This document shows positions 1 through 64,000 of a stretch of 64,000 nt of DNA, in pieces (within the stretch, counting starts at the first letter, position 1; every line of letters starts with the position of its first letter). The position numbers and the translations under genes are program-made. The notes beneath the pieces are model-generated. The model had not been told where the DNA came from, searched no databases, and saw nothing but the letters and a program-made list of their open reading frames with translations. The stretch comes from Phaeobacter sp. CECT 5382 (GTDB taxonomy: Bacteria; Pseudomonadota; Alphaproteobacteria; Rhodobacterales; Rhodobacteraceae): contig NZ_CYSG01000004.1 of NCBI RefSeq assembly GCF_001457775.1, forward strand, positions 124,001 to 188,000, written 5' to 3'.

Positions 1-150
1 GTCAATCAAGCGCTTTTGGGATGGCTCGCGGCACCTGCAGGAGTTGCAGCCCCGGCGTGAAGTTCATCCGCGCGGCGCCGCCAAGAATTTGCCGATTGAG
101 CAACGTCATTGCCAAGATCATTGCCAGATGTGAACGAACCGCAGTACCGC

Positions 151-726
151 CTACTGGGGGTAAAGCGTCGCCCGAGCTTCTTTGCTCAGGACTTCAGGCG
201 GGGCGACAGGTGCGCCGCTTTGTGCGTCGAAAAAGGGGGTCTCGCGCCACAGCCCGGACAGACGGGCAGTAGTCATGCGGGAAAAAATCCCAATGACCAT
301 GCGCATCATGCCTTGGTTCTGCGGCGGCTTTCCCGGTTTGATCACATGTGATTTGGCGCGAATTCTGCCCAGGGCAGCCGTGTCGTCAAATAGGTCCGAC
401 CGCAGTCCAACAAAGGCCAGCTGCGGTTTGGCCAGGGTATTGGCGACGGGCGTGCCACAGCATCCCGCATACCAGCGAAACAGCCCCTTGGGACCCAAGC
501 GCATCAGGCGCAACTGGTCAGCGCCCTGCGTCAAGGTGATCCCATGCGGGGCCAGCTGGAACAAATCGACGCCTGCTGTCGGGTCCGGTTGCTTGTGGTA
601 GAGCTCGTTTGCGCGACAGTCCGGGCAAAAGCACATCAGCCGAAGCCCGGATTTCCGGGCCTCAGGTGATATATGTCCGGCCAGCTGACCACAGGAGCAG
701 GAAAACCCAAGGCAGGCTTTGCTCAT
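151..726 (-). CDS. DUF6151 family protein (GFA-like cysteine-rich fold)
   Basis: Encodes about 191 residues. The N-terminus has a Cys-x-Cys-Gly motif (FSCSCGQL), then CFCPDCRA near residue 33 and a Cys-Cys pair (YAGCCGTP) near residue 90. This spacing is typical of the glutathione-dependent formaldehyde-activating/CENP-V-like zinc fold to which DUF6151 proteins are related. The biochemical role is unknown. It starts only 5 bases after the phaZ stop codon and is therefore very probably co-transcribed with the PHA depolymerase, although no link to PHA turnover can be read from the protein itself. Confidence 0.8.
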   Translation of the reverse strand: MSKACLGFSCSCGQLAGHISPEARKSGLRLMCFCPDCRANELYHKQPDPTAGVDLFQLAPHGITLTQGADQLRLMRLGPKGLFRWYAGCCGTPVANTLAKPQLAFVGLRSDLFDDTAALGRIRAKSHVIKPGKPPQNQGMMRMVIGIFSRMTTARLSGLWRETPFFDAQSGAPVAPPEVLSKEARATLYPQ

Positions 727-731
727 TGCCT

Positions 732-2021
732 TCAGGCCTCTTTCGTCTTGGGCTTGGCTGTGTTGCGGTTCGCCGCCTTTGGCTTAGGCTTGCGGGAGTT
801 GGCGTCCATGAAGTCGATCACCAAGGGGCGGATATTGTCGCGCCAGCTGCGCCCTGCAAAAATACCGTAGTGGCCAGCACCGGGTTCGACATGGCTGGCT
901 TTCTTGCTGTCGGGCAGGCCAGTGCACAGGTCTAGCGCGGCGATACACTGTCCGGGGGCAGAGATGTCATCATTGGCGCCTTCGACGGTTTTGACCGCGA
1001 CATCGGTGATGGCGCCGATGTCGACCTTGTGGCCATCGACGATGAACTCATTGCGGGCGATTTCCCGCGATTTGAACACGCGTTCCACGGTGGAAAGGTA
1101 GAATTCCGCCGTCATGTCCATCACCGCCAGATATTCGTCATAAAAGCGGTTGTGTGCATCGTGATCCGAGGCTTCGCCGCGGCTGGCACGCTGAATCTGG
1201 TCGGTAAAGGCCTTGGAATGGCGGTCCATGTTCATCGACATGAAGGAGGACAGCTGCAGCAGGCCGGGATAGACTTTGCGCCCGACGCCGGGATACTTGA
1301 AACCGACGCGCTGGATCATGGTTTCTTCCAGTTGGCCCATGGTGACGCGGCGGCCAAAATCGGTGACTTCGGTTGGGGTTGCATCCGGGTCAACCGGGCC
1401 ACCAATCAAGGTCAAAGATGAAGGCTGAGCCTCTGGATCCTGTTCGGCGAGATAGGCGGTTGCCGCCAGCGTCAGTGGTGCGGGCTGACAGACAGCAACC
1501 ACATGGGTGTCAGGGCCGAGTTCACGCATGAAATCAACGAGGTAAAGGGTGTAGTCTTCGATGTCGAATTTGCCGGCGGAGACTGGGATGTCGCGGGCAT
1601 TGTGCCAGTCAGTGATATAGACTTCGCAGTTGACCAGCAGGCTTTTCACGGTGGAGCGCAGCAGGGTCGCATAGTGGCCGGACATCGGCGCGACGACCAG
1701 AACTTTGCGAGGTTGTTCCTTGCGGCCCGCAACATGGAAATGGATCAGATCGCCAAAGGGGCGTTCCACCACGGTATTGACCTCAACCAGATGGTCCTTG
1801 CCATCTTCGCAGGTGAAGGTGCGGATGCCCCAGTCGGGTTTGACGGTCATGCGCTGAAACGTGCGCTCGGTCACTTCGCCCCAGGCGGCCATCCAGCTGA
1901 GCGCCGGGTTGGGCAGGGCGGCAAGACCGGGATAGGACGCCATCGACAGGGCGCTTGCACCCAGCCATTGGTTCATGTTCCGGGCGGTTTCCATCAAGTC
2001 GTACGACAACATATAGCGCAT
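732..2021 (-). CDS. phaZ: Intracellular polyhydroxyalkanoate depolymerase
   Basis: About 429 residues. Enzymes of this family hydrolyse stored PHA inside granules. The alpha/beta-hydrolase nucleophile region reads VAVCQPAPLT, so the nucleophile is a cysteine, as in PhaZ1-type nPHB depolymerases, and the histidine end reads EPGAGHYGIF. The C-terminal tail is Lys/Pro/Ala-rich. A longer open frame reaches 2282, but the ATG at 2021 is preceded by AGGAGA at good spacing and gives the usual N-terminus (MRYMLSYDLMETARN), so that start was chosen. It diverges from phaC across a 142-bp region carrying a PhaR-type palindrome, which suggests coordinated control of synthesis and degradation. Confidence 0.92.
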   Translation of the reverse strand: MRYMLSYDLMETARNMNQWLGASALSMASYPGLAALPNPALSWMAAWGEVTERTFQRMTVKPDWGIRTFTCEDGKDHLVEVNTVVERPFGDLIHFHVAGRKEQPRKVLVVAPMSGHYATLLRSTVKSLLVNCEVYITDWHNARDIPVSAGKFDIEDYTLYLVDFMRELGPDTHVVAVCQPAPLTLAATAYLAEQDPEAQPSSLTLIGGPVDPDATPTEVTDFGRRVTMGQLEETMIQRVGFKYPGVGRKVYPGLLQLSSFMSMNMDRHSKAFTDQIQRASRGEASDHDAHNRFYDEYLAVMDMTAEFYLSTVERVFKSREIARNEFIVDGHKVDIGAITDVAVKTVEGANDDISAPGQCIAALDLCTGLPDSKKASHVEPGAGHYGIFAGRSWRDNIRPLVIDFMDANSRKPKPKAANRNTAKPKTKEA

Positions 2022-2126
2022 ATGGCTCTCCTTTGGCTGCCCGTCCCAGTTCCCGCAGGTGCGGACGGAAAATAATGCAGGGCCTCGGACCTTTCGTCGC
2101 TTTGGCGTAATATGGCCAGACCAGTA

Positions 2127-2141
2127 TTCTGCACAGCAGAA
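2127..2141. promoter_or_regulatory. Candidate PhaR operator in phaZ-phaC intergenic region
   Basis: TTCTGCACAGCAGAA is a perfect palindrome containing CTGC-N3-GCAG, the form of site reported for PhaR of Paracoccus denitrificans. It sits about 23 bases before the phaC start in the divergent phaZ/phaC promoter region. Binding is inferred; the palindrome is seen directly. Confidence 0.7.
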
Positions 2142-2163
2142 AGAGTATGAGGGATTCCTTAAG

Positions 2164-3969
2164 ATGACAACAAGTGAGACATTGGACCTAAGCACTTCTC
2201 CGGAACATATTGAACGACTTAAGGAAAATATGGAAAAGGTGGACAGCCTTTCCAGGAAACTGGTCGAAATCATGTCGACCAAGAAGCAACATCATCCTGG
2301 ATTGGATGCTCCGAATCACGAACTTTTTGCACGTGCAGCAACGTCATACTGGGCCGAAATGCTGCAAAATCCCGCAAAAATGATGGAACAACAGGTTGAA
2401 TTTTGGGGGAAATCCGTCCTGAACTTTGCCGAAGCGCAGAAAATTCTGGCGGCGCAAGAGGGCAAGGAAGCGTTGGAGACGAGTCCTTCGGATCGGCGTT
2501 TCACCAATCCGATGTGGGAAAAAAACCCCTATTTCAACTATATCAAACAGCAATATCTGACCAATTCTGAGATCATTCGCATGGCCGTTGAAGAAGTTGC
2601 AGACCTGGAGCCGCTTGACCGCCAGCGACTGTCTTATTTTTCCGACCAGATCATCCATATGATGGCGCCGACCAATTTCCTGCCGACCAACCCGGATGCT
2701 TTGGAAAAGGCGTTGGAAACCGAGGGGCAGTCGCTGATTGATGGCTTGCAGAACCTGGTTGCGGATCTCGAAGCCAACAATGGTGAACTGGTGGTGCGGC
2801 TGGCGGATGAGAGCGCCTTTGAGATTGGTCGCAATATTGCCACGACGCCCGGCGAAGTCGTCTATCGAAACCGGATGATGGAGCTGATCCAATATCGCCC
2901 CACCACGGAAACGGTACATGAAACCCCGATCGTGCTGTTCCCGCCCTGGATCAACAAGTTCTACATTCTTGACCTAAAGGCACAGAACAGTTTGATCAAA
3001 TGGGTGACAGAGCAGGGCTATACACTGTTTGTCGTGTCCTGGATCAACCCGAATGGTGACTACGCCGACGTCGGCATGGAGGAATACATCGAAGAGGGTT
3101 TCCTGACCGCCTTTGAAAAGGCCAAGGAAATCTGCGGCGTCAAACAGGTCAATGCCATTGGCTACTGCATTGCGGGCACGACGCTCAGCCTGACGCTGGC
3201 GCTGATGAAAAAGCGGGGCGACAAATCGGTGAAATCGGCCACGCTGTTCACCGCTCTGACCGATTTTTCCGATCAGGGGGATTTCACCCCGTTTTTGCAG
3301 AATGATTTTGTCGACGCCATCGAGGCCGAGATCGGCGAGGATGGTATCCTTCCCTCCTATATCATGGCGCGGACCTTTTCCTATCTGCGCTCCAATGATC
3401 TGGTCTATGGGCCGGCTATCCGCAGCTACATGATGGGGCAAACGCCACCGGCCTTTGATCTGCTCTACTGGAATGGCGATGGGGCTAATCTGCCGGGCAA
3501 GATGGCGGTGCAATATCTGCGGGGCCTGTGTCAGGGCAATGCCTTTGCTGACGGCGGCTTTGAGGTGTTCGGTGAAACCCTGCACCTGAGAGATGTCGAC
3601 ATCCCGGTGATGGCGGTGACCTGCGAGACGGACCATATCGCCCGTTGGAGTGACTGCTACCGTGGTGTGCAACAGATGGGTGGACGCAGCAAGACCTTCA
3701 TCGTCTCGCAATCGGGCCATATCGCCGGGATCGTGAACCCGCCAAGCCGCGACAAATACGGTCACTACACAAATGCTGATCTCAAGCTGGATGCGCCGGA
3801 CTGGATGGCGGGAGCCACATTCAACGAGGGCTCCTGGTGGCCACGCTGGGAAAGCTGGCTGAAGAAGCGGTCCGGTAAGCAAGTTCCAGCGCGTGAGCCG
3901 GGTGATTCGGGGTATCCTGCCCTGGAGCAGGCACCTGGAAGCTATGTGCGTGCCCGGGCAAGATCCTGA
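2164..3969 (+). CDS. phaC: Class I poly(3-hydroxyalkanoate) synthase
   Basis: About 601 residues. It polymerises 3-hydroxyacyl-CoA into PHA at the granule surface. The modified lipase box is GYCIAG with the catalytic Cys at about residue 335; the partner Asp lies in CETDHIARW (about residue 490) and the His in SGHIAGI (about residue 519). The length and the SWINPNGDYADVG block are typical of class I synthases. The open frame extends upstream to 2059, but the ATG at 2164, preceded by GAGGGA, gives the expected N-terminus. phaP follows after a gap with two PhaR-type sites, so phaP probably has its own promoter. Confidence 0.95.
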   Translation: MTTSETLDLSTSPEHIERLKENMEKVDSLSRKLVEIMSTKKQHHPGLDAPNHELFARAATSYWAEMLQNPAKMMEQQVEFWGKSVLNFAEAQKILAAQEGKEALETSPSDRRFTNPMWEKNPYFNYIKQQYLTNSEIIRMAVEEVADLEPLDRQRLSYFSDQIIHMMAPTNFLPTNPDALEKALETEGQSLIDGLQNLVADLEANNGELVVRLADESAFEIGRNIATTPGEVVYRNRMMELIQYRPTTETVHETPIVLFPPWINKFYILDLKAQNSLIKWVTEQGYTLFVVSWINPNGDYADVGMEEYIEEGFLTAFEKAKEICGVKQVNAIGYCIAGTTLSLTLALMKKRGDKSVKSATLFTALTDFSDQGDFTPFLQNDFVDAIEAEIGEDGILPSYIMARTFSYLRSNDLVYGPAIRSYMMGQTPPAFDLLYWNGDGANLPGKMAVQYLRGLCQGNAFADGGFEVFGETLHLRDVDIPVMAVTCETDHIARWSDCYRGVQQMGGRSKTFIVSQSGHIAGIVNPPSRDKYGHYTNADLKLDAPDWMAGATFNEGSWWPRWESWLKKRSGKQVPAREPGDSGYPALEQAPGSYVRARARS

Positions 3970-4005
3970 CAAGGTCTTGAATTTTCGGGTTTTACGATGA
4001 TTTTT

Positions 4006-4045
4006 CTGCATTGCAGCAAAAATATGTTGAAATGCTGCGGTGCAG
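4006..4045. promoter_or_regulatory. Two tandem PhaR-type operators upstream of phaP
   Basis: Two CTGC-N3-GCAG palindromes lie 29 bp apart: CTGCATTGCAG at 4006-4016 and CTGCGGTGCAG at 4035-4045. They match the site found in front of phaC and sit in the phaP promoter region, where PhaR of related bacteria represses phasin transcription until PHA is present. The palindromes are directly visible; the regulation is inferred from the family. Confidence 0.75.
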
Positions 4046-4111
4046 AAATTATAGTTTAGTCATGCTGAAACGCGGGGTGGTCCCGAGATGGCAACCAAAG
4101 GAACCAGTTTG

Positions 4112-4555
4112 ATGGCTAAGACCCAAGATTTTACCGCATTGATGAAAGACATGATGGGCGCATTTCCGGTGGATACTTCCGCCATGGAAGAAGCGTTCAA
4201 AAACACTGCCGCGCTGAACGAAAAGCTGAGCGCTGTTGTTCTGGGTGCTGCTGAGCAGTCCTCGGAAATCTCGACCAAATGGACCAAAGATGCACTGACC
4301 AAAATGGCAGACATCTCCAAAGCGAAAACCGATCCGGCTGACTACGCCAAATCGGCAACCGATTTCGCCAGCGCCTCTGCTGAAGTTGCAGCCGAAAACA
4401 TGGCCGCTTTTGCTGAAGTCGCCAAAAAAGTCCAGATGGACACAGTTGAGCTGCTGATGGCAGTCGGCAAGGACATGGGCGAAGAAGCAACCGCCGCTGT
4501 CAAAAAGGCCACTGATGAAGTGACCACGGCTGCCAAGAAGGCAACCGCCAAGTAA
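4112..4555 (+). CDS. phaP: Phasin (PHA granule-associated protein)
   Basis: About 147 residues, Ala/Lys-rich, predicted to be almost entirely helical (MAKTQDFTALMKDMMGAF at the start, a TAAVKKATDEVTTAAKKATA tail). Phasins coat the granule surface and set granule size and number. An alternative in-frame ATG lies 24 bases upstream at 4088; 4112 was preferred because AAAGGAA sits 9 bases before it, but the upstream start cannot be excluded. The promoter region carries two PhaR-type palindromes and the gene ends in a strong hairpin terminator. The family assignment is firm from composition, length and cluster context. Confidence 0.88.
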   Translation: MAKTQDFTALMKDMMGAFPVDTSAMEEAFKNTAALNEKLSAVVLGAAEQSSEISTKWTKDALTKMADISKAKTDPADYAKSATDFASASAEVAAENMAAFAEVAKKVQMDTVELLMAVGKDMGEEATAAVKKATDEVTTAAKKATAK

Positions 4556-4626
4556 ACCAGCCATTCTGGCTGAGCGCGGAGGCGGATCATCGCTCCTCCC
4601 TGCAAAGAATTCGCAGCCGCGTGTTG

Positions 4627-4658
4627 AAAGGACAGGTCATTTTGACCTGTCCTTTTTT
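4627..4658 (+). terminator. Rho-independent terminator after phaP
   Basis: Inverted repeat AAAGGACAGGTCA / TGACCTGTCCTTT with a 3-base loop, followed by a run of T. The arm also carries A on the left, so it may work in both directions and serve the convergent SDR gene. Confidence 0.92.
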
Positions 4659-4693
4659 GTGCTGGTCACTGGTGCTGAGATCAGGTGCAAAGT

Positions 4694-5563
4694 TCAGAAA
4701 TCAGCCTGGGTGAAATCGTGAACTTCAGGGACCCAGCCGCAGGTGTTGCGCAGCTTTTCTGCGCTCATCTGCTGATCCAGGGTTGGCCCTTCAGCCCAGG
4801 CGCCGTGTTTGAACATCACATGCTTCCGGCTGCGAATGACATAGGCACCATCATGGCCACGCCGCCTGACAATTTCATCGACAATGCGTTGCATTGAAAC
4901 TCCCTGTTGGGCAGCGACATTGAAGGATCCTACTAATGTGGCGTCGTCAACTAGCATCCGGTAGGCCCGGGCCAGATCACGACGGTGCACCAGCGGCCAG
5001 CGGGTGCGAAGACTGCCCCAAACCTCCAATGGCTGCCTCTCATTGGCCTGCTGCAACAGGCGGCCAAAGACACCGCCCTCTTCGTGGTAGACCATCGCCG
5101 GGTGTACCACGGCGGTACACAGGGCTGAATCTGATAACAATTCCGCCGCATGTTCTTGCATCCAGGCAAAGGCCGGGATTGGGCGTAGAGGACGATTTTC
5201 ATGGGCAATCAAGTTGCCGGTTTCCCCATATAGCCAGCAGCCACCGGTGTATATCAGGCGCAGCGGCTGGGCGCGGTTTTTGGCTTCGGCGCGGATAGCC
5301 TGCAGGGCGCGGGCATCCACTGCTCCCATGTCATCGTCAAAGGTGCTGGCAAGCTGGATGACAGCTTCGGCCTTGGCAAGGGCTGCGCGCCAGGTTTCAG
5401 GTTGGCGCAGATCCCCCATCACAGGCGTGGCCCCGAACTGGCGCAGTTTTGTGGCGGATTCCGCAGATCGGCAAAGGCCTGTCACCGCATGCCCACCAGC
5501 GACCAGCTCTGTGGTGACAGCGCTGCCAATAGAGCCGGTGCCCCCCAAGATCAGAATATTCAT
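4694..5563 (-). CDS. NAD-dependent epimerase/dehydratase family protein (SDR)
   Basis: About 289 residues. An N-terminal Rossmann motif, ILGGTGSIGSAV, begins the protein, typical of extended or atypical SDR enzymes. The usual YxxxK active-site pair is not obvious: the region expected to hold it reads YTGGCWLYGETGN, with no clear Lys four residues after the Tyr. It may be a divergent, NmrA-like or atypical member. It lies antisense inside the PHA cluster between phaP and phaR and has no evident connection to PHA metabolism. The substrate is unknown. Confidence 0.8.
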   Translation of the reverse strand: MNILILGGTGSIGSAVTTELVAGGHAVTGLCRSAESATKLRQFGATPVMGDLRQPETWRAALAKAEAVIQLASTFDDDMGAVDARALQAIRAEAKNRAQPLRLIYTGGCWLYGETGNLIAHENRPLRPIPAFAWMQEHAAELLSDSALCTAVVHPAMVYHEEGGVFGRLLQQANERQPLEVWGSLRTRWPLVHRRDLARAYRMLVDDATLVGSFNVAAQQGVSMQRIVDEIVRRRGHDGAYVIRSRKHVMFKHGAWAEGPTLDQQMSAEKLRNTCGWVPEVHDFTQADF

Positions 5564-5727
5564 CTGTGTCTTTTCCTTTCGTGCAATGGGGTAAGCTATA
5601 AAACCTCAAGTCCAGTTTAGCTCAAGTACAAATTTCTACTGCCATATTGTCCTGCACCATTGAACTGTCACGCAGTCGGAGGCCGCAGCAGGCTTTTCTT
5701 TTGTTCTGCGCTCGCATAGTCTTTTTT

Positions 5728-5738
5728 CTGCAATGCAT
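5728..5738. promoter_or_regulatory. Imperfect PhaR-type site upstream of phaR
   Basis: TTTTCTGCAATGCAT resembles the phaP site TTTTCTGCATTGCAG but the last base of the second half-site is T instead of G. It lies about 20 bases before phaR, where autoregulation would be expected. Weak evidence on its own. Confidence 0.4.
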
Positions 5739-5758
5739 CATGTCCGGGGAGGGACGGT

Positions 5759-6334
5759 ATGGCGGAACAGGAAAAACCCCTGCTGATCAAGCGCTACGCC
5801 AGTCGGCGCCTGTATAATACCGAAACCAGCGATTACGTCACGCTGGAGGATATCGCGGGGTTCATCCGGGAAGGCCGTGAGGTCCAGATCGTCGATCTGA
5901 AATCTGGCGATGACCTGACGCGTCAATACCTGCTGCAAATCATCGCCGAGCATGAAAGCCGCGGTGAAAACGTGCTGCCGGTGAATGTTTTGAACGACCT
6001 GGTGCGCAGCTACATGCAGCCAGGTGGGGGCGTGATGCCTCAGTTTCTGCAGGCGTCGTTCGATATGTTGCGCGACAGCCAGTCACAGATGGTCGAGAAT
6101 ATGTCGGCGATGAACCCGATGGCGCAGATCCCGGGGTTTGAAGCGATGCGCACGCAGCAGGAGGCGTTCCTGAAAGCCATGACCGGCGGGCTGTCCGGTG
6201 GTTTGGCCAGCGGTTGGAGCGGTGCAGGATCGCCAACCGAAGGCGGCGCGCCAGCTGAAGAAAGTGGCGAAGATCTGGATGCGATTAAACGCCAGCTGGC
6301 CGAATTGCAGGAAAAGCTTTCAAAACTGAAATAA
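5759..6334 (+). CDS. phaR: Polyhydroxyalkanoate synthesis repressor PhaR
   Basis: About 191 residues. The N-terminal PHB/PHA accumulation regulator domain is unmistakable (LIKRYASRRLYNTETSDYVT, residues about 9-28, then LEDIAGFIREGREVQIVD). Such proteins bind both DNA and PHA: they repress phaP and often phaC, and release when polymer accumulates. The C-terminal half is Gly/Met-rich and ends in a short coiled-coil (LDAIKRQLAELQEKLSKLK). The start is supported by GGGGAGGGA six bases upstream. Its likely targets, the CTGC-N3-GCAG sites in front of phaC and phaP, are in the same cluster. Confidence 0.95.
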   Translation: MAEQEKPLLIKRYASRRLYNTETSDYVTLEDIAGFIREGREVQIVDLKSGDDLTRQYLLQIIAEHESRGENVLPVNVLNDLVRSYMQPGGGVMPQFLQASFDMLRDSQSQMVENMSAMNPMAQIPGFEAMRTQQEAFLKAMTGGLSGGLASGWSGAGSPTEGGAPAEESGEDLDAIKRQLAELQEKLSKLK

Positions 6335-6386
6335 CGGGTCTTTGGAGAGCCGACCTAAAAGAGGTGCTCACCAGAACTAAGAGAAT

Positions 6387-6415
6387 AAAAGGCCCTGATT
6401 TTTCGGGGCCTTTTT
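6387..6415 (+). terminator. Rho-independent terminator after phaR
   Basis: GGCCC / GGGCC hairpin flanked by AAAA on the left and TTTTT on the right, 53 bases after the phaR stop. Confidence 0.85.
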
Positions 6416-6602
6416 CTGTGGTTGGGCTTGCGAAGTCTCAAAATTGAGGGCTGCCAGCACTGTCAGAATGAGAACTGCGGGCACGATCCGAGCCGGAGAT
6501 CTCCCGCCCGGAAGGGTTGATCTGTGAGATAAACCATTCCCGTTGGGCCAGGCGCCCCGCTGACGCGCGGCGCGTAACCGGGATATGGCATTGGTGCGAC
6601 AG
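6416..6602. other. Non-coding spacer between convergent genes
   Basis: Between the phaR terminator and the terminator of the convergent aminotransferase I see no ORF with a ribosome binding site, no tRNA and no clear repeat. Confidence 0.6.
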
Positions 6603-6634
6603 GCGTCTCAGGGAAGGTTGTCCCCCTGAGACGC
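6603..6634 (-). terminator. Hairpin downstream of the DegT-type aminotransferase
   Basis: Inverted repeat GCGTCTCAGGG / CCCTGAGACGC separated by about 10 bases, 14 bases past the aminotransferase stop on the minus strand. No strong T tract follows, so termination efficiency is uncertain. Confidence 0.6.
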
Positions 6635-6647
6635 GTTGGCGGCGATG

Positions 6648-7886
6648 CTAGGCAGCAGCCCGCGCGGCGGCGTCATTGACTGCGTTCAGAAGGATATCGG
6701 CGATTATATCCAGCTCTGCCTGAGACAGTCGCACCGGCAGGCGCACGTCACAGGCCTGCATCAGCATGGCGCGGGTTTGTGGAAGCTCTGGCAGGTCCTT
6801 GATGAACTGCCAGTTCCAGAAGGCGCGGGCATTGTCGGCGGAGCGGCCAAAAATCTGTACCTTGACCCCGGCGGCGGCAGTCGCTTCGGCGAAGGCGGTG
6901 ATTTGCGCGTCGGTCAGGTCAACCAGGTTGAACTGGATGGAGTCCGGCGCGCGCTGCTCTGGTGCCAGCGGTGCGGGAACGTGGAAGTTGGGGCTCTGGT
7001 TCAGGCGACCGGCGACATAGTCGTGGTTCTTGAGCCCGTCACGCACCCGGCGCGCCAGTTCCGGCAGTTGAGGGCGGATCACCACTGCTGAGAGATTGCT
7101 CATGCGTAGGTTATAGAGCGGCAGCTGATTTTGCCACTTGGCAAAGGCCTGGGCCAGATCGGCACTGTTGTCGCCTCTGGGGCCTTTGTGTTTCTGCCAG
7201 TTGTGCTCATAGGCGCCGGACATGATCACGGCGCGGGCGACGAGATCGGCATCGTCGGTGATCAAAATGCCGCCTTCGCCGGCATTGATCATCTTGTAGG
7301 ATTGGAAGGAAAAGCATCCGATCTTGCCCAATGTGCCGATGTTTCTGCCGTGCCAGGTGGTGCCAAGCGAGTGGGCAGCATCTTCGATCACAGGAATATT
7401 GCGGGCGTCGCAAAGCGCTAGGATCGCATCCATGTCAGAGGTGTGACCGCGCATATGGCTGATGATTACGGCCTGAATGTCATCGTCAAGGCGGGCTTCA
7501 AAGTCTGCCATATCAATGCGGTAGTTGTCGCCGACTTCGCACAGGACCGGAATGCAGTCCGCATGGACCACCGCAGAAGGCACCGCCGCAAAGGTGAAGC
7601 CGGGGATTAACACGCGTGCATCACGTGGCAGATCCAGCGCTTTCAGCGACAGGAACAGTGCAGCCGAACAGGAGGAAACTGCCAAAGCGTATTTGCTGCC
7701 CAGAAGTGCTGCGAACTCTTGTTCGAGCAGGGCAACCGGGGCGTTTTCCGGTGCTGTGTAACGAAACAGGTCGCCGGATTGCATCAGATCATCAATCGCC
7801 TGACGGGCCGCTTCAGGGATGGGTTCCGCATCATGCACATTTGGGGCTTTCACAGCTGTGGCCTGAACACTTGAAGCCTGAGTCAT
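6648..7886 (-). CDS. DegT/DnrJ/EryC1/StrS family aminotransferase
   Basis: About 412 residues. It belongs to the PLP-dependent fold I family that usually transaminates nucleotide-linked keto-sugars or other keto substrates. Visible motifs: SSCSAALFLSLKAL for the phosphate-binding region, IEDAAHSLGT with the PLP-contacting Asp, and FSFQSYKMINAGEGG with the Schiff-base Lys. The first roughly 40 residues form a family-typical clamp (SGDLFRYTAPENAPVALLEQ). It stands alone, with no sugar-nucleotide genes around it, so the substrate cannot be inferred. It ends in a hairpin at 6603-6634. Confidence 0.88.
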   Translation of the reverse strand: MTQASSVQATAVKAPNVHDAEPIPEAARQAIDDLMQSGDLFRYTAPENAPVALLEQEFAALLGSKYALAVSSCSAALFLSLKALDLPRDARVLIPGFTFAAVPSAVVHADCIPVLCEVGDNYRIDMADFEARLDDDIQAVIISHMRGHTSDMDAILALCDARNIPVIEDAAHSLGTTWHGRNIGTLGKIGCFSFQSYKMINAGEGGILITDDADLVARAVIMSGAYEHNWQKHKGPRGDNSADLAQAFAKWQNQLPLYNLRMSNLSAVVIRPQLPELARRVRDGLKNHDYVAGRLNQSPNFHVPAPLAPEQRAPDSIQFNLVDLTDAQITAFAEATAAAGVKVQIFGRSADNARAFWNWQFIKDLPELPQTRAMLMQACDVRLPVRLSQAELDIIADILLNAVNDAAARAAA

Positions 7887-8061
7887 ATTTCAAATTCCTG
7901 AATTATGGATTTGATAAATATAAAACAACTGGACTGGACTGCCAAGAGGTGTGCGGCAAATGACAGCCGTCATCGGCGAGATTTCACAGATCTGTTGCCT
8001 TTGGCTGACGACAGGCTGAACTGATCACTGCTGCATTTGGACCTGCTTTGGCCGCCAGACA

Positions 8062-8098
8062 GAAAACGGCCCGCAGAGAGGTCTTCTCTGCGGGCCGT
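8062..8098 (-). terminator. Rho-independent terminator after the FAD oxidoreductase
   Basis: A 14-bp perfect inverted repeat, ACGGCCCGCAGAGA / TCTCTGCGGGCCGT, followed on the minus strand by TTTT, 28 bases after the stop of the oxidoreductase gene. Confidence 0.9.
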
Positions 8099-8126
8099 AT
8101 GCGAAATCTGGTTTTGTTTGGTGGTG

Positions 8127-9437
8127 CTAAAAGCCGAGCCGATCACGCAGGGCAAACCAGGTCATGGCGAGAACCAGCAGAGGTGAGCGCATGGAAGGCC
8201 CTCCCGGAAAGGTCGGGGCAGGGACCCGGGACAGGGTATTAAAGCCTTCGGCTTCGCCCTGAATGGCGTGGGCCATCAGCTGGCCTGCGTGGATGGCCGT
8301 GCCGACACCATGGCCGGAATAGCCCGAAGCCGACAGGACATTGGGGGCCAGACGGGCCAGATAAGGCATGCGTTTCATGGTGATCCCAAGCGTGCCACCC
8401 CAAGCGTAGTCGACTTTGACATCCCGCAGATGCGGAAAGATCTGCGTCATCGGTTTGCGCACCACGGCTTCGATATCAGTAGGGAAGCGATAACCATAGC
8501 TTTCACCGCCGCCAAACAGCAGGCGTTTATCATGGCTGAGCCGGAAATAGTTCACGACGAACTTGCTATCTGCCACAGCGACATCACGGCCAAGCACCTG
8601 TTCGACCGCGTCCCCCAAAGGCTCTGTTGCGACGACGAAATTGTTAATCGGCATTACCTTGGACGCCACTTGTCGGTTCAGCCCGCCAAGGTAGCCGTTG
8701 CAGGCGAGGATCAGATGGTTGGCGCGCACTTCGCCACCCGCTGTTTTGACACAGACTTCGGCACCTTCGCTGATCTCGAGAACCTCGCTTTGCTCATGCA
8801 GGGTGGCACCGGCTGCAGCGGCGGCGCGGGCCAGACCCAGGGCCAGGTTCAACGGGTGCAAATGCCCGGCACCATGATCCAGAATGCCGCCTTTGTAATC
8901 CGGTGACGGACACATTTTCTGGCTGGCCTCGGGCGACAGGATTTCGATCTGATCATAGCCGTAGCGATCCTGCAGGTGGCGGCCATAGTCATGCAGATGT
9001 GCCACGTCCTTCTTGCTGGAGGCTGTCCAGGCCACACCGGGCTTCAGGTGGCAGTCAATCTTATGTTTGGCCACCAGGGATTTCACCAGATCCTTGGCGT
9101 CTTCGCCCAATTGCCAAAGTTTTTGCGCCTCGGGCTCACCCATCAGGCTTTCCAGCCCTTCCTGATCAAGGCGCTGCCCGCTGCCGAGCTGGCCGCCATT
9201 GCGCCCTGATGCGCCAAACCCGACGCGGTGCGCATCAAGCAGCACAACCTCAAGCCCGGCTTCGGCAAGATGCAGCGCCGCCGACAGGCCGGTATAGCCG
9301 CCGCCAATGATGCAGACATCGGCGCGCCGTGTGCCGGAGAGCGCCGGAAAAGGAGCAAGGGACGTGGCCGTTGCCGCATACCAGCTCTTGGGGTATGCGC
9401 CCGTGTGATCATTGGAATGGAGCAGATTCAGGCCCAT
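8127..9437 (-). CDS. FAD-dependent oxidoreductase, gamma-glutamylputrescine oxidase-like
   Basis: About 436 residues of the DAO/glycine-oxidase fold. The ADP-binding motif is VCIIGGGYTGLSAALHLAEA (residues about 40-60), followed by GFGASGRNGGQ, a block characteristic of PuuB-type enzymes; YLARLAPNVLSASGYSGHG near the C-terminus closes the FAD site. PuuB oxidises gamma-glutamylputrescine to the aldehyde. The adjacent glutamine-synthetase-like ligases and amidotransferase on the same strand support a role in a gamma-glutamyl amine pathway. GAGGTGG precedes the ATG. The substrate could be another gamma-glutamylated amine. Confidence 0.85.
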   Translation of the reverse strand: MGLNLLHSNDHTGAYPKSWYAATATSLAPFPALSGTRRADVCIIGGGYTGLSAALHLAEAGLEVVLLDAHRVGFGASGRNGGQLGSGQRLDQEGLESLMGEPEAQKLWQLGEDAKDLVKSLVAKHKIDCHLKPGVAWTASSKKDVAHLHDYGRHLQDRYGYDQIEILSPEASQKMCPSPDYKGGILDHGAGHLHPLNLALGLARAAAAAGATLHEQSEVLEISEGAEVCVKTAGGEVRANHLILACNGYLGGLNRQVASKVMPINNFVVATEPLGDAVEQVLGRDVAVADSKFVVNYFRLSHDKRLLFGGGESYGYRFPTDIEAVVRKPMTQIFPHLRDVKVDYAWGGTLGITMKRMPYLARLAPNVLSASGYSGHGVGTAIHAGQLMAHAIQGEAEGFNTLSRVPAPTFPGGPSMRSPLLVLAMTWFALRDRLGF

Positions 9438-9554
9438 AACCCACCTCTTTCGAAGGCTGGCGCTACAGCAGCTCCCAGCGTTTTATCTTTCGGAAATCAT
9501 TCGATTGCTCTGACGTCGCGCGTTGGCGCAACGCCAGAGTTTCTTGCCCGCAGG

Positions 9555-10913
9555 TCAGACGTTCATCAACAGGTGTTCGCGCTCCCAGGGGGAGATAACC
9601 TGCAGAAACTCGTCGTACTCTTCACGTTTGACGATGCTGTAGACACGAGCAAAGTCGGGGCCCAGGATCTCATGCAGCTTGGTGGCTTCGTCAAACAGTT
9701 CCAGTGCGCTGCCCATGACCTGGGGAATATCGCCTTCGCCCTCGTAGGCATCGCCTTTGAACTGCTCGCGCGGCTGCTGTTTTTCGATCAGGCCAAGGTA
9801 TCCACAGGCCAGCGAGACCGCGATGCCAAGGTAGGGGTTGCAATCCATCCCGGCGATCCGGTTTTCCACCCGCCGGGCCGAAGGGCCTGACAGTGGGACG
9901 CGAATGCCAGTTGTGCGATTGTCGCGCGCCCATTCCAGATTGATCGGGGCAGCGTGGTCTTTGACGTAGCGCCGGTATGAATTTACATAGGGAGCCATCA
10001 CCGCGATCCCGGCGGGCAGGTGGGTCTGCAGCCCGGCGATAAAGTGGAAAAACGCGTCGGTTTCGCCACCATCGGCATCCGAGAAAATATTCTCGCCGGT
10101 TTTCATATCCAGGATCGAATGATGGATATGCATCGCTGATCCGGGCTCATTCTCGATCGGTTTCGCCATGAAAGTGGCAAAACAGTCGTGCCGCAGGGCC
10201 GCTTCGCGGATCAGCCGCTTGAAATAAAAGACCTCATCCGCCAGTTTGACCGGATCGCCGTGCAGTAGGTTGATTTCCAGCTGACCGGCGCCGCCTTCCT
10301 GGGTGATGCCGTCAATCTCAAAGCCCTGTGCTTCGGCGAAGTCATAGATGTCGTCGATCACTGGTCCGAATTCATCCACTGCTGTCATGGAATAGGCCTG
10401 ACGTGCAGCCGCAGGGCGGCCAGACCGGCCCATCATCGGTTCGATCTTTTTGGCAGGATCAATGTTGCGCGCGACCAGGAAGAACTCCATCTCTGGTGCC
10501 ACAACCGGCTGCCAGCCTTTGTCATGATAGAGCTGCACCACGCGTTTGAGCACATTTCGCGGGCTATAGGGGATCGGGTCGCCGTTGCGATTAAAGGCGT
10601 CATGGATCACCTGAAGTGTCCAGTCACCGGTCCAGGGCGCAGCCGTGGCCGTGGACATGTCCGGATGCAGGGTCATGTCTTTTTCGATCCAGCCGTCTTC
10701 ATCCGCGGCCTCGGCCCAGTCGCCGGTGATGGTCTGATAAAAGATGCTGTCAGGCAGGTGGAAGTAGTCCTGTTTGGCGAACTTTGATGCCGGTACTGCC
10801 TTCCCACGGGCAATACCGGGAAGGTCCGAGATGATGCATTCTACTTCGTCGAGACGACGGCCCTCCAGATAGGTTTTTGCCGCGTCAGGAAGATCGTCGA
10901 GCCAAGCTGACAT
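9555..10913 (-). CDS. Glutamine synthetase family protein (gamma-glutamylpolyamine synthetase-like)
   Basis: About 452 residues. The C-terminal catalytic core shows glutamine-synthetase signatures: APEMEFFLVARN, QEGGAGQLEINLLHGDP, AMHIHHSILD and RVENRIAGMDCNPYLGIA. Family members near PuuB homologues gamma-glutamylate putrescine or related amines rather than ammonia. The ATG at 10913 overlaps the stop codon of the upstream amidotransferase (TGATG) and has AGAGGA upstream, implying translational coupling. A second paralogue lies at 11654, so the cluster has two such ligases. Confidence 0.88.
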   Translation of the reverse strand: MSAWLDDLPDAAKTYLEGRRLDEVECIISDLPGIARGKAVPASKFAKQDYFHLPDSIFYQTITGDWAEAADEDGWIEKDMTLHPDMSTATAAPWTGDWTLQVIHDAFNRNGDPIPYSPRNVLKRVVQLYHDKGWQPVVAPEMEFFLVARNIDPAKKIEPMMGRSGRPAAARQAYSMTAVDEFGPVIDDIYDFAEAQGFEIDGITQEGGAGQLEINLLHGDPVKLADEVFYFKRLIREAALRHDCFATFMAKPIENEPGSAMHIHHSILDMKTGENIFSDADGGETDAFFHFIAGLQTHLPAGIAVMAPYVNSYRRYVKDHAAPINLEWARDNRTTGIRVPLSGPSARRVENRIAGMDCNPYLGIAVSLACGYLGLIEKQQPREQFKGDAYEGEGDIPQVMGSALELFDEATKLHEILGPDFARVYSIVKREEYDEFLQVISPWEREHLLMNV

Positions 10914-11593
10914 CAAGTCCTCTCTTTCTTCATAAAATTTGCGAGGAAGGTTGCGATAGTTGGAGCGTCTACGGGGGTATCAAGGCCTTTGCTGGCCTGA
11001 TCCAAAACATTATCTGGCACCACGCCGCGGCCACGTTTGTCGATCAGCCCACCGGTGAAGGTATTGCTGAACTCCGGGTGTGGCTGCACCGTCCAAATGT
11101 GGTCGCCATAGGCGAGGATGCCATTTTCACAAAAATCATTGCCAGCCAGAACACGGGCCGCTGCGGGGCGCTCGACCACTTGGTCCTGGTGCCAGGCATT
11201 CAGGGTCAGGGGGGCGCCGTCTTGTTGATAGGTGACATGGCCCACGGCCCAACCGCCGTCATATTTGGCGACTTTGCCACCCAATGCCTGAGCGATGATC
11301 TGGTGGCCAAAACAGATCCCTGCCAGGGGCTGCCGCGCAGCGTCGATCTCGCGGATCAGATCTTCCAGCGGTGGAATCCAGTCGTGGTCTTCATAGGCAC
11401 CATGGCGCGAGCCAGTAATGAGCCAGCCATCAGCTGCGGCGGCGCTTTTGGGAAAAATACCGTCCACCACGGCGAAGGTTTCAAAGTCAAAGCCGTTGCC
11501 GCCCAGGAGGTCACGAAACATCTGGTCGTAATCACCCGAGGCCTCGATGAGGTCTTCAGGGGCGTGGCCAGTTTGCAAGATGCCGATTTTCAT
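10913..11593 (-). CDS. Class I (type 1) glutamine amidotransferase
   Basis: About 226 residues. The nucleophile elbow is PLAGICFGHQ, and the His-Glu of the catalytic triad lie in VQPHPEFS. It resembles GMP-synthase-like single-domain amidotransferases. Between two gamma-glutamyl ligases it may hydrolyse gamma-glutamyl intermediates, as PuuD does in the putrescine pathway, although it is shorter than PuuD and the function is inferred from context. It overlaps the downstream ligase by one codon. Confidence 0.85.
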   Translation of the reverse strand: MKIGILQTGHAPEDLIEASGDYDQMFRDLLGGNGFDFETFAVVDGIFPKSAAAADGWLITGSRHGAYEDHDWIPPLEDLIREIDAARQPLAGICFGHQIIAQALGGKVAKYDGGWAVGHVTYQQDGAPLTLNAWHQDQVVERPAAARVLAGNDFCENGILAYGDHIWTVQPHPEFSNTFTGGLIDKRGRGVVPDNVLDQASKGLDTPVDAPTIATFLANFMKKERT

Positions 11594-11653
11594 AAGTCAC
11601 CAAATTTGATCAAATTCAGACTAGCCGAGGCAAAGACCTCAGGCAAGCCGTGT

Positions 11654-12973
11654 TCATACGTCTTCGAGCCAGCTGAGCCAATGCTTCTCTTGCGGGATGT
11701 CGGCAAAGCCTGCCAGCTCTTGGCGTTTGGTCATGACCAGATTGCGGATCATCATCGGTGGCAGGATCCGGGCCATCAGCGGGTCTTGTTCAAACAGGTC
11801 GATGGCGTCCGCCCAGCTAGGGGCTAACTGCGGCAGGTCGGGGATGTCGTAGATGTTACCTGTGGAGGCGGGGGGCGGGGTCATCGTATCTTCGATCCCA
11901 ACCATGGCTGCCCCCAGCACCACAGACAGCATCAAATAGGGGTTGATATCGCCCCCTGCCGTGCGGTGTTCGATCCGGCGCGCCTTGGGGCTGCCACCGG
12001 GGATACGAATTGCAGCTGTTCGGTTTTCATAGGCCCAGGCGGCCGTGGTCGGCGCATGGGCCCCGGGTATCAGTCGGTCATAGGAATTGCCGTGCGGGGC
12101 AAAGACCAGCGTGCTGGCGGGCATTGCCGCAAGACAGCCTGCCACAGCTTGCAACAACAGTTCAGAGCCTGTCTCGCTGCCGTTATCGAAGACGTTATTG
12201 CCCGCGTCATCGACAACCGAGAAATGCACATGCATGCCATTGCCGGCCTCATCCTCATAGGGTTTGGCCATGAAGGTCGCCGCCAGCCCGTGTTTGCGCG
12301 CAAGCCCTTTAACCAAGGCCTTAAACAGCCAGGCATCATCGGCGGCACGCAGGGCGTTCTGGTGATCAAGATTGATTTCAAATTGCGCAAGGCCGGCTTC
12401 AGAGATCGCCGACTGGGCCGGAATGCCCATTGCCTCGGCGCCGTCATAGAGGTCGGTGAAAAAGGCGTCAAAGGCGTCTAACTCAGCAACCGACAGCACA
12501 GATTGCTGATCCAGGGTGCGGCCGGTGATCGGGTTGGCAGGGTGACCCAAGGTGCCATCGCTGTCATCAACCAGATTGAATTCCATCTCGGTGGCGGCCA
12601 TGACCTGCCAGCCGCGCGCCTTGTAGCGATCCAACACCTGCGACAGAACCTGACGGGGATCGCCCATAAACGGCGCGCCACTTTCGGTCTCCATCACCAT
12701 GGGCACCAGCGCCGAGGGGCTGCTGAGCCAGGGCATAGGGACAGGCCCGCGGTTTGAGGGTTTCAGGATGCCGTCGGCGTCACCGGTTTCAAACACCAGT
12801 GGGCTGTCTTCGACGTCACGGCCCCAGATATCGACGTTCAAGGTCGACAGTGGCATCCGGGCAGAGCCATCCCCCAGTTTGGCGGCCATCGAGGCGGGCA
12901 TGCGTTTGCCGCGCATCTGTCCGTTCACATCACAAGCGGCAATGCGGATGGTTTTCAGATTGGACAGGTCCAT
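11654..12973 (-). CDS. Glutamine synthetase family protein (second gamma-glutamyl ligase-like paralogue)
   Basis: About 439 residues. Signatures include ATEMEFNLVDDSDG, SEAGLAQFEINLDHQNA, GMHVHFSVVDD and RIEHRTAGGDINPYLMLS. The N-terminal beta-grasp region is short (ACDVNGQMRGKRMPASMAAK). The ATG at 12973 is preferred over 12985 because GGAG lies seven bases upstream of it. It begins the run of minus-strand genes 12973-8127. It is clearly diverged from the paralogue at 9555 and may prefer a different amine. Confidence 0.86.
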   Translation of the reverse strand: MDLSNLKTIRIAACDVNGQMRGKRMPASMAAKLGDGSARMPLSTLNVDIWGRDVEDSPLVFETGDADGILKPSNRGPVPMPWLSSPSALVPMVMETESGAPFMGDPRQVLSQVLDRYKARGWQVMAATEMEFNLVDDSDGTLGHPANPITGRTLDQQSVLSVAELDAFDAFFTDLYDGAEAMGIPAQSAISEAGLAQFEINLDHQNALRAADDAWLFKALVKGLARKHGLAATFMAKPYEDEAGNGMHVHFSVVDDAGNNVFDNGSETGSELLLQAVAGCLAAMPASTLVFAPHGNSYDRLIPGAHAPTTAAWAYENRTAAIRIPGGSPKARRIEHRTAGGDINPYLMLSVVLGAAMVGIEDTMTPPPASTGNIYDIPDLPQLAPSWADAIDLFEQDPLMARILPPMMIRNLVMTKRQELAGFADIPQEKHWLSWLEDV

Positions 12974-13082
12974 GGTCGGCTCCATTGTAGTGTTGCAGCA
13001 GTTGTACTGCAGGATCTTTGATGAGCCAAGAGAATTTGATCAAAAGTTGACTCTCTGCCGCAGGGGACTGCGAAATCCCCAT

Positions 13083-13108
13083 AAAAAATGGCCCCCGAAG
13101 GGGTCATC
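13083..13108 (-). terminator. Rho-independent terminator of the amino-acid ABC operon
   Basis: TGACCCC-TTCG-GGGGCCA hairpin followed on the minus strand by TTTTTT, 23 bases after the stop of the last permease gene. Confidence 0.9.
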
Positions 13109-13130
13109 TGAGTGTCTGTTTTTTGATCTT

Positions 13131-13937
13131 TTAGCGGATCAGATTAGGTCTGAGGCGCAGTTTTCGGCGTCTCTCTTGCGGCAGATGCCGGTTCAGCCGC
13201 TTGTTGATCACCCCAAAGAGCGAGATGATCACCAGGGTCAACAAGATGAAATAGAACGCCAGGATCGGGTAGGGGACAAAGGGGTTGAAGGTCTTGTCAG
13301 CGAAGTAATTCGCATAATAGAGCGCATCGCCTTTTTGCCGCCAGGCCGGAAAGCCAGAGAAGAACACCAGCGTGGTGGCGTGAAACAGAAAGATCGCCTC
13401 GTTGGTGTAGGCAGGCCAGGCCAGACGCATCATGGTCGGCCACATCACTTTGCGAAACCGTGACCAGCCGGTCAGCCCATAGGCATCTGCAGCCTCGATA
13501 TCACCCTTTGGGATCGAACGAAGGGCGCCATAAAAAATCTCGGCGGAATAGGCGGCGGTGTTCAGGAATAGCACGATCAGCGCGCCCAGCCAGGCAGAGG
13601 AAAGCGGATCAAAGATGCTGGACACGCTTTTGAGGTTCAAAAACAAGAAGTAGGCAAAGAAGAACTGGATAAACAGTGGCGATCCACGAAACAGGAAGAT
13701 GAACCATTCTGCGGGCTTGCGCGCCCAAGGGGATTTTGCGTTCTTGCCGACGGCCAGCAGATTGGCAAACAAGAACCCGGTAATCACGGCCACGGTGCCA
13801 TAATAGATGTTCCACATCATGCCAGAGCCGATCAGGGTGAACTGCTCACAGAGGGTGAAATCACTGCGTGGCAACAGGCGTTCGCCATAGCCAAAGGCGC
13901 GAAAGGCATAGTCCTGGACCGTCTGATAGCAGCTCAT
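13131..13937 (-). CDS. Polar amino-acid ABC transporter permease (HisM-like)
   Basis: About 268 residues with an N-terminal periplasmic or loop segment, then several hydrophobic spans (GTVAVITGFLFANLLAV, FLFRGSPLFIQFFFAYFLF, WLGALIVLFLNTAAYSAEIF, PILAFYFILLTLVIISLFG). The EAA loop reads EAADAYGLTGWSRFRKVMWP, which contacts the ATPase. It overlaps the upstream permease gene by ATGA. With the partner permease, binding protein and ATPase it forms an inner-membrane importer; the proximity to gamma-glutamyl amine catabolism suggests a basic amino acid or amine ligand, unproven. Confidence 0.88.
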   Translation of the reverse strand: MSCYQTVQDYAFRAFGYGERLLPRSDFTLCEQFTLIGSGMMWNIYYGTVAVITGFLFANLLAVGKNAKSPWARKPAEWFIFLFRGSPLFIQFFFAYFLFLNLKSVSSIFDPLSSAWLGALIVLFLNTAAYSAEIFYGALRSIPKGDIEAADAYGLTGWSRFRKVMWPTMMRLAWPAYTNEAIFLFHATTLVFFSGFPAWRQKGDALYYANYFADKTFNPFVPYPILAFYFILLTLVIISLFGVINKRLNRHLPQERRRKLRLRPNLIR

Positions 13938-14827
13938 GACGCTTTCCTTTGCGCTTCGCCACCCAAGGTGGCCTGTCCGTGGGACAAACGGGTAGTGATC
14001 CGGGCGAGAACCAGTTCAGAAACACGGGTGAAGGCGAGGTAGAATACCAAGAGCCCGAAGAAGTACCACATACGCCAGTCCGGGTGCGGATAGGCGGTGA
14101 ATTTCGCGGTTTTGGAGCCACCCAGTTCACGTGCCCAATAGACGATGTCTTCAACACCCAGCAGAAACAGAAGTGGTGTCGCCTTGATCAAAACCATCCA
14201 CAGATTGGCAAGGCCGGGCAGGGCATAGGTCCACATCTGTGGAACCAGAATACGCCAGAATGCCTGGCGATGGGTCATACCATAGGCCTCGGCGGTTTCA
14301 ATCTGAGCGCGCGGCACCGCCTGCATGGCGCCGAACAGGACGTTGGCGGCAAACGCGCCAAAAACGATGGCAAAGGTCAGCACGGCAAGGGCAAACCCAT
14401 AGGTCTCGTGGATCCATTGTGGTGAATCCCCCAGCGGCATCTTGGCGATGTCACAGACGATGAAATCGCTGCCTTGGCGAATGGGTTGATCCCAGTCGGG
14501 GCATTTCACCTTATGGCGCAGATATTCGATGCCCTGATCCAGCGCGATCACAAAGAACAGGAAAAAGGCGATGTCGGGCACGCCGCGCACGATGGCGATA
14601 TAGCCGCGCCCCAGCCAGCTGAGTGGCGCAAAACGCGCCCGTGCTGACATGGCGCCGCCAAATCCAAACATCAGGGCCGTTGGCGCGGTTATCGCCAGCA
14701 GCAAAAGCACTGTTCCGAAAGAAACATAGAAAGCCATGTGCTTTCCGGTGGTGAGATAGCAGCTCATCCACTGGAAAGTCTCCAGGGTGGCCGGGTCAGA
14801 GCAGTAGGAGAAAATGGCAGACCTCAT
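13934..14827 (-). CDS. Polar amino-acid ABC transporter permease (HisQ-like)
   Basis: About 297 residues. The permease core contains GRGYIAIVRGVPDIAFFLFF, LTFAIVFGAFAANVLFGAMQ and the EAA loop ETAEAYGMTHRQAFWRILVP. A Cys-containing extracytoplasmic insertion (residues about 105-150) separates the early spans, as in some His/Glu/Asp/Gln-type permeases. It is the first of two coupled permease genes, separated from the binding-protein gene by a hairpin that may lower permease expression relative to the binding protein. Confidence 0.88.
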   Translation of the reverse strand: MRSAIFSYCSDPATLETFQWMSCYLTTGKHMAFYVSFGTVLLLLAITAPTALMFGFGGAMSARARFAPLSWLGRGYIAIVRGVPDIAFFLFFVIALDQGIEYLRHKVKCPDWDQPIRQGSDFIVCDIAKMPLGDSPQWIHETYGFALAVLTFAIVFGAFAANVLFGAMQAVPRAQIETAEAYGMTHRQAFWRILVPQMWTYALPGLANLWMVLIKATPLLFLLGVEDIVYWARELGGSKTAKFTAYPHPDWRMWYFFGLLVFYLAFTRVSELVLARITTRLSHGQATLGGEAQRKAS

Positions 14828-14875
14828 CGTCTAGATCGGCGCGGCACAGTCAGACTGCAAAGCGCCGGGAATGAG

Positions 14876-14900
14876 AAAAGGGAGGCAGATGCCCCCCTTT
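14876..14900 (-). terminator. Intraoperonic hairpin between binding protein and permeases
   Basis: AAAGGGGGGCATCTGCCTCCCTTTT on the minus strand forms a hairpin with a T run, located 30 bases after the binding-protein stop. Such elements in ABC operons often terminate or stabilise so that the binding protein is made in excess. Confidence 0.75.
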
Positions 14901-14929
14901 ATCAAGAGCGTGTCAGTTAGACCTCTGGC

Positions 14930-15640
14930 TTACCAGGTGCCGCCGACTTCCCATTTTTCGATCAGCGTGTTCAGGCTGCCATCTTCCTTCATCGAGGTGA
15001 TGGCCGCGTCGAATTTGGCACGCATGTCATCGTCGCTTTCGCGGAAGGCCATGCCGATACCACCGCCCAGTGGCACATCGTCACCAACGAAGATCATGTC
15101 CGAGGCTTCGACTTCGGGCTCGAGGTAGTCTTTATCGGCGATAACGGCGTCGGCTTCGCCGGCTTTGACGGCCGCGATGGTCTCATCCGGGGTGGGATAT
15201 TCCACCAGGGTGGCGCCAGTGTCGACAACGTGGTTGGCCTGGATGGTGGCGGTCTGAGCTGCGATCACGCCGCCTTTCAGATCCACATCGGCGGACATTG
15301 CAGCATAGGCAGAGGGCGACGGCGGTGTGTAGCCCTGGGTGAAGTCAACAACTTCTTCGCGCTCGTCGGTGATCGACATGCCGGCGATGATGGCGTCGTA
15401 GTTGCCGGACACCAGGTTGGGGATGATCGAATCCCAGTCATTGGTGACCCATTCGCAAGTCAGCTCGGCGCGTTTGCAAAGCTCATCACCCAGCTCGCGC
15501 TCAAAACCGTCAACTTCGCCATTGTCGTTGAGGAAGTTGTAGGGAGGGTAGGCGCCTTCGGTGCCCAGACGGACAGTGTCGGCCAGACCCATACCAGCGG
15601 TCAGCGCCAGAGCGGCGGTGGTGAGGATTAGTGATTTCAT
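14930..15640 (-). CDS. Amino-acid ABC transporter substrate-binding protein
   Basis: About 236 residues. It starts with a Sec signal peptide (KSLILTTAALALTAGMGLAD, cleavage after Ala near residue 20). The mature part begins VRLGTEGAYPPYNFLNDNG, the classic family 3 solute-binding signature, and includes DWDSIIPNLVSGNYDAIIAGMSIT. It captures the ligand in the periplasm. It lies between the ATPase gene (101 bp upstream) and the permeases; a hairpin follows the stop. The ligand is not identifiable from sequence alone. Confidence 0.92.
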   Translation of the reverse strand: MKSLILTTAALALTAGMGLADTVRLGTEGAYPPYNFLNDNGEVDGFERELGDELCKRAELTCEWVTNDWDSIIPNLVSGNYDAIIAGMSITDEREEVVDFTQGYTPPSPSAYAAMSADVDLKGGVIAAQTATIQANHVVDTGATLVEYPTPDETIAAVKAGEADAVIADKDYLEPEVEASDMIFVGDDVPLGGGIGMAFRESDDDMRAKFDAAITSMKEDGSLNTLIEKWEVGGTW

Positions 15641-15741
15641 TGATGTTCTCCCGTTTATGGTTGGTTATTGAAGTTTCTTATTCGGCTCTTGTCAGCATGA
15701 CCGGATCATGGATCCAGCCGGGCGTTTGATCAACTGTTTGA

Positions 15742-16521
15742 TCAGCCGCCGTGTCGGGTCGAGGACAGAAATCCGCGCAGACGTTCAGAGCGGGTGTTGC
15801 CAAACACCTCATCCGGAGAGCCCTGTTCTTCGACCAGTCCCTTGTGCAGAAAGACAACAGTATCAGACACATCGGCAGCCAAATTCATGTCATGGGTGAC
15901 GATCATCATGGTGCGGCCTTCGGCGGCGAGATCCTTGATCACCTTGATGACTTCCTGTTCCAGCTCAGGATCCAGCGCCGAGGTGGGCTCATCAAACAAC
16001 AGTGCTTCGGGTTCCATGCACAGGGCACGGGCAATGGCGGCGCGCTGTTGCTGGCCCCCTGACAGTTGCGCTGGGTAGACATCGCATTTGTCGCCGATGC
16101 CGACCTTGGCAAGGTATTTGCGGGCGTCCTGCTCAACTTGCTCCCGATCGCGGCCCAGCACTGTCACCGGTGCCTCCATCACGTTTTGCAGGATAGTCAT
16201 ATGAGCCCAGAGATTGAACTGCTGAAACACCATCGACAGGTTGGTGCGGATGCGCAGCACCTGTTTTGCGTCAGAAGGGCGGCGGGACAGCCCGGTACCG
16301 GTCCAGGTGATCGGCTCACCTTTGAACAGGATCTCGCCTTCCTGACTGTCCTCGAGCAGATTACAGCAGCGCAGGAGGGTCGATTTTCCCGACCCGGAGG
16401 ATCCGATCAGCGAGACCACGTCGCCCCGCTTTGCGGTGATATCGACACCTTTGATCACTTCCAGCTCGCCATAGGATTTATGCAGGCCGCGGATTTCGAG
16501 TACAGGTGCCGGATTAGTCAA
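15742..16521 (-). CDS. Amino-acid ABC transporter ATP-binding protein (HisP/GlnQ-like)
   Basis: About 259 residues. Walker A is GSSGSGKST, the signature motif is LSGGQQQRAAIARAL, Walker B is ALLFDEPTSALDPE, and the switch His lies in IVTHDMNLA. Length and motifs fit the polar amino-acid transporter ATPases. It is the first gene of the operon that continues with the binding protein and two permeases down to 13131. Confidence 0.93.
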   Translation of the reverse strand: MTNPAPVLEIRGLHKSYGELEVIKGVDITAKRGDVVSLIGSSGSGKSTLLRCCNLLEDSQEGEILFKGEPITWTGTGLSRRPSDAKQVLRIRTNLSMVFQQFNLWAHMTILQNVMEAPVTVLGRDREQVEQDARKYLAKVGIGDKCDVYPAQLSGGQQQRAAIARALCMEPEALLFDEPTSALDPELEQEVIKVIKDLAAEGRTMMIVTHDMNLAADVSDTVVFLHKGLVEEQGSPDEVFGNTRSERLRGFLSSTRHGG

Positions 16522-16659
16522 AGCGGATACGCCCAGTTATGAAAAAACTGGCTCTTATTGGACTGAAAAAATGGCCGAATGCAATGTCAAAACCGGATGC
16601 TTTACAGTGCAAATTCACAAAACGGTCAAAAAACAATCCGAAACGGAGGCATCCGCGCT

Positions 16660-17427
16660 CTAGGTGCGCGCCTTGATCTTCATCTGCGTCAGCACCGGGC
16701 CAGGCGGGGTCGGAACCGCCAGATAGTCACTGATCGGGACATGGACAAGCCCATTCAGATGCAGGGCTTTCCGGCTGGTCTCATCCAGTGTTTCAATGGC
16801 TGATTTCAGGGCCAGAAATACCTCGGCGGGATCGGTTTTCAGCGCGGTGATAAAGGGCAGCCCCGGCGTCGGAACGGTGCGTTCGATTTCACATAGGTCG
16901 GCCGCGAAATCATCATGTTCCAGCATCATCTGCCAGCTCAGCAGATCAAGCGATGCAAAGTCGGCGCGCCCCTCGATCACCGCCAGCGCAGAGTTGCGAT
17001 GGCTGCCGGTTTCGACCAGCTCTCCGGGTAGAATATCGCGGTCCTGCATATGGATCAGTGGCGCAGCCCAGCCCGATTGCGACAGCCCGTCGTTATAGGC
17101 AAACCGGGTGCGGTCAAACCCCGCGAGCGGTTTATCAGCATCTGTTTTCCGGGCGACAAAAACGCTGCGATAGTAGCCCGGCGGGCAGTCCGGCAGGCCG
17201 TAGTCCGGTGTGCCGACCAGTTCGACCTCGCCATACAAGCGTGTGCGAAAGGGGCAGCCGCAGGTCTGTGCCAGCAGCAATTCCGCCGAGGTCCAGGCAA
17301 CCCAGGGGTCAACATCGCGGTGCAGTGTCTCAGGCCCGCGTCCCAATGCGCTGCGGATTCCCTGCCAAAACAGATCATTTGCTGAAGCAGTTTCGGGGCG
17401 GTCATACATGCCAAGATATGCGATCAC
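16660..17427 (-). CDS. PhnD-like phosphate/phosphonate-binding family protein without signal peptide
   Basis: About 255 residues. The fold resembles PhnD/SsuA-type periplasmic binding proteins (AYLGMYDRPETASANDLFW at the start, RFAYNDGLSQSGWAAPLIHM, NSALAVIEGRADFASLDLLSW). The GTG start at 17427 overlaps the TGA of the upstream TerB gene (GTGA), so translation is probably coupled. That start puts the first beta-strand immediately at the N-terminus, with no signal peptide; the upstream in-frame extension is Arg-rich and lies inside the TerB gene, so it is not believable as a leader. A cytoplasmic location is therefore inferred. No transporter ATPase or permease of the phosphonate type is adjacent. 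Confidence 0.8.
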   Translation of the reverse strand: MIAYLGMYDRPETASANDLFWQGIRSALGRGPETLHRDVDPWVAWTSAELLLAQTCGCPFRTRLYGEVELVGTPDYGLPDCPPGYYRSVFVARKTDADKPLAGFDRTRFAYNDGLSQSGWAAPLIHMQDRDILPGELVETGSHRNSALAVIEGRADFASLDLLSWQMMLEHDDFAADLCEIERTVPTPGLPFITALKTDPAEVFLALKSAIETLDETSRKALHLNGLVHVPISDYLAVPTPPGPVLTQMKIKART

Positions 17428-17864
17428 TGCGCGGCCTCCGCCCGTTGCCGCGCCTTGGCACTTTCGACGTCGCTCACGCCCAGAAGATTGCTTGATAGCC
17501 GCAACAGTGCATCTTCGCTGGCGTCGCGGTGACCGTCGGCCAGAGCCACTTGCCAAAGGGCTTCAACGACGCCAATGCGATCTTCAAAGGCCACGGCGTC
17601 CTTAATGGCGCGGGTGAAACGTACGGTATCAGGAGCCTCTGCTTCCATCGCTTCGGCCTGTTCGCGCAGAATGATAGCACCGCCGATATCCTGACCAAAA
17701 CGGTGCCGGATGATGCGGTCGATGCGATCTTTTTCGTCTTCCGAATAGTTGTGATCAGAGCGGGCAATCCGCACCAGAAGGGCGGTCAGCGCAAGTCGAG
17801 CACCCTCGTCGCTCAAAGGTTCCGGCGCGGGAGCCAGCAAACGGTTCAACAACTCTTTAAACAT
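17424..17864 (-). CDS. TerB-family protein (second of a tandem pair)
   Basis: About 146 residues, all-helical, with the TerB/DjlA N-terminal-like pattern: LALTALLVRIARSDHNYSED near residue 25, acidic clusters (SEDEKDRID), and VEALWQVALADGHRDASED repeating the metal-binding-like acidic motif. TerB domains are linked to tellurite resistance and stress membranes, but many stand-alone alphaproteobacterial copies have no proven role. It is separated by 2 bases from the upstream TerB gene and overlaps the downstream PhnD-like gene. Confidence 0.85.
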   Translation of the reverse strand: MFKELLNRLLAPAPEPLSDEGARLALTALLVRIARSDHNYSEDEKDRIDRIIRHRFGQDIGGAIILREQAEAMEAEAPDTVRFTRAIKDAVAFEDRIGVVEALWQVALADGHRDASEDALLRLSSNLLGVSDVESAKARQRAEAAQ

Positions 17865-17866
17865 CT

Positions 17867-18328
17867 CTACTTATCCTTCGCGGTTGCCGCCAGTTTGGCA
17901 CGGGCCTTGTCGCGCGCGGCCTCGTTGTCGGCATAGGACAGCCCCATGGATTTACGGGCTTCCTCGACAATACGAATTTCACCTTCATGTTCGTTCTGAT
18001 CAGCCAGCACCACTTCCCACAGCGCATCCAGCGCCGCGAGGCGTTCGTCCAGCCCGGTGGTTTCGCGGATCAGACGGCCAAAGGTATCGGTTTCAGGTGC
18101 GGCGGAATGTAGTTTTTCGCAGGTGGCCCGCACCTTGGCCGCCTCGATCGCATCGTGTTGATACAGACGCGCCAAAATGCGGTCGATCAGGCTGATCTCT
18201 TCCAGCTGATAGTCCCGGTCAGATTGCGCCACCCGTACCAAAAGTGCGCCCAGTGCCAGTTCCGCATCCGGGTCGGGCAGGGCAGGTGTTTCCGTGGGGC
18301 GAAAGGCTTGAAAGAATTTCTTGAGCAT
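17867..18328 (-). CDS. TerB-family protein (first of a tandem pair)
   Basis: About 153 residues. The same architecture as its neighbour: MLKKFFQAFRP start, LALGALLVRVAQSDRDYQLE, then LAALDALWEVVLADQNEHEG. The ATG at 18328 gives an N-terminus alignable with the second copy (MFKELLNRLLAP), so the longer frame to 18412 was rejected. The pair looks like an old tandem duplication and forms a three-gene operon with the PhnD-like gene. Confidence 0.85.
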   Translation of the reverse strand: MLKKFFQAFRPTETPALPDPDAELALGALLVRVAQSDRDYQLEEISLIDRILARLYQHDAIEAAKVRATCEKLHSAAPETDTFGRLIRETTGLDERLAALDALWEVVLADQNEHEGEIRIVEEARKSMGLSYADNEAARDKARAKLAATAKDK

Positions 18329-18442
18329 GCTGACAGGATACTCCGCGTAGATTTGGGCCGACCCGCAAAACGGGCTGGTTTGAGCTTTGACAGGGGCAGG
18401 TCTAGGCTGCAAGACCCTCTTTGAACAAACGGCTGACAGGTC

Positions 18443-18736
18443 TTACCCGTCGTAGCCTTCGATGATTTCCATGTCGCCGGTCGAGACAGGGTCGCGCAGG
18501 GCCTTGGCATCCTGATAGGCAACAGAATCATAGCAGGATTTAGCGGTTTCGAAATCCTTGAATTCAATCACCACCGTACGGGCGCGCATCTTTCCTTCGC
18601 GCACCTCCTTTGGACCTCCGCGGACCAGGAAACGGGCGCCGTATTCGGCAAAAGGTGCCGCATTCGCAGACACATATTCCTTGTAGCGGTCCATGTCCTG
18701 CACATCGACATGGGCGACCCAATAGCCTTTTGGCAT
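18443..18736 (-). CDS. DUF1330 domain-containing protein
   Basis: About 97 residues of the dimeric alpha/beta-barrel (ferredoxin-like) DUF1330 family. Characteristic segments are GYWVAHVDVQDMDRYKEYVS and RTVVIEFKDFETAKSCYDS, followed by YQDAKALRDPVSTGDMEIIE. The function of the family is not established. It lies 115 bases upstream of the TerB operon on the same strand. Confidence 0.9.
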   Translation of the reverse strand: MPKGYWVAHVDVQDMDRYKEYVSANAAPFAEYGARFLVRGGPKEVREGKMRARTVVIEFKDFETAKSCYDSVAYQDAKALRDPVSTGDMEIIEGYDG

Positions 18737-18914
18737 TCCGGCAACTCCCTCAATCTGTTGGCGACAAGCTGATACAGATTTGCACCAATGACAATGGTGC
18801 CGACGCAGCCATTTTCCCCCTAACGAGCAAAGCTACCGGTAATTTCCCGCAAGTCATTCCTAAAATACTGTGTAAAACCTGCGCTTAGACCCGGCTGCAA
18901 GGGTGTCCATGCAC

Positions 18915-18944
18915 AAAAACGCCCGCACGACGGCGGGCGTTTTC
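18915..18944. terminator. Bidirectional terminator downstream of valS
   Basis: AAAACGCCCGC-ACGAC-GGCGGGCGTTTT, symmetrical with A and T tracts on each side, 20 bases past the valS stop. Confidence 0.9.
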
Positions 18945-18963
18945 ATTTTTCAAAGGGCAGGGA

Positions 18964-21900
18964 TCAGTCGAGCTCTTGCAGGCGGCCAAGCGCGTCCTTG
19001 ATCTTGGCCTCTTCCTCTTCGCGCAGAGCGAGGTTTTCGCGCGCCTCTGCAACCACCTCATCCGGGGCGGAAGCCACGAATTTGGGGTTTTTCAACCTGC
19101 CGCGCAGACCACCCAACTCCTTGGCTAGTTTGCCAAGGTTCTTTTCCAGGCGGGCTTTTTCGGCGTCCACATCAATGATTTCTGCCAGCGGCAGACCAAA
19201 GCTGGCTCCGGGGGCTGCCACGGATGCGCAGCCTTTGGGGAAGCTTTCGACCTGATCCAGGCTCACCACGCGGGCGAGTTTCTTGATCATGCCCTCATTG
19301 GCCTCCCAGGCGGCGCGGGCGGTGTCGTCAAACTGCGTCACCAACATCGGAATTTTGGCCCCGGCGGGGACATTCATCTGGGCGCGGGCAGACCGGATGT
19401 TTTCGATGCAGGTGATGACCCAGGTCATCTCGGCGTCGGCTGCCTCGTTGACCAACTCCAATCCGTAGGAGGGCCAGTCTTCATGCACCAGCATGTTTTC
19501 GCGCTTGGCAGTCTTGCCCCAGAGCTCTTCGGTGATGAAGGGCATGATGGGATGCAGCAGCACCATGCATTGATCCAGCACCCAGCCCAGCGTCTGGCGG
19601 GTCTCGGCAATCACGGCTTCGTCTTCCGAGCCAAACAGCGGTTTGCTGAGCTCAATGTACCAATCGCAGACCTTGCCCCAGACAAAGGCATAGAGGTTGA
19701 GGGCGGCATCGTTGAAGCGATAAGCCTCAAGTGCGGCATCGACCTCTACCCGGACTTTGGCGGTCTCGCCAATGATCCACTGGTTTACGGCTGCTTTGGC
19801 ATCGGGGCAGGTATAGCCCGGTTTGGTCTCGTCATAGACCTCGTTGTAGTTGGCGAAATTAACCGCGTTCCACAGTTTGGTGCCAAAGTTGCGATAGCCC
19901 GCGATACGCTGCATGTCGAGCTTCAGCACGCCACCGAGGGAGGCCATGGCCGCATTGGTGAAGCGCAGCGCGTCGGCGCCGTATTCGTCAATGATTGCCA
20001 GCGGATCGACGACGTTTCCGGTGGACTTCGACATTTTCTTGCCTTTGGCGTCGCGCACAAGGCCATGCAGGTAGACGGTGTCAAACGGGATACGCTGTTC
20101 AACCGGCAGATCCTGATCCAGAACCGCCAGCTGCATCATCATCATCCTCGCAACCCAGAAGAACAGGATATCTTGACCGGTGACCAGGGTCGAGGTCGGG
20201 AAGTATTTCGAGGTCTCATCGGTCCATTCGGGCCAGCCCAGGGTGCCAATCGGCCAGAGTCCGGAGGAGAACCAGGTGTCCAGCACGTCGGGGTCGCGCC
20301 AGATGGGGTAGACTAGTTTTGTTGGGTCTTGGGTTGTTTCATACTCAGCCAGTGCAGCCGCGAAAAGTTTGATCGCGTCGGCACGGGTATCGACCTCGAC
20401 CACATTGGCGTGGCTAAGCGGAGTCGGCAGCCCGACCAGGATATCGTCGAAATGTGACTTTACGCTGCCAAAGTCCGGTGCACAGCGGTTGGGCTCTTCG
20501 CCGATCAGCAGCTTTTGCTCCCACAAAAGGCGCAGGGTTTCGACGAGATCCAGCGCGCCATCGCCTTCGTCATCGACAAAACCTTCGGCAGACAGGTCAA
20601 AGCCATACCAAACCGGGATCTGATGGCCCCACCACAGCTGGCGCGAGATGCACCAGGGCTCGATGTTTTCCAGCCAGTGGTAATAGGTCTTCTCGCCGCT
20701 TTCAGGCAGGATCTTGACGGTGCCGTCTTTCACGGCTTCCAGCGCAGGGCCGACGATCTTTTCGGCATCCACGAACCATTGGTCGGTCAACATCGGCTCA
20801 ATGACGACCTTGGAGCGGTCGCCAAAGGGCTGCATGATCGGCTTGGCTTCGACGTAGGGCACGTTGGTGGTCACTTCAGTCTCGTTGCCGTCTTCGTCTT
20901 TGATCTTATTGGTCTCGGTGATCATCACAGCCAGACCCTCGGCGGTGATATCTGCTACCACGCGCTCACGCGCCTCGAACCGGTCCAGACCGCGGTATTC
21001 CTCGGGCACCAGGTTCATCGCGGCAATGCTGGCCTCGGTGAACTCCGCCTCGCCATTGGCGATGGATTGCGCAGTGGCAGCCTCCTCGACGTAAGGCGCC
21101 CCATCGGCACGCATATTCGCCTTACTGTCCATCAGGTTATACATTGGAATGCCGCCGCGTTTGGCGACCTGATAGTCGTTGAAATCATGCGCGCCGGTGA
21201 TCTTCACCGCACCAGAGCCAAAATCCTTGTCGGGGTATTCATCCGTTATGATCGGGATCAGGCGGCGCTGCGCCTTGGGACCAACGGGGATTTCACAAAG
21301 CATGCCAACGATCGGTGCGTAGCGTTCATCAGAAGGATGCACTGCAACCGCGCCATCGCCCAGCATGGTTTCGGGACGCGTTGTAGCGATGGAGATATAG
21401 TCGCGCTCTTCTTCAAGCGTGACGTTGCCGTCCTCGTCTTTCTCCACGTAGGTATAGGTGGCCCCACCCGCCAGCGGGTATTTGAAGTGCCACATGTGGC
21501 CTGCAACTTCGATGTTCTCGACTTCAAGGTCGGAAATTGCGGTCTCGAAATGTGGGTCCCAGTTGACCAGTCGCTTGCCGCGATAGATCAGACCCTTGTT
21601 GTACATCTCCACAAAGACCTTGATCACGGCGTCGTGGAAATTGGGCGAGTTCTCATGGCCCACCCGGGTGTCACCATGGGCGCCCGCCATTGTGAAGGCG
21701 GTGCGATCAAAATCACAGGATGCCCCGAGGCGTTTCAGCTGCTCGATAATGGTGCCGCCGGACTGTTCTTTCCATTCCCAGACCTTTTCCAGGAACTTTT
21801 CGCGACCCAACTCGGCGCGGCTGGGCTGCTGGGTCTTGGCCAGCTCACGCTCCACCACCATTTGCGTGGCGATGCCCGCATGGTCGGTGCCTGGTTGCCA

Positions 21901-22134
21901 GAGAGTATCGAACCCCTGCATACGTTTCCAGCGGATCAGAATATCCTGCAGGGTGTTGTTAAAGGCGTGGCCCATATGCAGAACGCCGGTGACGTTTGGC
22001 GGCGGGATCATGATGCAATAGGTCGAAGCTTCCGGCTTGGCATTGGCGCCAGCCTTGAAACAGCCGGCCTTTTCCCAAGCTTTATAAAGGCGGCTTTCTG
22101 CTTCGGCCGCGTCGAATGTCTTGTCCAGTGCCAT
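18964..22134 (-). CDS. valS: Valyl-tRNA synthetase
   Basis: About 1056 residues, longer than the roughly 950 of the E. coli enzyme, because of insertions in the editing/connective region. It charges tRNA-Val. The HIGH signature is [16 protein letters not shown] (near residue 50) and the KMSKS loop is [10 protein letters not shown]. The editing domain ([20 protein letters not shown]) is present. The C-terminus ends in the coiled-coil arm ([19 protein letters not shown] and onward), typical of ValS. The gene appears monocistronic, ending in a strong terminator. Confidence 0.96.
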
Positions 22135-22290
22135 GAGGGTCGTCCTGCGTCGGTTGAATTCAGAGTTGCTGCCTCCAATAGCGAATGGGCGCGCAAAGGG
22201 GAAGGGATGGTGCCATCTTGGCAGACAGAATTGCCAGTTAACATGGCTGCCAAAAACCCTCCCCCTGCAGGCTTTGCTTGCCGCTAAGGC

Positions 22291-22725
22291 CTATGCGGTA
22301 CGATCCAATTTGGTCGCCAGGTGGATCAGACTTTCAGAAGACCTGACGCCGCGCGCCTCGCCGATGCGATCAATCGTCTCGTCCAGATCCGCCGTGGTTT
22401 GCGCAACCACTTGGGCCAGCAGATCAAAACGCCCTGATGTCGTATGCACCACCTCAACCCCAGAAAGGCTGCGCAGGCGCGACAGGACTTCGGGGCCAGA
22501 CCGTGGTTCGATCGAGATCAGCACGGTGGCCTGCAGTGGCGGGCGCGCCGCCGCCGTGGCGCGCAGGGTGTAGCCTGCGATAGCGCCTGTGTTTTCCAGG
22601 CGTTCTATCCGCGCCTGAACAGTGGTCCTTGCGAGGCCGAGCGCCCGGGCTAAATCGGCCACCGGGCGGCGGGCGTTTTCACGCAAAAGGGCTAAAAGCT
22701 GTTGATCGGTGTCGTCATTTTTCAT
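22291..22725 (-). CDS. Lrp/AsnC family transcriptional regulator
   Basis: About 144 residues. The N-terminal HTH reads LLALLRENARRPVADLARAL / ARTTVQARIERLENTGAI, followed by a RAM effector domain (RPPLQATVLISIEPRSGPEVL, VEVVHTTSGRFDLLAQVVA). It diverges from the decarboxylase gene across a 107-bp region, suggesting it controls that gene in response to an amino acid such as ornithine or lysine (inferred). Confidence 0.9.
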   Translation of the reverse strand: MKNDDTDQQLLALLRENARRPVADLARALGLARTTVQARIERLENTGAIAGYTLRATAAARPPLQATVLISIEPRSGPEVLSRLRSLSGVEVVHTTSGRFDLLAQVVAQTTADLDETIDRIGEARGVRSSESLIHLATKLDRTA

Positions 22726-22832
22726 GAAATACCTGCATAATGCCGTAAATTTTCGTCACTATGGTCGAAATGCCGGAGGAAATCGACGCAGAAACGTCGG
22801 AAAATGGGTAAAACACATGAGGCTTTATCCCG

Positions 22833-23984
22833 ATGCAGCAAATCCCACCGCTTTGGCTCGACCCTGAAACCCACTTGGCGCGGCGCACGCCGGATCATCC
22901 GATCCTGTATTTCTCGCCGCGGGTGCTACATCACGTGGCTGAGCGGTTTCAGGCAGGTTTCAACGGGTTGGTGACCTATGCGGTCAAGGCCAATCCGCAT
23001 CAGGCGGTGCTGTCTAATCTGGTAGCAGCAGGGATTTCGGCCTTTGATGTGGCGTCGCCTGCAGAAATGGAAGCTGTGCGCGCTGCCAGCTCGGATGCCG
23101 CCATGCATTACAACAACCCGATGCGCTCACGCGCTGAAGTTGACGCAGGCATTGCCCATGATGTTGAGAGCTGGTCGGTCGATGAACTCTCTGAGTTGGA
23201 AAAACTGCATGCGGTGCCGCGCGACAAGGAAATCGCGGTGCGGTTTGCGCTGCCCGTGGCCGGTGCTGCCTATGACTTTGGCAGCAAGTTCGGCGCCGCC
23301 CCGGAGGAGGCTGTGGCGCTGCTGAAACGCGTCGCCGCCGAGGGCTGGACGCCAGCACTGTGTTTTCATCCTGGCACCCAATGTGAGGATGAAAGCGCCT
23401 GGGTCGAATACATCCATGCCGCCAAGCGCATTGTCGATGCTGCGGGTGTGCAGATCGCGCGGTTGAATGTCGGCGGAGGTTTTGCGGCCAATCGTGACGG
23501 CGTGGCGCCAGATCTGGAAAAAGTCTTTGCTGCGATCAGTACCGCCGCAGTTGCGGCCTTTGGGCAGGACCACCCGCCGCTGATTTGTGAGCCGGGCCGG
23601 GCGATGGTCTCGGAAAGCTTCACCTTGGCGGCACGGATCAAGGGGATGCGCAAAGGCGGCGAAGTGGTGTTCCTGAACGATGGTATTTATGGCGGCCTGG
23701 TCGATATACGCGACATGGGCCTGCCGGGCCGGGTCGAGGTGGTCAGCAGCGAGGGGCTTCACCGTGAGGGCGCGCGACACCCGCGCGTGGTGTTTGGCCC
23801 CACTTGTGACAGCCTGGACCGTTTGCCTGACGGTCTCCCACTGCCCGAAGACACCCAGATGGGGGACTATGTTCTGTTTCCCGGACTGGGTGCCTATTCT
23901 TCGGCCATGAGTACGCAATTTAACGGCTACGGGCTTTCTGACGTGGCGACGGTGATCGAGCTCTCTGGACAACGCCCGCGCTAA
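22833..23984 (+). CDS. Type III PLP-dependent decarboxylase, ornithine decarboxylase-like
   Basis: About 383 residues, alanine-racemase-fold. The PLP Lys is in TYAVKANPHQ (near residue 50); LNVGGGFAANR holds the phosphate-binding glycines; CEPGRAMVSE and FGPTCDSLDRL are active-site blocks, the Cys of the latter being the catalytic Cys of eukaryotic-type ornithine/lysine decarboxylases. It probably makes putrescine or cadaverine. The preceding divergent Lrp regulator fits amino-acid control. It could act on ornithine, lysine or a related diamino acid; length and motifs do not decide. Confidence 0.86.
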   Translation: MQQIPPLWLDPETHLARRTPDHPILYFSPRVLHHVAERFQAGFNGLVTYAVKANPHQAVLSNLVAAGISAFDVASPAEMEAVRAASSDAAMHYNNPMRSRAEVDAGIAHDVESWSVDELSELEKLHAVPRDKEIAVRFALPVAGAAYDFGSKFGAAPEEAVALLKRVAAEGWTPALCFHPGTQCEDESAWVEYIHAAKRIVDAAGVQIARLNVGGGFAANRDGVAPDLEKVFAAISTAAVAAFGQDHPPLICEPGRAMVSESFTLAARIKGMRKGGEVVFLNDGIYGGLVDIRDMGLPGRVEVVSSEGLHREGARHPRVVFGPTCDSLDRLPDGLPLPEDTQMGDYVLFPGLGAYSSAMSTQFNGYGLSDVATVIELSGQRPR

Positions 23985-24033
23985 CACTACTGTCCCCCCC
24001 GAAAGCACCAGCAAGCGTAAATAGGGGGCGAGC

Positions 24034-26328
24034 ATGGAAAAGTTCGGAAAAAGCCAGCCAGTCAAACGGGTCGAGGATGTCCGGTTTCTCACCGGTCATG
24101 GGCGCTATATCGAAGACTGCGCCCCAGAGGGCGCGCTGCGTGCCTGGGTGCTGCGCAGCCCTGTGGCCCATGGGGTGATCAGCGAAATTGATCTGGAGGA
24201 GGCCCGCGAAGCCGATGGCGTGCATATGGTGTTGACGCTGGCGGATCTACAGGCTGCTGGCATGACCACCACCATGGATGCAACTGTGGTGAAAAACCGC
24301 GACGAAAGCGACGGGGCTGCCCCGGCCCGCCATATGCTTGCGGACGGCCGGGTGCGCTTTGTAGGGGAACCCATTGCGGTCGTGATTGCCGATACACTGG
24401 ATCAGGCACGCGACGCTGGTGAGATGATTGTGCTCGATTTCGATGATTTGCCAGTGAAGTTGGACCTTCACGCTGGCGGAGAGACGATTCACGCGGAGGC
24501 GCCCGACAACAGTGCTTTTGACTGGGGCATGGGGGACGAGGCGGCCACGCAGGCGGCGTTTGACGCGGCCGACCATACCGTCTCCCTGCAGATTGACGAC
24601 AACCGGATCATCGTCAACGCGATGGAGCCACGGGGTTGCTTTGCCACCTGGGAGGATGATCGTCTGCATTTCACCTATGGTGGCCAGGGTGTCTGGGGAG
24701 CCAAGGGGCAGCTCTCGGCCAAACTTGGGTTGGACGAGACTGCCGTGCATGTGGTGACACCCGATGTGGGCGGTGGCTTTGGCATGAAGGCAATGACTTA
24801 CCCTGAGTATTTTGTCGTCGCCCATGCGGCGCGTGCCCTTGGCAAGGCTGTCTTTTGGATGTCGGACCGCACTGAGGCGATGCTGAGCGACAATGGCGGG
24901 CGGGATCTGACCTCGCTGGCAGAGCTGGCCTTTGACGAGGATCTCAAGATCACGGCCTACCGGGTGCAGACCCGTTGTAACCTTGGGGCCTATAACTCGC
25001 AATTCGGCCAACCCATTCAGACACAGCTGTTCAGTCGGGTTCTGGCGGGGGTCTATGATATTAAAACCGCCTGGCTGCAGGTCGAAGGCATCTATACCAA
25101 TACCACACAGGTAGACGCCTATCGCGGCGCGGGCCGCCCTGAGGCGATCTATGTCTTGGAGCGGGTGATGGACCGTGCTGCGCGCGAGCTGGGCGTGGAC
25201 CCATTTGAGTTGCGCCGCCGCAATTTTATTGCGCCTGCCAACTTCCCCTATGCCACGGTCACCGGCGAAAGCTATGACGTGGGAGATTTTGACATGATCC
25301 TGACCGAAGCCATCCAAAAGTCAGACATGGCGGGGTTTGCGGCGCGCCGTGCGGCGGATGCGGCCGAGGGCAAGCTGCGCGGCGCGGGCCTGTGTTACTA
25401 TATCGAAAGTATTTTGGGTGACCCTTCAGAAGGCGCGGAAGTGGAATTTCTGGAGGATGGCTGGGTGAATATCTATGTCGGCACGCAAAGCAACGGGCAG
25501 GGGCATGAAACTGTCTATGCCCAGTTTCTGGCCGACCAAACCGGTATTCCGGCTTCGATGATCACCACCATTCAGGGCGACAGTGACCTGATCGCCAAGG
25601 GCGGTGGTACAGGCGGTTCGCGCTCGGTCACAACACAGGCCAACGCAACATTGGCCACGGTGGATGTCATGGTTGCGGCCTTTACCCCGTTTCTGGCCGA
25701 GGAAATGGGGGTCGAGGAAGAGGCACTCAGCTTTGATGGGGAAACTTTCCGCGCGCCGGGGTCCAATTTGACGCCATCGATGCTCGAGGCGGCAGAGATG
25801 GCCCGCGCGCAGGGGCGCGTTGATTTGCTGCGTCACGCCGCGCGGGCGCAATTGCCTGGGCGCTCGTTTCCAAACGGGGCCCATATTGCCGAAGTCGTGA
25901 TCGATCCGGAAACCGGTGTCACAGCAGTTGATCGCTATACGGTGGTTGATGATTTTGGCAATCTGATCAACCCGATGCTGGCCGAAGGTCAGGTGCATGG
26001 TGGCGTGGTTCAGGGCCTGGGGCAGGCGATGTTGGAACACGTGGTCTATGACCAGGACGGACAATTACTCACGGCATCGTTCATGGACTACGCCTTGCCG
26101 CGGGCCGATGACGTACCCATGATTGGATTCACCTCCGAGCCAGTGCCCTCTATCCAGAACCCGATGGGAATGAAGGGCTGCGGCGAGGCTGGAACGGTTG
26201 GTGCGCTGGCCGCATTGGCAAATGCGGTGCAGGATGCCACCTGGGAGAGGGGCCTGCGGCAAGTGGACATGCCGTTCACACCGTTGAAACTATGGGAAGC
26301 ACTGAGGAATGGCACTGAAGCAGCTTAG
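24034..26328 (+). CDS. Xanthine dehydrogenase family molybdopterin-binding large subunit (form II CoxL-like)
   Basis: About 764 residues. Typical blocks are RFLTGHGRYIEDCAPEGALR at the N-terminus, RFVGEPIAVVIADT, PDVGGGFGMKA and VDAYRGAGRPEAIYV. The last contains AYRGAGR, the form II active-site loop, rather than the AYRCSFR of true aerobic CO dehydrogenase. It needs a molybdopterin-cytosine-type cofactor plus an FAD subunit and a 2Fe-2S subunit, neither of which is encoded nearby. The substrate is unknown. It overlaps the next gene by 20 bp. Confidence 0.88.
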   Translation: MEKFGKSQPVKRVEDVRFLTGHGRYIEDCAPEGALRAWVLRSPVAHGVISEIDLEEAREADGVHMVLTLADLQAAGMTTTMDATVVKNRDESDGAAPARHMLADGRVRFVGEPIAVVIADTLDQARDAGEMIVLDFDDLPVKLDLHAGGETIHAEAPDNSAFDWGMGDEAATQAAFDAADHTVSLQIDDNRIIVNAMEPRGCFATWEDDRLHFTYGGQGVWGAKGQLSAKLGLDETAVHVVTPDVGGGFGMKAMTYPEYFVVAHAARALGKAVFWMSDRTEAMLSDNGGRDLTSLAELAFDEDLKITAYRVQTRCNLGAYNSQFGQPIQTQLFSRVLAGVYDIKTAWLQVEGIYTNTTQVDAYRGAGRPEAIYVLERVMDRAARELGVDPFELRRRNFIAPANFPYATVTGESYDVGDFDMILTEAIQKSDMAGFAARRAADAAEGKLRGAGLCYYIESILGDPSEGAEVEFLEDGWVNIYVGTQSNGQGHETVYAQFLADQTGIPASMITTIQGDSDLIAKGGGTGGSRSVTTQANATLATVDVMVAAFTPFLAEEMGVEEEALSFDGETFRAPGSNLTPSMLEAAEMARAQGRVDLLRHAARAQLPGRSFPNGAHIAEVVIDPETGVTAVDRYTVVDDFGNLINPMLAEGQVHGGVVQGLGQAMLEHVVYDQDGQLLTASFMDYALPRADDVPMIGFTSEPVPSIQNPMGMKGCGEAGTVGALAALANAVQDATWERGLRQVDMPFTPLKLWEALRNGTEAA

Positions 26329-27391
26329 CAAACGGTTTTTCGGATGGCTCGGGCGCCCTTTGCGCTCGGAACATTCCGGTGAGGCCAAGCTGCGCGGGCC
26401 GCAGGCCCATGTGATCATTCTGGATGGCACCATGTCGACGCTGGAGCCTGGGCATGAAACCCATGCCGGGCGGCTATATCAGATGTGTCTGGAGATGGGC
26501 GCCGGAGTTTCGGTGTTCTACGAGGCGGGCGTGCAATGGACCGGTTGGACCAGCGCGCCGGATGTGATGATGGGGCGCGGTATCAATCGCCAGATCCGAC
26601 GTGCCTATGGCTATCTGGCTTCAAGATACAGGCCCGGTGACCGGATCTATCTGATGGGTTATTCACGGGGAGGCTATGCGGTGCGCTCGCTTGCGGGCGT
26701 CATTGGCGAGGTTGGTCTGCTCAAGGCGGAACACGCCACCGTGCGCAATATCCGTACCGCCTATCGCCACTATCAGCAGGCCGGATCACCCGAGGTGGCG
26801 CAGGCCTTTCACAGAGCCCACTGCCATCCGGAAACCGAGGTCGAGATGATCGGCGCCTGGGACACGGTCAAGGCACTGGGCCTGCGCCTGCCGTTATTGT
26901 GGCGCTGGGCGGAAAGCCGTCACTCCTTTCACAACCACGAATTGGGCCACCATGTGAAACATGGCTATCATGCCTTGGCATTGGACGAGACACGCGATGT
27001 CTTCCAGCCTGTGCTTTGGGCCTGTCCCAAGGGCTGGAATGGACGTGTTGAACAGGTCTGGTTTCATGGCGCCCACGGCGATATCGGCGGCCAATTGGCA
27101 GGCCATGAGGAAGCGCGTCCCCTGGCCAATGTACCAATGGTCTGGATGCTGGAAAAGGCCGAAGACTGTGGACTGCCCTTGCCAAGGGACTGGCGCATGC
27201 GCTTTCCGGTCAATCCACATGCGCCCTCGATTGGTACCTGGCAGGGCTGGGGTAAAATATTTCTGCTTCGCAGTAAGCGACAGATCGGGCTGGATCCGAG
27301 CGAGCGCCTGCACAACAGCGTGCAGGGGGTAGAATTGAAAAAAAAAGCCGCTAGCGGATGGTTGGCCAGCCTGACCGGTACTGCGCGCTAG
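26309..27391 (+). CDS. DUF2235 domain-containing protein (alpha/beta-hydrolase-like)
   Basis: About 360 residues. It carries the DUF2235 pattern: HVIILDGTMSTLEPG at the N-terminus, DRIYLMGYSRGGYAVRSLAG with a Gly-x-Ser-x-Gly nucleophile motif (GYSRGG), IGAWDTVKALGLRLP, and HGAHGDIGG with a candidate catalytic His. Members are thought to be hydrolases, some linked to type VI effectors; no secretion gene lies nearby. The overlap with the molybdenum hydroxylase gene suggests co-expression. Confidence 0.87.
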   Translation: MALKQLSKRFFGWLGRPLRSEHSGEAKLRGPQAHVIILDGTMSTLEPGHETHAGRLYQMCLEMGAGVSVFYEAGVQWTGWTSAPDVMMGRGINRQIRRAYGYLASRYRPGDRIYLMGYSRGGYAVRSLAGVIGEVGLLKAEHATVRNIRTAYRHYQQAGSPEVAQAFHRAHCHPETEVEMIGAWDTVKALGLRLPLLWRWAESRHSFHNHELGHHVKHGYHALALDETRDVFQPVLWACPKGWNGRVEQVWFHGAHGDIGGQLAGHEEARPLANVPMVWMLEKAEDCGLPLPRDWRMRFPVNPHAPSIGTWQGWGKIFLLRSKRQIGLDPSERLHNSVQGVELKKKAASGWLASLTGTAR

Positions 27392-27406
27392 CAGGGATCG
27401 CGCGTG

Positions 27407-27437
27407 TGCAGAGGGATGACTTTCTCATCTCTCTGCA
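27407..27437. terminator. Hairpin between DUF2235 and thioesterase genes
   Basis: A 13-bp stem TGCAGAGGGATGA / TCATCTCTCTGCA (one G-T pair) with loop CTTTC, lying between convergent genes. No clear T run, so termination is probable, not certain. Confidence 0.6.
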
Positions 27438-27520
27438 AGCCTTTGTGTGCCGCCAGTAAGTGTGTGAAGCACGTGCAGACCTGACTGATCATGCTGATCT
27501 GCGCTGCTCGGATAGGCGCT

Positions 27521-28012
27521 CTAGGCCTTTTTGCCAAAGACATTCATCACGATACAGGTGGTTGATCCGGTAGCATAAAGCTTGCCATCCTCAACCCCGC
27601 GAATTTGACCATGGGCGATCCCGGTGGAGCGACCGACATGGTCGATATCGCCGGTGCAGTCCACGGTAGTGCCCAGTGGGATAGAGCGCAGAATGTTGAT
27701 TTTGTATTCCAGCGTCGTATAGGCAGAGCCCTTGGGTACGGCTGTCATCACCGCACAGGCCATCGCACTGTCGAGCAGGGTTCCGTACCACCCCCCATGC
27801 ACGGTGCCCATCGGATTGGTGACCTCGAATTCGGGCGTTCCGCGAAACACCACATGGCCCTCGCGCACCTCATGCAGCCTGTATCCCAGCTGGGCGCCGA
27901 TAGGCGGGCCGGGCAGGCGCCCTTCAAGAATGCCCTGCATGAACTCCAACCCTGACAGCTGGGTGATTTTTTCCATCGGCAGAAGGTCTACGGGTGATTT
28001 TGCGATAAACAT
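27521..28012 (-). CDS. PaaI/hotdog-fold thioesterase
   Basis: About 163 residues. The hotdog signature NPMGTVHGGWYGTLLDSAMA (residues about 68-87) contains the HGG loop and Asp used by PaaI-type acyl-CoA thioesterases; VGRSTGIAHGQI follows. It probably hydrolyses an acyl- or aryl-CoA. There is no catabolic operon around it to define the substrate. Confidence 0.87.
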   Translation of the reverse strand: MFIAKSPVDLLPMEKITQLSGLEFMQGILEGRLPGPPIGAQLGYRLHEVREGHVVFRGTPEFEVTNPMGTVHGGWYGTLLDSAMACAVMTAVPKGSAYTTLEYKINILRSIPLGTTVDCTGDIDHVGRSTGIAHGQIRGVEDGKLYATGSTTCIVMNVFGKKA

Positions 28013-28130
28013 GGCTTGGCCCTTTGTCGTCTTTCCGATCAGAAAGCAGAGCCTGAAGCATATCTGGGCGCTGCAGGGTGCGTTCCTTTTTGGAATGACC
28101 TTAAAAGCCGGGCTGCGGTAGCAACAAGCC

Positions 28131-28997
28131 TTACGCTACGTTCTCAAGAGCAGCCTTTGGTGTGATGCCAAGCGCGAAGCAGACATCGCGGGTCAGCTCA
28201 GGCCGGTTGAGGGTGTAGAAATGCAGCTTGTTGACGCCCTCGTCCAGAAGTTCAGAGCACAGTTCAGTGCAAAGTGCTGTTGCCAGCAGGTCTTCGCGAT
28301 CATCGCGGATAGCCTTGTCAAAGGCATCATCCAGCCACGTGGGAACCTGGGTGCCGCAACGCTGAGCAAACTTGCGCACACCCTTCCAATTTTCGATTGG
28401 CAAGATGCCCGGAACCAGAGTGTCGCCATCAATGCCAGCAGCTGCGCAGGCATCGCGAAAGCGGAAGAATGTTTCGGATTCAAAGAAAAACTGCGTCAGG
28501 GCCTCGTCAGCCCCGGCGTCGAGCTTGCGTTTCAGCCAGTCGACATCTGCTTGGGTGGTGGCTGCTTCGGGGTGTTGATCGGGGTAGGCGCCAACACGCA
28601 GGGTGAACTTTCCGGTCTGCGCCAGTGCCTCGACCAGCTCGACCGAATTGGCAAAGCCTTCGGGGTGTGGCGTAAAGCTGCCTTCGCCTTTTGGAGGATC
28701 TCCTCGCAGGGCAACAATTTCGCTAACGCCTGCCGCTGCAAAGTTTTCTGCAATCTCAAGCGTTTCCGCCTTGCTGGCATTCACGCAGGTGAGATGGGCC
28801 GCGACATTCAGACCAGAAGAAGAATGCAATGTTTTGACCGCGTCACGGGTCAGATCACGGGTGGTGCCGCCCGCGCCGTAAGTGACGGAAACAAAACGGG
28901 GATCCATTGGCGCCAGGACCTGAATTGTATCCCAAAGCCGGAAGGAGGCTTCGAGATTTTGCGGCGGGAAGAATTCAAAGGAAATCTTGGGCGTCAT
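28131..28997 (-). CDS. metF: Methylenetetrahydrofolate reductase
   Basis: About 288 residues, FAD-dependent TIM barrel that makes 5-methyl-THF for methionine synthesis. The N-terminus KISFEFFPPQN contains the catalytic Glu; VTYGAGGTTRD and HLTCVNASK, EIVALRGDPPKG and LTQFFFESETFFRF are diagnostic. The ATG at 28997 is preferred over an upstream ATG at 29024 because it aligns with the family start. It diverges from the metR-like gene, a classic arrangement. Confidence 0.94.
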   Translation of the reverse strand: MTPKISFEFFPPQNLEASFRLWDTIQVLAPMDPRFVSVTYGAGGTTRDLTRDAVKTLHSSSGLNVAAHLTCVNASKAETLEIAENFAAAGVSEIVALRGDPPKGEGSFTPHPEGFANSVELVEALAQTGKFTLRVGAYPDQHPEAATTQADVDWLKRKLDAGADEALTQFFFESETFFRFRDACAAAGIDGDTLVPGILPIENWKGVRKFAQRCGTQVPTWLDDAFDKAIRDDREDLLATALCTELCSELLDEGVNKLHFYTLNRPELTRDVCFALGITPKAALENVA

Positions 28998-29075
28998 GTC
29001 TCTGCTCTCTCGTTTCGCTGTCATATCTTGCGGGCGTTTCTTAGGATTTCAGCACTTGTTGCACAGGCAGCATTG

Positions 29076-29097
29076 TGAGACAATTTCATAATTCTCA
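29076..29097. promoter_or_regulatory. Candidate MetR operator in the metF-metR intergenic region
   Basis: TGAGA-N12-TCTCA is a palindrome that contains TGAGACAATTTCA, one mismatch from the MetR consensus TGAA-N5-TTCA. It lies 26 bases before the metR-like start. Confidence 0.5.
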
Positions 29098-29122
29098 AGA
29101 ACAACATGAGTTGACCTGCAAA

Positions 29123-30028
29123 ATGCATATCGAATTTCGCCATCTTCGTACTATCAAGGCCATCCACGAGGCCGGCGGGCTGGCGCGCGCAGCAGAGCAG
29201 CTCAACATCACCCAGAGCGCGCTGAGCCATCAGATTAAGGGGCTGGAGGATCAGGCCGGGGTCGAGTTGTTCCTGCGCCGGTCAAAGCCGATGAAGCTGT
29301 CGGCGGCGGGCCTGCGACTGTTGCGGCTGGCAGATCAGGTCTTGCCGCAGCTCGAAGCGGCGCAGGCAGAGTTTTCATCCCTGCGCGATGGTCATGCTGG
29401 GCGGATGCATATCGCCATCGAATGCCACGCCTGTTTCGAATGGCTGTTTCCGGTGCTCGAAGGGTTTCGCAAAAGCTGGTCGGATGTGGATGTGGATATC
29501 CGTCCTGGCCTCGCTTTTGACGCGCTTCCCGCGCTGCAAAAGGAAGAGGTGGATTTGGTGGTCTCGTCAGATCCCGAGGATATTCCGGGCGTCGATTTCA
29601 TCGAGCTGTTTGACTACAAAGCAGTTTTTGTGGCCTCTTCGCATCATCCGCTGGCGCAGAAAGCCTATATCGAGGCTGAGGATTTTGCCGATCAGACGCT
29701 GATAACCTATCCGGTGGAAAAAAGCCGGTTGGATGTGTTCAGCCAGCTGTTGATTCCGGCCCGGGTCGAACCTGAGAGCATTCGTCAGGTGGAGCTGACT
29801 GCGGTGATCCTGTTGCTTGTGGCTTCGAACCGGGGAATTTCGGTGTTGCCGGACTGGGTGGTGCGTGAGGTGAAGTATTCATCCGACTATGTGACCCGCC
29901 CGCTGACCAAGACCGGCATAACTCGGCGTTTGTATGCGGCGATCCGTAGCGACGATCGCGAAAAACCTTACATGCAGGAATTGATCCGTTTGGCCAAAGT
30001 AGAGGCCCGCAAGCTGCAACAGCAATGA
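29123..30028 (+). CDS. metR: LysR family regulator, MetR-like
   Basis: About 301 residues. The HTH is AGGLARAAEQLNITQSALSH; the effector domain has IAIECHACFEWLFPVLEGF, the ECH-C-F-W segment typical of homocysteine-responsive MetR. The ATG at 29123 gives the family N-terminus MHIEFRHLRTIKAIHEAGG. It is divergent from metF and probably activates it and other methionine genes. A hairpin follows at 30080. Confidence 0.88.
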   Translation: MHIEFRHLRTIKAIHEAGGLARAAEQLNITQSALSHQIKGLEDQAGVELFLRRSKPMKLSAAGLRLLRLADQVLPQLEAAQAEFSSLRDGHAGRMHIAIECHACFEWLFPVLEGFRKSWSDVDVDIRPGLAFDALPALQKEEVDLVVSSDPEDIPGVDFIELFDYKAVFVASSHHPLAQKAYIEAEDFADQTLITYPVEKSRLDVFSQLLIPARVEPESIRQVELTAVILLLVASNRGISVLPDWVVREVKYSSDYVTRPLTKTGITRRLYAAIRSDDREKPYMQELIRLAKVEARKLQQQ

Positions 30029-30079
30029 GGGCATGCTTGAGGAGCGCAGTTGGTGCGCTCTGATTTCAAAACAACCTTG

Positions 30080-30112
30080 GAGCCCCTTACGGTCTCGAAA
30101 CATGAGGGGCTC
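30080..30112 (+). terminator. Possible terminator after metR
   Basis: GAGCCCC / GGGGCTC inverted repeat with a 19-base loop; a smaller GAGCGCA / TGCGCTC hairpin lies just upstream. No long T tract. Confidence 0.5.
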
Positions 30113-30250
30113 TCAAAATGCGTTCGGCAATTGTACCCTTAATTCCAGCCTGGGTCGGATCTCAGAAAAACGGGGACCACACCACGGGGTAGAACCTCGT
30201 GGTCGCTTCCTGCTGAGCAGGAGGCAGTTAGCCGGGCGCAACTGGTTCTG

Positions 30251-30427
30251 CTATTTCTTGTCGCGCGCGTTTTTTTCTTCTTTGGTCAGCTTGTTGTTCC
30301 AAACATTGTTGCTCAGCCCAAGCTCGGCTGGTGCGGGTTTGGTCTTGCCAACGCTGACTTTGCCGCCCTTGTTCAGAAATTCCTGAATAAGCGCGTCATC
30401 GGTTGTTTCTTTGGGGACATGTTTCAT
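30251..30427 (-). CDS. Small conserved-looking protein of unknown function (58 aa)
   Basis: ATG at 30427, TAG at 30253-30251. The protein begins MKHVPKETTDDALIQEFL and continues with NKGGKVSVGKTKPAPAELGL, ending in NNKLTKEEKNARDKK. It is highly charged, has no signal peptide or membrane span, and the reading frame has clear coding character in a region otherwise empty. From memory, similar short proteins occur across Rhodobacterales; I cannot name a function. It lies between convergent metR and the TetR gene. Confidence 0.72.
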   Translation of the reverse strand: MKHVPKETTDDALIQEFLNKGGKVSVGKTKPAPAELGLSNNVWNNKLTKEEKNARDKK

Positions 30428-30567
30428 GAGGAAAGCCTAGCCTGTCTGCGACAGACAGGCAATCAAAGCTATTGTAACAGCCGCTGTCTGCGGCGGGTTT
30501 TCAGTGTGTGTTCGATGGCGCAGTGACAACTCGTAAAACTTCCAAAAGCATCATATATTGCAAAGAG

Positions 30568-31254
30568 TTAACCTGAGATATTAAAGTGCGCGGGAGGCGA
30601 CTTAAATCCCGCTTCGCAGAAATCCAACAGTGCTTCGGTGAGATCCAATCCATTTTCGGATGCGGAAAGTGCGTCGATCCTCCAGCGCGAGGTGCAGATA
30701 GACAACATTGATGAAACCATGAAAACGAAATGAGCGCTGATTCTCTGTGCGCAGACATCTGGCAGAACACGGCTGATTTCATCGATGAAGATCTTTGCCG
30801 TAGGGTCGAAACAGGTCTCTGAGATGTGACGCCAACGTGCGTCGGATGAGACATAGGCGATTAATCTGCCATAGGCTGCCCATTCGGGTCCACCTTGCAA
30901 AAAGCGGTCGGTAAAGGGCTGGATGAAGCAGGCCAGAACGTCGCGCAGGCTAGGGGCGGCGGTAGCTTTCTTGTGGGTCAGCGCTTCAAACCGCGCCTGG
31001 GCAAGTTCGTCCGCGCGTCGCGAAACCACCGTTACGAACAATTCCTCCTTACTGCCACCATGATGGTTCACCAGTGCACCTTGTACCGGTGGCCCCAGTT
31101 GCGAAGCCGCCCGCGCGATGTCGCGGATTGATGCGCCCTCATAGCCGCGATCAGCAAAGACCTGCTCTGCCGCGTCCAGGATTCGCTTTCGCGTCTCCAA
31201 AGATCTCTGGCTAGGGGCCCTTTGTCTTTGTTTTTTAACAGGTTCTTTCGTCAT
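30568..31254 (-). CDS. TetR family transcriptional regulator
   Basis: About 228 residues with a Lys/Arg-rich N-terminal tail. The HTH region is RKRILDAAEQVFADRGYEGA / SIRDIARAASQLGPPVQGAL / VNHHGGSKEELF. Compared with the usual turn it carries about three extra residues (SQLGP). The C-terminal part resembles the CerR/DUF1956-like dimer domain. It is divergent from, and presumably represses, the monooxygenase cassette starting at 31324. Confidence 0.88.
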   Translation of the reverse strand: MTKEPVKKQRQRAPSQRSLETRKRILDAAEQVFADRGYEGASIRDIARAASQLGPPVQGALVNHHGGSKEELFVTVVSRRADELAQARFEALTHKKATAAPSLRDVLACFIQPFTDRFLQGGPEWAAYGRLIAYVSSDARWRHISETCFDPTAKIFIDEISRVLPDVCAQRISAHFVFMVSSMLSICTSRWRIDALSASENGLDLTEALLDFCEAGFKSPPAHFNISG

Positions 31255-31323
31255 GGTAGGAATATCTTGCCTTATTTTTAACAGTCGTTCAATCTAAAAC
31301 GAGGGCGAATGGGAGGAATACGA

Positions 31324-32670
31324 ATGTCAGAACAAAGGGACGCGGTGCCAAGGGGTGCCGCGACGGAGAAATACGCCTTGATCGGTGCCGGGCCGATGGG
31401 CCTGGCCATGGCCAAGGTCCTGCGTGAGCAGGGAATTGCTTTTCGGGGGTTTGAGCTGAATTCAGATGTCGGCGGGCTTTGGGATATCGATGCGCCACAA
31501 TCAACAATGTATGAAACTGCGCATCTGATCTCGTCTAAGTCGATGACGGAATTTTCCGATTTTCCAATGCGCGCGGATGTTGCCGAATACCCGTCGCATC
31601 GCGAAATGCGCAGCTATTTTCGCGATTTTGCACGGCATTATGATCTTTACCGGGACTATTCTTTTAACAGCGAAGTTCTGTCTTGTGAGCCTGTCGGGGA
31701 GGCGGGCGCCGGATGGCAGCTGCGCTGGCGTGACGGTGACGGGGCCGAGCACAGCGATGTCTTTGCTGGTGTTTTGATCGCCAACGGCACCCTGGCAGAG
31801 CCAAATATTCCAAGCTTCAAGGGGGATTTCAGCGGTGAGATGATCCATTCCGCCCAGTACCGCGACCCGCGCCAGTTCGCCGACAAGCGGGTGCTGATCG
31901 TGGGCGCCGGCAATTCCGGCTGCGACATTGCTGTAGATGCAATCCATCACGGGGCGAGCTGCGATATCTCGATGCGACGGGGATATTACTTTGTGCCAAA
32001 ATATGTTTTCGGCAAACCGGCCGATACAATGGGCGGGCTGATCCAGCTGCCGATGTGGCTCAAGCGCCGGCTCGACGGCATGATCCTGAAATGGTTCGTG
32101 GGGGATCCGCAAAAATACGGTTTTCCAAAACCGGACTATGCGCTTTATGAAAGCCATCCGGTGGTCAATTCCCTGATCCTGTTTCACGCCGGGCATGGCG
32201 ATCTGAACGTGAGGCCCGACATTGACCGGCTCGACGGCAAGACGGTGCATTTCTCGGATGGCAGCAGTGCCGACTACGATATGATCCTGACCGCAACAGG
32301 CTATCTGTTGCACTATCCTTTCATCGACAAGGAACTGCTGAACTGGCAAGGGTCCGCACCGCATCTTTATCTCAACTGCATGCATCCCGACCGGGATGAT
32401 CTCTTTGTGCTCGGCATGGTCGAGGCCTCCGGGCTGGGCTGGCAGGGGCGACATGAGCAGGCCGAAATGGTGGCGCGATACCTGAAGGGGTTGCAGTCCG
32501 GATCGGCTGGAGCACAGCGATTGAAGGAAGAAAAATCAGCGGGATTTGAACGTGCCACCGGCGGCATGCAGTATCTGAAACTCGCCCGTATGGCCTACTA
32601 CGTTGATAAGGCCACCTATCGCAAAGCTGTCACTGGCTGGATCAAGGCATTGGGAGGGCGCGCAGCATGA
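31324..32670 (+). CDS. Flavin-containing monooxygenase
   Basis: About 448 residues. The FAD-binding motif is ALIGAGPMGLAMAKVL (residues about 19-34). The FMO identification motif F-x-G-x-x-x-H-x-x-x-Y is present as FSGEMIHSAQY, and the NADPH-binding Rossmann motif is LIVGAGNSGCDIAVDA. ATATGY (TATGYLLHYPF) is the third landmark. It oxygenates a soft nucleophile or ketone using NADPH and O2. The ATG at 31324 follows GGGAGGAA at good spacing. First gene of a four-gene operon coupled by ATGA overlaps. Confidence 0.9.
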   Translation: MSEQRDAVPRGAATEKYALIGAGPMGLAMAKVLREQGIAFRGFELNSDVGGLWDIDAPQSTMYETAHLISSKSMTEFSDFPMRADVAEYPSHREMRSYFRDFARHYDLYRDYSFNSEVLSCEPVGEAGAGWQLRWRDGDGAEHSDVFAGVLIANGTLAEPNIPSFKGDFSGEMIHSAQYRDPRQFADKRVLIVGAGNSGCDIAVDAIHHGASCDISMRRGYYFVPKYVFGKPADTMGGLIQLPMWLKRRLDGMILKWFVGDPQKYGFPKPDYALYESHPVVNSLILFHAGHGDLNVRPDIDRLDGKTVHFSDGSSADYDMILTATGYLLHYPFIDKELLNWQGSAPHLYLNCMHPDRDDLFVLGMVEASGLGWQGRHEQAEMVARYLKGLQSGSAGAQRLKEEKSAGFERATGGMQYLKLARMAYYVDKATYRKAVTGWIKALGGRAA

Positions 32671-33569
32671 GTGATATTGATGATATCTTTCTGAACTTCA
32701 GTCCTACCAGTCTTGTGGTCTTGAACGCGGTTCTGGCCATCGTGATGTTTTCCGTGGCACTCGACTTGAAAACAAGCGATTTTGCCCGGCTGATGCGCGC
32801 ACCAAAACCTGTTCTGACAGGGCTTGTGTCGCAATTTGTGATCCTGCCAGCGCTGACATTTCTGCTGGTGTCGGTCATGCAGCCGCGCGCCTCGATTGCG
32901 CTGGGTCTGATCTTGGTTGCGGCCTGTCCGGGTGGCAATATCTCGAACTTCATCACTCAGCGGGCTGGAGGAAATGCGGCCCTGTCGGTGTCGATGACCG
33001 CCTTTGCCACCATTGGCGCCATTCTGTTCACACCGCTCAATATCGCTTTCTGGGGAGGCCTTTACGAGCCAACTCGCGCGATTCTCACTGCGATCCAGAT
33101 CGCCCCGCGCGACATCGCGGTGACCGTGACACTGATGCTGATCCTGCCGCTGATCCTTGGCATGGCCCTGAACAGCATGCGGCCACAGCTGGCGGGCAGG
33201 ATCCGGCGCCCGCTGCAAAATCTGTCGATGGTGATTTTCCTTGCCTTCATCGTGCTCGCACTTGCGGCCAACTGGGACTTCTTCCTCGGCTATGCGCATT
33301 ACGTGGCCTTGCTGGTAGTGTTGCACAACACAGTAGCGCTGGCGGGCGGCTATGCCACTGCGACAGTTGCGCGACTGTCAGCATATGACAGGCGGGCGGT
33401 GACGATTGAGACGGGCATCCAGAATTCCGGCCTTGGCCTGGTTCTGATCTTTGGCTTTTTCGGCGGCCTTGGCGGTATGGCCGTGGTGGCGGCGTTCTGG
33501 GGTATTTGGCATGCGATCTCGGGAATTGCGCTGGCCAGGGTCATGTCCCGTGTGGAGGCTCAGCGATGA
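32667..33569 (+). CDS. Bile acid:sodium symporter family protein
   Basis: About 300 residues with roughly nine to ten hydrophobic spans (for example VVLNAVLAIVMFSVALDL, GLVSQFVILPALTFLLVSVM, LSMVIFLAFIVLALAANW). AACPGGNISNFITQRAGGNA contains the conserved crossover region of BASS carriers. It likely moves an organic anion across the inner membrane with sodium. It starts at ATGA overlapping the monooxygenase stop, so the transported compound may be the substrate or product of that enzyme. Confidence 0.9.
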   Translation: MSDIDDIFLNFSPTSLVVLNAVLAIVMFSVALDLKTSDFARLMRAPKPVLTGLVSQFVILPALTFLLVSVMQPRASIALGLILVAACPGGNISNFITQRAGGNAALSVSMTAFATIGAILFTPLNIAFWGGLYEPTRAILTAIQIAPRDIAVTVTLMLILPLILGMALNSMRPQLAGRIRRPLQNLSMVIFLAFIVLALAANWDFFLGYAHYVALLVVLHNTVALAGGYATATVARLSAYDRRAVTIETGIQNSGLGLVLIFGFFGGLGGMAVVAAFWGIWHAISGIALARVMSRVEAQR

Positions 33570-34495
33570 CAAAGGTCTTGATTACTGGTGCCGCTGGCGC
33601 TGTTGGATCGGCTCTTTTGCAGGAGCTGGCGCAAAGTTCCTATGAGGTGGTGGCAACCGATCTGCGACCGCCAGCGACCCTGCCCGAAGGGATCCGCTTT
33701 GTCGCCTTGGATGTGCGCGCTTCGGACCCGGACGAGGTGATTGGACGCGAGAGACCCGATGTGGTTTTGCATCTTGCCTCGATCGTGTCGCCGACGACGC
33801 GGGATTTTGCCTATTCGGTTGATGTCACTGGGTCGCGCAATGTGCTGTCGGCCTGTCTGCGCCATGGGGTGCGCCGCCTGGTCACGACATCCTCGGGGGC
33901 GGCATATGGTTATCACGCGGATAATCCTGTGCCGCTGGTGGAGACAGACCGTCTGCGCGGCAATCCGGAATTTGCCTATTCCGATCACAAACGCCAGGTC
34001 GAGGAAATGCTGGCCGAGACCCGCAACACAGTGCCCGCGTTAGAACAGGTGGTGCTGCGCGTCGGCACCGTATTGGGGGCGGGGTTGGAGAACCAGATCA
34101 CGGCCCTGTTTCACAAGCCACGGCTGTTGGCCCTGACGGGCTGTGAAAGCCCGTTTGTGTTCATCTGGACGCAGGATCTGGCGCGCATTTTGCACCGCGC
34201 CATTGATGCGGGGCCTGCCGGTATCTTCAACGTCGCAGGCGATGGTGTCCTTGGCGTTTCAGATCTGGCAAAGGCACTGCACAAACCGGTTTTGCGCCTG
34301 CCACCCTGGCTGTTGAAGGCGGCGCTGGCGATTGCGCATCCACTAAAACTGTCGCGCTACGGTCCGGCGCAGGTGCGGTTTTTGCAGTTCCGGCCTGTGC
34401 TGGACAACACGGCTTTGAAAACCACATTTGGCTATGTACCAGAATTGACCAGCGCCGAAGTTTTTGATCTGTGGCGAAAGGCGGCCGGGCTATGA
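33566..34495 (+). CDS. NAD-dependent epimerase/dehydratase family protein (extended SDR)
   Basis: About 309 residues. The Rossmann motif is VLITGAAGAVGSALLQEL; the active-site Ser is in LVTTSSGAAYGYH and the Tyr-x-x-x-Lys pair in YSDHKRQVEE. The C-terminal part ends with RPVLDNTALKTTFGYVPELT, like sterol-dehydrogenase or UDP-sugar epimerase type extended SDRs. It overlaps both neighbours by ATGA, indicating tight translational coupling. The substrate is unknown. Confidence 0.88.
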   Translation: MTKVLITGAAGAVGSALLQELAQSSYEVVATDLRPPATLPEGIRFVALDVRASDPDEVIGRERPDVVLHLASIVSPTTRDFAYSVDVTGSRNVLSACLRHGVRRLVTTSSGAAYGYHADNPVPLVETDRLRGNPEFAYSDHKRQVEEMLAETRNTVPALEQVVLRVGTVLGAGLENQITALFHKPRLLALTGCESPFVFIWTQDLARILHRAIDAGPAGIFNVAGDGVLGVSDLAKALHKPVLRLPPWLLKAALAIAHPLKLSRYGPAQVRFLQFRPVLDNTALKTTFGYVPELTSAEVFDLWRKAAGL

Positions 34496-35295
34496 CAGAA
34501 CGATCAGAGGTTCAAAACACGATCTCAGCGAAGACCGCCATCATCACAGGCGGGGCAGGCGGGCTCGGGCTGGCGCTGGAGGCGGCTTTGCGCAGGCGCG
34601 GCTGGTTCACGGTGCTGGTTGATCTTCCCGGGCCAACCCTGGCGGCGCTGGAGACGCTGCCGGACCGCATGACCTGCGCCTGTGATCTGACTGACAGCGC
34701 TGCCATGCAGGTGTTGTGTGATGAGATCCGCAGCCAGCGCGCCTCAATCGATATGGTGATCTACAATGCAGGCATAACCTGGATTGGTGACTTTGCCGAT
34801 CTGGGCGACGCTGCCCATCGCAAAGTCTTTGACATCAACTATTTTGCGGCTGTGCAGATGGCGCAGGCACTACAGCAGGATTTGCGCCAATCGCGGGGGG
34901 TACATCTGGCGATCTCTTCAGTTGCCGGGTTCAGCCCCTTGTTGCGTCGCACCGCATATGCTGCCAGCAAACACGCGCTGGAGGGGGCTTTCAAATCGCT
35001 ACGCTCTGAGGAAAAGCCCTATGGCGTGCGCTGTGTTATCGCCGCTCCCAGTTTCGTCGCCACCAATATTGGCAATCCCGAAACCGGCACCGATGGCGTG
35101 GCCCGGCCGGGATCGGCAACTGACGGCGTCGACTACATGACACCGCAAAGTGCAGCCGAGGTGATCCTGACCGGGGTCGAACGTGGGCGCGATTTCATTC
35201 CAGTGGGACGCATTGCGCGACTGTCAGCGCTTGTGAACCGGCTGTCACCGCGCCTGTTTGCCCGCTTGATGGAGCGCAACATCGGGCGAGACTGA
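34492..35295 (+). CDS. Short-chain dehydrogenase/reductase (classical SDR)
   Basis: About 267 residues. Cofactor motif AIITGGAGGLGLALEAAL, NAG motif VIYNAGITWIGD, catalytic Ser in LAISSVAGFSP and YAASKHALEG giving Tyr-x-x-x-Lys. The C-terminal tail (NRLSPRLFARLMERNIGRD) could associate with a membrane. Last gene of the cassette; a strong hairpin follows. Together with the monooxygenase it could carry out oxygenation followed by alcohol/ketone interconversions of a lipid-like compound (inference). Confidence 0.88.
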   Translation: MTERSEVQNTISAKTAIITGGAGGLGLALEAALRRRGWFTVLVDLPGPTLAALETLPDRMTCACDLTDSAAMQVLCDEIRSQRASIDMVIYNAGITWIGDFADLGDAAHRKVFDINYFAAVQMAQALQQDLRQSRGVHLAISSVAGFSPLLRRTAYAASKHALEGAFKSLRSEEKPYGVRCVIAAPSFVATNIGNPETGTDGVARPGSATDGVDYMTPQSAAEVILTGVERGRDFIPVGRIARLSALVNRLSPRLFARLMERNIGRD

Positions 35296-35329
35296 AAAAA
35301 ACGCCTCCCCCGTGGGTGCGGGGGAGGCG
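35295..35329. terminator. Terminator between convergent cassette and oxidoreductase gene
   Basis: CGCCTCCCCC / GGGGGAGGCG hairpin preceded by seven A; on the minus strand this is a stem followed by seven T, so it is strongest for the oxidoreductase gene but probably serves both directions. Confidence 0.88.
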
Positions 35330-35365
35330 GAGCAAAAGCCGATCTTTGGATCAGGTGTCTGTCGT

Positions 35366-36406
35366 TCAGACCAGCTTGACGATCTGTTTGCCGGTATTGC
35401 CGCCGGTCAGCATCGCCATAAAGGCTGCAGGCGCGTTCTCCAGCCCCTCTGCTGTGTCTTCTAAGAAGCGAATTTCGCCCTTGGCCACCAGGGGCGCGAC
35501 TTCCTTCAAAAACTCCGGGTAGCGATCAAAGTGATTGGAGATGATGAAACCGTTCACCGAAAGGAACTTGACCAGAATATTGCGCCAGATATTGGGGCCG
35601 GTCAGGGCCGTGTCGCTGGCGCCTTCGCCAAGTCCGCCGGCATTATACCAAGAGATCATGCCGCAGATCGGGATCCGCCCATGGGGGTTCATCAGCGGGA
35701 GAACCGCCTCCAGCACCTTGCCTGCGACGTTTTCAAAGTAGATGTCGATGCCTTTGGGGCAGGCCTCTTTCAGATCCTTGCGCAGGGATTTGGCGTCTAC
35801 ATAGGCGCGGTGATCCAGGCAGGCGTCAAAGCCGAATGTGTCGACAGCGAGTTTGCATTTCTCTGCACCTCCGGCGATGCCGACTACACGCAATCCAGCC
35901 TGTTTCGCCAACTGGCCCACCATGGAGCCCACGGGGCCTGTGGCTGCCGCCACCACCAGAGTTTCGCCTGCCTGTGGGCGGCCGTAAGCGGACAAGCCAT
36001 GCCATCCTGTAAACCCTGGCATGCCCAAAACACCTAGGGCAGCCGTGATCGGCCCCTGTTTCGGGTCGAGCTTTCGCAACTCTTTCGCGGGCAGACAGCC
36101 ATGGCTCGCCCAGCCAAACATGCCAAAGGCAAAGTCACCAACCTGAAAATGCGGACTGTTGGAGGCGACAACCTCGCCAACGCCACCGGCCTCCATGCAG
36201 CCACCGATTGGCACCGGGGCGGCATAGGATTTGGCATCATCCATCCGACCGCGCATGTAGGGGTCCAGTGACATATAATGCACTTTTACAAGCACTTCAC
36301 CTGCACCGGGTATGGGCAGTGCGCTGCTCTCAAGGCGGAAATTCTCGGCTGTAGGCGCACCATCGGGGCGGCTGGCCAGCACGATCTTTTGCATCTGGTC
36401 GGACAT
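35366..36406 (-). CDS. NADP-dependent oxidoreductase (MDR, curcumin/alkenal reductase-like)
   Basis: About 346 residues of the zinc-independent medium-chain reductase type. Segments: VHYMSLDPYMRGRMDDAKSY, GMPGFTGWHGLSAYGRPQAG, AATGPVGSMVGQLAKQAGLR (NADP motif), GIDIYFENVAGKVLEAVLP and ICGMISWYN. It reduces activated C=C bonds with NADPH. The ATG at 36406 after GGGAG gives the family N-terminus; the longer frame upstream is rejected. It shares a divergent promoter region with suhB. Confidence 0.92.
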   Translation of the reverse strand: MSDQMQKIVLASRPDGAPTAENFRLESSALPIPGAGEVLVKVHYMSLDPYMRGRMDDAKSYAAPVPIGGCMEAGGVGEVVASNSPHFQVGDFAFGMFGWASHGCLPAKELRKLDPKQGPITAALGVLGMPGFTGWHGLSAYGRPQAGETLVVAAATGPVGSMVGQLAKQAGLRVVGIAGGAEKCKLAVDTFGFDACLDHRAYVDAKSLRKDLKEACPKGIDIYFENVAGKVLEAVLPLMNPHGRIPICGMISWYNAGGLGEGASDTALTGPNIWRNILVKFLSVNGFIISNHFDRYPEFLKEVAPLVAKGEIRFLEDTAEGLENAPAAFMAMLTGGNTGKQIVKLV

Positions 36407-36669
36407 CTGTATCTCCCTTTGTGAATTGACTGCAGGGGGTGACCTGCAAGGACCGTTTTTCTGAACTGTGTAGTTCACTTTCTGCTTTGGCAACTGCCGT
36501 TGTCGCGTGACCCTGCGGAAAACGGCCTGGGGACTTTGATAGGAGCTTGAGACAAGGGGGTGAAAATCGATCACCATCAGGTCCTGATTGACCCTTGGCA
36601 AAACCGGGCTTGCGGCGTATAGGCACGGTTTGACCGACATCTCCCCGACCGCAACAGGATCCAGCAGAC

Positions 36670-37455
36670 ATGATTGGCAGCGCAAACCTCAACGTGATGA
36701 TCAAAGCCGCCCGCAAGGCTGGCCGCTCTTTGGTGAAAGACTTCGGCGAGGTGGAAAACCTTCAGGTCTCGCGCAAAGGCCCCGGTGACTTTGTCTCCAA
36801 GGCTGATATTGCCGCTGAGGCAATCCTGAAAGAAGAGCTGATGGGCGCGCGCCCCACATATGGCTGGTTGGCCGAAGAGGGCGGCGAAATTACTGGCGAG
36901 GATCCTACCCGCCGCTGGATCGTGGACCCATTGGATGGCACCACCAATTTCCTGCATGGTCTGCCACATTGGTCCGTCTCCATCGCACTGGAGCACAAGG
37001 GCAAGGTCACAGCCGGTGTGATCTATGATCCCTCCAAAGACGAGCTGTTCTTTGCCGAAAAAGGCGCAGGGGCCTGGATGAACGAGAGCCGGATCCGCGC
37101 TTCGGGCCGCCATCGCATGATCGAATCCATTTTTGCCACTGGGCTGCCTTTTGCCGGCCGCGCTGATCTGCCCGAAACTCTGCAGGACCTGGCGCGCCTG
37201 CTGCCTGCGACCGCCGGTGTGCGGCGCTTTGGCTCTGCTGCGCTGGATATGGCTTATGTGGCCGCCGGCCGCTACGAGGGCTATTGGGAGCGTCGTCTCA
37301 ACGCTTGGGATCTGGCAGCAGGTATCATCATCGTCAAAGAGGCCGGTGGTCTGGTTGAGGCTTTGGATCCTGAAAAGAGCATTGTGGAAAGTGGCGAAGT
37401 CATCTGCGCCAATGAAGCGATCTACGAGACCTTTGCCAAAGTGATCCGTTGCTGA
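36670..37455 (+). CDS. suhB: Inositol monophosphatase family protein
   Basis: About 261 residues. Metal-binding motifs are GWLAEEGGEI (Glu), WIVDPLDGTTNFLHGLP (Asp-x-Asp-Gly-Thr) and NAWDLAAGIIIVKEAGG. It hydrolyses inositol-1-phosphate and similar phosphates; SuhB homologues also act in transcription-complex assembly in some bacteria. The terminator AAACGCGGC / GCCGCGTTTT follows closely. Confidence 0.92.
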   Translation: MIGSANLNVMIKAARKAGRSLVKDFGEVENLQVSRKGPGDFVSKADIAAEAILKEELMGARPTYGWLAEEGGEITGEDPTRRWIVDPLDGTTNFLHGLPHWSVSIALEHKGKVTAGVIYDPSKDELFFAEKGAGAWMNESRIRASGRHRMIESIFATGLPFAGRADLPETLQDLARLLPATAGVRRFGSAALDMAYVAAGRYEGYWERRLNAWDLAAGIIIVKEAGGLVEALDPEKSIVESGEVICANEAIYETFAKVIRC

Positions 37456-37489
37456 TCCGCAGCAGATCATCTCTGACATTTCGAATGAT

Positions 37490-37519
37490 AAAACGCGGCT
37501 CCAAGGCCGCGTTTTTTTT
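37490..37519 (+). terminator. Rho-independent terminator after suhB
   Basis: AAACGCGGC-TCCAAG-GCCGCGTTT followed by a T8 run, 35 bases after the suhB stop. Confidence 0.92.
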
Positions 37520-37541
37520 GTCTAACCGCTTGCTGTTTTAC

Positions 37542-37919
37542 TTACTGATCTGAGGGGTGATTGACGCCATCGTTCCAGGGAATCTCGCCATAGGTTTCAC
37601 TGTGATGACGCGGATTTCCGCCCGTGATACAGCCAAGATTGACACCGCTTTGCGTAGGATCTGACCGACGTTGATGATGGGTGTAGATGCCGCAGGTTTT
37701 GCAGAAATAATGCCGGGCCGTGTGCGTTCCCCAAGAATAGCAGCTCAGGTTGTCGCGGCCCTTGTTTATTTGCAATGAGGCTGTGAGGGCTGTTACCGCA
37801 GCCGCGCCCCGGCGCAGGCAGAAGGAACAGTCACAGCGTGCAGCCGAGCACAGCCCGTCAGGGAAGTCTGCCGAAAGCTCGACTGCGCCACAGTGGCAGC
37901 TTGCTGTCAGTGCAACCAT
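37542..37919 (-). CDS. GFA family (glutathione-dependent formaldehyde-activating fold) protein
   Basis: About 125 residues. Zinc ligands are visible: SCHCGAVELSADFP, RCDCSFCLRRG and FCKTCGIYTHH, the C-x-C...C-x-x-C...C-x-x-C arrangement of the GFA/CENP-V fold. The ATG at 37919 follows GAGGAA. Family members bind glutathione adducts in some cases; a role here is unproven. It begins 10 bases after the rhomboid protease gene and is probably co-transcribed. Confidence 0.9.
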   Translation of the reverse strand: MVALTASCHCGAVELSADFPDGLCSAARCDCSFCLRRGAAAVTALTASLQINKGRDNLSCYSWGTHTARHYFCKTCGIYTHHQRRSDPTQSGVNLGCITGGNPRHHSETYGEIPWNDGVNHPSDQ

Positions 37920-37929
37920 ATGATGTTCC

Positions 37930-38715
37930 TCATTTCCCCCAGGGTCCAGATCTGTTGTATCCGGGTTTCTTTTGTTTGCGCGGCAAGCGCGGAATGCGGG
38001 TGGCGCTATAGGTGTATTGGGTTCTGGGATTAGCGGGCCTGCCTTGGCCTTTCGTCCAGAACGATGTGCCACCGCGCAGCAGCCAGAGAGGGAGGGTCAG
38101 CACCAGCCCGACCACAAATCCCCCTGCATGGGCCCAATAGGCTACGCCGCCCTCATCAGGGTTGGCGCCTAGACCGCCGAGAAACTGCAAGCCGAACCAT
38201 AATCCCAGCATCAGCGCAGCCGGCACCGTGATCACCCGGAAAAACACGATCAGGATCAGCAGGATATCAACGCGCGCCTTTGGGTAGAGTAGCAGATAGC
38301 CGCCCATGACCCCGGCGATAGCACCGGAGGCGCCGATGGTGGGCACCTGAGAGTAAGGCGCGACCCAGACATGGATGATACCGGCGCCAATACCGCAGGC
38401 GAGATAGAAGGCGAGAAAGGGAAGATGCCCCATCTCATCTTCCAGGTTGTCGCCAAAGATCCACAAGAAGAGCATATTGCCGCCCAAATGCATCAGCCCG
38501 CCATGGATAAAGACTGAGGTCAGCAAGCTCGCAGAACCTTCGCCACGCGTGATCTCCGCCGGGATGATCGCATAGCTTTGATAGAACTGCATCAATGCGC
38601 GCGGATTAGAATGGATGCCAAAATAGAGCAGATAGGCCAGCACATTGACGGCCATCAACCCGTAGACAACATAGGGCGTGCACTCTGAAGGATTATGATC
38701 GCGCAGGGGAAACAT
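37930..38715 (-). CDS. Rhomboid family intramembrane serine protease
   Basis: About 261 residues. Conserved features: SVFIHGGLMHLGGNMLFLWIF (His and Asn of the oxyanion region), PTIGASGAIAGVMGGYL with the catalytic Ser, and AYWAHAGGFVVGL with the catalytic His. Six membrane spans are recognisable, then a basic, Pro-rich cytoplasmic tail. It cleaves transmembrane substrates within the inner membrane. It lies downstream of putA with a hairpin between. Confidence 0.93.
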   Translation of the reverse strand: MFPLRDHNPSECTPYVVYGLMAVNVLAYLLYFGIHSNPRALMQFYQSYAIIPAEITRGEGSASLLTSVFIHGGLMHLGGNMLFLWIFGDNLEDEMGHLPFLAFYLACGIGAGIIHVWVAPYSQVPTIGASGAIAGVMGGYLLLYPKARVDILLILIVFFRVITVPAALMLGLWFGLQFLGGLGANPDEGGVAYWAHAGGFVVGLVLTLPLWLLRGGTSFWTKGQGRPANPRTQYTYSATRIPRLPRKQKKPGYNRSGPWGK

Positions 38716-38720
38716 GCAGT

Positions 38721-38748
38721 GACGCTGGGCCGGTTTCAGCCCAGCGTC
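38721..38748. terminator. Hairpin between putA and the rhomboid gene
   Basis: Perfect 10-bp inverted repeat GACGCTGGGC / GCCCAGCGTC with 8-base loop, 25 bases past putA. No T run; could attenuate read-through into the rhomboid gene. Confidence 0.55.
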
Positions 38749-38772
38749 AAGAGCTTACCTGCAGGTTCTGAC

Positions 38773-41700
38773 CTAGCCTTCGCCCCCCAGAAGGGCGGCA
38801 TTGCCGCCAGCTGCGGTTGTGTCGACGCAAACGTGACGCTCTGCCAGAACGCGGGCGCGGTCGGGCAGGCCGGGGATCAGCGGCAGGATGGGGCCTTTGC
38901 GTTTGGCCAGAGTACGCTCGATCTCGCGGCCGATCTCAGCGTCACCCCACCACAACACGCCGGCAATGCCCTGAATGAATTCCAGTCTGTGCAGATCGAA
39001 CATGCCATGGGCCTCTATCGCGGTGCCGCCCATGCCGATGACCTTTTTGGCCTGTGCCGCTGCCGCCTCTGGCCCGGGTCCCATGCACAACAAAGGTGCG
39101 CGGGCCGAGGTGGTCAGCCGGTTGGATTCCCCGGTCGGGCCGGGCAGGGTGGTGGTGATCGGGCGGCCAGGCACTCCAGTTTCAGCAGGCAGTTCCGCCA
39201 GATTGCTTTTCCATTGTGTTGTTGCCTGCTGGCGGTCCGGGGCGCAGAACCGCGCTAGATAGTTGGGGCCACCCGCTTTGGGGCCGGTGCCAGACAGGCC
39301 CTCGCCGCCAAAGGGTTGGCTTCCGACAATGGCACCAATCTGGTTGCGGTTCACGTAGATGTTGCCTGCGTGAATGCGGTCGCAGACATGCTGGACCCTG
39401 TCATCGATGCGGGTGTGCAGACCAAAGGTCAGCCCATAGCCCGTCGCATTGATATCGCCGATCACCTTGTCGAGATCCTGTGATTTGAACCGGGCCACAT
39501 GCAGCACCGGGCCAAAGATCTCCTCTTGCAGGTCACCAATGCCGGAAACCTCGATCAGGGTGGGGGCCACAAAGGTGCCGCTTTGCGGTGTGGTCATCTC
39601 TTTCAGCACCCGGCCCTGGGCACGGGCCTCGTCGATATGGGCGAGGATCCCGGCGCGCGCGCCTGAATCAATCACTGGGCCGCTGTCGATGTTGAGGTTC
39701 CAGGGATCGCCCAGGTGCAAAACATCCATCGCGCCTTTCAGCATGGTCAGCACGTCATCGGCGATGTCTTCCTGCAGATAAAGGCAGCGCAGCGCCGAAC
39801 ACCGCTGGCCAGCTGATTGAAACGCGCTTTCGATCACCGATTGCACGGCCTGCTCGGGCAGGGCGGTACTGTCAACGATCATCGCGTTCAGCCCGCCGGT
39901 TTCGGCAATCAGCGGCGCGCCGGGCTGTAGGGCGTCGGCCATGGTTGCACGGATCCGCATCGCGGTGGCGGTAGAGCCGGTAAAGGCCACGCCATTCACG
40001 CGCGCATCGCCCGTCAAGGCCGCACCGATTTTGGAGCCACGTCCCGGCAGCAGTTGCAGGGCGGCGCGTGGAACACCTGCCTCGTGCATCAGCGATATCG
40101 CACGATGGGCAATCAGCGGCGTCTGTTCCGCCGGTTTTGCCAGCACCGCATTGCCACAGGCCAGCGCGGCGGCAATCTGGCCAGAGAAAATGGCCAGCGG
40201 GAAGTTCCAGGGCGAGATGCAGGTGAACACTCCGGCCCGGGCTGCATCGGGGATATGGGCGGCGTAGTAGCGCAAAAAGTCCACCGCTTCGCGCAGTTCC
40301 GCCACCGCATCGGGAATGCTCTTGCCGGCTTCGCGCGCCAGAATGGCAAATAGCTCGCCAAAGTTCTCTTCATAGAGATCGGCTGCCTTGTTCAGTGCTG
40401 CGGCGCGTTCATATGCGGGGGCGTCCCAAGGTTGGGCCGAAGCCAGCGCCAGTTCGACATCCTCGGCACTGGAGGGGGAGACCTTGCCGACGGTTGTCAG
40501 GTCTGATGGGTTGATAACATCCTCGGCCACCTCGGGCCTGGCTTCACCGTCGATCAAGGGGGCGACTTGCCAGCTGTGCTTGCGCCAGGGGGCACGCGCC
40601 TTTTCGATGCGGCTCAACGTTGGCGCATGGCCGAGGTCGAAGCCCTTGGAATTGGGCCGCTCAGGGGCATAAAGTTCGGGGCCAGTTGGGATCTGGTTGG
40701 CACAGTCCGATGCCGCAATAAAGGGGTCTGCTGCAACGATTTCAGGTGAGACGTCTTCATCGACGATCTGGTTCACAAAGGAGCTGTTGGCGCCGTTTTC
40801 CAAAAGGCGGCGTACCAGATAGGCCAGAAGATCACGATGCGCCCCAACCGGCGCATAGATGCGACAGCGGGTTTGGTTCTGGTCCAGCACCATATTGTGC
40901 AGGGTTTCGCCCATACCGTGCAGACGCTGAAATTCATAGGTTTCGGCATCCCCCGCCATATGCAGAATGGCGCTAACAGTGTGGGCATTATGGGTGGCAA
41001 ACTGCGGATAAATCCGATCGGTCATGCCCAGCAATTTGCGCGCATTGGCGATGTAAGAGACATCGGTCAGCGCCTTGTTGGTATAGACCGGGAAGCCATC
41101 GACGCCTTCGACCTGGGCCAGTTTGACCTCTGTGTCCCAGTAGGCGCCTTTGACCAGGCGCACCATGAAACGACGGTCGTATTTTTCGGCCATCTCAAAC
41201 AGCGCATCAATTGCGAGGCCCGTGCGTGGACCATAGGCCTGCACTACTACGCCAAAGCCTTCCCAACCCGCCAAAGAAGGATCAGACACAACCGCCTCGA
41301 TGATCTCCAGTGACAGCGACAGCCGGTCGGCCTCTTCGGCATCAATGTTGAGCCCCATCTTGGCGGATTTGGCCAGCAAAGCCAGCGCCTTGATGCGCGG
41401 CACCAACTGTTCCATGACGCGCTCTTCCTGGGCCAGCTCATAGCGCGGATGCAGCGCCGACAGCTTGATCGAGATGCCAGGGTTTTTGCGGATGTCACTG
41501 CTGTTGCAGCCTGCTGCAATCGCCGAAATCGCTTTGGAGTAGGCGAGGTGGTAGCGGGCAGCATCTGCCTCGGTACGCGCGGCTTCGCCAAGCATGTCAT
41601 AGGAATAGGTATAGCCCTTGGCTTCCATCCCGGCAGCGCGTTTCATGGCAGACTCGATGCTTTCTCCCAAAACGAACTGACGGCCCATTTCTTTCATGGC

Positions 41701-42180
41701 GCGCCCCACGGCGGTGCGAATGACCGGCTCGCCAAGCCGTTTGACGGCACCGCGCAGCGCACCCACCGGGCTGCGATCCTCGTCCAGCACTCGGCCGGTG
41801 AGCATCAGCGCCCAGGTCGAGGCATTGACCAGCGACGACGAAGATCTGCCAAGATGTTTGCCCCAATCAGAGGGCGCGATCTTGTCTTCAATCAGTGCGT
41901 CGATGGTATCGGCGTCGGGCACCCGCAACAGCGCCTCGGCCAGACACATCAGTGCGACACCTTCATCGGTAGAGAGACCATATTCGGCCAGAAAAACCTC
42001 CATCAATCCAGGAGAGGAGTGACCGCGAATATCACGCACCAGAGCGGCGGCATTGGAGCAGATCAGGGCCCGGTCTGCCTCGCTTAGCGCGGCGGTGCTG
42101 CACAAGTGACCAAACATGTCCTGTTGGTCGACATAGGTCCCGGCGTCAATTCGGTGGCGCAGTTTAATATCATTGCTCAT
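38773..42180 (-). CDS. putA: Bifunctional proline dehydrogenase / glutamate-semialdehyde dehydrogenase
   Basis: About 1135 residues. The N-terminal arch and PRODH barrel occupy roughly residues 1-480 (GVVVQAYGPRTGLAIDALFE, VRLVKGAYWDTEVKLAQVEG, HNAHTVSAILHMAG). The ALDH domain follows (ISPWNFPLAIFSGQIAAALA, AETGGLNAMIVDS, QSAGQRCSALRCLYL with the catalytic Cys), then a C-terminal domain. It oxidises proline to glutamate with substrate channelling at the membrane. It lacks the N-terminal ribbon-helix-helix domain of enteric PutA (1320 residues), consistent with control by the divergent AsnC-type regulator. Confidence 0.96.
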   Translation of the reverse strand: MSNDIKLRHRIDAGTYVDQQDMFGHLCSTAALSEADRALICSNAAALVRDIRGHSSPGLMEVFLAEYGLSTDEGVALMCLAEALLRVPDADTIDALIEDKIAPSDWGKHLGRSSSSLVNASTWALMLTGRVLDEDRSPVGALRGAVKRLGEPVIRTAVGRAMKEMGRQFVLGESIESAMKRAAGMEAKGYTYSYDMLGEAARTEADAARYHLAYSKAISAIAAGCNSSDIRKNPGISIKLSALHPRYELAQEERVMEQLVPRIKALALLAKSAKMGLNIDAEEADRLSLSLEIIEAVVSDPSLAGWEGFGVVVQAYGPRTGLAIDALFEMAEKYDRRFMVRLVKGAYWDTEVKLAQVEGVDGFPVYTNKALTDVSYIANARKLLGMTDRIYPQFATHNAHTVSAILHMAGDAETYEFQRLHGMGETLHNMVLDQNQTRCRIYAPVGAHRDLLAYLVRRLLENGANSSFVNQIVDEDVSPEIVAADPFIAASDCANQIPTGPELYAPERPNSKGFDLGHAPTLSRIEKARAPWRKHSWQVAPLIDGEARPEVAEDVINPSDLTTVGKVSPSSAEDVELALASAQPWDAPAYERAAALNKAADLYEENFGELFAILAREAGKSIPDAVAELREAVDFLRYYAAHIPDAARAGVFTCISPWNFPLAIFSGQIAAALACGNAVLAKPAEQTPLIAHRAISLMHEAGVPRAALQLLPGRGSKIGAALTGDARVNGVAFTGSTATAMRIRATMADALQPGAPLIAETGGLNAMIVDSTALPEQAVQSVIESAFQSAGQRCSALRCLYLQEDIADDVLTMLKGAMDVLHLGDPWNLNIDSGPVIDSGARAGILAHIDEARAQGRVLKEMTTPQSGTFVAPTLIEVSGIGDLQEEIFGPVLHVARFKSQDLDKVIGDINATGYGLTFGLHTRIDDRVQHVCDRIHAGNIYVNRNQIGAIVGSQPFGGEGLSGTGPKAGGPNYLARFCAPDRQQATTQWKSNLAELPAETGVPGRPITTTLPGPTGESNRLTTSARAPLLCMGPGPEAAAAQAKKVIGMGGTAIEAHGMFDLHRLEFIQGIAGVLWWGDAEIGREIERTLAKRKGPILPLIPGLPDRARVLAERHVCVDTTAAGGNAALLGGEG

Positions 42181-42306
42181 CTGAGAAACTCCAATTCATA
42201 TGCGGAGGGCATTTTGCTCAGGATAGGGGGTTTTTGGCGGGACAAATCACTTATCATGTGAGAATATTGATCCAAATGGTGTGTTTTTCATGAAGGGGCA
42301 GTTCAA

Positions 42307-42777
42307 ATGGGTTTTTCTGATCTGGATCGTTTCGACCGGGAGATTCTGAATGTCCTGGGGGCGGATGGTCGAATTTCCATTGCTGATCTTGCCCGGCGCA
42401 TTGGATTGTCCAAATCGCCGACGCAGGCCCGGCTCAGACGGTTGGAAAAGGAAGGTATCATCACCGGTTATCGGGCTTTGATAGATCCGATCCGGCTCGG
42501 GCTGGATCATGTCGCCTTTGTCGAGGTCAAGCTCGAGGATACGCGGGAAGCTGCCCTGTCAAAATTCAATGCCGCGGTATCGCGGATCCCTGAGATCGAA
42601 CAGGCCCATATGATGGCGTCACATTTCGACTACCTGCTAAAGGTGCGCACCCGGTCTATGTCGGCCTATCGCCAGGTTCTGGGCGAAAAAATCTCCTCCT
42701 TGCCCTACGTCTCGTCGACATCGACCTACGTTGCGATGCAGGCCGTCAAAGAGGACGGCGGCCTGGCCCCGGTTTGA
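42307..42777 (+). CDS. putR: Lrp/AsnC-type proline utilization regulator
   Basis: About 156 residues. The HTH is ISIADLARRIGLSKSPTQAR; the RAM domain contains VAFVEVKLEDTREAALSKF and IEQAHMMASHFDYLLKVRT. Divergent from putA across a 126-bp A/T-rich intergenic region, exactly as putR in alphaproteobacteria, where it activates putA in response to proline. The stop codon lies within a short 16-bp tandem repeat. Confidence 0.9.
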   Translation: MGFSDLDRFDREILNVLGADGRISIADLARRIGLSKSPTQARLRRLEKEGIITGYRALIDPIRLGLDHVAFVEVKLEDTREAALSKFNAAVSRIPEIEQAHMMASHFDYLLKVRTRSMSAYRQVLGEKISSLPYVSSTSTYVAMQAVKEDGGLAPV

Positions 42778-42796
42778 GTCGGCCCCGGTTTGAGTT
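42765..42796. repeat. 16-bp tandem repeat across the putR stop
   Basis: GGCCCCGGTTTGAGTC and GGCCCCGGTTTGAGTT lie in tandem, with a third partial copy GGTCCCGGTT after them. The first copy contains the putR TGA. Confidence 0.85.
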
Positions 42797-43145
42797 GGTC
42801 CCGGTTCCGCCTTGGGCGATGCATCGCTTTGGGCAATCATCGACGAAAAACAAGAGCAACAATGGCGCCAGGTTGACGCAGCACCGACTGAGCAGGATTG
42901 ATCCGATTGGCACTCTCCATAGGGAGCCCCCTGCTGGGCGCATCAAATTGCGGACGCGAAAAATTGATTTGCCAGCTGGGGGCGGATTTTTGCAGCATCA
43001 TCATATGCTTTTTTTTGCCCAGAAAATCCCGCCATCCCGTACCGACAGCCAGCCCCCCACTGGTGTGTTCCTGGCTCTGATTGTCGGACTGGGTTTGTTC
43101 GCGACTCTTCTCGTGCCTGCGGGCCCGGCGTTTGCCGAAAGCTCT

Positions 43146-43195
43146 GCCCAAAAGGGCCGAGATGATCTCTGCCCAAAAGGGCCGAGATGATCTCT
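43146..43195. repeat. Perfect 25-bp tandem duplication (two copies)
   Basis: The unit GCCCAAAAGGGCCGAGATGA plus TCTCT occurs twice in a row (43146-43170 and 43171-43195), followed by GCCC. Because 25 is not a multiple of three it shifts the reading frame between a signal-peptide segment upstream and the TPR domain downstream. Confidence 0.97.
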
Positions 43196-43719
43196 GCCCG
43201 GCCGCACCGGACCATAGTGCCACTTTAGACCGCTTAATCCGCGACGTTCAGCGTGCAAGTTCCGAGGCGGATGCGCGGAGGATTTCAAATCAGATGTGGG
43301 CCTTTTGGGCCCAGGCCCCGGATGCACGCGCGCAGGCCATTTTGGATCGTGGGATGACCCGGCGGGCGGCGTTTGATTTTCTTGGCGCATTAGCGGATTT
43401 TGATCTGCTGATTGCCTATTGTCCGGACTATGCCGAAGGCTACAATCAACGGGCTTTTGTACATTACCTGCGTCAGGATTATGCGACCGCTCTGCCAGAT
43501 CTGGATCGCGCCATTGCCCTGTCGCCGCGCCATGTTGCGGCCCTGAGCGGCAGAGCGCTATCGCTCTTTGGCCTGCAACGCATTTCCGAGGCGCGTGCAG
43601 CTCTGGGCGCGGCACTAATCCTGAACCCTTGGCTACCCGAACGCAGCCTTGCAATCCCCGGTGGAGCTTTGTCGCAGGAGCCAGTACAACCGGCTCCGCC
43701 GTCTGGAGAGGACCTATAA
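43162..43719 (+). CDS. Tetratricopeptide repeat protein, signal peptide separated by a frameshifting duplication
   Basis: The downstream frame encodes about 185 residues with TPR-type helices (GALADFDLLIAYCPDYAEGY, ATALPDLDRAIALSPRHVAA, EARAALGAALILNPW). It can start at the ATG at 43162, inside the first copy of the 25-bp repeat, with AAAAGGG just upstream. The other frame, from ATG 43005, encodes a convincing signal peptide (GVFLALIVGLGLFATLLVPA / GPAFAESSAQKGRDDLC) that would join the TPR part exactly if one repeat copy were removed. The ancestral protein was therefore probably exported, running from 43005 to 43719. The present form is either a pseudogene, a phase-variable gene or a cytoplasmic remnant. 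Confidence 0.75.
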   Translation: MISAQKGRDDLCPAAPDHSATLDRLIRDVQRASSEADARRISNQMWAFWAQAPDARAQAILDRGMTRRAAFDFLGALADFDLLIAYCPDYAEGYNQRAFVHYLRQDYATALPDLDRAIALSPRHVAALSGRALSLFGLQRISEARAALGAALILNPWLPERSLAIPGGALSQEPVQPAPPSGEDL

Positions 43720-43889
43720 GGGCAAGGCCTTTGGAGAGCGACAGATAAGCGACGCAAACTGTAGTGCTGTTTGTACTGAGAGCGGCCACATGTCGTGCAA
43801 ATGACTTACCGCTGTATAAAACCGATTGTACACCGCTGCCGAGCTCGCTAAATCTGGGCGCAGGGTGCCAGTTGCGCCTCACACGTTGT

Positions 43890-43976
43890 GCGGGCGTGAT
43901 GGAATGGTAGACATACCAGACTTAAAATCTGTTGGGCCTTGTGCCCGTGTGGGTTCGAGTCCCACCGCCCGCACCA
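43890..43976 (+). tRNA. tRNA-Leu (anticodon UAA)
   Basis: Acceptor arms GCGGGCG / CGCCCGC, anticodon loop CTTAAAA with UAA, long variable arm (GGGCCTTGTGCCC), T-arm GTGGG-TTCGAGT-CCCAC and encoded CCA end. The accessory island begins directly after it. Confidence 0.97.
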
Positions 43977-44010
43977 AATTGCCGTTGAAAACATTGAATA
44001 AAGTGTGACT

Positions 44011-44238
44011 TTATGTGTTTTGGCCCCCACTCACTGTGGCGCTTTCCGGGGTATAGATCCCGTCAATTTGGGCAACGGAAAACACAGGCCGAGACCCTGG
44101 GTATGGATGATGTTTGTGAATCAGACCGTTTCTAACCATCTTGTAAAACGTGTCCCGACCAAAGGGCCAGCGTGGAGAGCGGATTGCCTGGATGCCAGTT
44201 ACAAACTTGGCTTCTTCTGGAACGTAAGCTGAAGTCAT
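44011..44238 (-). CDS. Excisionase/AlpA-like HTH protein
   Basis: About 75 residues. GRDTFYKMVRNGLIHKHHPY looks like the winged-helix/HTH_17 segment of excisionases and AlpA-like regulators. GGAGG precedes the start. It is the gene nearest tRNA-Leu, the position normally taken by xis and int in tRNA-integrated elements, but no integrase is present between it and the tRNA. Assignment is moderate because the family is short and divergent. Confidence 0.6.
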   Translation of the reverse strand: MTSAYVPEEAKFVTGIQAIRSPRWPFGRDTFYKMVRNGLIHKHHPYPGSRPVFSVAQIDGIYTPESATVSGGQNT

Positions 44239-44276
44239 AGGGCCTCCGGTTGCTGCTTAGTGACTGTTTGATCGTT

Positions 44277-44549
44277 TTAGCGGGAGGCCGCGCGTTCCAG
44301 TTCATCCAGACGCGTACGGGCTTGGTCGATAGTGATTTGATCAGATTTGCGTTTGACGAGAACGCCCAATGCAAGGAAGCAAGTGAAAATGAAGCCGGTC
44401 CATTGCATCGCGCTACTCTCCAGGACTGCGCCTGTCCCAATCAGGATTAGAGGGATCAGCGTGAAATAGAGCCGCGCCTTCCAGAGCGCTGGCGTCCGGT
44501 GATCAATGATGTGGATGAAGGTGGGATCAGTGGTGGTTTTTGCTGTCAT
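44277..44549 (-). CDS. Small membrane protein of unknown function (phage-type)
   Basis: About 90 residues with two hydrophobic spans (ARLYFTLIPLILIGTGAVLE, WTGFIFTCFLALGVLV) and a basic/acidic C-terminal helix (DQARTRLDELERAAS). The ATG at 44549 overlaps the methyltransferase stop (ATGA) and has GGAG upstream, so it belongs to the same transcription unit. I do not recognise a family. Confidence 0.7.
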   Translation of the reverse strand: MTAKTTTDPTFIHIIDHRTPALWKARLYFTLIPLILIGTGAVLESSAMQWTGFIFTCFLALGVLVKRKSDQITIDQARTRLDELERAASR

Positions 44550-44995
44550 GTGAGGCTCCATTTAACGGGTGCGGTTTCCTGAAACTCCACCACGTTCTCC
44601 AGCAGGATCACCTCGGGGCGAACAAGCTTGATCCAATGGGGTACGATCCAAGCCAGAGAGTGGCGGTTGCGGCAGACAGGCTTGCCGCCCTTGGCGCGGC
44701 TAAAATCCGTCCAATCTGGACTGGCCCAGAGCAGCCCGACCCGCTGGCCAGTCTTCACCAGGTCGCGCGGATCTACAGCATGCACTGATGTAATCCGGTG
44801 TTCGGTCTTTGGGTGGTTGGCGGCATGTAGGGAGAGGGCGGTTTCGCAGTGGTTGATCGCGAAATGCGGCTCAATTCCGAGTGCTGTGGCTATTCCGGTC
44901 GAGGCACCGCCACCACCGGCAAATAAATCCGCTATGATGGGCTGCGAAACCGGAGCCGGTTGCGCTAGGTCTTCTGGGTTGAAAAGGGAGGTCAT
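44546..44995 (-). CDS. Truncated DNA cytosine C5-methyltransferase with Trp at the catalytic Cys position
   Basis: About 149 residues. Motif I (SAM binding) is ADLFAGGGGASTGIATAL; motif IV, which in this phage-type family normally carries a Pro-Asp-Cys or Pro-Cys nucleophile, reads WASPDWTDFSRAKGG, with Trp (TGG) where Cys is expected; motif VI is VILLENVVEFQ. The protein stops soon after, lacking motifs VIII-X and the target recognition domain. It is therefore almost certainly inactive as a methyltransferase. It has a good ribosome binding site (GGAG) and may still be translated. It fits a decaying phage-like gene string. Confidence 0.82.
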   Translation of the reverse strand: MTSLFNPEDLAQPAPVSQPIIADLFAGGGGASTGIATALGIEPHFAINHCETALSLHAANHPKTEHRITSVHAVDPRDLVKTGQRVGLLWASPDWTDFSRAKGGKPVCRNRHSLAWIVPHWIKLVRPEVILLENVVEFQETAPVKWSLT

Positions 44996-45072
44996 GGCGG
45001 CTCCATCAAAGGGGTGCGGTTTGAGGTGTTACTGCAGTAACAGCCGGTCTGGCTGTCGATGCGGTTTCGGTG

Positions 45073-45318
45073 CTAGGTGGAAATTCCGGCGCGGATCATC
45101 GCGGCGGCAATTTCCTTGGCTTCCTTGGCAAGGGCGTCGTGCCAGTTCTCGGGATCGCCGGGGCGCCATTTGTAGCGGTTCGGGTGCGCAAGCATGCCTT
45201 TCATAGCTGCGGTTGCGATCCTCTCGACTTGGCTTGGGGGGACGGGAGGTTTGGCGTCCAGCAGGTTCTGAACGCGGTCAAGTTCGGCGCGGAGGCGGTC
45301 TAGTTCAGCGTTGGACAT
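45073..45318 (-). CDS. Hypothetical protein (phage-like gene string)
   Basis: About 81 residues. It starts with a helical Glu/Arg-rich segment (NAELDRLRAELDRVQNLLDA) followed by a compact domain containing HPNRYKWRPGDPENWHDAL. AGGAG precedes the start. No family recognised. Its spacing and orientation match its neighbours in the island. Confidence 0.65.
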   Translation of the reverse strand: MSNAELDRLRAELDRVQNLLDAKPPVPPSQVERIATAAMKGMLAHPNRYKWRPGDPENWHDALAKEAKEIAAAMIRAGIST

Positions 45319-45365
45319 GGTTTCTCCTGAGTTTCATCTATGCGCGCGTTCTTGGGGTGGGTGGG

Positions 45366-45626
45366 TCAGTTTTTACCTTCGGCGCGGCGCATGCGGCGGA
45401 TGCTTCGGCGCATGATGCTGGCGCGTTCTTCACGCATGGTCGCGAGCGCCATTTCCTTGCGCTGGATCCGGTTGTGCAGCCTCGCCAGTCGTTCAAACTC
45501 TTCCGGGTTGGTGTGGTGTGTCCATGGCGCGCCCAGGCCGAATGGCTCTTCCTTTTCGGCGGCGGGGGATTGCTCCAGTACAGCAGCAGCCAGTGCACGA
45601 ATTTCAGTTTCTGAGGTGTGCTTCAT
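45366..45626 (-). CDS. Hypothetical charged protein (phage-like gene string)
   Basis: About 86 residues, rich in Arg and Glu, predicted helical or coiled-coil in the C-terminal half (ARLHNRIQRKEMALATMREE). An alternative ATG lies 6 bases upstream. The ribosome binding site is weak for either start. No family recognised. Confidence 0.55.
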   Translation of the reverse strand: MKHTSETEIRALAAAVLEQSPAAEKEEPFGLGAPWTHHTNPEEFERLARLHNRIQRKEMALATMREERASIMRRSIRRMRRAEGKN

Positions 45627-45653
45627 GGTCATTTACCCAAACTTTCTGGGGGC

Positions 45654-45902
45654 TTAGCTGCGGCCCGCCCAGATCAGAAAATCAGTGTGCATTTCTTCAA
45701 ACGGCTGAAAGGCGTCGTTGTCAGTTGCCAGATTGCGGCGGCTGAAGACGCCGCAGACGGTGCGCAGGTGCTCGGTGGCGGCGGTCGGGCTGAACTGGTG
45801 GCCGGGGAAGCCGTTGCGGGTGGCTGCGTAACGCCGAAAGGCCACGTCATTGGAAAGCATGGCGGCGCGCATTGGGGCTTTGTCCTGGGTGATCTGCTGC
45901 AT
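45654..45902 (-). CDS. Hypothetical protein (phage-like gene string)
   Basis: About 82 residues from the ATG at 45902, which is preceded by GGAGG. Notable segment: LSNDVAFRRYAATRNGFPGH. No family recognised. The frame is open further upstream to 45986, overlapping the previous gene, but that start has no ribosome binding site. Confidence 0.62.
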   Translation of the reverse strand: MQQITQDKAPMRAAMLSNDVAFRRYAATRNGFPGHQFSPTAATEHLRTVCGVFSRRNLATDNDAFQPFEEMHTDFLIWAGRS

Positions 45903-45982
45903 AGTTGCCTCCTGTCGTCTGGTAGGGGCGCGGCTGTTGTCTGTGAGTGGTGGGCTTTGACGCCGCGCCCCCTGTGCAGCGC

Positions 45983-46309
45983 TCACACTGCGGGTGTGGC
46001 TGTAGATGCCGGGGCAGGGCCTGCGCCGTCGTAGGGGCAGTCTGGGCGGCCATCCGTGGCGCGCCTCTGTGATTTCCCGGCCCGCGCTTTGGTGATCCAG
46101 TTATCGATGGCCTCAAGACTGTCTGCGCCTGAGCCTTGGATGCCGTGAAGCGCTGCGCGGTGGGTCAGTGTTTCTGGCTCCCACCAATCGGTAGGATCAT
46201 CGCTGGGCGGTGTGAGGGTGCCGCCGAGGTCATGGAATTTCAGGATTTTGCAAAGGCCCTGCTGGCCGGTGATTTCCGCTGCGGCTGCGGCCAGTGTGTG
46301 AGGGGGCAT
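45983..46309 (-). CDS. Hypothetical protein, first intact gene of the phage-like string
   Basis: About 108 residues. The ATG at 46309 has GGAG eight bases upstream. Segments: LCKILKFHDLGGTLTPPSDD, ALHGIQGSGADSLEAIDNWI, ending in a Pro/Ala-rich tail. Its frame continues upstream into a serine-recombinase remnant (46310-46510), producing an apparent fusion, but the internal ribosome binding site shows it is an independent gene. Function unknown. Confidence 0.6.
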   Translation of the reverse strand: MPPHTLAAAAAEITGQQGLCKILKFHDLGGTLTPPSDDPTDWWEPETLTHRAALHGIQGSGADSLEAIDNWITKARAGKSQRRATDGRPDCPYDGAGPAPASTATPAV

Positions 46310-46675
46310 AATATACTCCAATGTGGCAGCCTTTTTCTCATAGGCACCGATCACTGAGCCATTGGTCGCGTTGATGATCCGCGCCAGCAATGAATCGATC
46401 TGCTTTTCAGCCGCAGTGATTTGCTGTTTGACGGACGCCTCTGCGTCTTTGATCTGTTCTGATCTGCTATCCCACGCTGCGTGGAACATGGTTCTCGCCA
46501 AAGCAATCATTGCCGAACTGGGTTCAAGAGTTTTGACGACTTCGCCAAAGGTGTCTTCTAATTTGTCACGGGGATGGATTTACCGTAGCTGCTACATGTC
46601 TTGGTTTGACACGGATAGTACTGATAATGCTTGTTTTTTGTACCATGAGGAGCGAAACGGCACAGGAATGATCTG
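46310..46675 (-). pseudogene. Serine site-specific recombinase C-terminal remnant (frameshifted)
   Basis: Two frames join to give a recombinase zinc ribbon and coiled-coil. First the ribbon-like segment HYQYYPCQTKTCSSYGKSIP (about 46630-46572). Then, after a one-base shift in a C run at about 46570-46573, come RDKLEDTFGEVVKTLEP and LARTMFHAAWD, followed by LLARIINATNGSVIGAYEKK. This matches the C-terminal region of large serine recombinases/integrases. The catalytic N-terminal and recombinase domains are missing, so the element's integration machinery is dead. Upstream it is joined to a truncated TraG gene. Confidence 0.8.
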
Positions 46676-47086
46676 CGTTGTGCCTTTGCCCGAACGCGTC
46701 GGGGCGACGGTCAGAAGATGTCGATCACCTTTGTAAGAGATAGCCCTGTGGTCTTCGCGCACGAAGGTTGACCCAAGCCGAATACCATCTGCACCAATGA
46801 CATTGGCTTCTTGCAGATCTTCAGCATTTGCCCAACGGCTAGACCCAAAGGTGGTTGGAACTGCCCCCCCCAAAACTACGAGACAAAGTAGCCACTCGAG
46901 GATGCCAGCTGCTGAGCGGGCAACCAAAATGGGCGGATTGTGGTCGTGTCCACCTTTGATGGTTTCGGGTGCGGGAATGGAGGGAATTGCCAGTTGCTTT
47001 GCTGAGATCTTGCCCAAAACACGCTTGGCGCAGGCGGGCGTAAGGTGGTCAGTGGTCAGGTGAGAGCTTTGTCCGTCCCTGTCCAT
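46592..47086 (-). pseudogene. VirD4/TraG-type coupling protein, truncated after Walker A
   Basis: The ORF from ATG 47086 (AGGAG upstream) encodes an N-terminal membrane segment (AAGILEWLLCLVVLGGA), then TFGSSRWANAEDLQEANVIG and LLTVAPTRSGKGTTQIIP, the Walker A region of type IV coupling ATPases. Homology ends just after Walker A; from about 46680 the sequence belongs to a recombinase remnant read out of frame. About 165 residues remain of a protein that is normally 500-700, so it is a pseudogene and a trace of a conjugative element. Confidence 0.8.
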
Positions 47087-47123
47087 TTTAGCTCCTAACG
47101 CTGCGTGGTGAAGTGAAGTTATG

Positions 47124-47166
47124 TCCAATAAAATGGCTATTCAGTATTTGTGTCCAAAATTTTAGC
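47124..47166. promoter_or_regulatory. Operator-like sites upstream of the 47266 gene
   Basis: TCCA-ATAAAA-TGGC at 47124-47137 and a half-matching TCCA-AAATTT-TAGC at 47153-47166, 29 bp apart, in the promoter region of the plus-strand unknown gene. They share the TCCA-N6-TGGA layout with sites at the two HTH genes nearby. Confidence 0.5.
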
Positions 47167-47265
47167 CATAGAAATCTCTGCTCCCAACGCAATTCCTTGT
47201 TGGGGTGTCTGAGTGTTAAGGCACAGCCTTGTTGGCTGTTTCGAATAGGAGAGAGGAAAAGTAGC

Positions 47266-48033
47266 ATGCGAACTGTTGAAGTTGCCGGGGCACTTGGCGC
47301 CCTGCGGGCGAACATGATGGAGGACGGCTTCACCATCAGGGAGGTCGGTGATGTTTCAACCATCCCTAGTTTGATCGAGAGAATTGGAAAGCCGTATCTA
47401 ACCCCAATATCCAACCCGCTGCACAATGACTTTACTGAGGGGAATTCAATTTGGTTGGTGGCAGAAAAAGACGGGGAGCCAGTCTACCTAGGGTGCGCCA
47501 GGCTTGAAGACTTGGGGAGTGAAAGCGTTAGCCGATATTGGTCGCGAGTTCTTAGTCGCGCATACTCCGAAGGAGGGAGGGAGAGTGTAATCGAGAATGT
47601 CCGTCCAGAGGTCGATAAGGCGCTGGGTGGAAGGATTGTCTACTTTGGGGATCTCTTTGTTAAGCTGAAGGGGCGAGGTTCAAGGAGGGCCTTGAGATCA
47701 TTTGTCGCAATTGGTCACTTGGCCGTTTCGTTGAAATGGAATCCGGATTGGATTTATTGTTTTGTGAGGGAGGCGGATATTCTGCGCGGTGCAGCCATCT
47801 TGTACGGCTTTACCACACTCTTTCCCAACCCCTTTCATTGGGTGGAGCCACCATTTCCACGTGATAACTCTGAGTGGTTGGCAGCCCTGCCGAGATCGGA
47901 AGTTTGGTACTGTGCCGAGGCCGCTTTGAGTGCTGCGAGGGGTGGCACTGGATCTCAAGAAGGTTTGAAGTCAAATCACCAGAAGAGAAAAGTTCAAGAT
48001 GAGGCTCGCCCCATCGCTACATTTGACGGGTAG
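47266..48033 (+). CDS. Unknown protein, possibly GNAT-like
   Basis: About 255 residues from ATG 47266, preceded by AGAGGA. Segments such as SIWLVAEKDGEPVYLGCARL and GGRIVYFGDLFVKLKGRGSR are reminiscent of an acyltransferase beta-sheet followed by the acetyl-CoA loop, then SFVAIGHLAVSLKWNPDWIY, but the match is weak. The base composition is visibly richer in A+T than the flanking core genes, which suggests foreign origin. Its 3' end overlaps the convergent HTH gene by 63 bp. Function not assigned. Confidence 0.7.
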   Translation: MRTVEVAGALGALRANMMEDGFTIREVGDVSTIPSLIERIGKPYLTPISNPLHNDFTEGNSIWLVAEKDGEPVYLGCARLEDLGSESVSRYWSRVLSRAYSEGGRESVIENVRPEVDKALGGRIVYFGDLFVKLKGRGSRRALRSFVAIGHLAVSLKWNPDWIYCFVREADILRGAAILYGFTTLFPNPFHWVEPPFPRDNSEWLAALPRSEVWYCAEAALSAARGGTGSQEGLKSNHQKRKVQDEARPIATFDG

Positions 48034-48699
48034 CAGCACGCGGATGAATTCCATTTTGACCCGAATGGGTTGATTGGGCATTTGGACGTCCAGAGATTCT
48101 AGGGATACTCTTGGGCCGCTCGTCAATGTACTAGAGTAATCAGCAACCCAGCGGGCCTTGAGTTCTTGATCTGGAACTGTGTCTAAGGCACGTTGCAGAA
48201 TTTCCCTGCTGGGTTGGTTCATTGTTATGGATGAGAGGCTTTTTGCACCTACTTTAAGAACCTTGAGTGTGGAGTCTTCAGGCTGAGTTGGTTTGTACTG
48301 ATCACAGTGATCAAGGTGGTCTCTAAATGCTTCGAACATGCCGCCAGACTTCGCGAAAACTCTGATGAGGCCGTCTGCGGTGGGTGTCTTGCCATTGAGT
48401 AGATACTGTCCTGTAATGGAGTCGCCAGCATGGTCTAGGAGCTTCGAGCTAGCGCTTGAAATTGTCGGTATCGGAGGTGCCATCCCGGCAAGGTAGTCAA
48501 GGGAAGTGCCGAGCAATCCTGCCACTCGGGCCATTCCGAAGAAGCCTGGCCCGGTCTGGGAGATATCAAGCCTCTTATCGTTAACAATGCTCCAAACGGT
48601 TTTCTTGCTTAAGCCTGCGTCTATGGACAATTTCCAGATGTCCTTTCTGTATTGGGATGAATCAATCGCCCCTTGAAGTCGACCCCTAAAACCCTTCAT
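47971..48699 (-). CDS. Helix-turn-helix regulator (XRE-like N-terminus)
   Basis: About 242 residues. The N-terminal region KLSIDAGLSKKTVWSIVNDK resembles a phage-repressor HTH; the remaining roughly 170 residues have no recognisable domain. A palindrome TTCCATAATTTTGGAA lies 11 bases upstream of the start on the coding strand, a good position for autorepression. A+T-rich like its neighbour. It converges with and overlaps the 47266 gene. Confidence 0.72.
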   Translation of the reverse strand: MKGFRGRLQGAIDSSQYRKDIWKLSIDAGLSKKTVWSIVNDKRLDISQTGPGFFGMARVAGLLGTSLDYLAGMAPPIPTISSASSKLLDHAGDSITGQYLLNGKTPTADGLIRVFAKSGGMFEAFRDHLDHCDQYKPTQPEDSTLKVLKVGAKSLSSITMNQPSREILQRALDTVPDQELKARWVADYSSTLTSGPRVSLESLDVQMPNQPIRVKMEFIRVLLPVKCSDGASLILNFSLLVI

Positions 48700-48709
48700 G
48701 AAATTACCT

Positions 48710-48725
48710 TTCCAAAATTATGGAA
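48710..48725. promoter_or_regulatory. Palindromic operator in front of the HTH gene
   Basis: TTCCA-AAATTA-TGGAA, an inverted repeat placed 11-26 bases before the start codon of the minus-strand HTH gene. Same core as the sites at 49214 and 47124. Confidence 0.6.
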
Positions 48726-48894
48726 TTAAGTTGCCTTGATTTGACCACATAGATCAAGCTAGAACAACCCATAGGTTGAGAGAAATTTGCATGGACCCGC
48801 TAGGGGGTGGAATTGAACGCGACTGAGTTCTGTATAGAGATTCTCGCAATGACGGAGCGGGAAAGAAAGGCTTTACGCTTCTACGGTGAGAGCT

Positions 48895-49203
48895 TCACTT
48901 TTTGTCAAGGAGAGACAAAATCCCATCACGAGCCTGAGGCTCTTTCTCCATCAGAGCCATTAAACGCTCTGTCTCTGGAGAGACCTCAAACCCAAACAGA
49001 ACGTAAGCGAGACTGAAGCCGTTGGCACTACAGATCTGTGCCAACTTTTGTACAGTTGGCTCTGCGCCACCTTTGATCACCGAGTGCAGATAGCCAGGGG
49101 TGCTCTCCCCTTTGATCGAGGCAACCCGCATGGATACGCCGTGCTCCTCTAGCAGGGCTTGAAGGCGCTCGCGCATGGCGATGGTGTCGTAGGTAGCTGT
49201 CAT
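48895..49203 (-). CDS. XRE family regulator, phage-repressor-like
   Basis: About 102 residues. HTH: LLEEHGVSMRVASIKGESTP / GYLHSVIKGGAEPTVQKLAQ, followed by LAYVLFGFEVSPETERLMAL, the hinge typical of short XRE repressors. The ATG at 49203 was chosen; the frame runs on to 49218 only through a TTG codon. Two operator-like sites lie just upstream. The genes a phage repressor would normally face on the other side of its promoter are absent. Confidence 0.8.
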   Translation of the reverse strand: MTATYDTIAMRERLQALLEEHGVSMRVASIKGESTPGYLHSVIKGGAEPTVQKLAQICSANGFSLAYVLFGFEVSPETERLMALMEKEPQARDGILSLLDKK

Positions 49204-49213
49204 TCCGGGATTG

Positions 49214-49253
49214 TCCAATATAATGGAAGGGTGTGCACGTCCTTTATTTTGGA
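49214..49253. promoter_or_regulatory. Two operator-like sites upstream of the XRE repressor gene
   Basis: TCCA-ATATAA-TGGA at 49214-49227 and TCCT-TTATTT-TGGA at 49240-49253, 26 bp apart centre to centre. The spacing resembles a repressor operator pair in a phage-type switch. Confidence 0.58.
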
Positions 49254-50041
49254 AACTTTACTTATCTAAAATAATAGATGCAACTTCAGGCGATGAAACA
49301 CGCAAAAACAATATGACTTGATAGACCCTGTGGTTCCTTTGGGGGGAGATCCTTGGCCTGATCAGGCGTGCAGAAGCCTTCTGTCACGCCGAGAACTGGT
49401 CTCAAGGGTATTTGGGGAAGCTTGTAGCGGGCGACGGCATGATTTCAAACCGCTTGGCCGCGACTGGAAAGGTGCAGGCTCGCTGGCTTCTACGAATTGA
49501 AGAGTACCCGGACCAACTTGAAGGGGGCATTGAAGAGGTCAAAGAGGTTGGTCAATGAGACCGCCTCAATTTCTTCAAGCCCTTGCAAAAAATAGCCCGA
49601 CAAAATGTGTGCGACAGCGAATGAGACGCTCCTCATAGCCATTTCTGCAGGATTGCACGTGCAAGCATTCGGGCTTCGTCGGTAGCGCGAGCCGCCCACG
49701 ATTTCTGTTGTGGATTTAAGGTAAAGTCATGATTCATAAAGGAACCCATTGGCTGGCCGATCTCGATCCCGGCCTCAACTTTCCCAGCTCTGCCGGGACA
49801 AGTGCGCAGGACAGGCTTGGGACATGATCTGGATTGGAGAGGCCGGGGCATGTGCCCGTTTTGGGACTGTGACCAGAGCATTTGAAAACCCTCTCCTAAC
49901 AGGTGATTCCGCGATTCTGCAGGTCAATCCTAAGCGCGTGCCGCCATTGCGGGTGGGCTGTGTATCCCCCTGTCTGGCAGGGGAATACACCATGTTTAGG
50001 CAATCAACCAGGTTCAGATAGGTTCGGCCCGGCTGTCACTC
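49254..50041. other. Stretch without a convincing gene between island and acnB
   Basis: Only short frames occur here. Two very short overlapping minus-strand frames at about 49490-49737 (34 and about 50 codons, stop and start overlapping) have no good ribosome binding site and no recognisable family. An imperfect inverted repeat GTGTATCCCC / GGGGAATACAC at 49960-49990 may end the acnB transcript. The stretch probably holds degraded element DNA. Confidence 0.5.
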
Positions 50042-52828
50042 TTAGAAATGAACCGAACGCGCGCCAGCTGGTTTTTCGACCGGCGGGGCAAACTTGGTCA
50101 GATCAATGCCCTCAACGGCAGCTTTGTATTCTTCCATGCTGGGCGTTCTGCCCAGAATGGCCGAAAGAACAACGACAGGCGTCGAGGCCAGCAGGGATTC
50201 GCCTTTTTTCTCGGTCGAATCTTCCACAACACGGCCCTGGAACAGGCGTGTGGATGTGGCCAGAACTGTGTCGCCTTTGGCGGCTTTTTCCTGGTTACCC
50301 ATGCAGAGATTACAGCCAGGGCGTTCGAGATACAGGATGTTTTCGTATTCTGTACGCGCCGCACTTTTGGGGGCGAAGTCGTCGAACTCAAAGCCGGAAT
50401 ACTTCTGCAGGATTTCCCAGTCGCCTTCTGCCTTCAACTCGTCAATGATGTTGTAAGTAGGTGCAGCAACAACCAGAGGTGCCTTAAACGTCACTTTACC
50501 TTCGGTCTTTTCGATGTTTTTGAGCATTTGGGCGACGATCTTCATGTCTCCCTTGTGGACCATGCAGGATCCGACAAAGCCCAGATCGACCTTTTTGTCG
50601 CCGCCATAGTAGGAAATGGGGCGGATAGTGTCGTGGGTGTAACGCTTTGATACATCGGCGTTGTTGACGTCGGGGTCAGCGATCATTGGCTCAATGATTT
50701 CGTCGAGATCGACAACGACCTCAGCGAAATACTTGGCGTTCTCATCCGGTGTCAGGGCAGGGTTCTCACCCGATCTGATCTCGGCGATACGCTTGTCTGC
50801 CTTGTCGATCAGGCCCTGAAGTGTCTGTGCTTCGTTGTCCATCCCCTTGTCGATCATGATCTGGATGCGGCCTTTGGCCAGTTCCAGCGAGCCGATCAGG
50901 GTCTCATCATTGGAAATACAGATGGAGGCCTTGGCCTTCATCTCGGCGGTCCAGTCGGTGAAGGTGAAGGCTTGATCCGCCAACAACGTGCCAATGTGCA
51001 CTTCGATGATGCGGCCCTGGAACACGTTGTCGCCAAATTGCTTGAGCATCTGCGACTGGGTCGCATGCACCACATCGCGGAAATCCATGTAGTCTTTCAT
51101 GGAGCCTTTGAAGGTCACCTTGACGGATTCAGGGATCGGCATGGTGGCTTCGCCAGTGGCCAGCGCCAGCGCAACAGTGCCGGAGTCGGCACCAAAGGCC
51201 ACGCCTTTGGACATGCGGGTGTGGCTGTCGCCGCCAATGATGATGTCCCAGTCATCCACGGTGAGGTCGTTCAGAACCTTGTGGATCACGTCTGTCATCG
51301 CCGGGTACGCGTCCTTGGGATCGCGCGCGGTGATCAGGCCGAACTTGTTCATGAAGGCCATCAGTTTCGGGATGTTGGCCTGGGCTTTGAGATCCCACAC
51401 GGATGCGGTGTGACAGCCCGACTGGTAGCCAACGTCCAGCGACGGTGAAATCACCGTGGCGGCCATGGCTTCCAGCTCCTGCGCGGTCATCGGTCCGGTG
51501 GTATCTTGCGAGCCTACAACATTCACCTTTACGCGCATGTCCGATCCGGCGTGTAAGGTCTCGCCCGGGGTGGTGCCGCGGGCATTGCGGTTGAAGATCT
51601 TTTCAACAGCCGTCAGGCCCTGTCCGTCAACCGACACCTCTTTGGAGGGTGCATAGGCAGATTCGAGCGGCTGTCCCAGCGCCTCGGCGGCAAATGTCTG
51701 CAGCTTTTTACCAAAGACCACAGCATAGGAGCCGCCGGCCTTCATGAATTCAGCCTTTTGCGGCGTAAAGGAGGATGAAACATCCACCAGCTCGATGTCA
51801 CCATCATAGAGCTTTTTGGTCTTTGTGTTGATGGTCAGCACCTTGCCCGTCTCGACCGAATAGGTCTGCTCCAGCACCGGATCACCGTTTCCGTCCAGAA
51901 GGGTATTGCCATCGGCATCGGTCTTTTTGACCCAGTTTTTAAGATCAAGACCTATTCCGCCGGTCACACCAACGGTGGTCAGAAAGATCGGCGAGATACC
52001 GTTGGTACCTGCGACAACTGGGGCGAAATTCACAAAGGGCACATAGGGGCTGGCCTGTTTGCCAGTCCACAGGGCGACGTTGTTTACGCCGGACATCCGC
52101 GAAGAGCCAACACCCATGGTGCCTTTTTCTGCGATGAGCATGACCCGTGCATCAGGATGGGCCTTTTGCAATGCTTGAATTTCGTCCTGGGCTTGTGGTG
52201 TGATCAAGCATTTGCCGTGCAGCTCACGGTCGGCGCGGGAGTGCGCCTGATTGCCAGGCGACAGCAGGTCGGTGGAAATATCGCCTTCGCCAGCGATATA
52301 GGTGACGACCTTGATCTCTTCGTCGATGTCGGAAAGTTTGGTGAAAAACTCAGCCCTAGCATAGCTTTCCAGAATGGCTTTGGCGACTGCGTTGCCAGCG
52401 GCATAGGCCGCAGCAAGGCGATCGGTGTCGGCTTCATACAGGAAAACCTGCGTTTTCAGAACCTCTGCAGCCTGATCGGCAGTGGCAGCGTCATCGCCCA
52501 GAGCGAGATCAAGAAGCACGTCGACCGAGGGGCCGCCTTTCATGTGCGACAGCAACTCGAAGGCAAAGGTCGGAGAGATTTCTTCGACAACGGAGGTGCC
52601 AAGAATGATCTCTTTCAGGAATTTGGCCTTCGCGCCAGCTGCGCTCGTGGTGCCAGGCAGGGTATTGTAGATAAAGAACTTGAGAGAGTCTTCCCGGTGC
52701 GCGTTTCCGGCATCTTTGATCTGCGCGATAAGCTCGCTTACGAGCGCGCCATCATCAATGGGCTTTGGGTGCAGTCCTTGCTCTTTACGCGTGGCGATCT
52801 CATTTAGGTAATCTGTGTACAAGCTCAT
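50042..52828 (-). CDS. acnB: Bifunctional aconitate hydratase 2 / 2-methylisocitrate dehydratase
   Basis: About 928 residues. The HEAT-like N-terminal domain and swivel domain come first (GEGDISTDLLSPGNQAHSRA, AEKGTMGVGSSRMSG), then the catalytic core with IIIGGDSHTRMSKGVAFGAD. The 4Fe-4S cysteines are in GFVGSCMVHKG and ERPGCNLCMGN. It interconverts citrate and isocitrate in the TCA cycle. The size fits alphaproteobacterial AcnB. No neighbour shares its function; it marks the resumption of core genome after the island. Confidence 0.96.
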   Translation of the reverse strand: MSLYTDYLNEIATRKEQGLHPKPIDDGALVSELIAQIKDAGNAHREDSLKFFIYNTLPGTTSAAGAKAKFLKEIILGTSVVEEISPTFAFELLSHMKGGPSVDVLLDLALGDDAATADQAAEVLKTQVFLYEADTDRLAAAYAAGNAVAKAILESYARAEFFTKLSDIDEEIKVVTYIAGEGDISTDLLSPGNQAHSRADRELHGKCLITPQAQDEIQALQKAHPDARVMLIAEKGTMGVGSSRMSGVNNVALWTGKQASPYVPFVNFAPVVAGTNGISPIFLTTVGVTGGIGLDLKNWVKKTDADGNTLLDGNGDPVLEQTYSVETGKVLTINTKTKKLYDGDIELVDVSSSFTPQKAEFMKAGGSYAVVFGKKLQTFAAEALGQPLESAYAPSKEVSVDGQGLTAVEKIFNRNARGTTPGETLHAGSDMRVKVNVVGSQDTTGPMTAQELEAMAATVISPSLDVGYQSGCHTASVWDLKAQANIPKLMAFMNKFGLITARDPKDAYPAMTDVIHKVLNDLTVDDWDIIIGGDSHTRMSKGVAFGADSGTVALALATGEATMPIPESVKVTFKGSMKDYMDFRDVVHATQSQMLKQFGDNVFQGRIIEVHIGTLLADQAFTFTDWTAEMKAKASICISNDETLIGSLELAKGRIQIMIDKGMDNEAQTLQGLIDKADKRIAEIRSGENPALTPDENAKYFAEVVVDLDEIIEPMIADPDVNNADVSKRYTHDTIRPISYYGGDKKVDLGFVGSCMVHKGDMKIVAQMLKNIEKTEGKVTFKAPLVVAAPTYNIIDELKAEGDWEILQKYSGFEFDDFAPKSAARTEYENILYLERPGCNLCMGNQEKAAKGDTVLATSTRLFQGRVVEDSTEKKGESLLASTPVVVLSAILGRTPSMEEYKAAVEGIDLTKFAPPVEKPAGARSVHF

Positions 52829-53449
52829 GACGAATCCAACGGTTTGGTGCTAGAGTTAGTTCAAGCGCCGGGTCTCAGACACCTCTGTCTCACCGGCACT
52901 CAAATGCGTTGTATGCCGAAGTATACCTTATGGGTCTGAGTTGCAAGATGCCTCGCCGGCCTGCTGATTGCCCATCTCCCCTCTCCGTTGGTTACAGAAC
53001 CGCTTCGCAGTTTCTTTTACCATCGTAACCACAGGACGGAATTGAGCGTTGGGACGAAATCCAAAAAACTGAACCTTGCTAATAAACTGGTTCCCCTCCA
53101 GAGATCGCAGACCCCAGATTGACGCCTTTGTCGACCTCTACACCCATCAGGGCCACCACGCGATCCTCAACAATGTCACACCAGAAGAAGACTGCTTCGG
53201 TCGCGATAAAGTCATTCCGGAATGAAGAGAATAGATGGAAGGCAAGCTCACAGGCAAACCTGCAGGCAAACCCTTGGACAAATTGTGGCGCAGTTTCTCG
53301 CGCCGGGCAGTGAGGAGACGCGTTAGGTAGGTCAGGTAAGGAGGTGTGGGGGCGGCGGCGGCGGCCTTTCATGCCTGAAACCAATCTCTTGGCACAGCAG
53401 ATGAACACGATGGACCAAAAGCCAAGCATGCACTAGCGTTCAACTTGGG
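52829..53449. other. Upstream region of acnB without a convincing gene
   Basis: Roughly 620 bases between the divergent acnB start and the kinase promoter region. A minus-strand frame at 53079-53429 and a plus-strand frame at 53119-53313 overlap each other and neither has a ribosome binding site or recognisable domain. The acnB promoter must lie at the left end. An imperfect GTAT-N8-ATAC repeat occurs at about 52914-52929. Confidence 0.5.
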
Positions 53450-53488
53450 TTACTCAGTGTCTGATTACTCAGTGCAGGTTCACTCGGT
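53450..53488. repeat. Short direct repeats upstream of the hybrid kinase gene
   Basis: TTACTCAGTG at 53450-53459 and again at 53465-53474, with a degenerate third copy TTCACTCGGT at 53479-53488. The period is 14-15 bp. It could be a regulator binding array or chance. Confidence 0.55.
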
Positions 53489-53702
53489 CGGGGAGGCTCA
53501 CGACTGTTTCGGGTTAGGATCGTATTGCGTTTTGCCAGCGGCCATCTTTTGGCCGTATTTTCAAGAGAAAATGATGAGCCGCCTGTGCCCGGCCTTTGCT
53601 TGGCCTGTGCCCTGCTGGAATGTGGAGGCGGTGAGCGGCTTCCTTAGGCTTCCGTTCACCAAGATATGGAAAGATGTGACGGACGCCGCAAGGAAGATGC
53701 GA

Positions 53703-55481
53703 ATGTTTAAATTATCGCCAGACCTAAAAAAATCTGTGGCAGCCCAGAATAAATTGGTCCGCGCGGATCTCCCTTATCGGTTCGCCTCAATCACGCTGGT
53801 CTCGATCCTGTCGCTCTACTATCTGCCGATGCAGACTGTAGGGATGGTCTACTGTGCCTATGCGCTGGTCGAGATCGTGGGCATCATGGTCTTTAAAAAG
53901 CTGGACCGTGAGGTGACGCCGGGAGGGATCCTTCTCTTTACACTCTCGGCCTTTATCGGGATCTGGATCTTCAATTCGATCCCGCTATTGCTGTTTTTAC
54001 AGCCGGAACCCTTTCCAAAACTAACGGGAACGATGTTGCTGATCATCGCGCTCAACCATTCCGTGGTGGCGCGGTCCGCCTGGATGTTCTTTGGCCTTCT
54101 GACGGCGATTCCGATCATTTGTTCGGTCGGCTACATGATCATCAGCTTTCTCCATGCCTTTGCAAGCCCGACGGAAAACATCATCGCTGTTGTTATCATG
54201 ATTCTGGGGGCAGGCTATGTGGCAAACAGCATGTGGGCTCTTAATCAGCTGACCAGCCGCTTGCGCGAAGCCCTGAGAGCCGCTGAAGCCGGAAGCCGCG
54301 CCAAGAGCCGGTTTCTGGCCGCCATGAGCCACGAAATCCGGACGCCTTTGAATGCGATTTGCGGCATGTCCGAGCTTATCGAAGAAGAAAATGCGGATCC
54401 CGAAACCTTGAGAGAGCGCACCATGTTGCTGCGTAAATCTGCTCAGGCGCTGACCAGTATCCTGGATGATGTTCTGGACCACGCCAAAGTTGAATCCGGA
54501 CATGTCGACCTCAGCCTCGCGGCGGCTGCTCCGGGACTCGAGATCGCAAGTGCTGTCGAAATGTTTCGAACCTCAGCCGATGAAAAGGCGCTGCAGCTTG
54601 ACATCAGTATCGGCGAGGGCGTGCCGACCTATGCCGAGTTTGACGCCCTGCGGATGCGACAGGTGATTGGGAACCTGGTCTCCAATGCGGTCAAATACAC
54701 CGAAACCGGGCAGGTGCACGTGACGGCCCGCGGCGAGGAGAGTGGCAGCCACTCCATTCTCACCATCGAAGTATCCGACACCGGGCGGGGCATGACAGCC
54801 GATCAAGTCTCCAATTTGTTCACCGAGTTCTATCGGGTCGAGGACAAAAACGCCCCGAGTGTTCCGGGCACCGGTCTAGGGCTGTCCATCGCGCGTCGCT
54901 TTGCACGGATGATGGGTGGTGATATCACTGTTTGGTCCAGCCCCACGCAGGGAAGTTGTTTTACTTTCACCTGCCAGGTCAGGGTTCTGGAGGCTTCTGA
55001 CGTGCCCTCTGAAGAGTCTCGGTCTGAGGAGGAAGCCTCGGTTGTGTCCCGTTCAGTGGTTCAGGCCTCCGAAGGTGGCGTACGCGATCTTGGTGTGCGG
55101 TCAATTCTGCTGGTAGATGATACCCGATCGAACCGGGTGGTGGTGCGGGCGTTTCTTAAGAACGGTGATTTCGAGATCATTGAAGCCTGCAACGGAGCCG
55201 AGGCCATGGCCTGTCTCGAGCGCCATCCAATAGATCTGGTTCTGCTGGACATGAAAATGCCGGTTATGGATGGCCGGGAGACATTGATGGAAATGGCTCG
55301 GCGTGGCGGACGGATTGGCGCCACTCCGGTGATCATGCTGACGGCGAATGCAGCGCCAGAAGATCGCAAGCGCTATCTGGCGCTTGGCGCTGCGGGCTAT
55401 ATTGCAAAGCCGGTAAAGAAATCAGTGTTGCTGTCTGAAATCCGCAAGGTCTCAACGGGCCGGTTTGCCGGGGTGGCCTGA
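53703..55481 (+). CDS. Membrane hybrid histidine kinase with C-terminal receiver domain
   Basis: About 592 residues. The first 190 residues hold about six membrane spans (for example VGMVYCAYALVEIVGIMVF, LLTAIPIICSVGYMIISFL) with very short loops, then a HisKA domain with His210 in AAMSHEIRTPLNAI, an ATPase domain (N box NLVSNAVKYTETG, G1 DTGRGM, G2 GTGLGLSIARRF), and a receiver with Asp516 in LVLLDMKMPVMDG. No periplasmic sensor or PAS domain is visible, so the membrane part itself may sense. AGGAAG precedes the ATG at 53703; the longer frame upstream looks non-coding. It lies just upstream of a luxI gene. Confidence 0.88.
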   Translation: MFKLSPDLKKSVAAQNKLVRADLPYRFASITLVSILSLYYLPMQTVGMVYCAYALVEIVGIMVFKKLDREVTPGGILLFTLSAFIGIWIFNSIPLLLFLQPEPFPKLTGTMLLIIALNHSVVARSAWMFFGLLTAIPIICSVGYMIISFLHAFASPTENIIAVVIMILGAGYVANSMWALNQLTSRLREALRAAEAGSRAKSRFLAAMSHEIRTPLNAICGMSELIEEENADPETLRERTMLLRKSAQALTSILDDVLDHAKVESGHVDLSLAAAAPGLEIASAVEMFRTSADEKALQLDISIGEGVPTYAEFDALRMRQVIGNLVSNAVKYTETGQVHVTARGEESGSHSILTIEVSDTGRGMTADQVSNLFTEFYRVEDKNAPSVPGTGLGLSIARRFARMMGGDITVWSSPTQGSCFTFTCQVRVLEASDVPSEESRSEEEASVVSRSVVQASEGGVRDLGVRSILLVDDTRSNRVVVRAFLKNGDFEIIEACNGAEAMACLERHPIDLVLLDMKMPVMDGRETLMEMARRGGRIGATPVIMLTANAAPEDRKRYLALGAAGYIAKPVKKSVLLSEIRKVSTGRFAGVA

Positions 55482-55697
55482 TCCTGCCATCTGTGCTTGC
55501 CGCAAGCGCATTACTCAACGTCAGCGAGTGGCAGAGCGACCTTCAAGCGTAAAATCCCCAGTCCCACATCGCGACAGTTAATCCGTTTTTCTCTGGGGGA
55601 TTGCTCCCATACCATGCGGAGACATCGCCGCAAGCCTCGACAAAGTAACAGCAAAGTTGTGTTCGGGCTGACGTCTGCAGTGGGATCAGGAGAATTA

Positions 55698-55778
55698 ATG
55701 CAAAATTTACGATTACCTGCAAAAGTTGTTTCAAATTTTCAGAAAATCCTGCGGGCTTCGCTGTGGGCTTTGGTCTGA
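55698..55778 (+). CDS. Possible 26-aa micropeptide ORF upstream of luxI
   Basis: ATG at 55698 with AGGAG seven bases upstream, a better ribosome binding site than luxI itself; TGA at 55776-55778, 30 bases before luxI. The peptide begins MQNLRLPAKVVSNF and ends QKILRASLWALV: cationic and amphipathic, with hydrophobic residues spaced as on one face of a helix. It could be a translated leader controlling luxI, a membrane-active peptide, or chance. No family is recognised. Confidence 0.4.
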   Translation: MQNLRLPAKVVSNFQKILRASLWALV

Positions 55779-55808
55779 GAACACTGAAACAAGTAATCAG
55801 GCACGCCG

Positions 55809-56411
55809 ATGCAATCCACAGATATAACCTTCGATAACTTTGATGAGACCGGAGCTTTGTTCACGGCGCTTTTGCGCGCCAGGTATCATCATTTCATTGA
55901 AACACGCGGCTGGAAGCTGCCAAATACCCGCGGGCTCGAATTCGACCAATACGACACACCAGAAAGCATCTATTGCAGTATTCATGATGGGATGACTGTC
56001 CACGGTGGGCTCCGGGTGACGCCGACGACCGCGCATAATTTCAATGCAAGCTACATGCTGCGAGATGCGCAGCTTGGCCTGCTGCCTGAACTGCCCTCTA
56101 GCATTCTTGATGAGTCCGCCCCCCAGGATCCGGGGGTCTGGGAGGTCAGCCGGGTCTTTGTTGCAGATACTTTGAGTAGCCGCGAACGTATGCGGGTCAG
56201 GGGCGAAATCGGGCTGAATCTCGCCCGGCTGGCACAGCTCTGGAATATCAAAGCCTACATTTGCCTGACCACTGTTTCTGCCGGGCTGCTGATGCGCCGG
56301 ACCGGATTGACAATCGCCCCGGCCGGACCCCGATTTGAAACCGGAGGGGAGCTTTGCCAAGCTTATCATCTTAAAGTGGATGCAAAAAACGTACGCAGCT
56401 ACGCTGCATGA
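55809..56411 (+). CDS. luxI: Acyl-homoserine-lactone synthase, LuxI family
   Basis: About 200 residues. The family core is clear: YHHFIETRGWKLPNTRGLEF (conserved Arg, Trp), FDQYDTPESIY (the Asp residues), MTVHGGLRVTPT and VWEVSRVFV (Glu-x-x-Arg). It makes an N-acyl-homoserine lactone from SAM and acyl-ACP. No luxR-type gene lies within the window; the nearest regulator upstream is the membrane hybrid kinase. The ribosome binding site is weak (CAGGCA). The acyl chain length cannot be predicted. Confidence 0.92.
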   Translation: MQSTDITFDNFDETGALFTALLRARYHHFIETRGWKLPNTRGLEFDQYDTPESIYCSIHDGMTVHGGLRVTPTTAHNFNASYMLRDAQLGLLPELPSSILDESAPQDPGVWEVSRVFVADTLSSRERMRVRGEIGLNLARLAQLWNIKAYICLTTVSAGLLMRRTGLTIAPAGPRFETGGELCQAYHLKVDAKNVRSYAA

Positions 56412-56529
56412 TGCGGTGGCATCTGACCAGCGCAAACAGAGCCAGGTGTTTACACTGGTCGACCGTTGCGCCTGCGGGCGGTCGAGAGCGCTTGCAGGTG
56501 AACCGGCGTCACCAAACAGAAACTTTGAA

Positions 56530-56910
56530 TGGTGCATTTCAAACACTCGCCGCCCTTCCTGACATTTTGATAAAAGTTAAAGAACGTTTGCGAAAGCTCT
56601 TTAAACGGGACATCGAAATTCGATGGGATGCTGGAAACATAAAGGTCTACTTTTTGCACGGCGATAGCGCGGCCTATTCGTCCGGGAGAGAGGCATCTGG
56701 GCTCTTACACCTAGTTGGCCTTTTGGCGATGATCTATGATGATGAGGTCGGAGCTCTTCTACGGATGAACCCGAAGTTTCATTGCACCCACAATTGCAGG
56801 CGTTCTTGCTTCAAGAAATCATATCAGTCTCCGGTTGGCCGGTAGCTGGCAGCAACAAGAAGATCATTGTTCTTTGCACGCACTCAACTGAATTTATCGA
56901 ACTCCTTGTA
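56530..56910 (+). pseudogene. AAA-family ATPase remnant (C-terminal half, frameshifted)
   Basis: Read in two frames it gives LNGAFQTLAALPDILIKVKE, FKRDIEIRWDAG and ASGLLHLVGLLAMIYDDEVG, then, after one missing base at about 56762, DEPEVSLHPQLQAFLLQEII and IIVLCTHSTEFIEL. These are the signature-helix, Walker B (DEPE) and His-switch regions of AAA_21/OLD-like ATPases that normally follow an N-terminal Walker A. The N-terminus, Walker A and the C-terminus are missing. It is a pseudogene, the 3' end joined in frame to an outer-membrane protein fragment. Confidence 0.75.
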
Positions 56911-57144
56911 GATGATATTTGGGCGGATCCCGTACTGGCGTTTCGCTTTGCCCGACGATTATCCGATACCTGGAAAGTGACTGGCTTCTTTGATGTTGGT
57001 GGTTTTGGCCTAGGGTCAGATCTTACCTGGCAGGCCTTGATTGGGTTTACCTATGAGATCAATGACCGCTGGTCGGCACGTGCCGGATACCGCCACCTAC
57101 AGGTTTACACCAAAGCGTGCGGCAGTTCTGGGTTGGGGGGCTGA
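56905..57144 (+). pseudogene. Outer-membrane beta-barrel protein C-terminal fragment
   Basis: About 80 residues: DDIWADPVLAFRFARRLSDT, then WKVTGFFDVGGFGLGSDLTW, QALIGFTYEINDRWSARAGY and RHLQV. Alternating polar/hydrophobic strands ending in aromatic residues are typical of the last strands of small outer-membrane proteins. It lacks a signal peptide and most strands, and it continues in frame from the AAA ATPase remnant, so it is debris from a rearrangement. Confidence 0.7.
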
Positions 57145-57278
57145 CCCTTAGGTCGAGATGGTGAATCTAGTTGGCAAACTGCGGTACACCTTGCTCAGAA
57201 CCCATTGAAACATATAGGACGGCATTTTCGTTGTGCGGTGCACCCATTGCCTTGAAAACATTGTTTTTTTGGCGGTGG

Positions 57279-57354
57279 TGGTAGGCCCGGCAGGATTTGA
57301 ACCCGCAACCAAAGCGTTATGAGCGCTCTGCTCTAACCGTTGAGCTACAGGCCC
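57279..57354 (-). tRNA. tRNA with CAU anticodon (probably tRNA-Ile2; possibly elongator tRNA-Met)
   Basis: Acceptor GGGCCTG / CGGGCCT, D-arm TAGCTCAACGGTTAGAGCA, anticodon loop CTCATAA, T-arm GCGGG-TTCAAAT-CCTGC and encoded CCA. The T-arm and variable region resemble the minor isoleucine tRNA (CAU, lysidine-modified) of other proteobacteria more than elongator tRNA-Met; sequence alone does not fully decide. Confidence 0.93.
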
Positions 57355-57389
57355 GCCTGTGACGTGGTTAGAAAATGGTAGCGCCGAGG

Positions 57390-58325
57390 TCAAGCCAAGA
57401 TTGCACAGGTTGGGCAGGCTTGGTGCTCTGAGGCAGCGTTGAGATCTTTTAACCTTTGCAATAGGCCGGTGATGATGACTTCGTGGCGCCTGTCAAAGCT
57501 GTGGCGTGACGGGTAGACTGCAAAAATCGGCTTTCCGGGGATCTGGTAGTCGGGCAGCACCTGTTCAAAGGTGCCATTCGCCAAAGCTTCCTCGAGAAAC
57601 AAACGTGGTGCACGGGCATAGCCTGTCTCGTTTGTAACCGCCCGAACGATCAGATCGGGGTCATCGGCCGTGAACCCCACGCGCACCGGGGCCTGATATT
57701 CCACCCCATCGCGTGTGAGCGGAAAGTAGCCACCCGTTTGATCTTCGTGGTGCTGGATGAATTTGAGCCGTTTCAGGTCTTCCGGAACCTCCGGGCGTCC
57801 CTGCTGATCAAGGTAGCCAGGGGCGGCAAACAGTACATTCTCCATCTCGGTGATCTTGCGGGCGGCGCCGTCGGTCTCACCCAGAGTGCCGGAACGGATC
57901 GCTAGGTCAATGTTTTCGCGCACCACATCCACCAGACGATCTTCGAGCTTCATGACAATATCAAGATCGGGATAGGCCTGATTTATGTCGAGCAGTACAG
58001 GCCCAAGCACGATCCGGCCAAAAAAGGTGCTGGTGCTGACCCGGAAGGTTCCCTCGACCCGCGCGTCGAGACTGCTTAGCTCAGCACACATCAAATCATA
58101 GCCGGAAAGCAGCCCCTGCGCCTGTGCATAGACCAGCTGACCCGGGCGGGTTGGCTTCACCCCCGACGAGGTGCGCAGCAGCAGTTGATGCCCCAGCAGC
58201 GCCTCGAGTTGTTTGATTTGCAGGCTCATCGCTGGCTGACTGATGCCCCGCCGCTGTGCGGCTCGGTTCAGGCTTCCTTCGTCCAGGGCAATGACAAAAC
58301 TTTCGAGCAATCCCAATCGGTCCAA
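57390..58325 (-). CDS. LysR family transcriptional regulator
   Basis: About 311 residues. HTH: GSLNRAAQRRGISQPAMSLQ, then QLEALLGHQLLLRTSSGVKP; the effector domain begins VEGTFRVSTSTFFGRIVLGP. It resembles the AaeR/CrgA subgroup. It is divergent from the metallo-beta-lactamase gene across a 116-bp region and probably regulates it. The last 15 residues hold two Cys (HQACPTCAILA), unusual for the family. Confidence 0.9.
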   Translation of the reverse strand: MDRLGLLESFVIALDEGSLNRAAQRRGISQPAMSLQIKQLEALLGHQLLLRTSSGVKPTRPGQLVYAQAQGLLSGYDLMCAELSSLDARVEGTFRVSTSTFFGRIVLGPVLLDINQAYPDLDIVMKLEDRLVDVVRENIDLAIRSGTLGETDGAARKITEMENVLFAAPGYLDQQGRPEVPEDLKRLKFIQHHEDQTGGYFPLTRDGVEYQAPVRVGFTADDPDLIVRAVTNETGYARAPRLFLEEALANGTFEQVLPDYQIPGKPIFAVYPSRHSFDRRHEVIITGLLQRLKDLNAASEHQACPTCAILA

Positions 58326-58441
58326 GGGGTATAACTCCTGCTTATATAAGACATAGGCGTTTCCCCTCTACATTGGTGGAAACAGCCGTCCTAATTCAAG
58401 GGTGTGATCAGATATTGGTCAAAACCATATTGGAGTTCTTT

Positions 58442-59410
58442 ATGACGATCAATCGTAGAACCGTTCTCGCAGGCCTTGCAGCCGTGCCTGCTGCCACCTT
58501 GGTCTCAGGTCAAGCCACCGCAAGTTCGCAGCCTTCAGCGGATTTGCAGCCGGTGCTGCATCGTTTCTCATTTGGGGATGCAAAAATCACGGTGCTTTTA
58601 GACGGGCATCTGCCTCTGGGACCTCAGCTTTTTGCAGACTACGAAGAGGAAAAGGCACGCGTGGCCTTAGCCCGTGGGCTGCATCGTATGACCCTAGAAG
58701 GACTCAATATTCCCGTAAATGGCTATCTGGTTGAGCAGGGCGCCCGCAAGACTCTGATTGATACAGGCACGGCGGATCTGCTGGGGCCGAACCTTGGTGG
58801 GCTGGGGGCCGGTCTGGCAGCTGCTGGCGTCGAACCAGCTGAAATCAGCACCGTCTTGCTGACCCATATGCACCCCGATCATTCCGGTGGCCTGGTCACC
58901 GCTCAAGGCGCCGCCGTCTTTCCCAACGCAGAGCTGGTGGTTGCACGGCAGGAATGGGACTTCTGGCATGATGACGCCATCATGGCCTCCGTTCCCGAAG
59001 GCAGTCGCGGCTTTTTTCAGATGGCGCGCGGCACGGTTGCGCCCTATGCGGATCGGCTGAAAATATTTGAGGGCGAGGCTGCTGTCGCCGCCGGGTTTGC
59101 CGCAGTGCCTTTGCCGGGCCACACGCCGGGTCACACTGGGTTCATGTTGGATGGTGGGGATCAACAGCTGTTGTTCTGGGGGGATGTGGTGCACAGCACC
59201 GCGCTGCAATTTGCCTATCCTGACTGGACCATCGCTTTTGACACGGATCCTGCCCAAACTGCGGCAACCCGCCGAAAGATGTTTGAGCGCGCAGTGGCCG
59301 ACAACCTGTTGCTGACCGGTAGTCATATCGACTTTCCGGGGCTGGGGCGCGTGTTGCGTCAGGGGGAAAGCTTTGCCTACCAGCCCGCTCCCTGGCAATT
59401 CGGGCTCTGA
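58442..59410 (+). CDS. Exported MBL-fold metallo-hydrolase
   Basis: About 322 residues. It starts with a twin-arginine signal peptide (TINRRTVLAGLAAVPAATLV, cleavage near ATA). The metal motif is THMHPDHSGG (HxHxDH), followed by PLPGHTPGHTGFML and LLFWGDVVHSTAL. The group includes quorum-quenching lactonases and other esterases. GGAG precedes the ATG at 58442; the frame extends upstream but without a start signal. Divergent from the LysR gene. The substrate is unknown; a lactonase role is only a possibility. Confidence 0.88.
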   Translation: MTINRRTVLAGLAAVPAATLVSGQATASSQPSADLQPVLHRFSFGDAKITVLLDGHLPLGPQLFADYEEEKARVALARGLHRMTLEGLNIPVNGYLVEQGARKTLIDTGTADLLGPNLGGLGAGLAAAGVEPAEISTVLLTHMHPDHSGGLVTAQGAAVFPNAELVVARQEWDFWHDDAIMASVPEGSRGFFQMARGTVAPYADRLKIFEGEAAVAAGFAAVPLPGHTPGHTGFMLDGGDQQLLFWGDVVHSTALQFAYPDWTIAFDTDPAQTAATRRKMFERAVADNLLLTGSHIDFPGLGRVLRQGESFAYQPAPWQFGL

Positions 59411-59420
59411 TTTTCCGCCT

Positions 59421-59448
59421 CTGCCGCACGACATGAGACGTGCGGCAG
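59421..59448 (+). terminator. Terminator after the MBL-fold gene
   Basis: CTGCCGCACG / CGTGCGGCAG hairpin followed by a T-rich stretch, 11 bases after the stop. Confidence 0.75.
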
Positions 59449-59515
59449 ATTCCCTTGTTTCTTTCTGCAGCGCCTTGCGTTAAAGGCTGCGCAACATGTT
59501 TGAAGGAGCCAAGAG

Positions 59516-60562
59516 ATGACCAGCGGCAAGAACGGTTTGACCTATGCGGATGCGGGTGTGGACATTGACGCGGGCAATGCCCTGGTGGATCGCATCAAGC
59601 CAGCCGCCAAGCGGACCAACCGGTCCGGCGTGATGAGCGGTCTGGGCGGCTTTGGCGCGCTGTTTGACCTGAAAGATGCAGGCTATAGCGACCCGATCCT
59701 TGTTGGCGCTACCGATGGGGTTGGCACCAAGCTGCGCATTGCAATCGACACTGGCCTGGTTGACGGGGTTGGCATTGATCTGGTCGCCATGTGTGTCAAC
59801 GATCTGGTCTGTCAGGGGGCTGAGCCTCTGTTCTTTCTCGACTATTTTGCCACTGGCAAGCTCGAGACCGAGACCGCTGCCCGGATCATCGAAGGTATTG
59901 CCGAGGGCTGCGTGCGGTCTGGCTGCGCTCTGATCGGTGGCGAGACAGCAGAAATGCCCGGAATGTATCCTGAAGGTGACTTTGATCTCGCCGGTTTCTC
60001 TGTCGGTGCAATGGAACGCGGAACTGCCCTGCCTGCAGGCGTGGTCGAGGGTGACGTGCTGCTGGGGCTGGCCTCGGATGGGGTGCATTCCAATGGCTAT
60101 TCCTTGGTGCGCAAGATTGTCGAACTCTCTGGCCTTGGCTGGGATGCGGATTGTCCCTTCAGCGAGGGCACCCTGGGCGAAGCGCTGCTGACCCCGACGC
60201 GTCTCTATGTGAAACAAAGCCTCGCCGCTGTGCGGGCAGGGGGCGTGCATGCGCTGGCGCATATCACGGGCGGTGGTCTTACTGAAAACCTGCCACGGGT
60301 TCTGCCCGAAGATCTCGGCGCGGATATCGATCTGGATGCCTGGGAGCTGCCCGGCGTGTTCAAATGGATGGCCGAGGTTGGCGGCATTGCCGAAGCTGAG
60401 ATGCTCAAGACCTTCAACTGCGGCATGGGCATGATCCTGTCGGTTTCTGGTGAACGCGCCGATGAACTGGTCGCCGTGCTCAAGGATGAAGGCGAGACCG
60501 TGACACGCCTGGGGACGGTCACGGCCGGTGCTGGCATGCGTTACACAGGCAAGCTGCTGTGA
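59516..60562 (+). CDS. purM: Phosphoribosylformylglycinamidine cyclo-ligase
   Basis: About 348 residues; makes AIR in purine synthesis. Signatures: [54 protein letters not shown] and [26 protein letters not shown] precedes the ATG at good spacing. It overlaps purN by 4 bases (GTGA), so the two are translationally coupled. Confidence 0.96.
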
Positions 60563-61161
60563 GCGAAAAGAAGAAGGTCGCCATTCTGGTTTCCGGCGGT
60601 GGCTCCAATATGGTGGCGCTGGTTGAAAGCATGACCGGCGACCATCCGGCCCGCCCCTGTCTGGTGCTGTCCAATGATGCCGAGGCGGGCGGTCTGAAAA
60701 AGGCCGCCGCCGCAGGCATTGCAACGGCTGCCGTGGATCACCGCCCCTTTAAGGGCGACCGCGCGGCCTTTGAGGCCGAGCTGGTCAAGCCCATTCTGGC
60801 CTCTGGTGCAGATATCGTTTGCCTTGCCGGGTTCATGCGGGTTCTGACCGAAAGCTTCGTGTCGCATTTTCAGGGGCGCATGCTGAATATTCACCCCTCT
60901 TTGCTGCCAAAATACAAAGGCCTCCATACCCATGCTCGCGCGCTTGCGGCCGGGGATGCGGAACATGGCTGCACCGTGCATGAGGTGACAGCTGCGCTGG
61001 ATGACGGACCCATTCTGGGGCAAGCCAGACTTCCTGTTCTAGCCGGGGATACGCCTGAAACACTGGCGGCGCGGGTGCTGGTACAGGAGCATCGGCTCTA
61101 TCCAGAAGTGCTGCGCCGGTTTGCGCTGGGGGATCGCACACCGGTCTTGCTGCAGGGCTGA
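60559..61161 (+). CDS. purN: Phosphoribosylglycinamide formyltransferase
   Basis: About 200 residues; formylates GAR with 10-formyl-THF. Signatures: [51 protein letters not shown] (catalytic Asn and His) and [16 protein letters not shown] (Asp). GTG start overlapping the purM stop (GTGA). Confidence 0.95.
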
Positions 61162-61242
61162 TCTGGCGGTTTGCATTGCGGGCGTCAAAGGCGTATCACC
61201 GTCGCAGCCCATTCGTGTAGAACACCAGAAAAGTCGTGATAA

Positions 61243-62400
61243 ATGAAAACTCTGACCACCACCGACGAGCTGCAGGCCTTTTGTGAAGAGGCTGCAAACT
61301 ATCCCTATGTGACGGTCGATACCGAGTTTCTGCGCGAACGCACCTACTATTCCAAACTCTGCCTGATCCAGCTGGCATTCTCTGGCGATGGTGAGAATGA
61401 TGCGGTTCTGGTCGACCCGCTGTCTGATGGTCTGTCACTTGAGCCGCTCTATACCCTGTTTCGAAACGAAGCCGTGGTCAAAGTCTTCCATGCAGCCCGT
61501 CAGGATCTCGAAATCTTCTGGGTCGATGCCGGTGTTTTTCCGGTGCCGCTGTTTGACACGCAGGTGGCAGCGATGGTCTGTGGCTTTGGCGAACAGGTCG
61601 GCTATGAAACCTTGGTGCGTAAAATCGCCAAGGAGGGTGTCGACAAAAGCTCTCGCTTTACCGACTGGTCCCGGCGCCCCCTGACCGAGGCACAGCAAAC
61701 CTATGCGCTGGCGGATGTGACCCACCTGCGCCGGGTTTACGAGTTTCTGGCGGCAGATCTGGACCGCAGCGGTCGCGCCCATTGGGTCGCTGAAGAGCTA
61801 AAAGTGCTGACTGACCCCGCCACCTACAATATCCAGCCACAAGATGCTTGGCGCCGGGTGAAGACCCGGACCTCGTCAGGGAAATTCCTGGCTGTGGTGC
61901 GTGAACTTGCAGCCTTTCGCGAAGACTACGCCCAGACCAACAACGTGCCGCGCAACCGGGTTTTTAAGGACGATGCCCTTGTCGAGCTGGCCTCGACCAA
62001 GCCGCGCACGGGTTCGGACCTTGGCGGTTCGCGCCTGTTGTTGCGCGAGGCGCGCAAGGGCGCCATTGCCGAAGGCATCCTGCAGGCGGTTACCAAAGGG
62101 CTGAACTGCCCGGCGGACAAAATGCCGAAACCCGATCGCAGCCGCGAGAAACTGCAAGTGAACCCGGCGCTGTCGGATTTGTTGCGTGTGCTGTTGAAAG
62201 CCAAAACCGAATCTGCGGGTGTTGCCGCCAAACTGATTGCGCCCAGTGCCGACCTGGATGCAATTGCGGGTGGCGAAAGAGATGTTGCTGCCCTGACAGG
62301 CTGGCGGCATGAAGTCTTTGGGGAGGATGCGCTGCGCCTTTGCAATGGCGAAATCGCCCTGGCGGCCAAAGGACAGATGGTCAAGGTGGTCGAGCTCTAA
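61243..62400 (+). CDS. rnd: Ribonuclease D
   Basis: About 385 residues. The DEDDy exonuclease motifs are VTVDTEFLRERTYYSKLC (Asp-x-Glu), VFHAARQDLEIF (Asp) and YALADVTHL (Tyr, Asp). An HRDC domain follows (LAAFREDYAQTNNVPRNRVF). It trims tRNA 3' ends and other RNAs. It is followed by a strong terminator; the 81-base gap from purN leaves room for its own promoter. Confidence 0.93.
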   Translation: MKTLTTTDELQAFCEEAANYPYVTVDTEFLRERTYYSKLCLIQLAFSGDGENDAVLVDPLSDGLSLEPLYTLFRNEAVVKVFHAARQDLEIFWVDAGVFPVPLFDTQVAAMVCGFGEQVGYETLVRKIAKEGVDKSSRFTDWSRRPLTEAQQTYALADVTHLRRVYEFLAADLDRSGRAHWVAEELKVLTDPATYNIQPQDAWRRVKTRTSSGKFLAVVRELAAFREDYAQTNNVPRNRVFKDDALVELASTKPRTGSDLGGSRLLLREARKGAIAEGILQAVTKGLNCPADKMPKPDRSREKLQVNPALSDLLRVLLKAKTESAGVAAKLIAPSADLDAIAGGERDVAALTGWRHEVFGEDALRLCNGEIALAAKGQMVKVVEL

Positions 62401-62462
62401 TCGACAGAAAACCTTTTCTTACATGCTTTTTGGGGGTTATTTGCCTCCGTTAAGACAGAACT

Positions 62463-62499
62463 AAAAAAACGCCCGGTGGCCATTGGCCGCGGGCGTTTG
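62463..62499 (+). terminator. Rho-independent terminator after rnd
   Basis: A7 CGCCCG...CGGGCG TTTG hairpin, 63 bases after the rnd stop; the A run on the left makes it usable for the convergent lipoprotein gene too. Confidence 0.82.
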
Positions 62500-62514
62500 T
62501 TGTTGAACCATTTT

Positions 62515-62544
62515 GGAGAAGGCCAGTCTGGAGAAGGCCAGTCT
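62515..62544. repeat. 15-bp tandem repeat
   Basis: GGAGAAGGCCAGTCT occurs twice in tandem, and part of it (GGTCAGTCTGG) again 15 bases later. Intergenic, between the rnd terminator and the convergent lipoprotein gene. Confidence 0.9.
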
Positions 62545-62584
62545 GGGGGGCGACGGTCAGTCTGGCTTCGCCAGCATTTTGTGC

Positions 62585-63100
62585 CTATTTGCGGCGGGTA
62601 TCGCGCGCGTTTGTGGCTCCATTGACGCGGATCAAACGGATACCTGCCATATCCTGTTCAGACAGGGTCACGGCGGCATGGACCGTCCGGCTGTGGATGC
62701 TGCCAGTAGCGGTCTGCGCTTCTGGGTAAAGCACGTTGAAACTGTATTCCAATGTGCCTGCGGGGCTGTCGTCCAGGCGGCGCAATTGCAACTCATGAGC
62801 GCCCTGACGTTCTGCCACTCCGGTGGCATAAATAATCGCACCAGTCGGGGTCGGCTCGACCCGCAGGGCGCTGATCTCTGCAACAAGAACACTCAGATCT
62901 TCTGCTTCTTTGCGTGCAAAGATGCTCTTGCCCTGGCGTTCGGGGATCAGCGGATTGGTCTCTTCGGCGACCTCGGTCGCAACTGGCACGGATTTGGATT
63001 TGCCAAACCAGTTGCCCGGGTTCACCCGTGAATCACGCCAGCCGCCGCAGCCTGCCAGCACAAGTGTGCCCGCCAAGAAGAGTGCCAAGGAAATGCGCAT
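62585..63100 (-). CDS. Putative lipoprotein of unknown function
   Basis: About 171 residues. A lipoprotein signal peptide with lipobox LVLAGCGGW is at the start (Cys near residue 17). The mature part has a helical segment (ARKEAEDLSVLVAEISALRV) and a beta-rich domain (GAIIYATGVAERQGAHELQL). The ATG at 63100 gives a canonical lipoprotein signal; the open frame runs on to 63178 without support. Probably anchored to the outer or inner membrane. Similar proteins occur in related genera, from memory. Confidence 0.85.
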   Translation of the reverse strand: MRISLALFLAGTLVLAGCGGWRDSRVNPGNWFGKSKSVPVATEVAEETNPLIPERQGKSIFARKEAEDLSVLVAEISALRVEPTPTGAIIYATGVAERQGAHELQLRRLDDSPAGTLEYSFNVLYPEAQTATGSIHSRTVHAAVTLSEQDMAGIRLIRVNGATNARDTRRK

Positions 63101-63239
63101 GTCGTCCCGCCCGTCTTTGAAGTCTGGTTGATTGTGGTTACCCGATTGTGCGGCGCTTGAAAAGCTGTTGAAAAACATAGGCAGGCGGCATAGGTGCTGG
63201 TCTGCTGATTTCCGTCACAAACGAGGGGGACGCCCGGTC

Positions 63240-63650
63240 ATGGCCAGCGCCGCATTTGAAGAAATTGTCGAAGACTTCGAATTCCTGGAGGACTGGGAGG
63301 ATCGCTATCGCCATGTGATCGAACAGGGCAAAGCAATGGAGCCCCTTGCGGACGCGCTCAAAGTGCCTGCCACCAAGGTCGATGGTTGCGCCAGTCAGGT
63401 CTGGCTGCACCCGGTGATCCAGGACGGGACGTTCCATTTTGATGGTGAAAGTGATGCGCTGATCGTGCGCGGGCTCATCTCGGTACTGCGCAGTCTTTAC
63501 AACGGTCTCACCCTGCCTGAGGTTCTGGCGGTAGACGCCCGGGCCGAGCTGGAGCGTCTGGGGCTCAATGAACATCTGTCGGCGCAGCGCTCTAACGGGC
63601 TGCGGGCGATGATCGAACGCATCCGCGAGACAGCCGCAGCACAGCTTTGA
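63240..63650 (+). CDS. sufE: SufE family Fe-S cluster assembly protein
   Basis: About 136 residues. The sulfur-accepting Cys is in KVDGCASQVWLHP; EDWEDRYRHVIEQGKAM and LRSLYNGLTLPEVLAVDAR are typical family blocks. SufE takes persulfide sulfur from the cysteine desulfurase SufS. The ATG at 63240 after GAGGGGG was chosen over the longer frame. No other suf gene is adjacent. Confidence 0.92.
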   Translation: MASAAFEEIVEDFEFLEDWEDRYRHVIEQGKAMEPLADALKVPATKVDGCASQVWLHPVIQDGTFHFDGESDALIVRGLISVLRSLYNGLTLPEVLAVDARAELERLGLNEHLSAQRSNGLRAMIERIRETAAAQL

Positions 63651-63655
63651 GAGGC

Positions 63656-64000
63656 TTAGCTGCTGCAGGCCGCACCTGATTGGTGCTGGTTGATCCTGTC
63701 TGGATCTTTCAGATAGGCCACATAGTCCCGTAGCAGGGGCACACGGCGGGGGCGAAAGCTCTCGCCGGTTTTTTTATAGGCCTGGATGCGGGTGACGTGG
63801 AACATGCGAAAATCCTCGCGTTTGCAACACCAGCCCAGCAGCATGACGGCGCGTTCATGATAGGAGAGAGCCAGCGGATATAGGCGTCTGCGCGTTTGGT
63901 TCTCCCGCAGGTCTGTATAGTGGATTTCCAAAGCTTCCTCGGCCCACATCGCCTCGCGGAGGAGCGTCATGTCAATGGTCGGCATTTGTGGTGCCGCAAA
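63656..64000 (-). CDS. WYL-domain/YafY-type transcriptional regulator (3' part only)
   Basis: The frame is open to the window edge, so only the C-terminal about 114 residues are visible. They form the WYL domain: ALEIHYTDLRENQTRRRLYP, YHERAVMLLGWCCKREDFRM, FHVTRIQAYKKTGESFRPRR. Such proteins carry an N-terminal winged HTH, expected beyond position 64000. Convergent with sufE, 5 bases apart. Confidence 0.85.
   Translation of the reverse strand, partial: FAAPQMPTIDMTLLREAMWAEEALEIHYTDLRENQTRRRLYPLALSYHERAVMLLGWCCKREDFRMFHVTRIQAYKKTGESFRPRRVPLLRDYVAYLKDPDRINQHQSGAACSS

Follow-up and report, generated by a model that had tools for sequence, protein, structure and literature searches.

A frame-breaking 25-bp tandem duplication in a TPR gene of Phaeobacter sp. 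CECT 5382 and the probable recent loss of its exported product

An exact tandem duplication of 25 bp was found just after the leader of a gene for a small TPR protein, in the 64,000-nucleotide stretch of Phaeobacter sp. CECT 5382 DNA that we analysed (the window). We consider it probable, at roughly 0.7, that this recent duplication broke the reading frame and left a dispensable gene without its exported protein, in a way that slippage might reverse. The first-pass annotation had offered three readings of the locus (an export-versus-cytoplasm switch, a recent pseudogenisation and a sequencing error), and the second was the best supported of them: the copies were identical, the leader was in frame in 80 of 80 orthologues (the best 80 of 515) and 6 of 12 genus genomes lacked the gene.

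The array occupied positions 43142-43199 on the forward strand and comprised 2.3 copies of the unit CTCTGCCCAAAAGGGCCGAGATGAT with a 100% match. This confirmed the presence of a 25-bp duplication between the signal peptide and the TPR protein, as had been claimed from a first reading; the positions given then, 43146-43195, did contain two units, but in a shifted register and without the full extent of the array. When the window was shuffled 100 times, no shuffle matched the unit at three or fewer mismatches, which excluded a chance origin. In the 4.1-Mb genome, the unit was present solely as these two copies at the same tolerance, and a dispersed repeat or mobile palindrome was rejected as its source; the TPR locus likewise occurred only once. 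An imperfect palindrome of 21 bases also occurred twice in the array (43154-43174 and 43179-43199); it had one other genomic site, on another contig and with 3 mismatches, while two further matches on the reverse strand were the array's own palindromes read backwards.

Duplications of this class were ordinary in the DNA surrounding the gene: a census of the one contig that holds the window (331,768 bp, about 8% of the genome) counted 15 exact ones with units of 10-200 bp, a density of roughly one every 22 kb. The 25-bp unit was the longest of the 15 and stood at the top end of the size range, as the other 14 had units of 10-18 bp; in 10 of the 15, the unit length was not a multiple of three. 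The motif CTCTGCCC stands at the head of every unit and once more where the array ends, forming an 8-bp direct repeat that flanks a unit, and the repeat overlaps itself over 33 bp. Folded as single-stranded DNA, the array reached a predicted -16.7 kcal/mol (z -5.5 against shuffles). Together, the direct repeat and the quasi-palindrome would favour slippage.

The consequence of the duplication was visible in the reading frames. The signal-peptide ORF (MLFF...FATLLVPAGPAFAESS...; 43005-43190, forward strand) starts at ATG 43005, begins MLFFAQKIPPSRTDSQPPTGVFLALIVGLGLFATLLVPAGPAFAESS... and ends inside the second repeat copy at the stop codon TGA 43188-43190. The frame of the TPR domain (43162-43719, forward strand) lies one base off the leader frame and was open to 43719, encoding 185 aa from ATG 43162 with no visible decay. 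The frame arithmetic proposed earlier for the two-copy form was borne out, as 25 equals 1 modulo 3 and leader and TPR domain stand one frame apart. Within copy 1, the TPR-frame ATG (43162-43164) follows a Shine-Dalgarno-like AAAAGGG (43150-43156); this motif had also been described before, correctly as to its presence, with a gap given as six bases that we counted as five. Copy 1 alone supplies a start in the TPR frame, the ATG of copy 2 (43187) being in the third frame. Rescue by programmed frameshifting was rejected: C_CCA_AAA in copy 2 is read in the leader frame, and a -1 slip there would enter the third frame rather than the TPR frame. Only a +1 slip would reach the latter, and no +1 signal was recognised by eye, this search being visual rather than computed.

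The leader is, as judged by comparison with relatives, a part of this gene. A relative of the protein was encoded by 515 stretches in named genomes, and all statements on named relatives concern the best 80, which included Pseudophaeobacter, Leisingera, Ruegeria and Tritonibacter. All 80 carried an in-frame hydrophobic leader ahead of the TPR domain, and all 80 began the TPR part with a CP..DH motif. The best 11-residue Kyte-Doolittle score within the 35 residues before this motif, a measure of hydropathy rather than the output of a trained signal-peptide predictor, was at least 1.46 in frame in 80 of 80, and the other two frames reached 1.4 in 25 and 23 of the 80. In the window, the TPR frame reached 0.98; the leader frame reached 1.72 over 35 residues and 2.90 over 60. 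The window therefore departs from the orthologue group in that the leader just before the CP motif sits one frame away.

Synteny with these relatives was retained, and the array was not shared. The gene for an Lrp/AsnC-family regulator (lrp; 42307-42777, forward strand) lies upstream on the same strand in the window and in 76 of the best 80 relatives, the other four having no lrp match within the flank examined. At a TRF score of 40, none of the 76 syntenic upstream regions contained the 25-bp array and the internal start that it carries. The genome collections searched contain one genome per species, and no other strain of this species was found in them. The 25 bases at the array end had no exact counterpart in viral contigs, which yielded one partial relative of the protein (72% identical), and plasmids yielded only distant matches of 60-80% identity; among their 37 records, coverage of the query reached 80% in none. 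An insertion predating the duplication was considered from the residues SSAQKGRDD, which at first seemed to be missing in relatives, and was rejected, as the spacing from leader to Cys varies and two relatives (L032 and L072) have long linkers too.

Other short arrays were observed near the gene and elsewhere. Two more imperfect tandem arrays, with units of 16 and 17 bp, lie at the end of lrp (42765-42806, spanning the lrp stop codon, and 42808-42842), and three of the eight TRF arrays of the window, the 25-bp array included, fall within 435 bp (42765-43199). On the same contig, three exact tandem duplications with units of 10-11 bp occur within about 500 bp (G000:C4:216353-216838). Among relatives, other short arrays were found in 2 of the 76 syntenic upstream regions, too few to claim a duplication hot spot upstream of the gene.

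The downstream protein had TPR repeats (Pfam TPR_2, 2.2e-11, with TPR_9, TPR_1 and TPR_11 also above their cut-offs), and no NCBIfam model scored above its cut-off for it. The 185-aa product was predicted to adopt an all-helical TPR fold with a mean pLDDT of 93.5. Fold matches, among them MamA and co-chaperone TPR domains at TM about 0.5 over the query, and profile matches likewise identify the predicted structure as TPR and say no more about its function. In an alignment of 39 proteins (the window and 38 of the 80), Cys12 and Cys87 in window numbering were invariant, a pair that would fit a disulfide in an exported, periplasmic protein. The window protein was 62-75% identical to the 38 aligned relatives and kept the conserved residues, including the CP..DH start and the two cysteines; it changed 1 of the 48 columns invariant in the other 38 sequences, as did 10 of those 38. 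The original product was probably a small exported TPR protein, probably periplasmic, in which the leader preceded a TPR domain containing Cys-Pro.

The distribution of the gene in the genus suggested that it is dispensable. It was present in 6 of 12 genomes, the window's included (E 1e-20 or better), and lrp was present in all 12; the remaining genomes gave weaker matches at about 25-32% identity, which look to be different TPR proteins. A tRNA-Leu (TAA) gene (43890-43976, forward strand) is the downstream neighbour in the window and the right-hand landmark in most of the genus. In the six genomes lacking the gene, lrp and tRNA-Leu(TAA) were separated by 151-339 bp with no TPR match between them, and in gene-bearing genomes by 869-1230 bp where the tRNA was found; gene-bearing G006 had no tRNA-Leu in the stretch examined. 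Since the outgroup G016 has the gene, absence was read as loss. In a tree of lrp and putA, gene-bearing G005 grouped with five gene-lacking genomes (support 99) and gene-lacking G001 fell outside, which makes at least two losses in the genus likely on these sequences. Supports of 61 for the node uniting the five gene-lacking genomes and of 25-73 for deeper nodes lie behind this count and weigh against the loss reading. If nothing more than a recent break is involved, the window would show gene loss at an early stage, within a genus in which half of the searched genomes do not carry the gene.

Some traces of mobile DNA were observed around the tRNA. In genome G004 (locus L145), a partial second copy of tRNA-Leu precedes the complete one between lrp and tRNA-Leu, as if an element had integrated, as read by eye; the window itself showed no repeat of the tRNA 3' end. 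In the window, mobile-looking fragments lie at 44000-49900, between tRNA-Leu and the aconitase B gene (50042-52828). One of them, at 46592-47128, scored 20.0 bits against the first part of a T4SS coupling protein, marginally below the 20.1 that Pfam requires; another, at 44546-44995, is methylase-like and was named by eye.

By combining these observations, we infer a slippage origin, a loss of function and a possible return to one copy. The gene would first have encoded the leader and the Cys-Pro-containing TPR domain as one exported protein. Replication slippage, helped by the direct repeat CTCTGCCC and the quasi-palindrome, would then have doubled 25 bp just after the leader, and the exported protein would be lost because the frame shift stops leader translation at 43190. 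The reverse event could restore one copy at low frequency. The lack of visible decay in the TPR part makes a recent break probable. The same intact frame also counts against loss: the break must be very recent, or protein is still made from 43162, or one-copy cells persist. Two further points stand against the loss reading, namely that the allele is known from one assembly and that the Shine-Dalgarno-like AAAAGGG at the in-repeat start makes reinitiation possible.

A promoter-like stretch was read by eye at 42964-43004 on the forward strand (TTGATT 42964-42969 or TTGCCA 42969-42974, with CAGCAT 42993-42998), and six bases separate CAGCAT from ATG 43005, the window keeping the order CAGCAT-CATCAT-ATG. 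Of the 65 relatives with a single candidate ATG, 46 had CAT at 5-7 bases ahead of it, versus 401 of 7183 other ATGs, and a candidate ATG was preceded in this way in 56 of 80 loci overall (best 80 of 515). Across relatives L032-L111 and the window (42964-43007), the pattern TTG...CAT-N5-7-ATG suggested a leaderless message for the gene family. The TTG element, recognised by eye, and the CAT suggest a putative promoter from which transcription would begin at the ATG or close to it; if so, ribosomes would load at the leader ATG. The available part of a paper on leaderless messages (PMC4287350) contained nothing bearing on the TPR gene.

The RNA of the repeat region was predicted to fold at -49.6 kcal/mol over 111 nt (z -4.1), with ATG 43162 in a stem. 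Opening this ATG would cost 22.4 kcal/mol, a value equalled or exceeded by 4 of the 52 ORF starts of the window (median 12.4), which were listed mechanically and include spurious ORFs. The hairpin would be melted by ribosomes reading through the leader ORF, and these would terminate 26 bases beyond ATG 43162, so that reinitiation is possible. A little cytoplasmic TPR protein could possibly be made in this way, and it is not expected to replace the exported one.

An assembly or sequencing artefact, under which the organism would have one copy and an intact exported protein, was judged unlikely. The single assembly behind the allele and the undecayed TPR frame are both consistent with it, but an array of 58 bp should be short enough for ordinary reads to span, and the same contig holds the 14 other exact duplications described above.

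The export-versus-cytoplasm switch proposed in the first-pass annotation fared less well. A reversible change in copy number would have one copy giving the exported protein and two copies giving no export or a cytoplasmic form, often enough to matter, and we regard this as decidedly unlikely. Its positive evidence is confined to the anatomy: the 33-bp self-overlap and the strong predicted DNA hairpin would favour slippage, the TPR frame is intact and the in-frame ATG follows AAAAGGG. Reversible frame-breaking duplications are also known, as the available portions of three papers describe spontaneous duplications within ORFs of pneumococcal capsule genes that switch the gene off reversibly (PMC4243769, PMC2995930, PMC4022640). 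According to the part of PMC4022640 at hand, reversion occurred at about 1e-5 at most and isolates carried insertions of nine bases at longest. Slipped mispairing between tandem repeats is called well recognised in a portion of PMC3519483. A duplication does not guarantee reversion, however, as the accessible part of PMC6686034 describes reversion in an agr mutant that carried both a duplication and an inversion, and no revertants from another with a duplication. The failure to find the array in any of the 76 syntenic relatives, an in-frame leader in every one of the best 80 of 515 orthologues, the position of ATG 43162 in a predicted stem and the invariant cysteines, which would argue for periplasmic folding, all oppose a switch, and a gene missing from half of the genus genomes would be unexpected if a switch were kept. 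In the more specific form, in which hairpin-driven slippage of the quasi-palindromic unit would place the one-copy product in the periplasm and the two-copy product, reinitiated in the repeat, in the cytoplasm, we find the proposal highly improbable. Literature searches turned up the pneumococcal cases above, and among the papers listed, as judged by title and the opening of the abstract, none described export switching by tandem duplication. If switching were true, it would be an unusual way of changing a protein's compartment, through repeat copy number.

It is very doubtful that the protein was relocalised rather than lost, with ATG 43162 yielding a new and stable cytoplasmic form: AAAAGGG five bases before the start and the confidently predicted fold are in favour of this, but a hairpin is predicted over that start, the 80 orthologues (best 80 of 515) offer no precedent and cytoplasmic conditions would keep the invariant cysteine pair reduced.

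Reversible tandem duplications in pneumococcal cap3A, cap8E and tts were reportedly described by Waite et al. in 2001 and 2003. The window resembles the cap3A type in having an exact short tandem duplication that shifts the frame within an ORF. Simple-sequence contingency loci contain many copies of a short unit and give rise to phase variation. As in those loci, copy number in the window alters the reading frame near the gene start; unlike them, the unit is 25 bp long at 2.3 copies, and the array was not found in the 76 syntenic relatives. For the pneumococcal capsule, the portions of the literature available to us report a phenotype and phase variation, whereas the window presents one assembled allele. 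The window copy is orthologous to the small exported TPR protein that roseobacters encode beside lrp, shares the lrp neighbour and keeps the conserved residues, but has lost the frame of the leader, which is in frame in 80 of 80 relatives (best 80 of 515).
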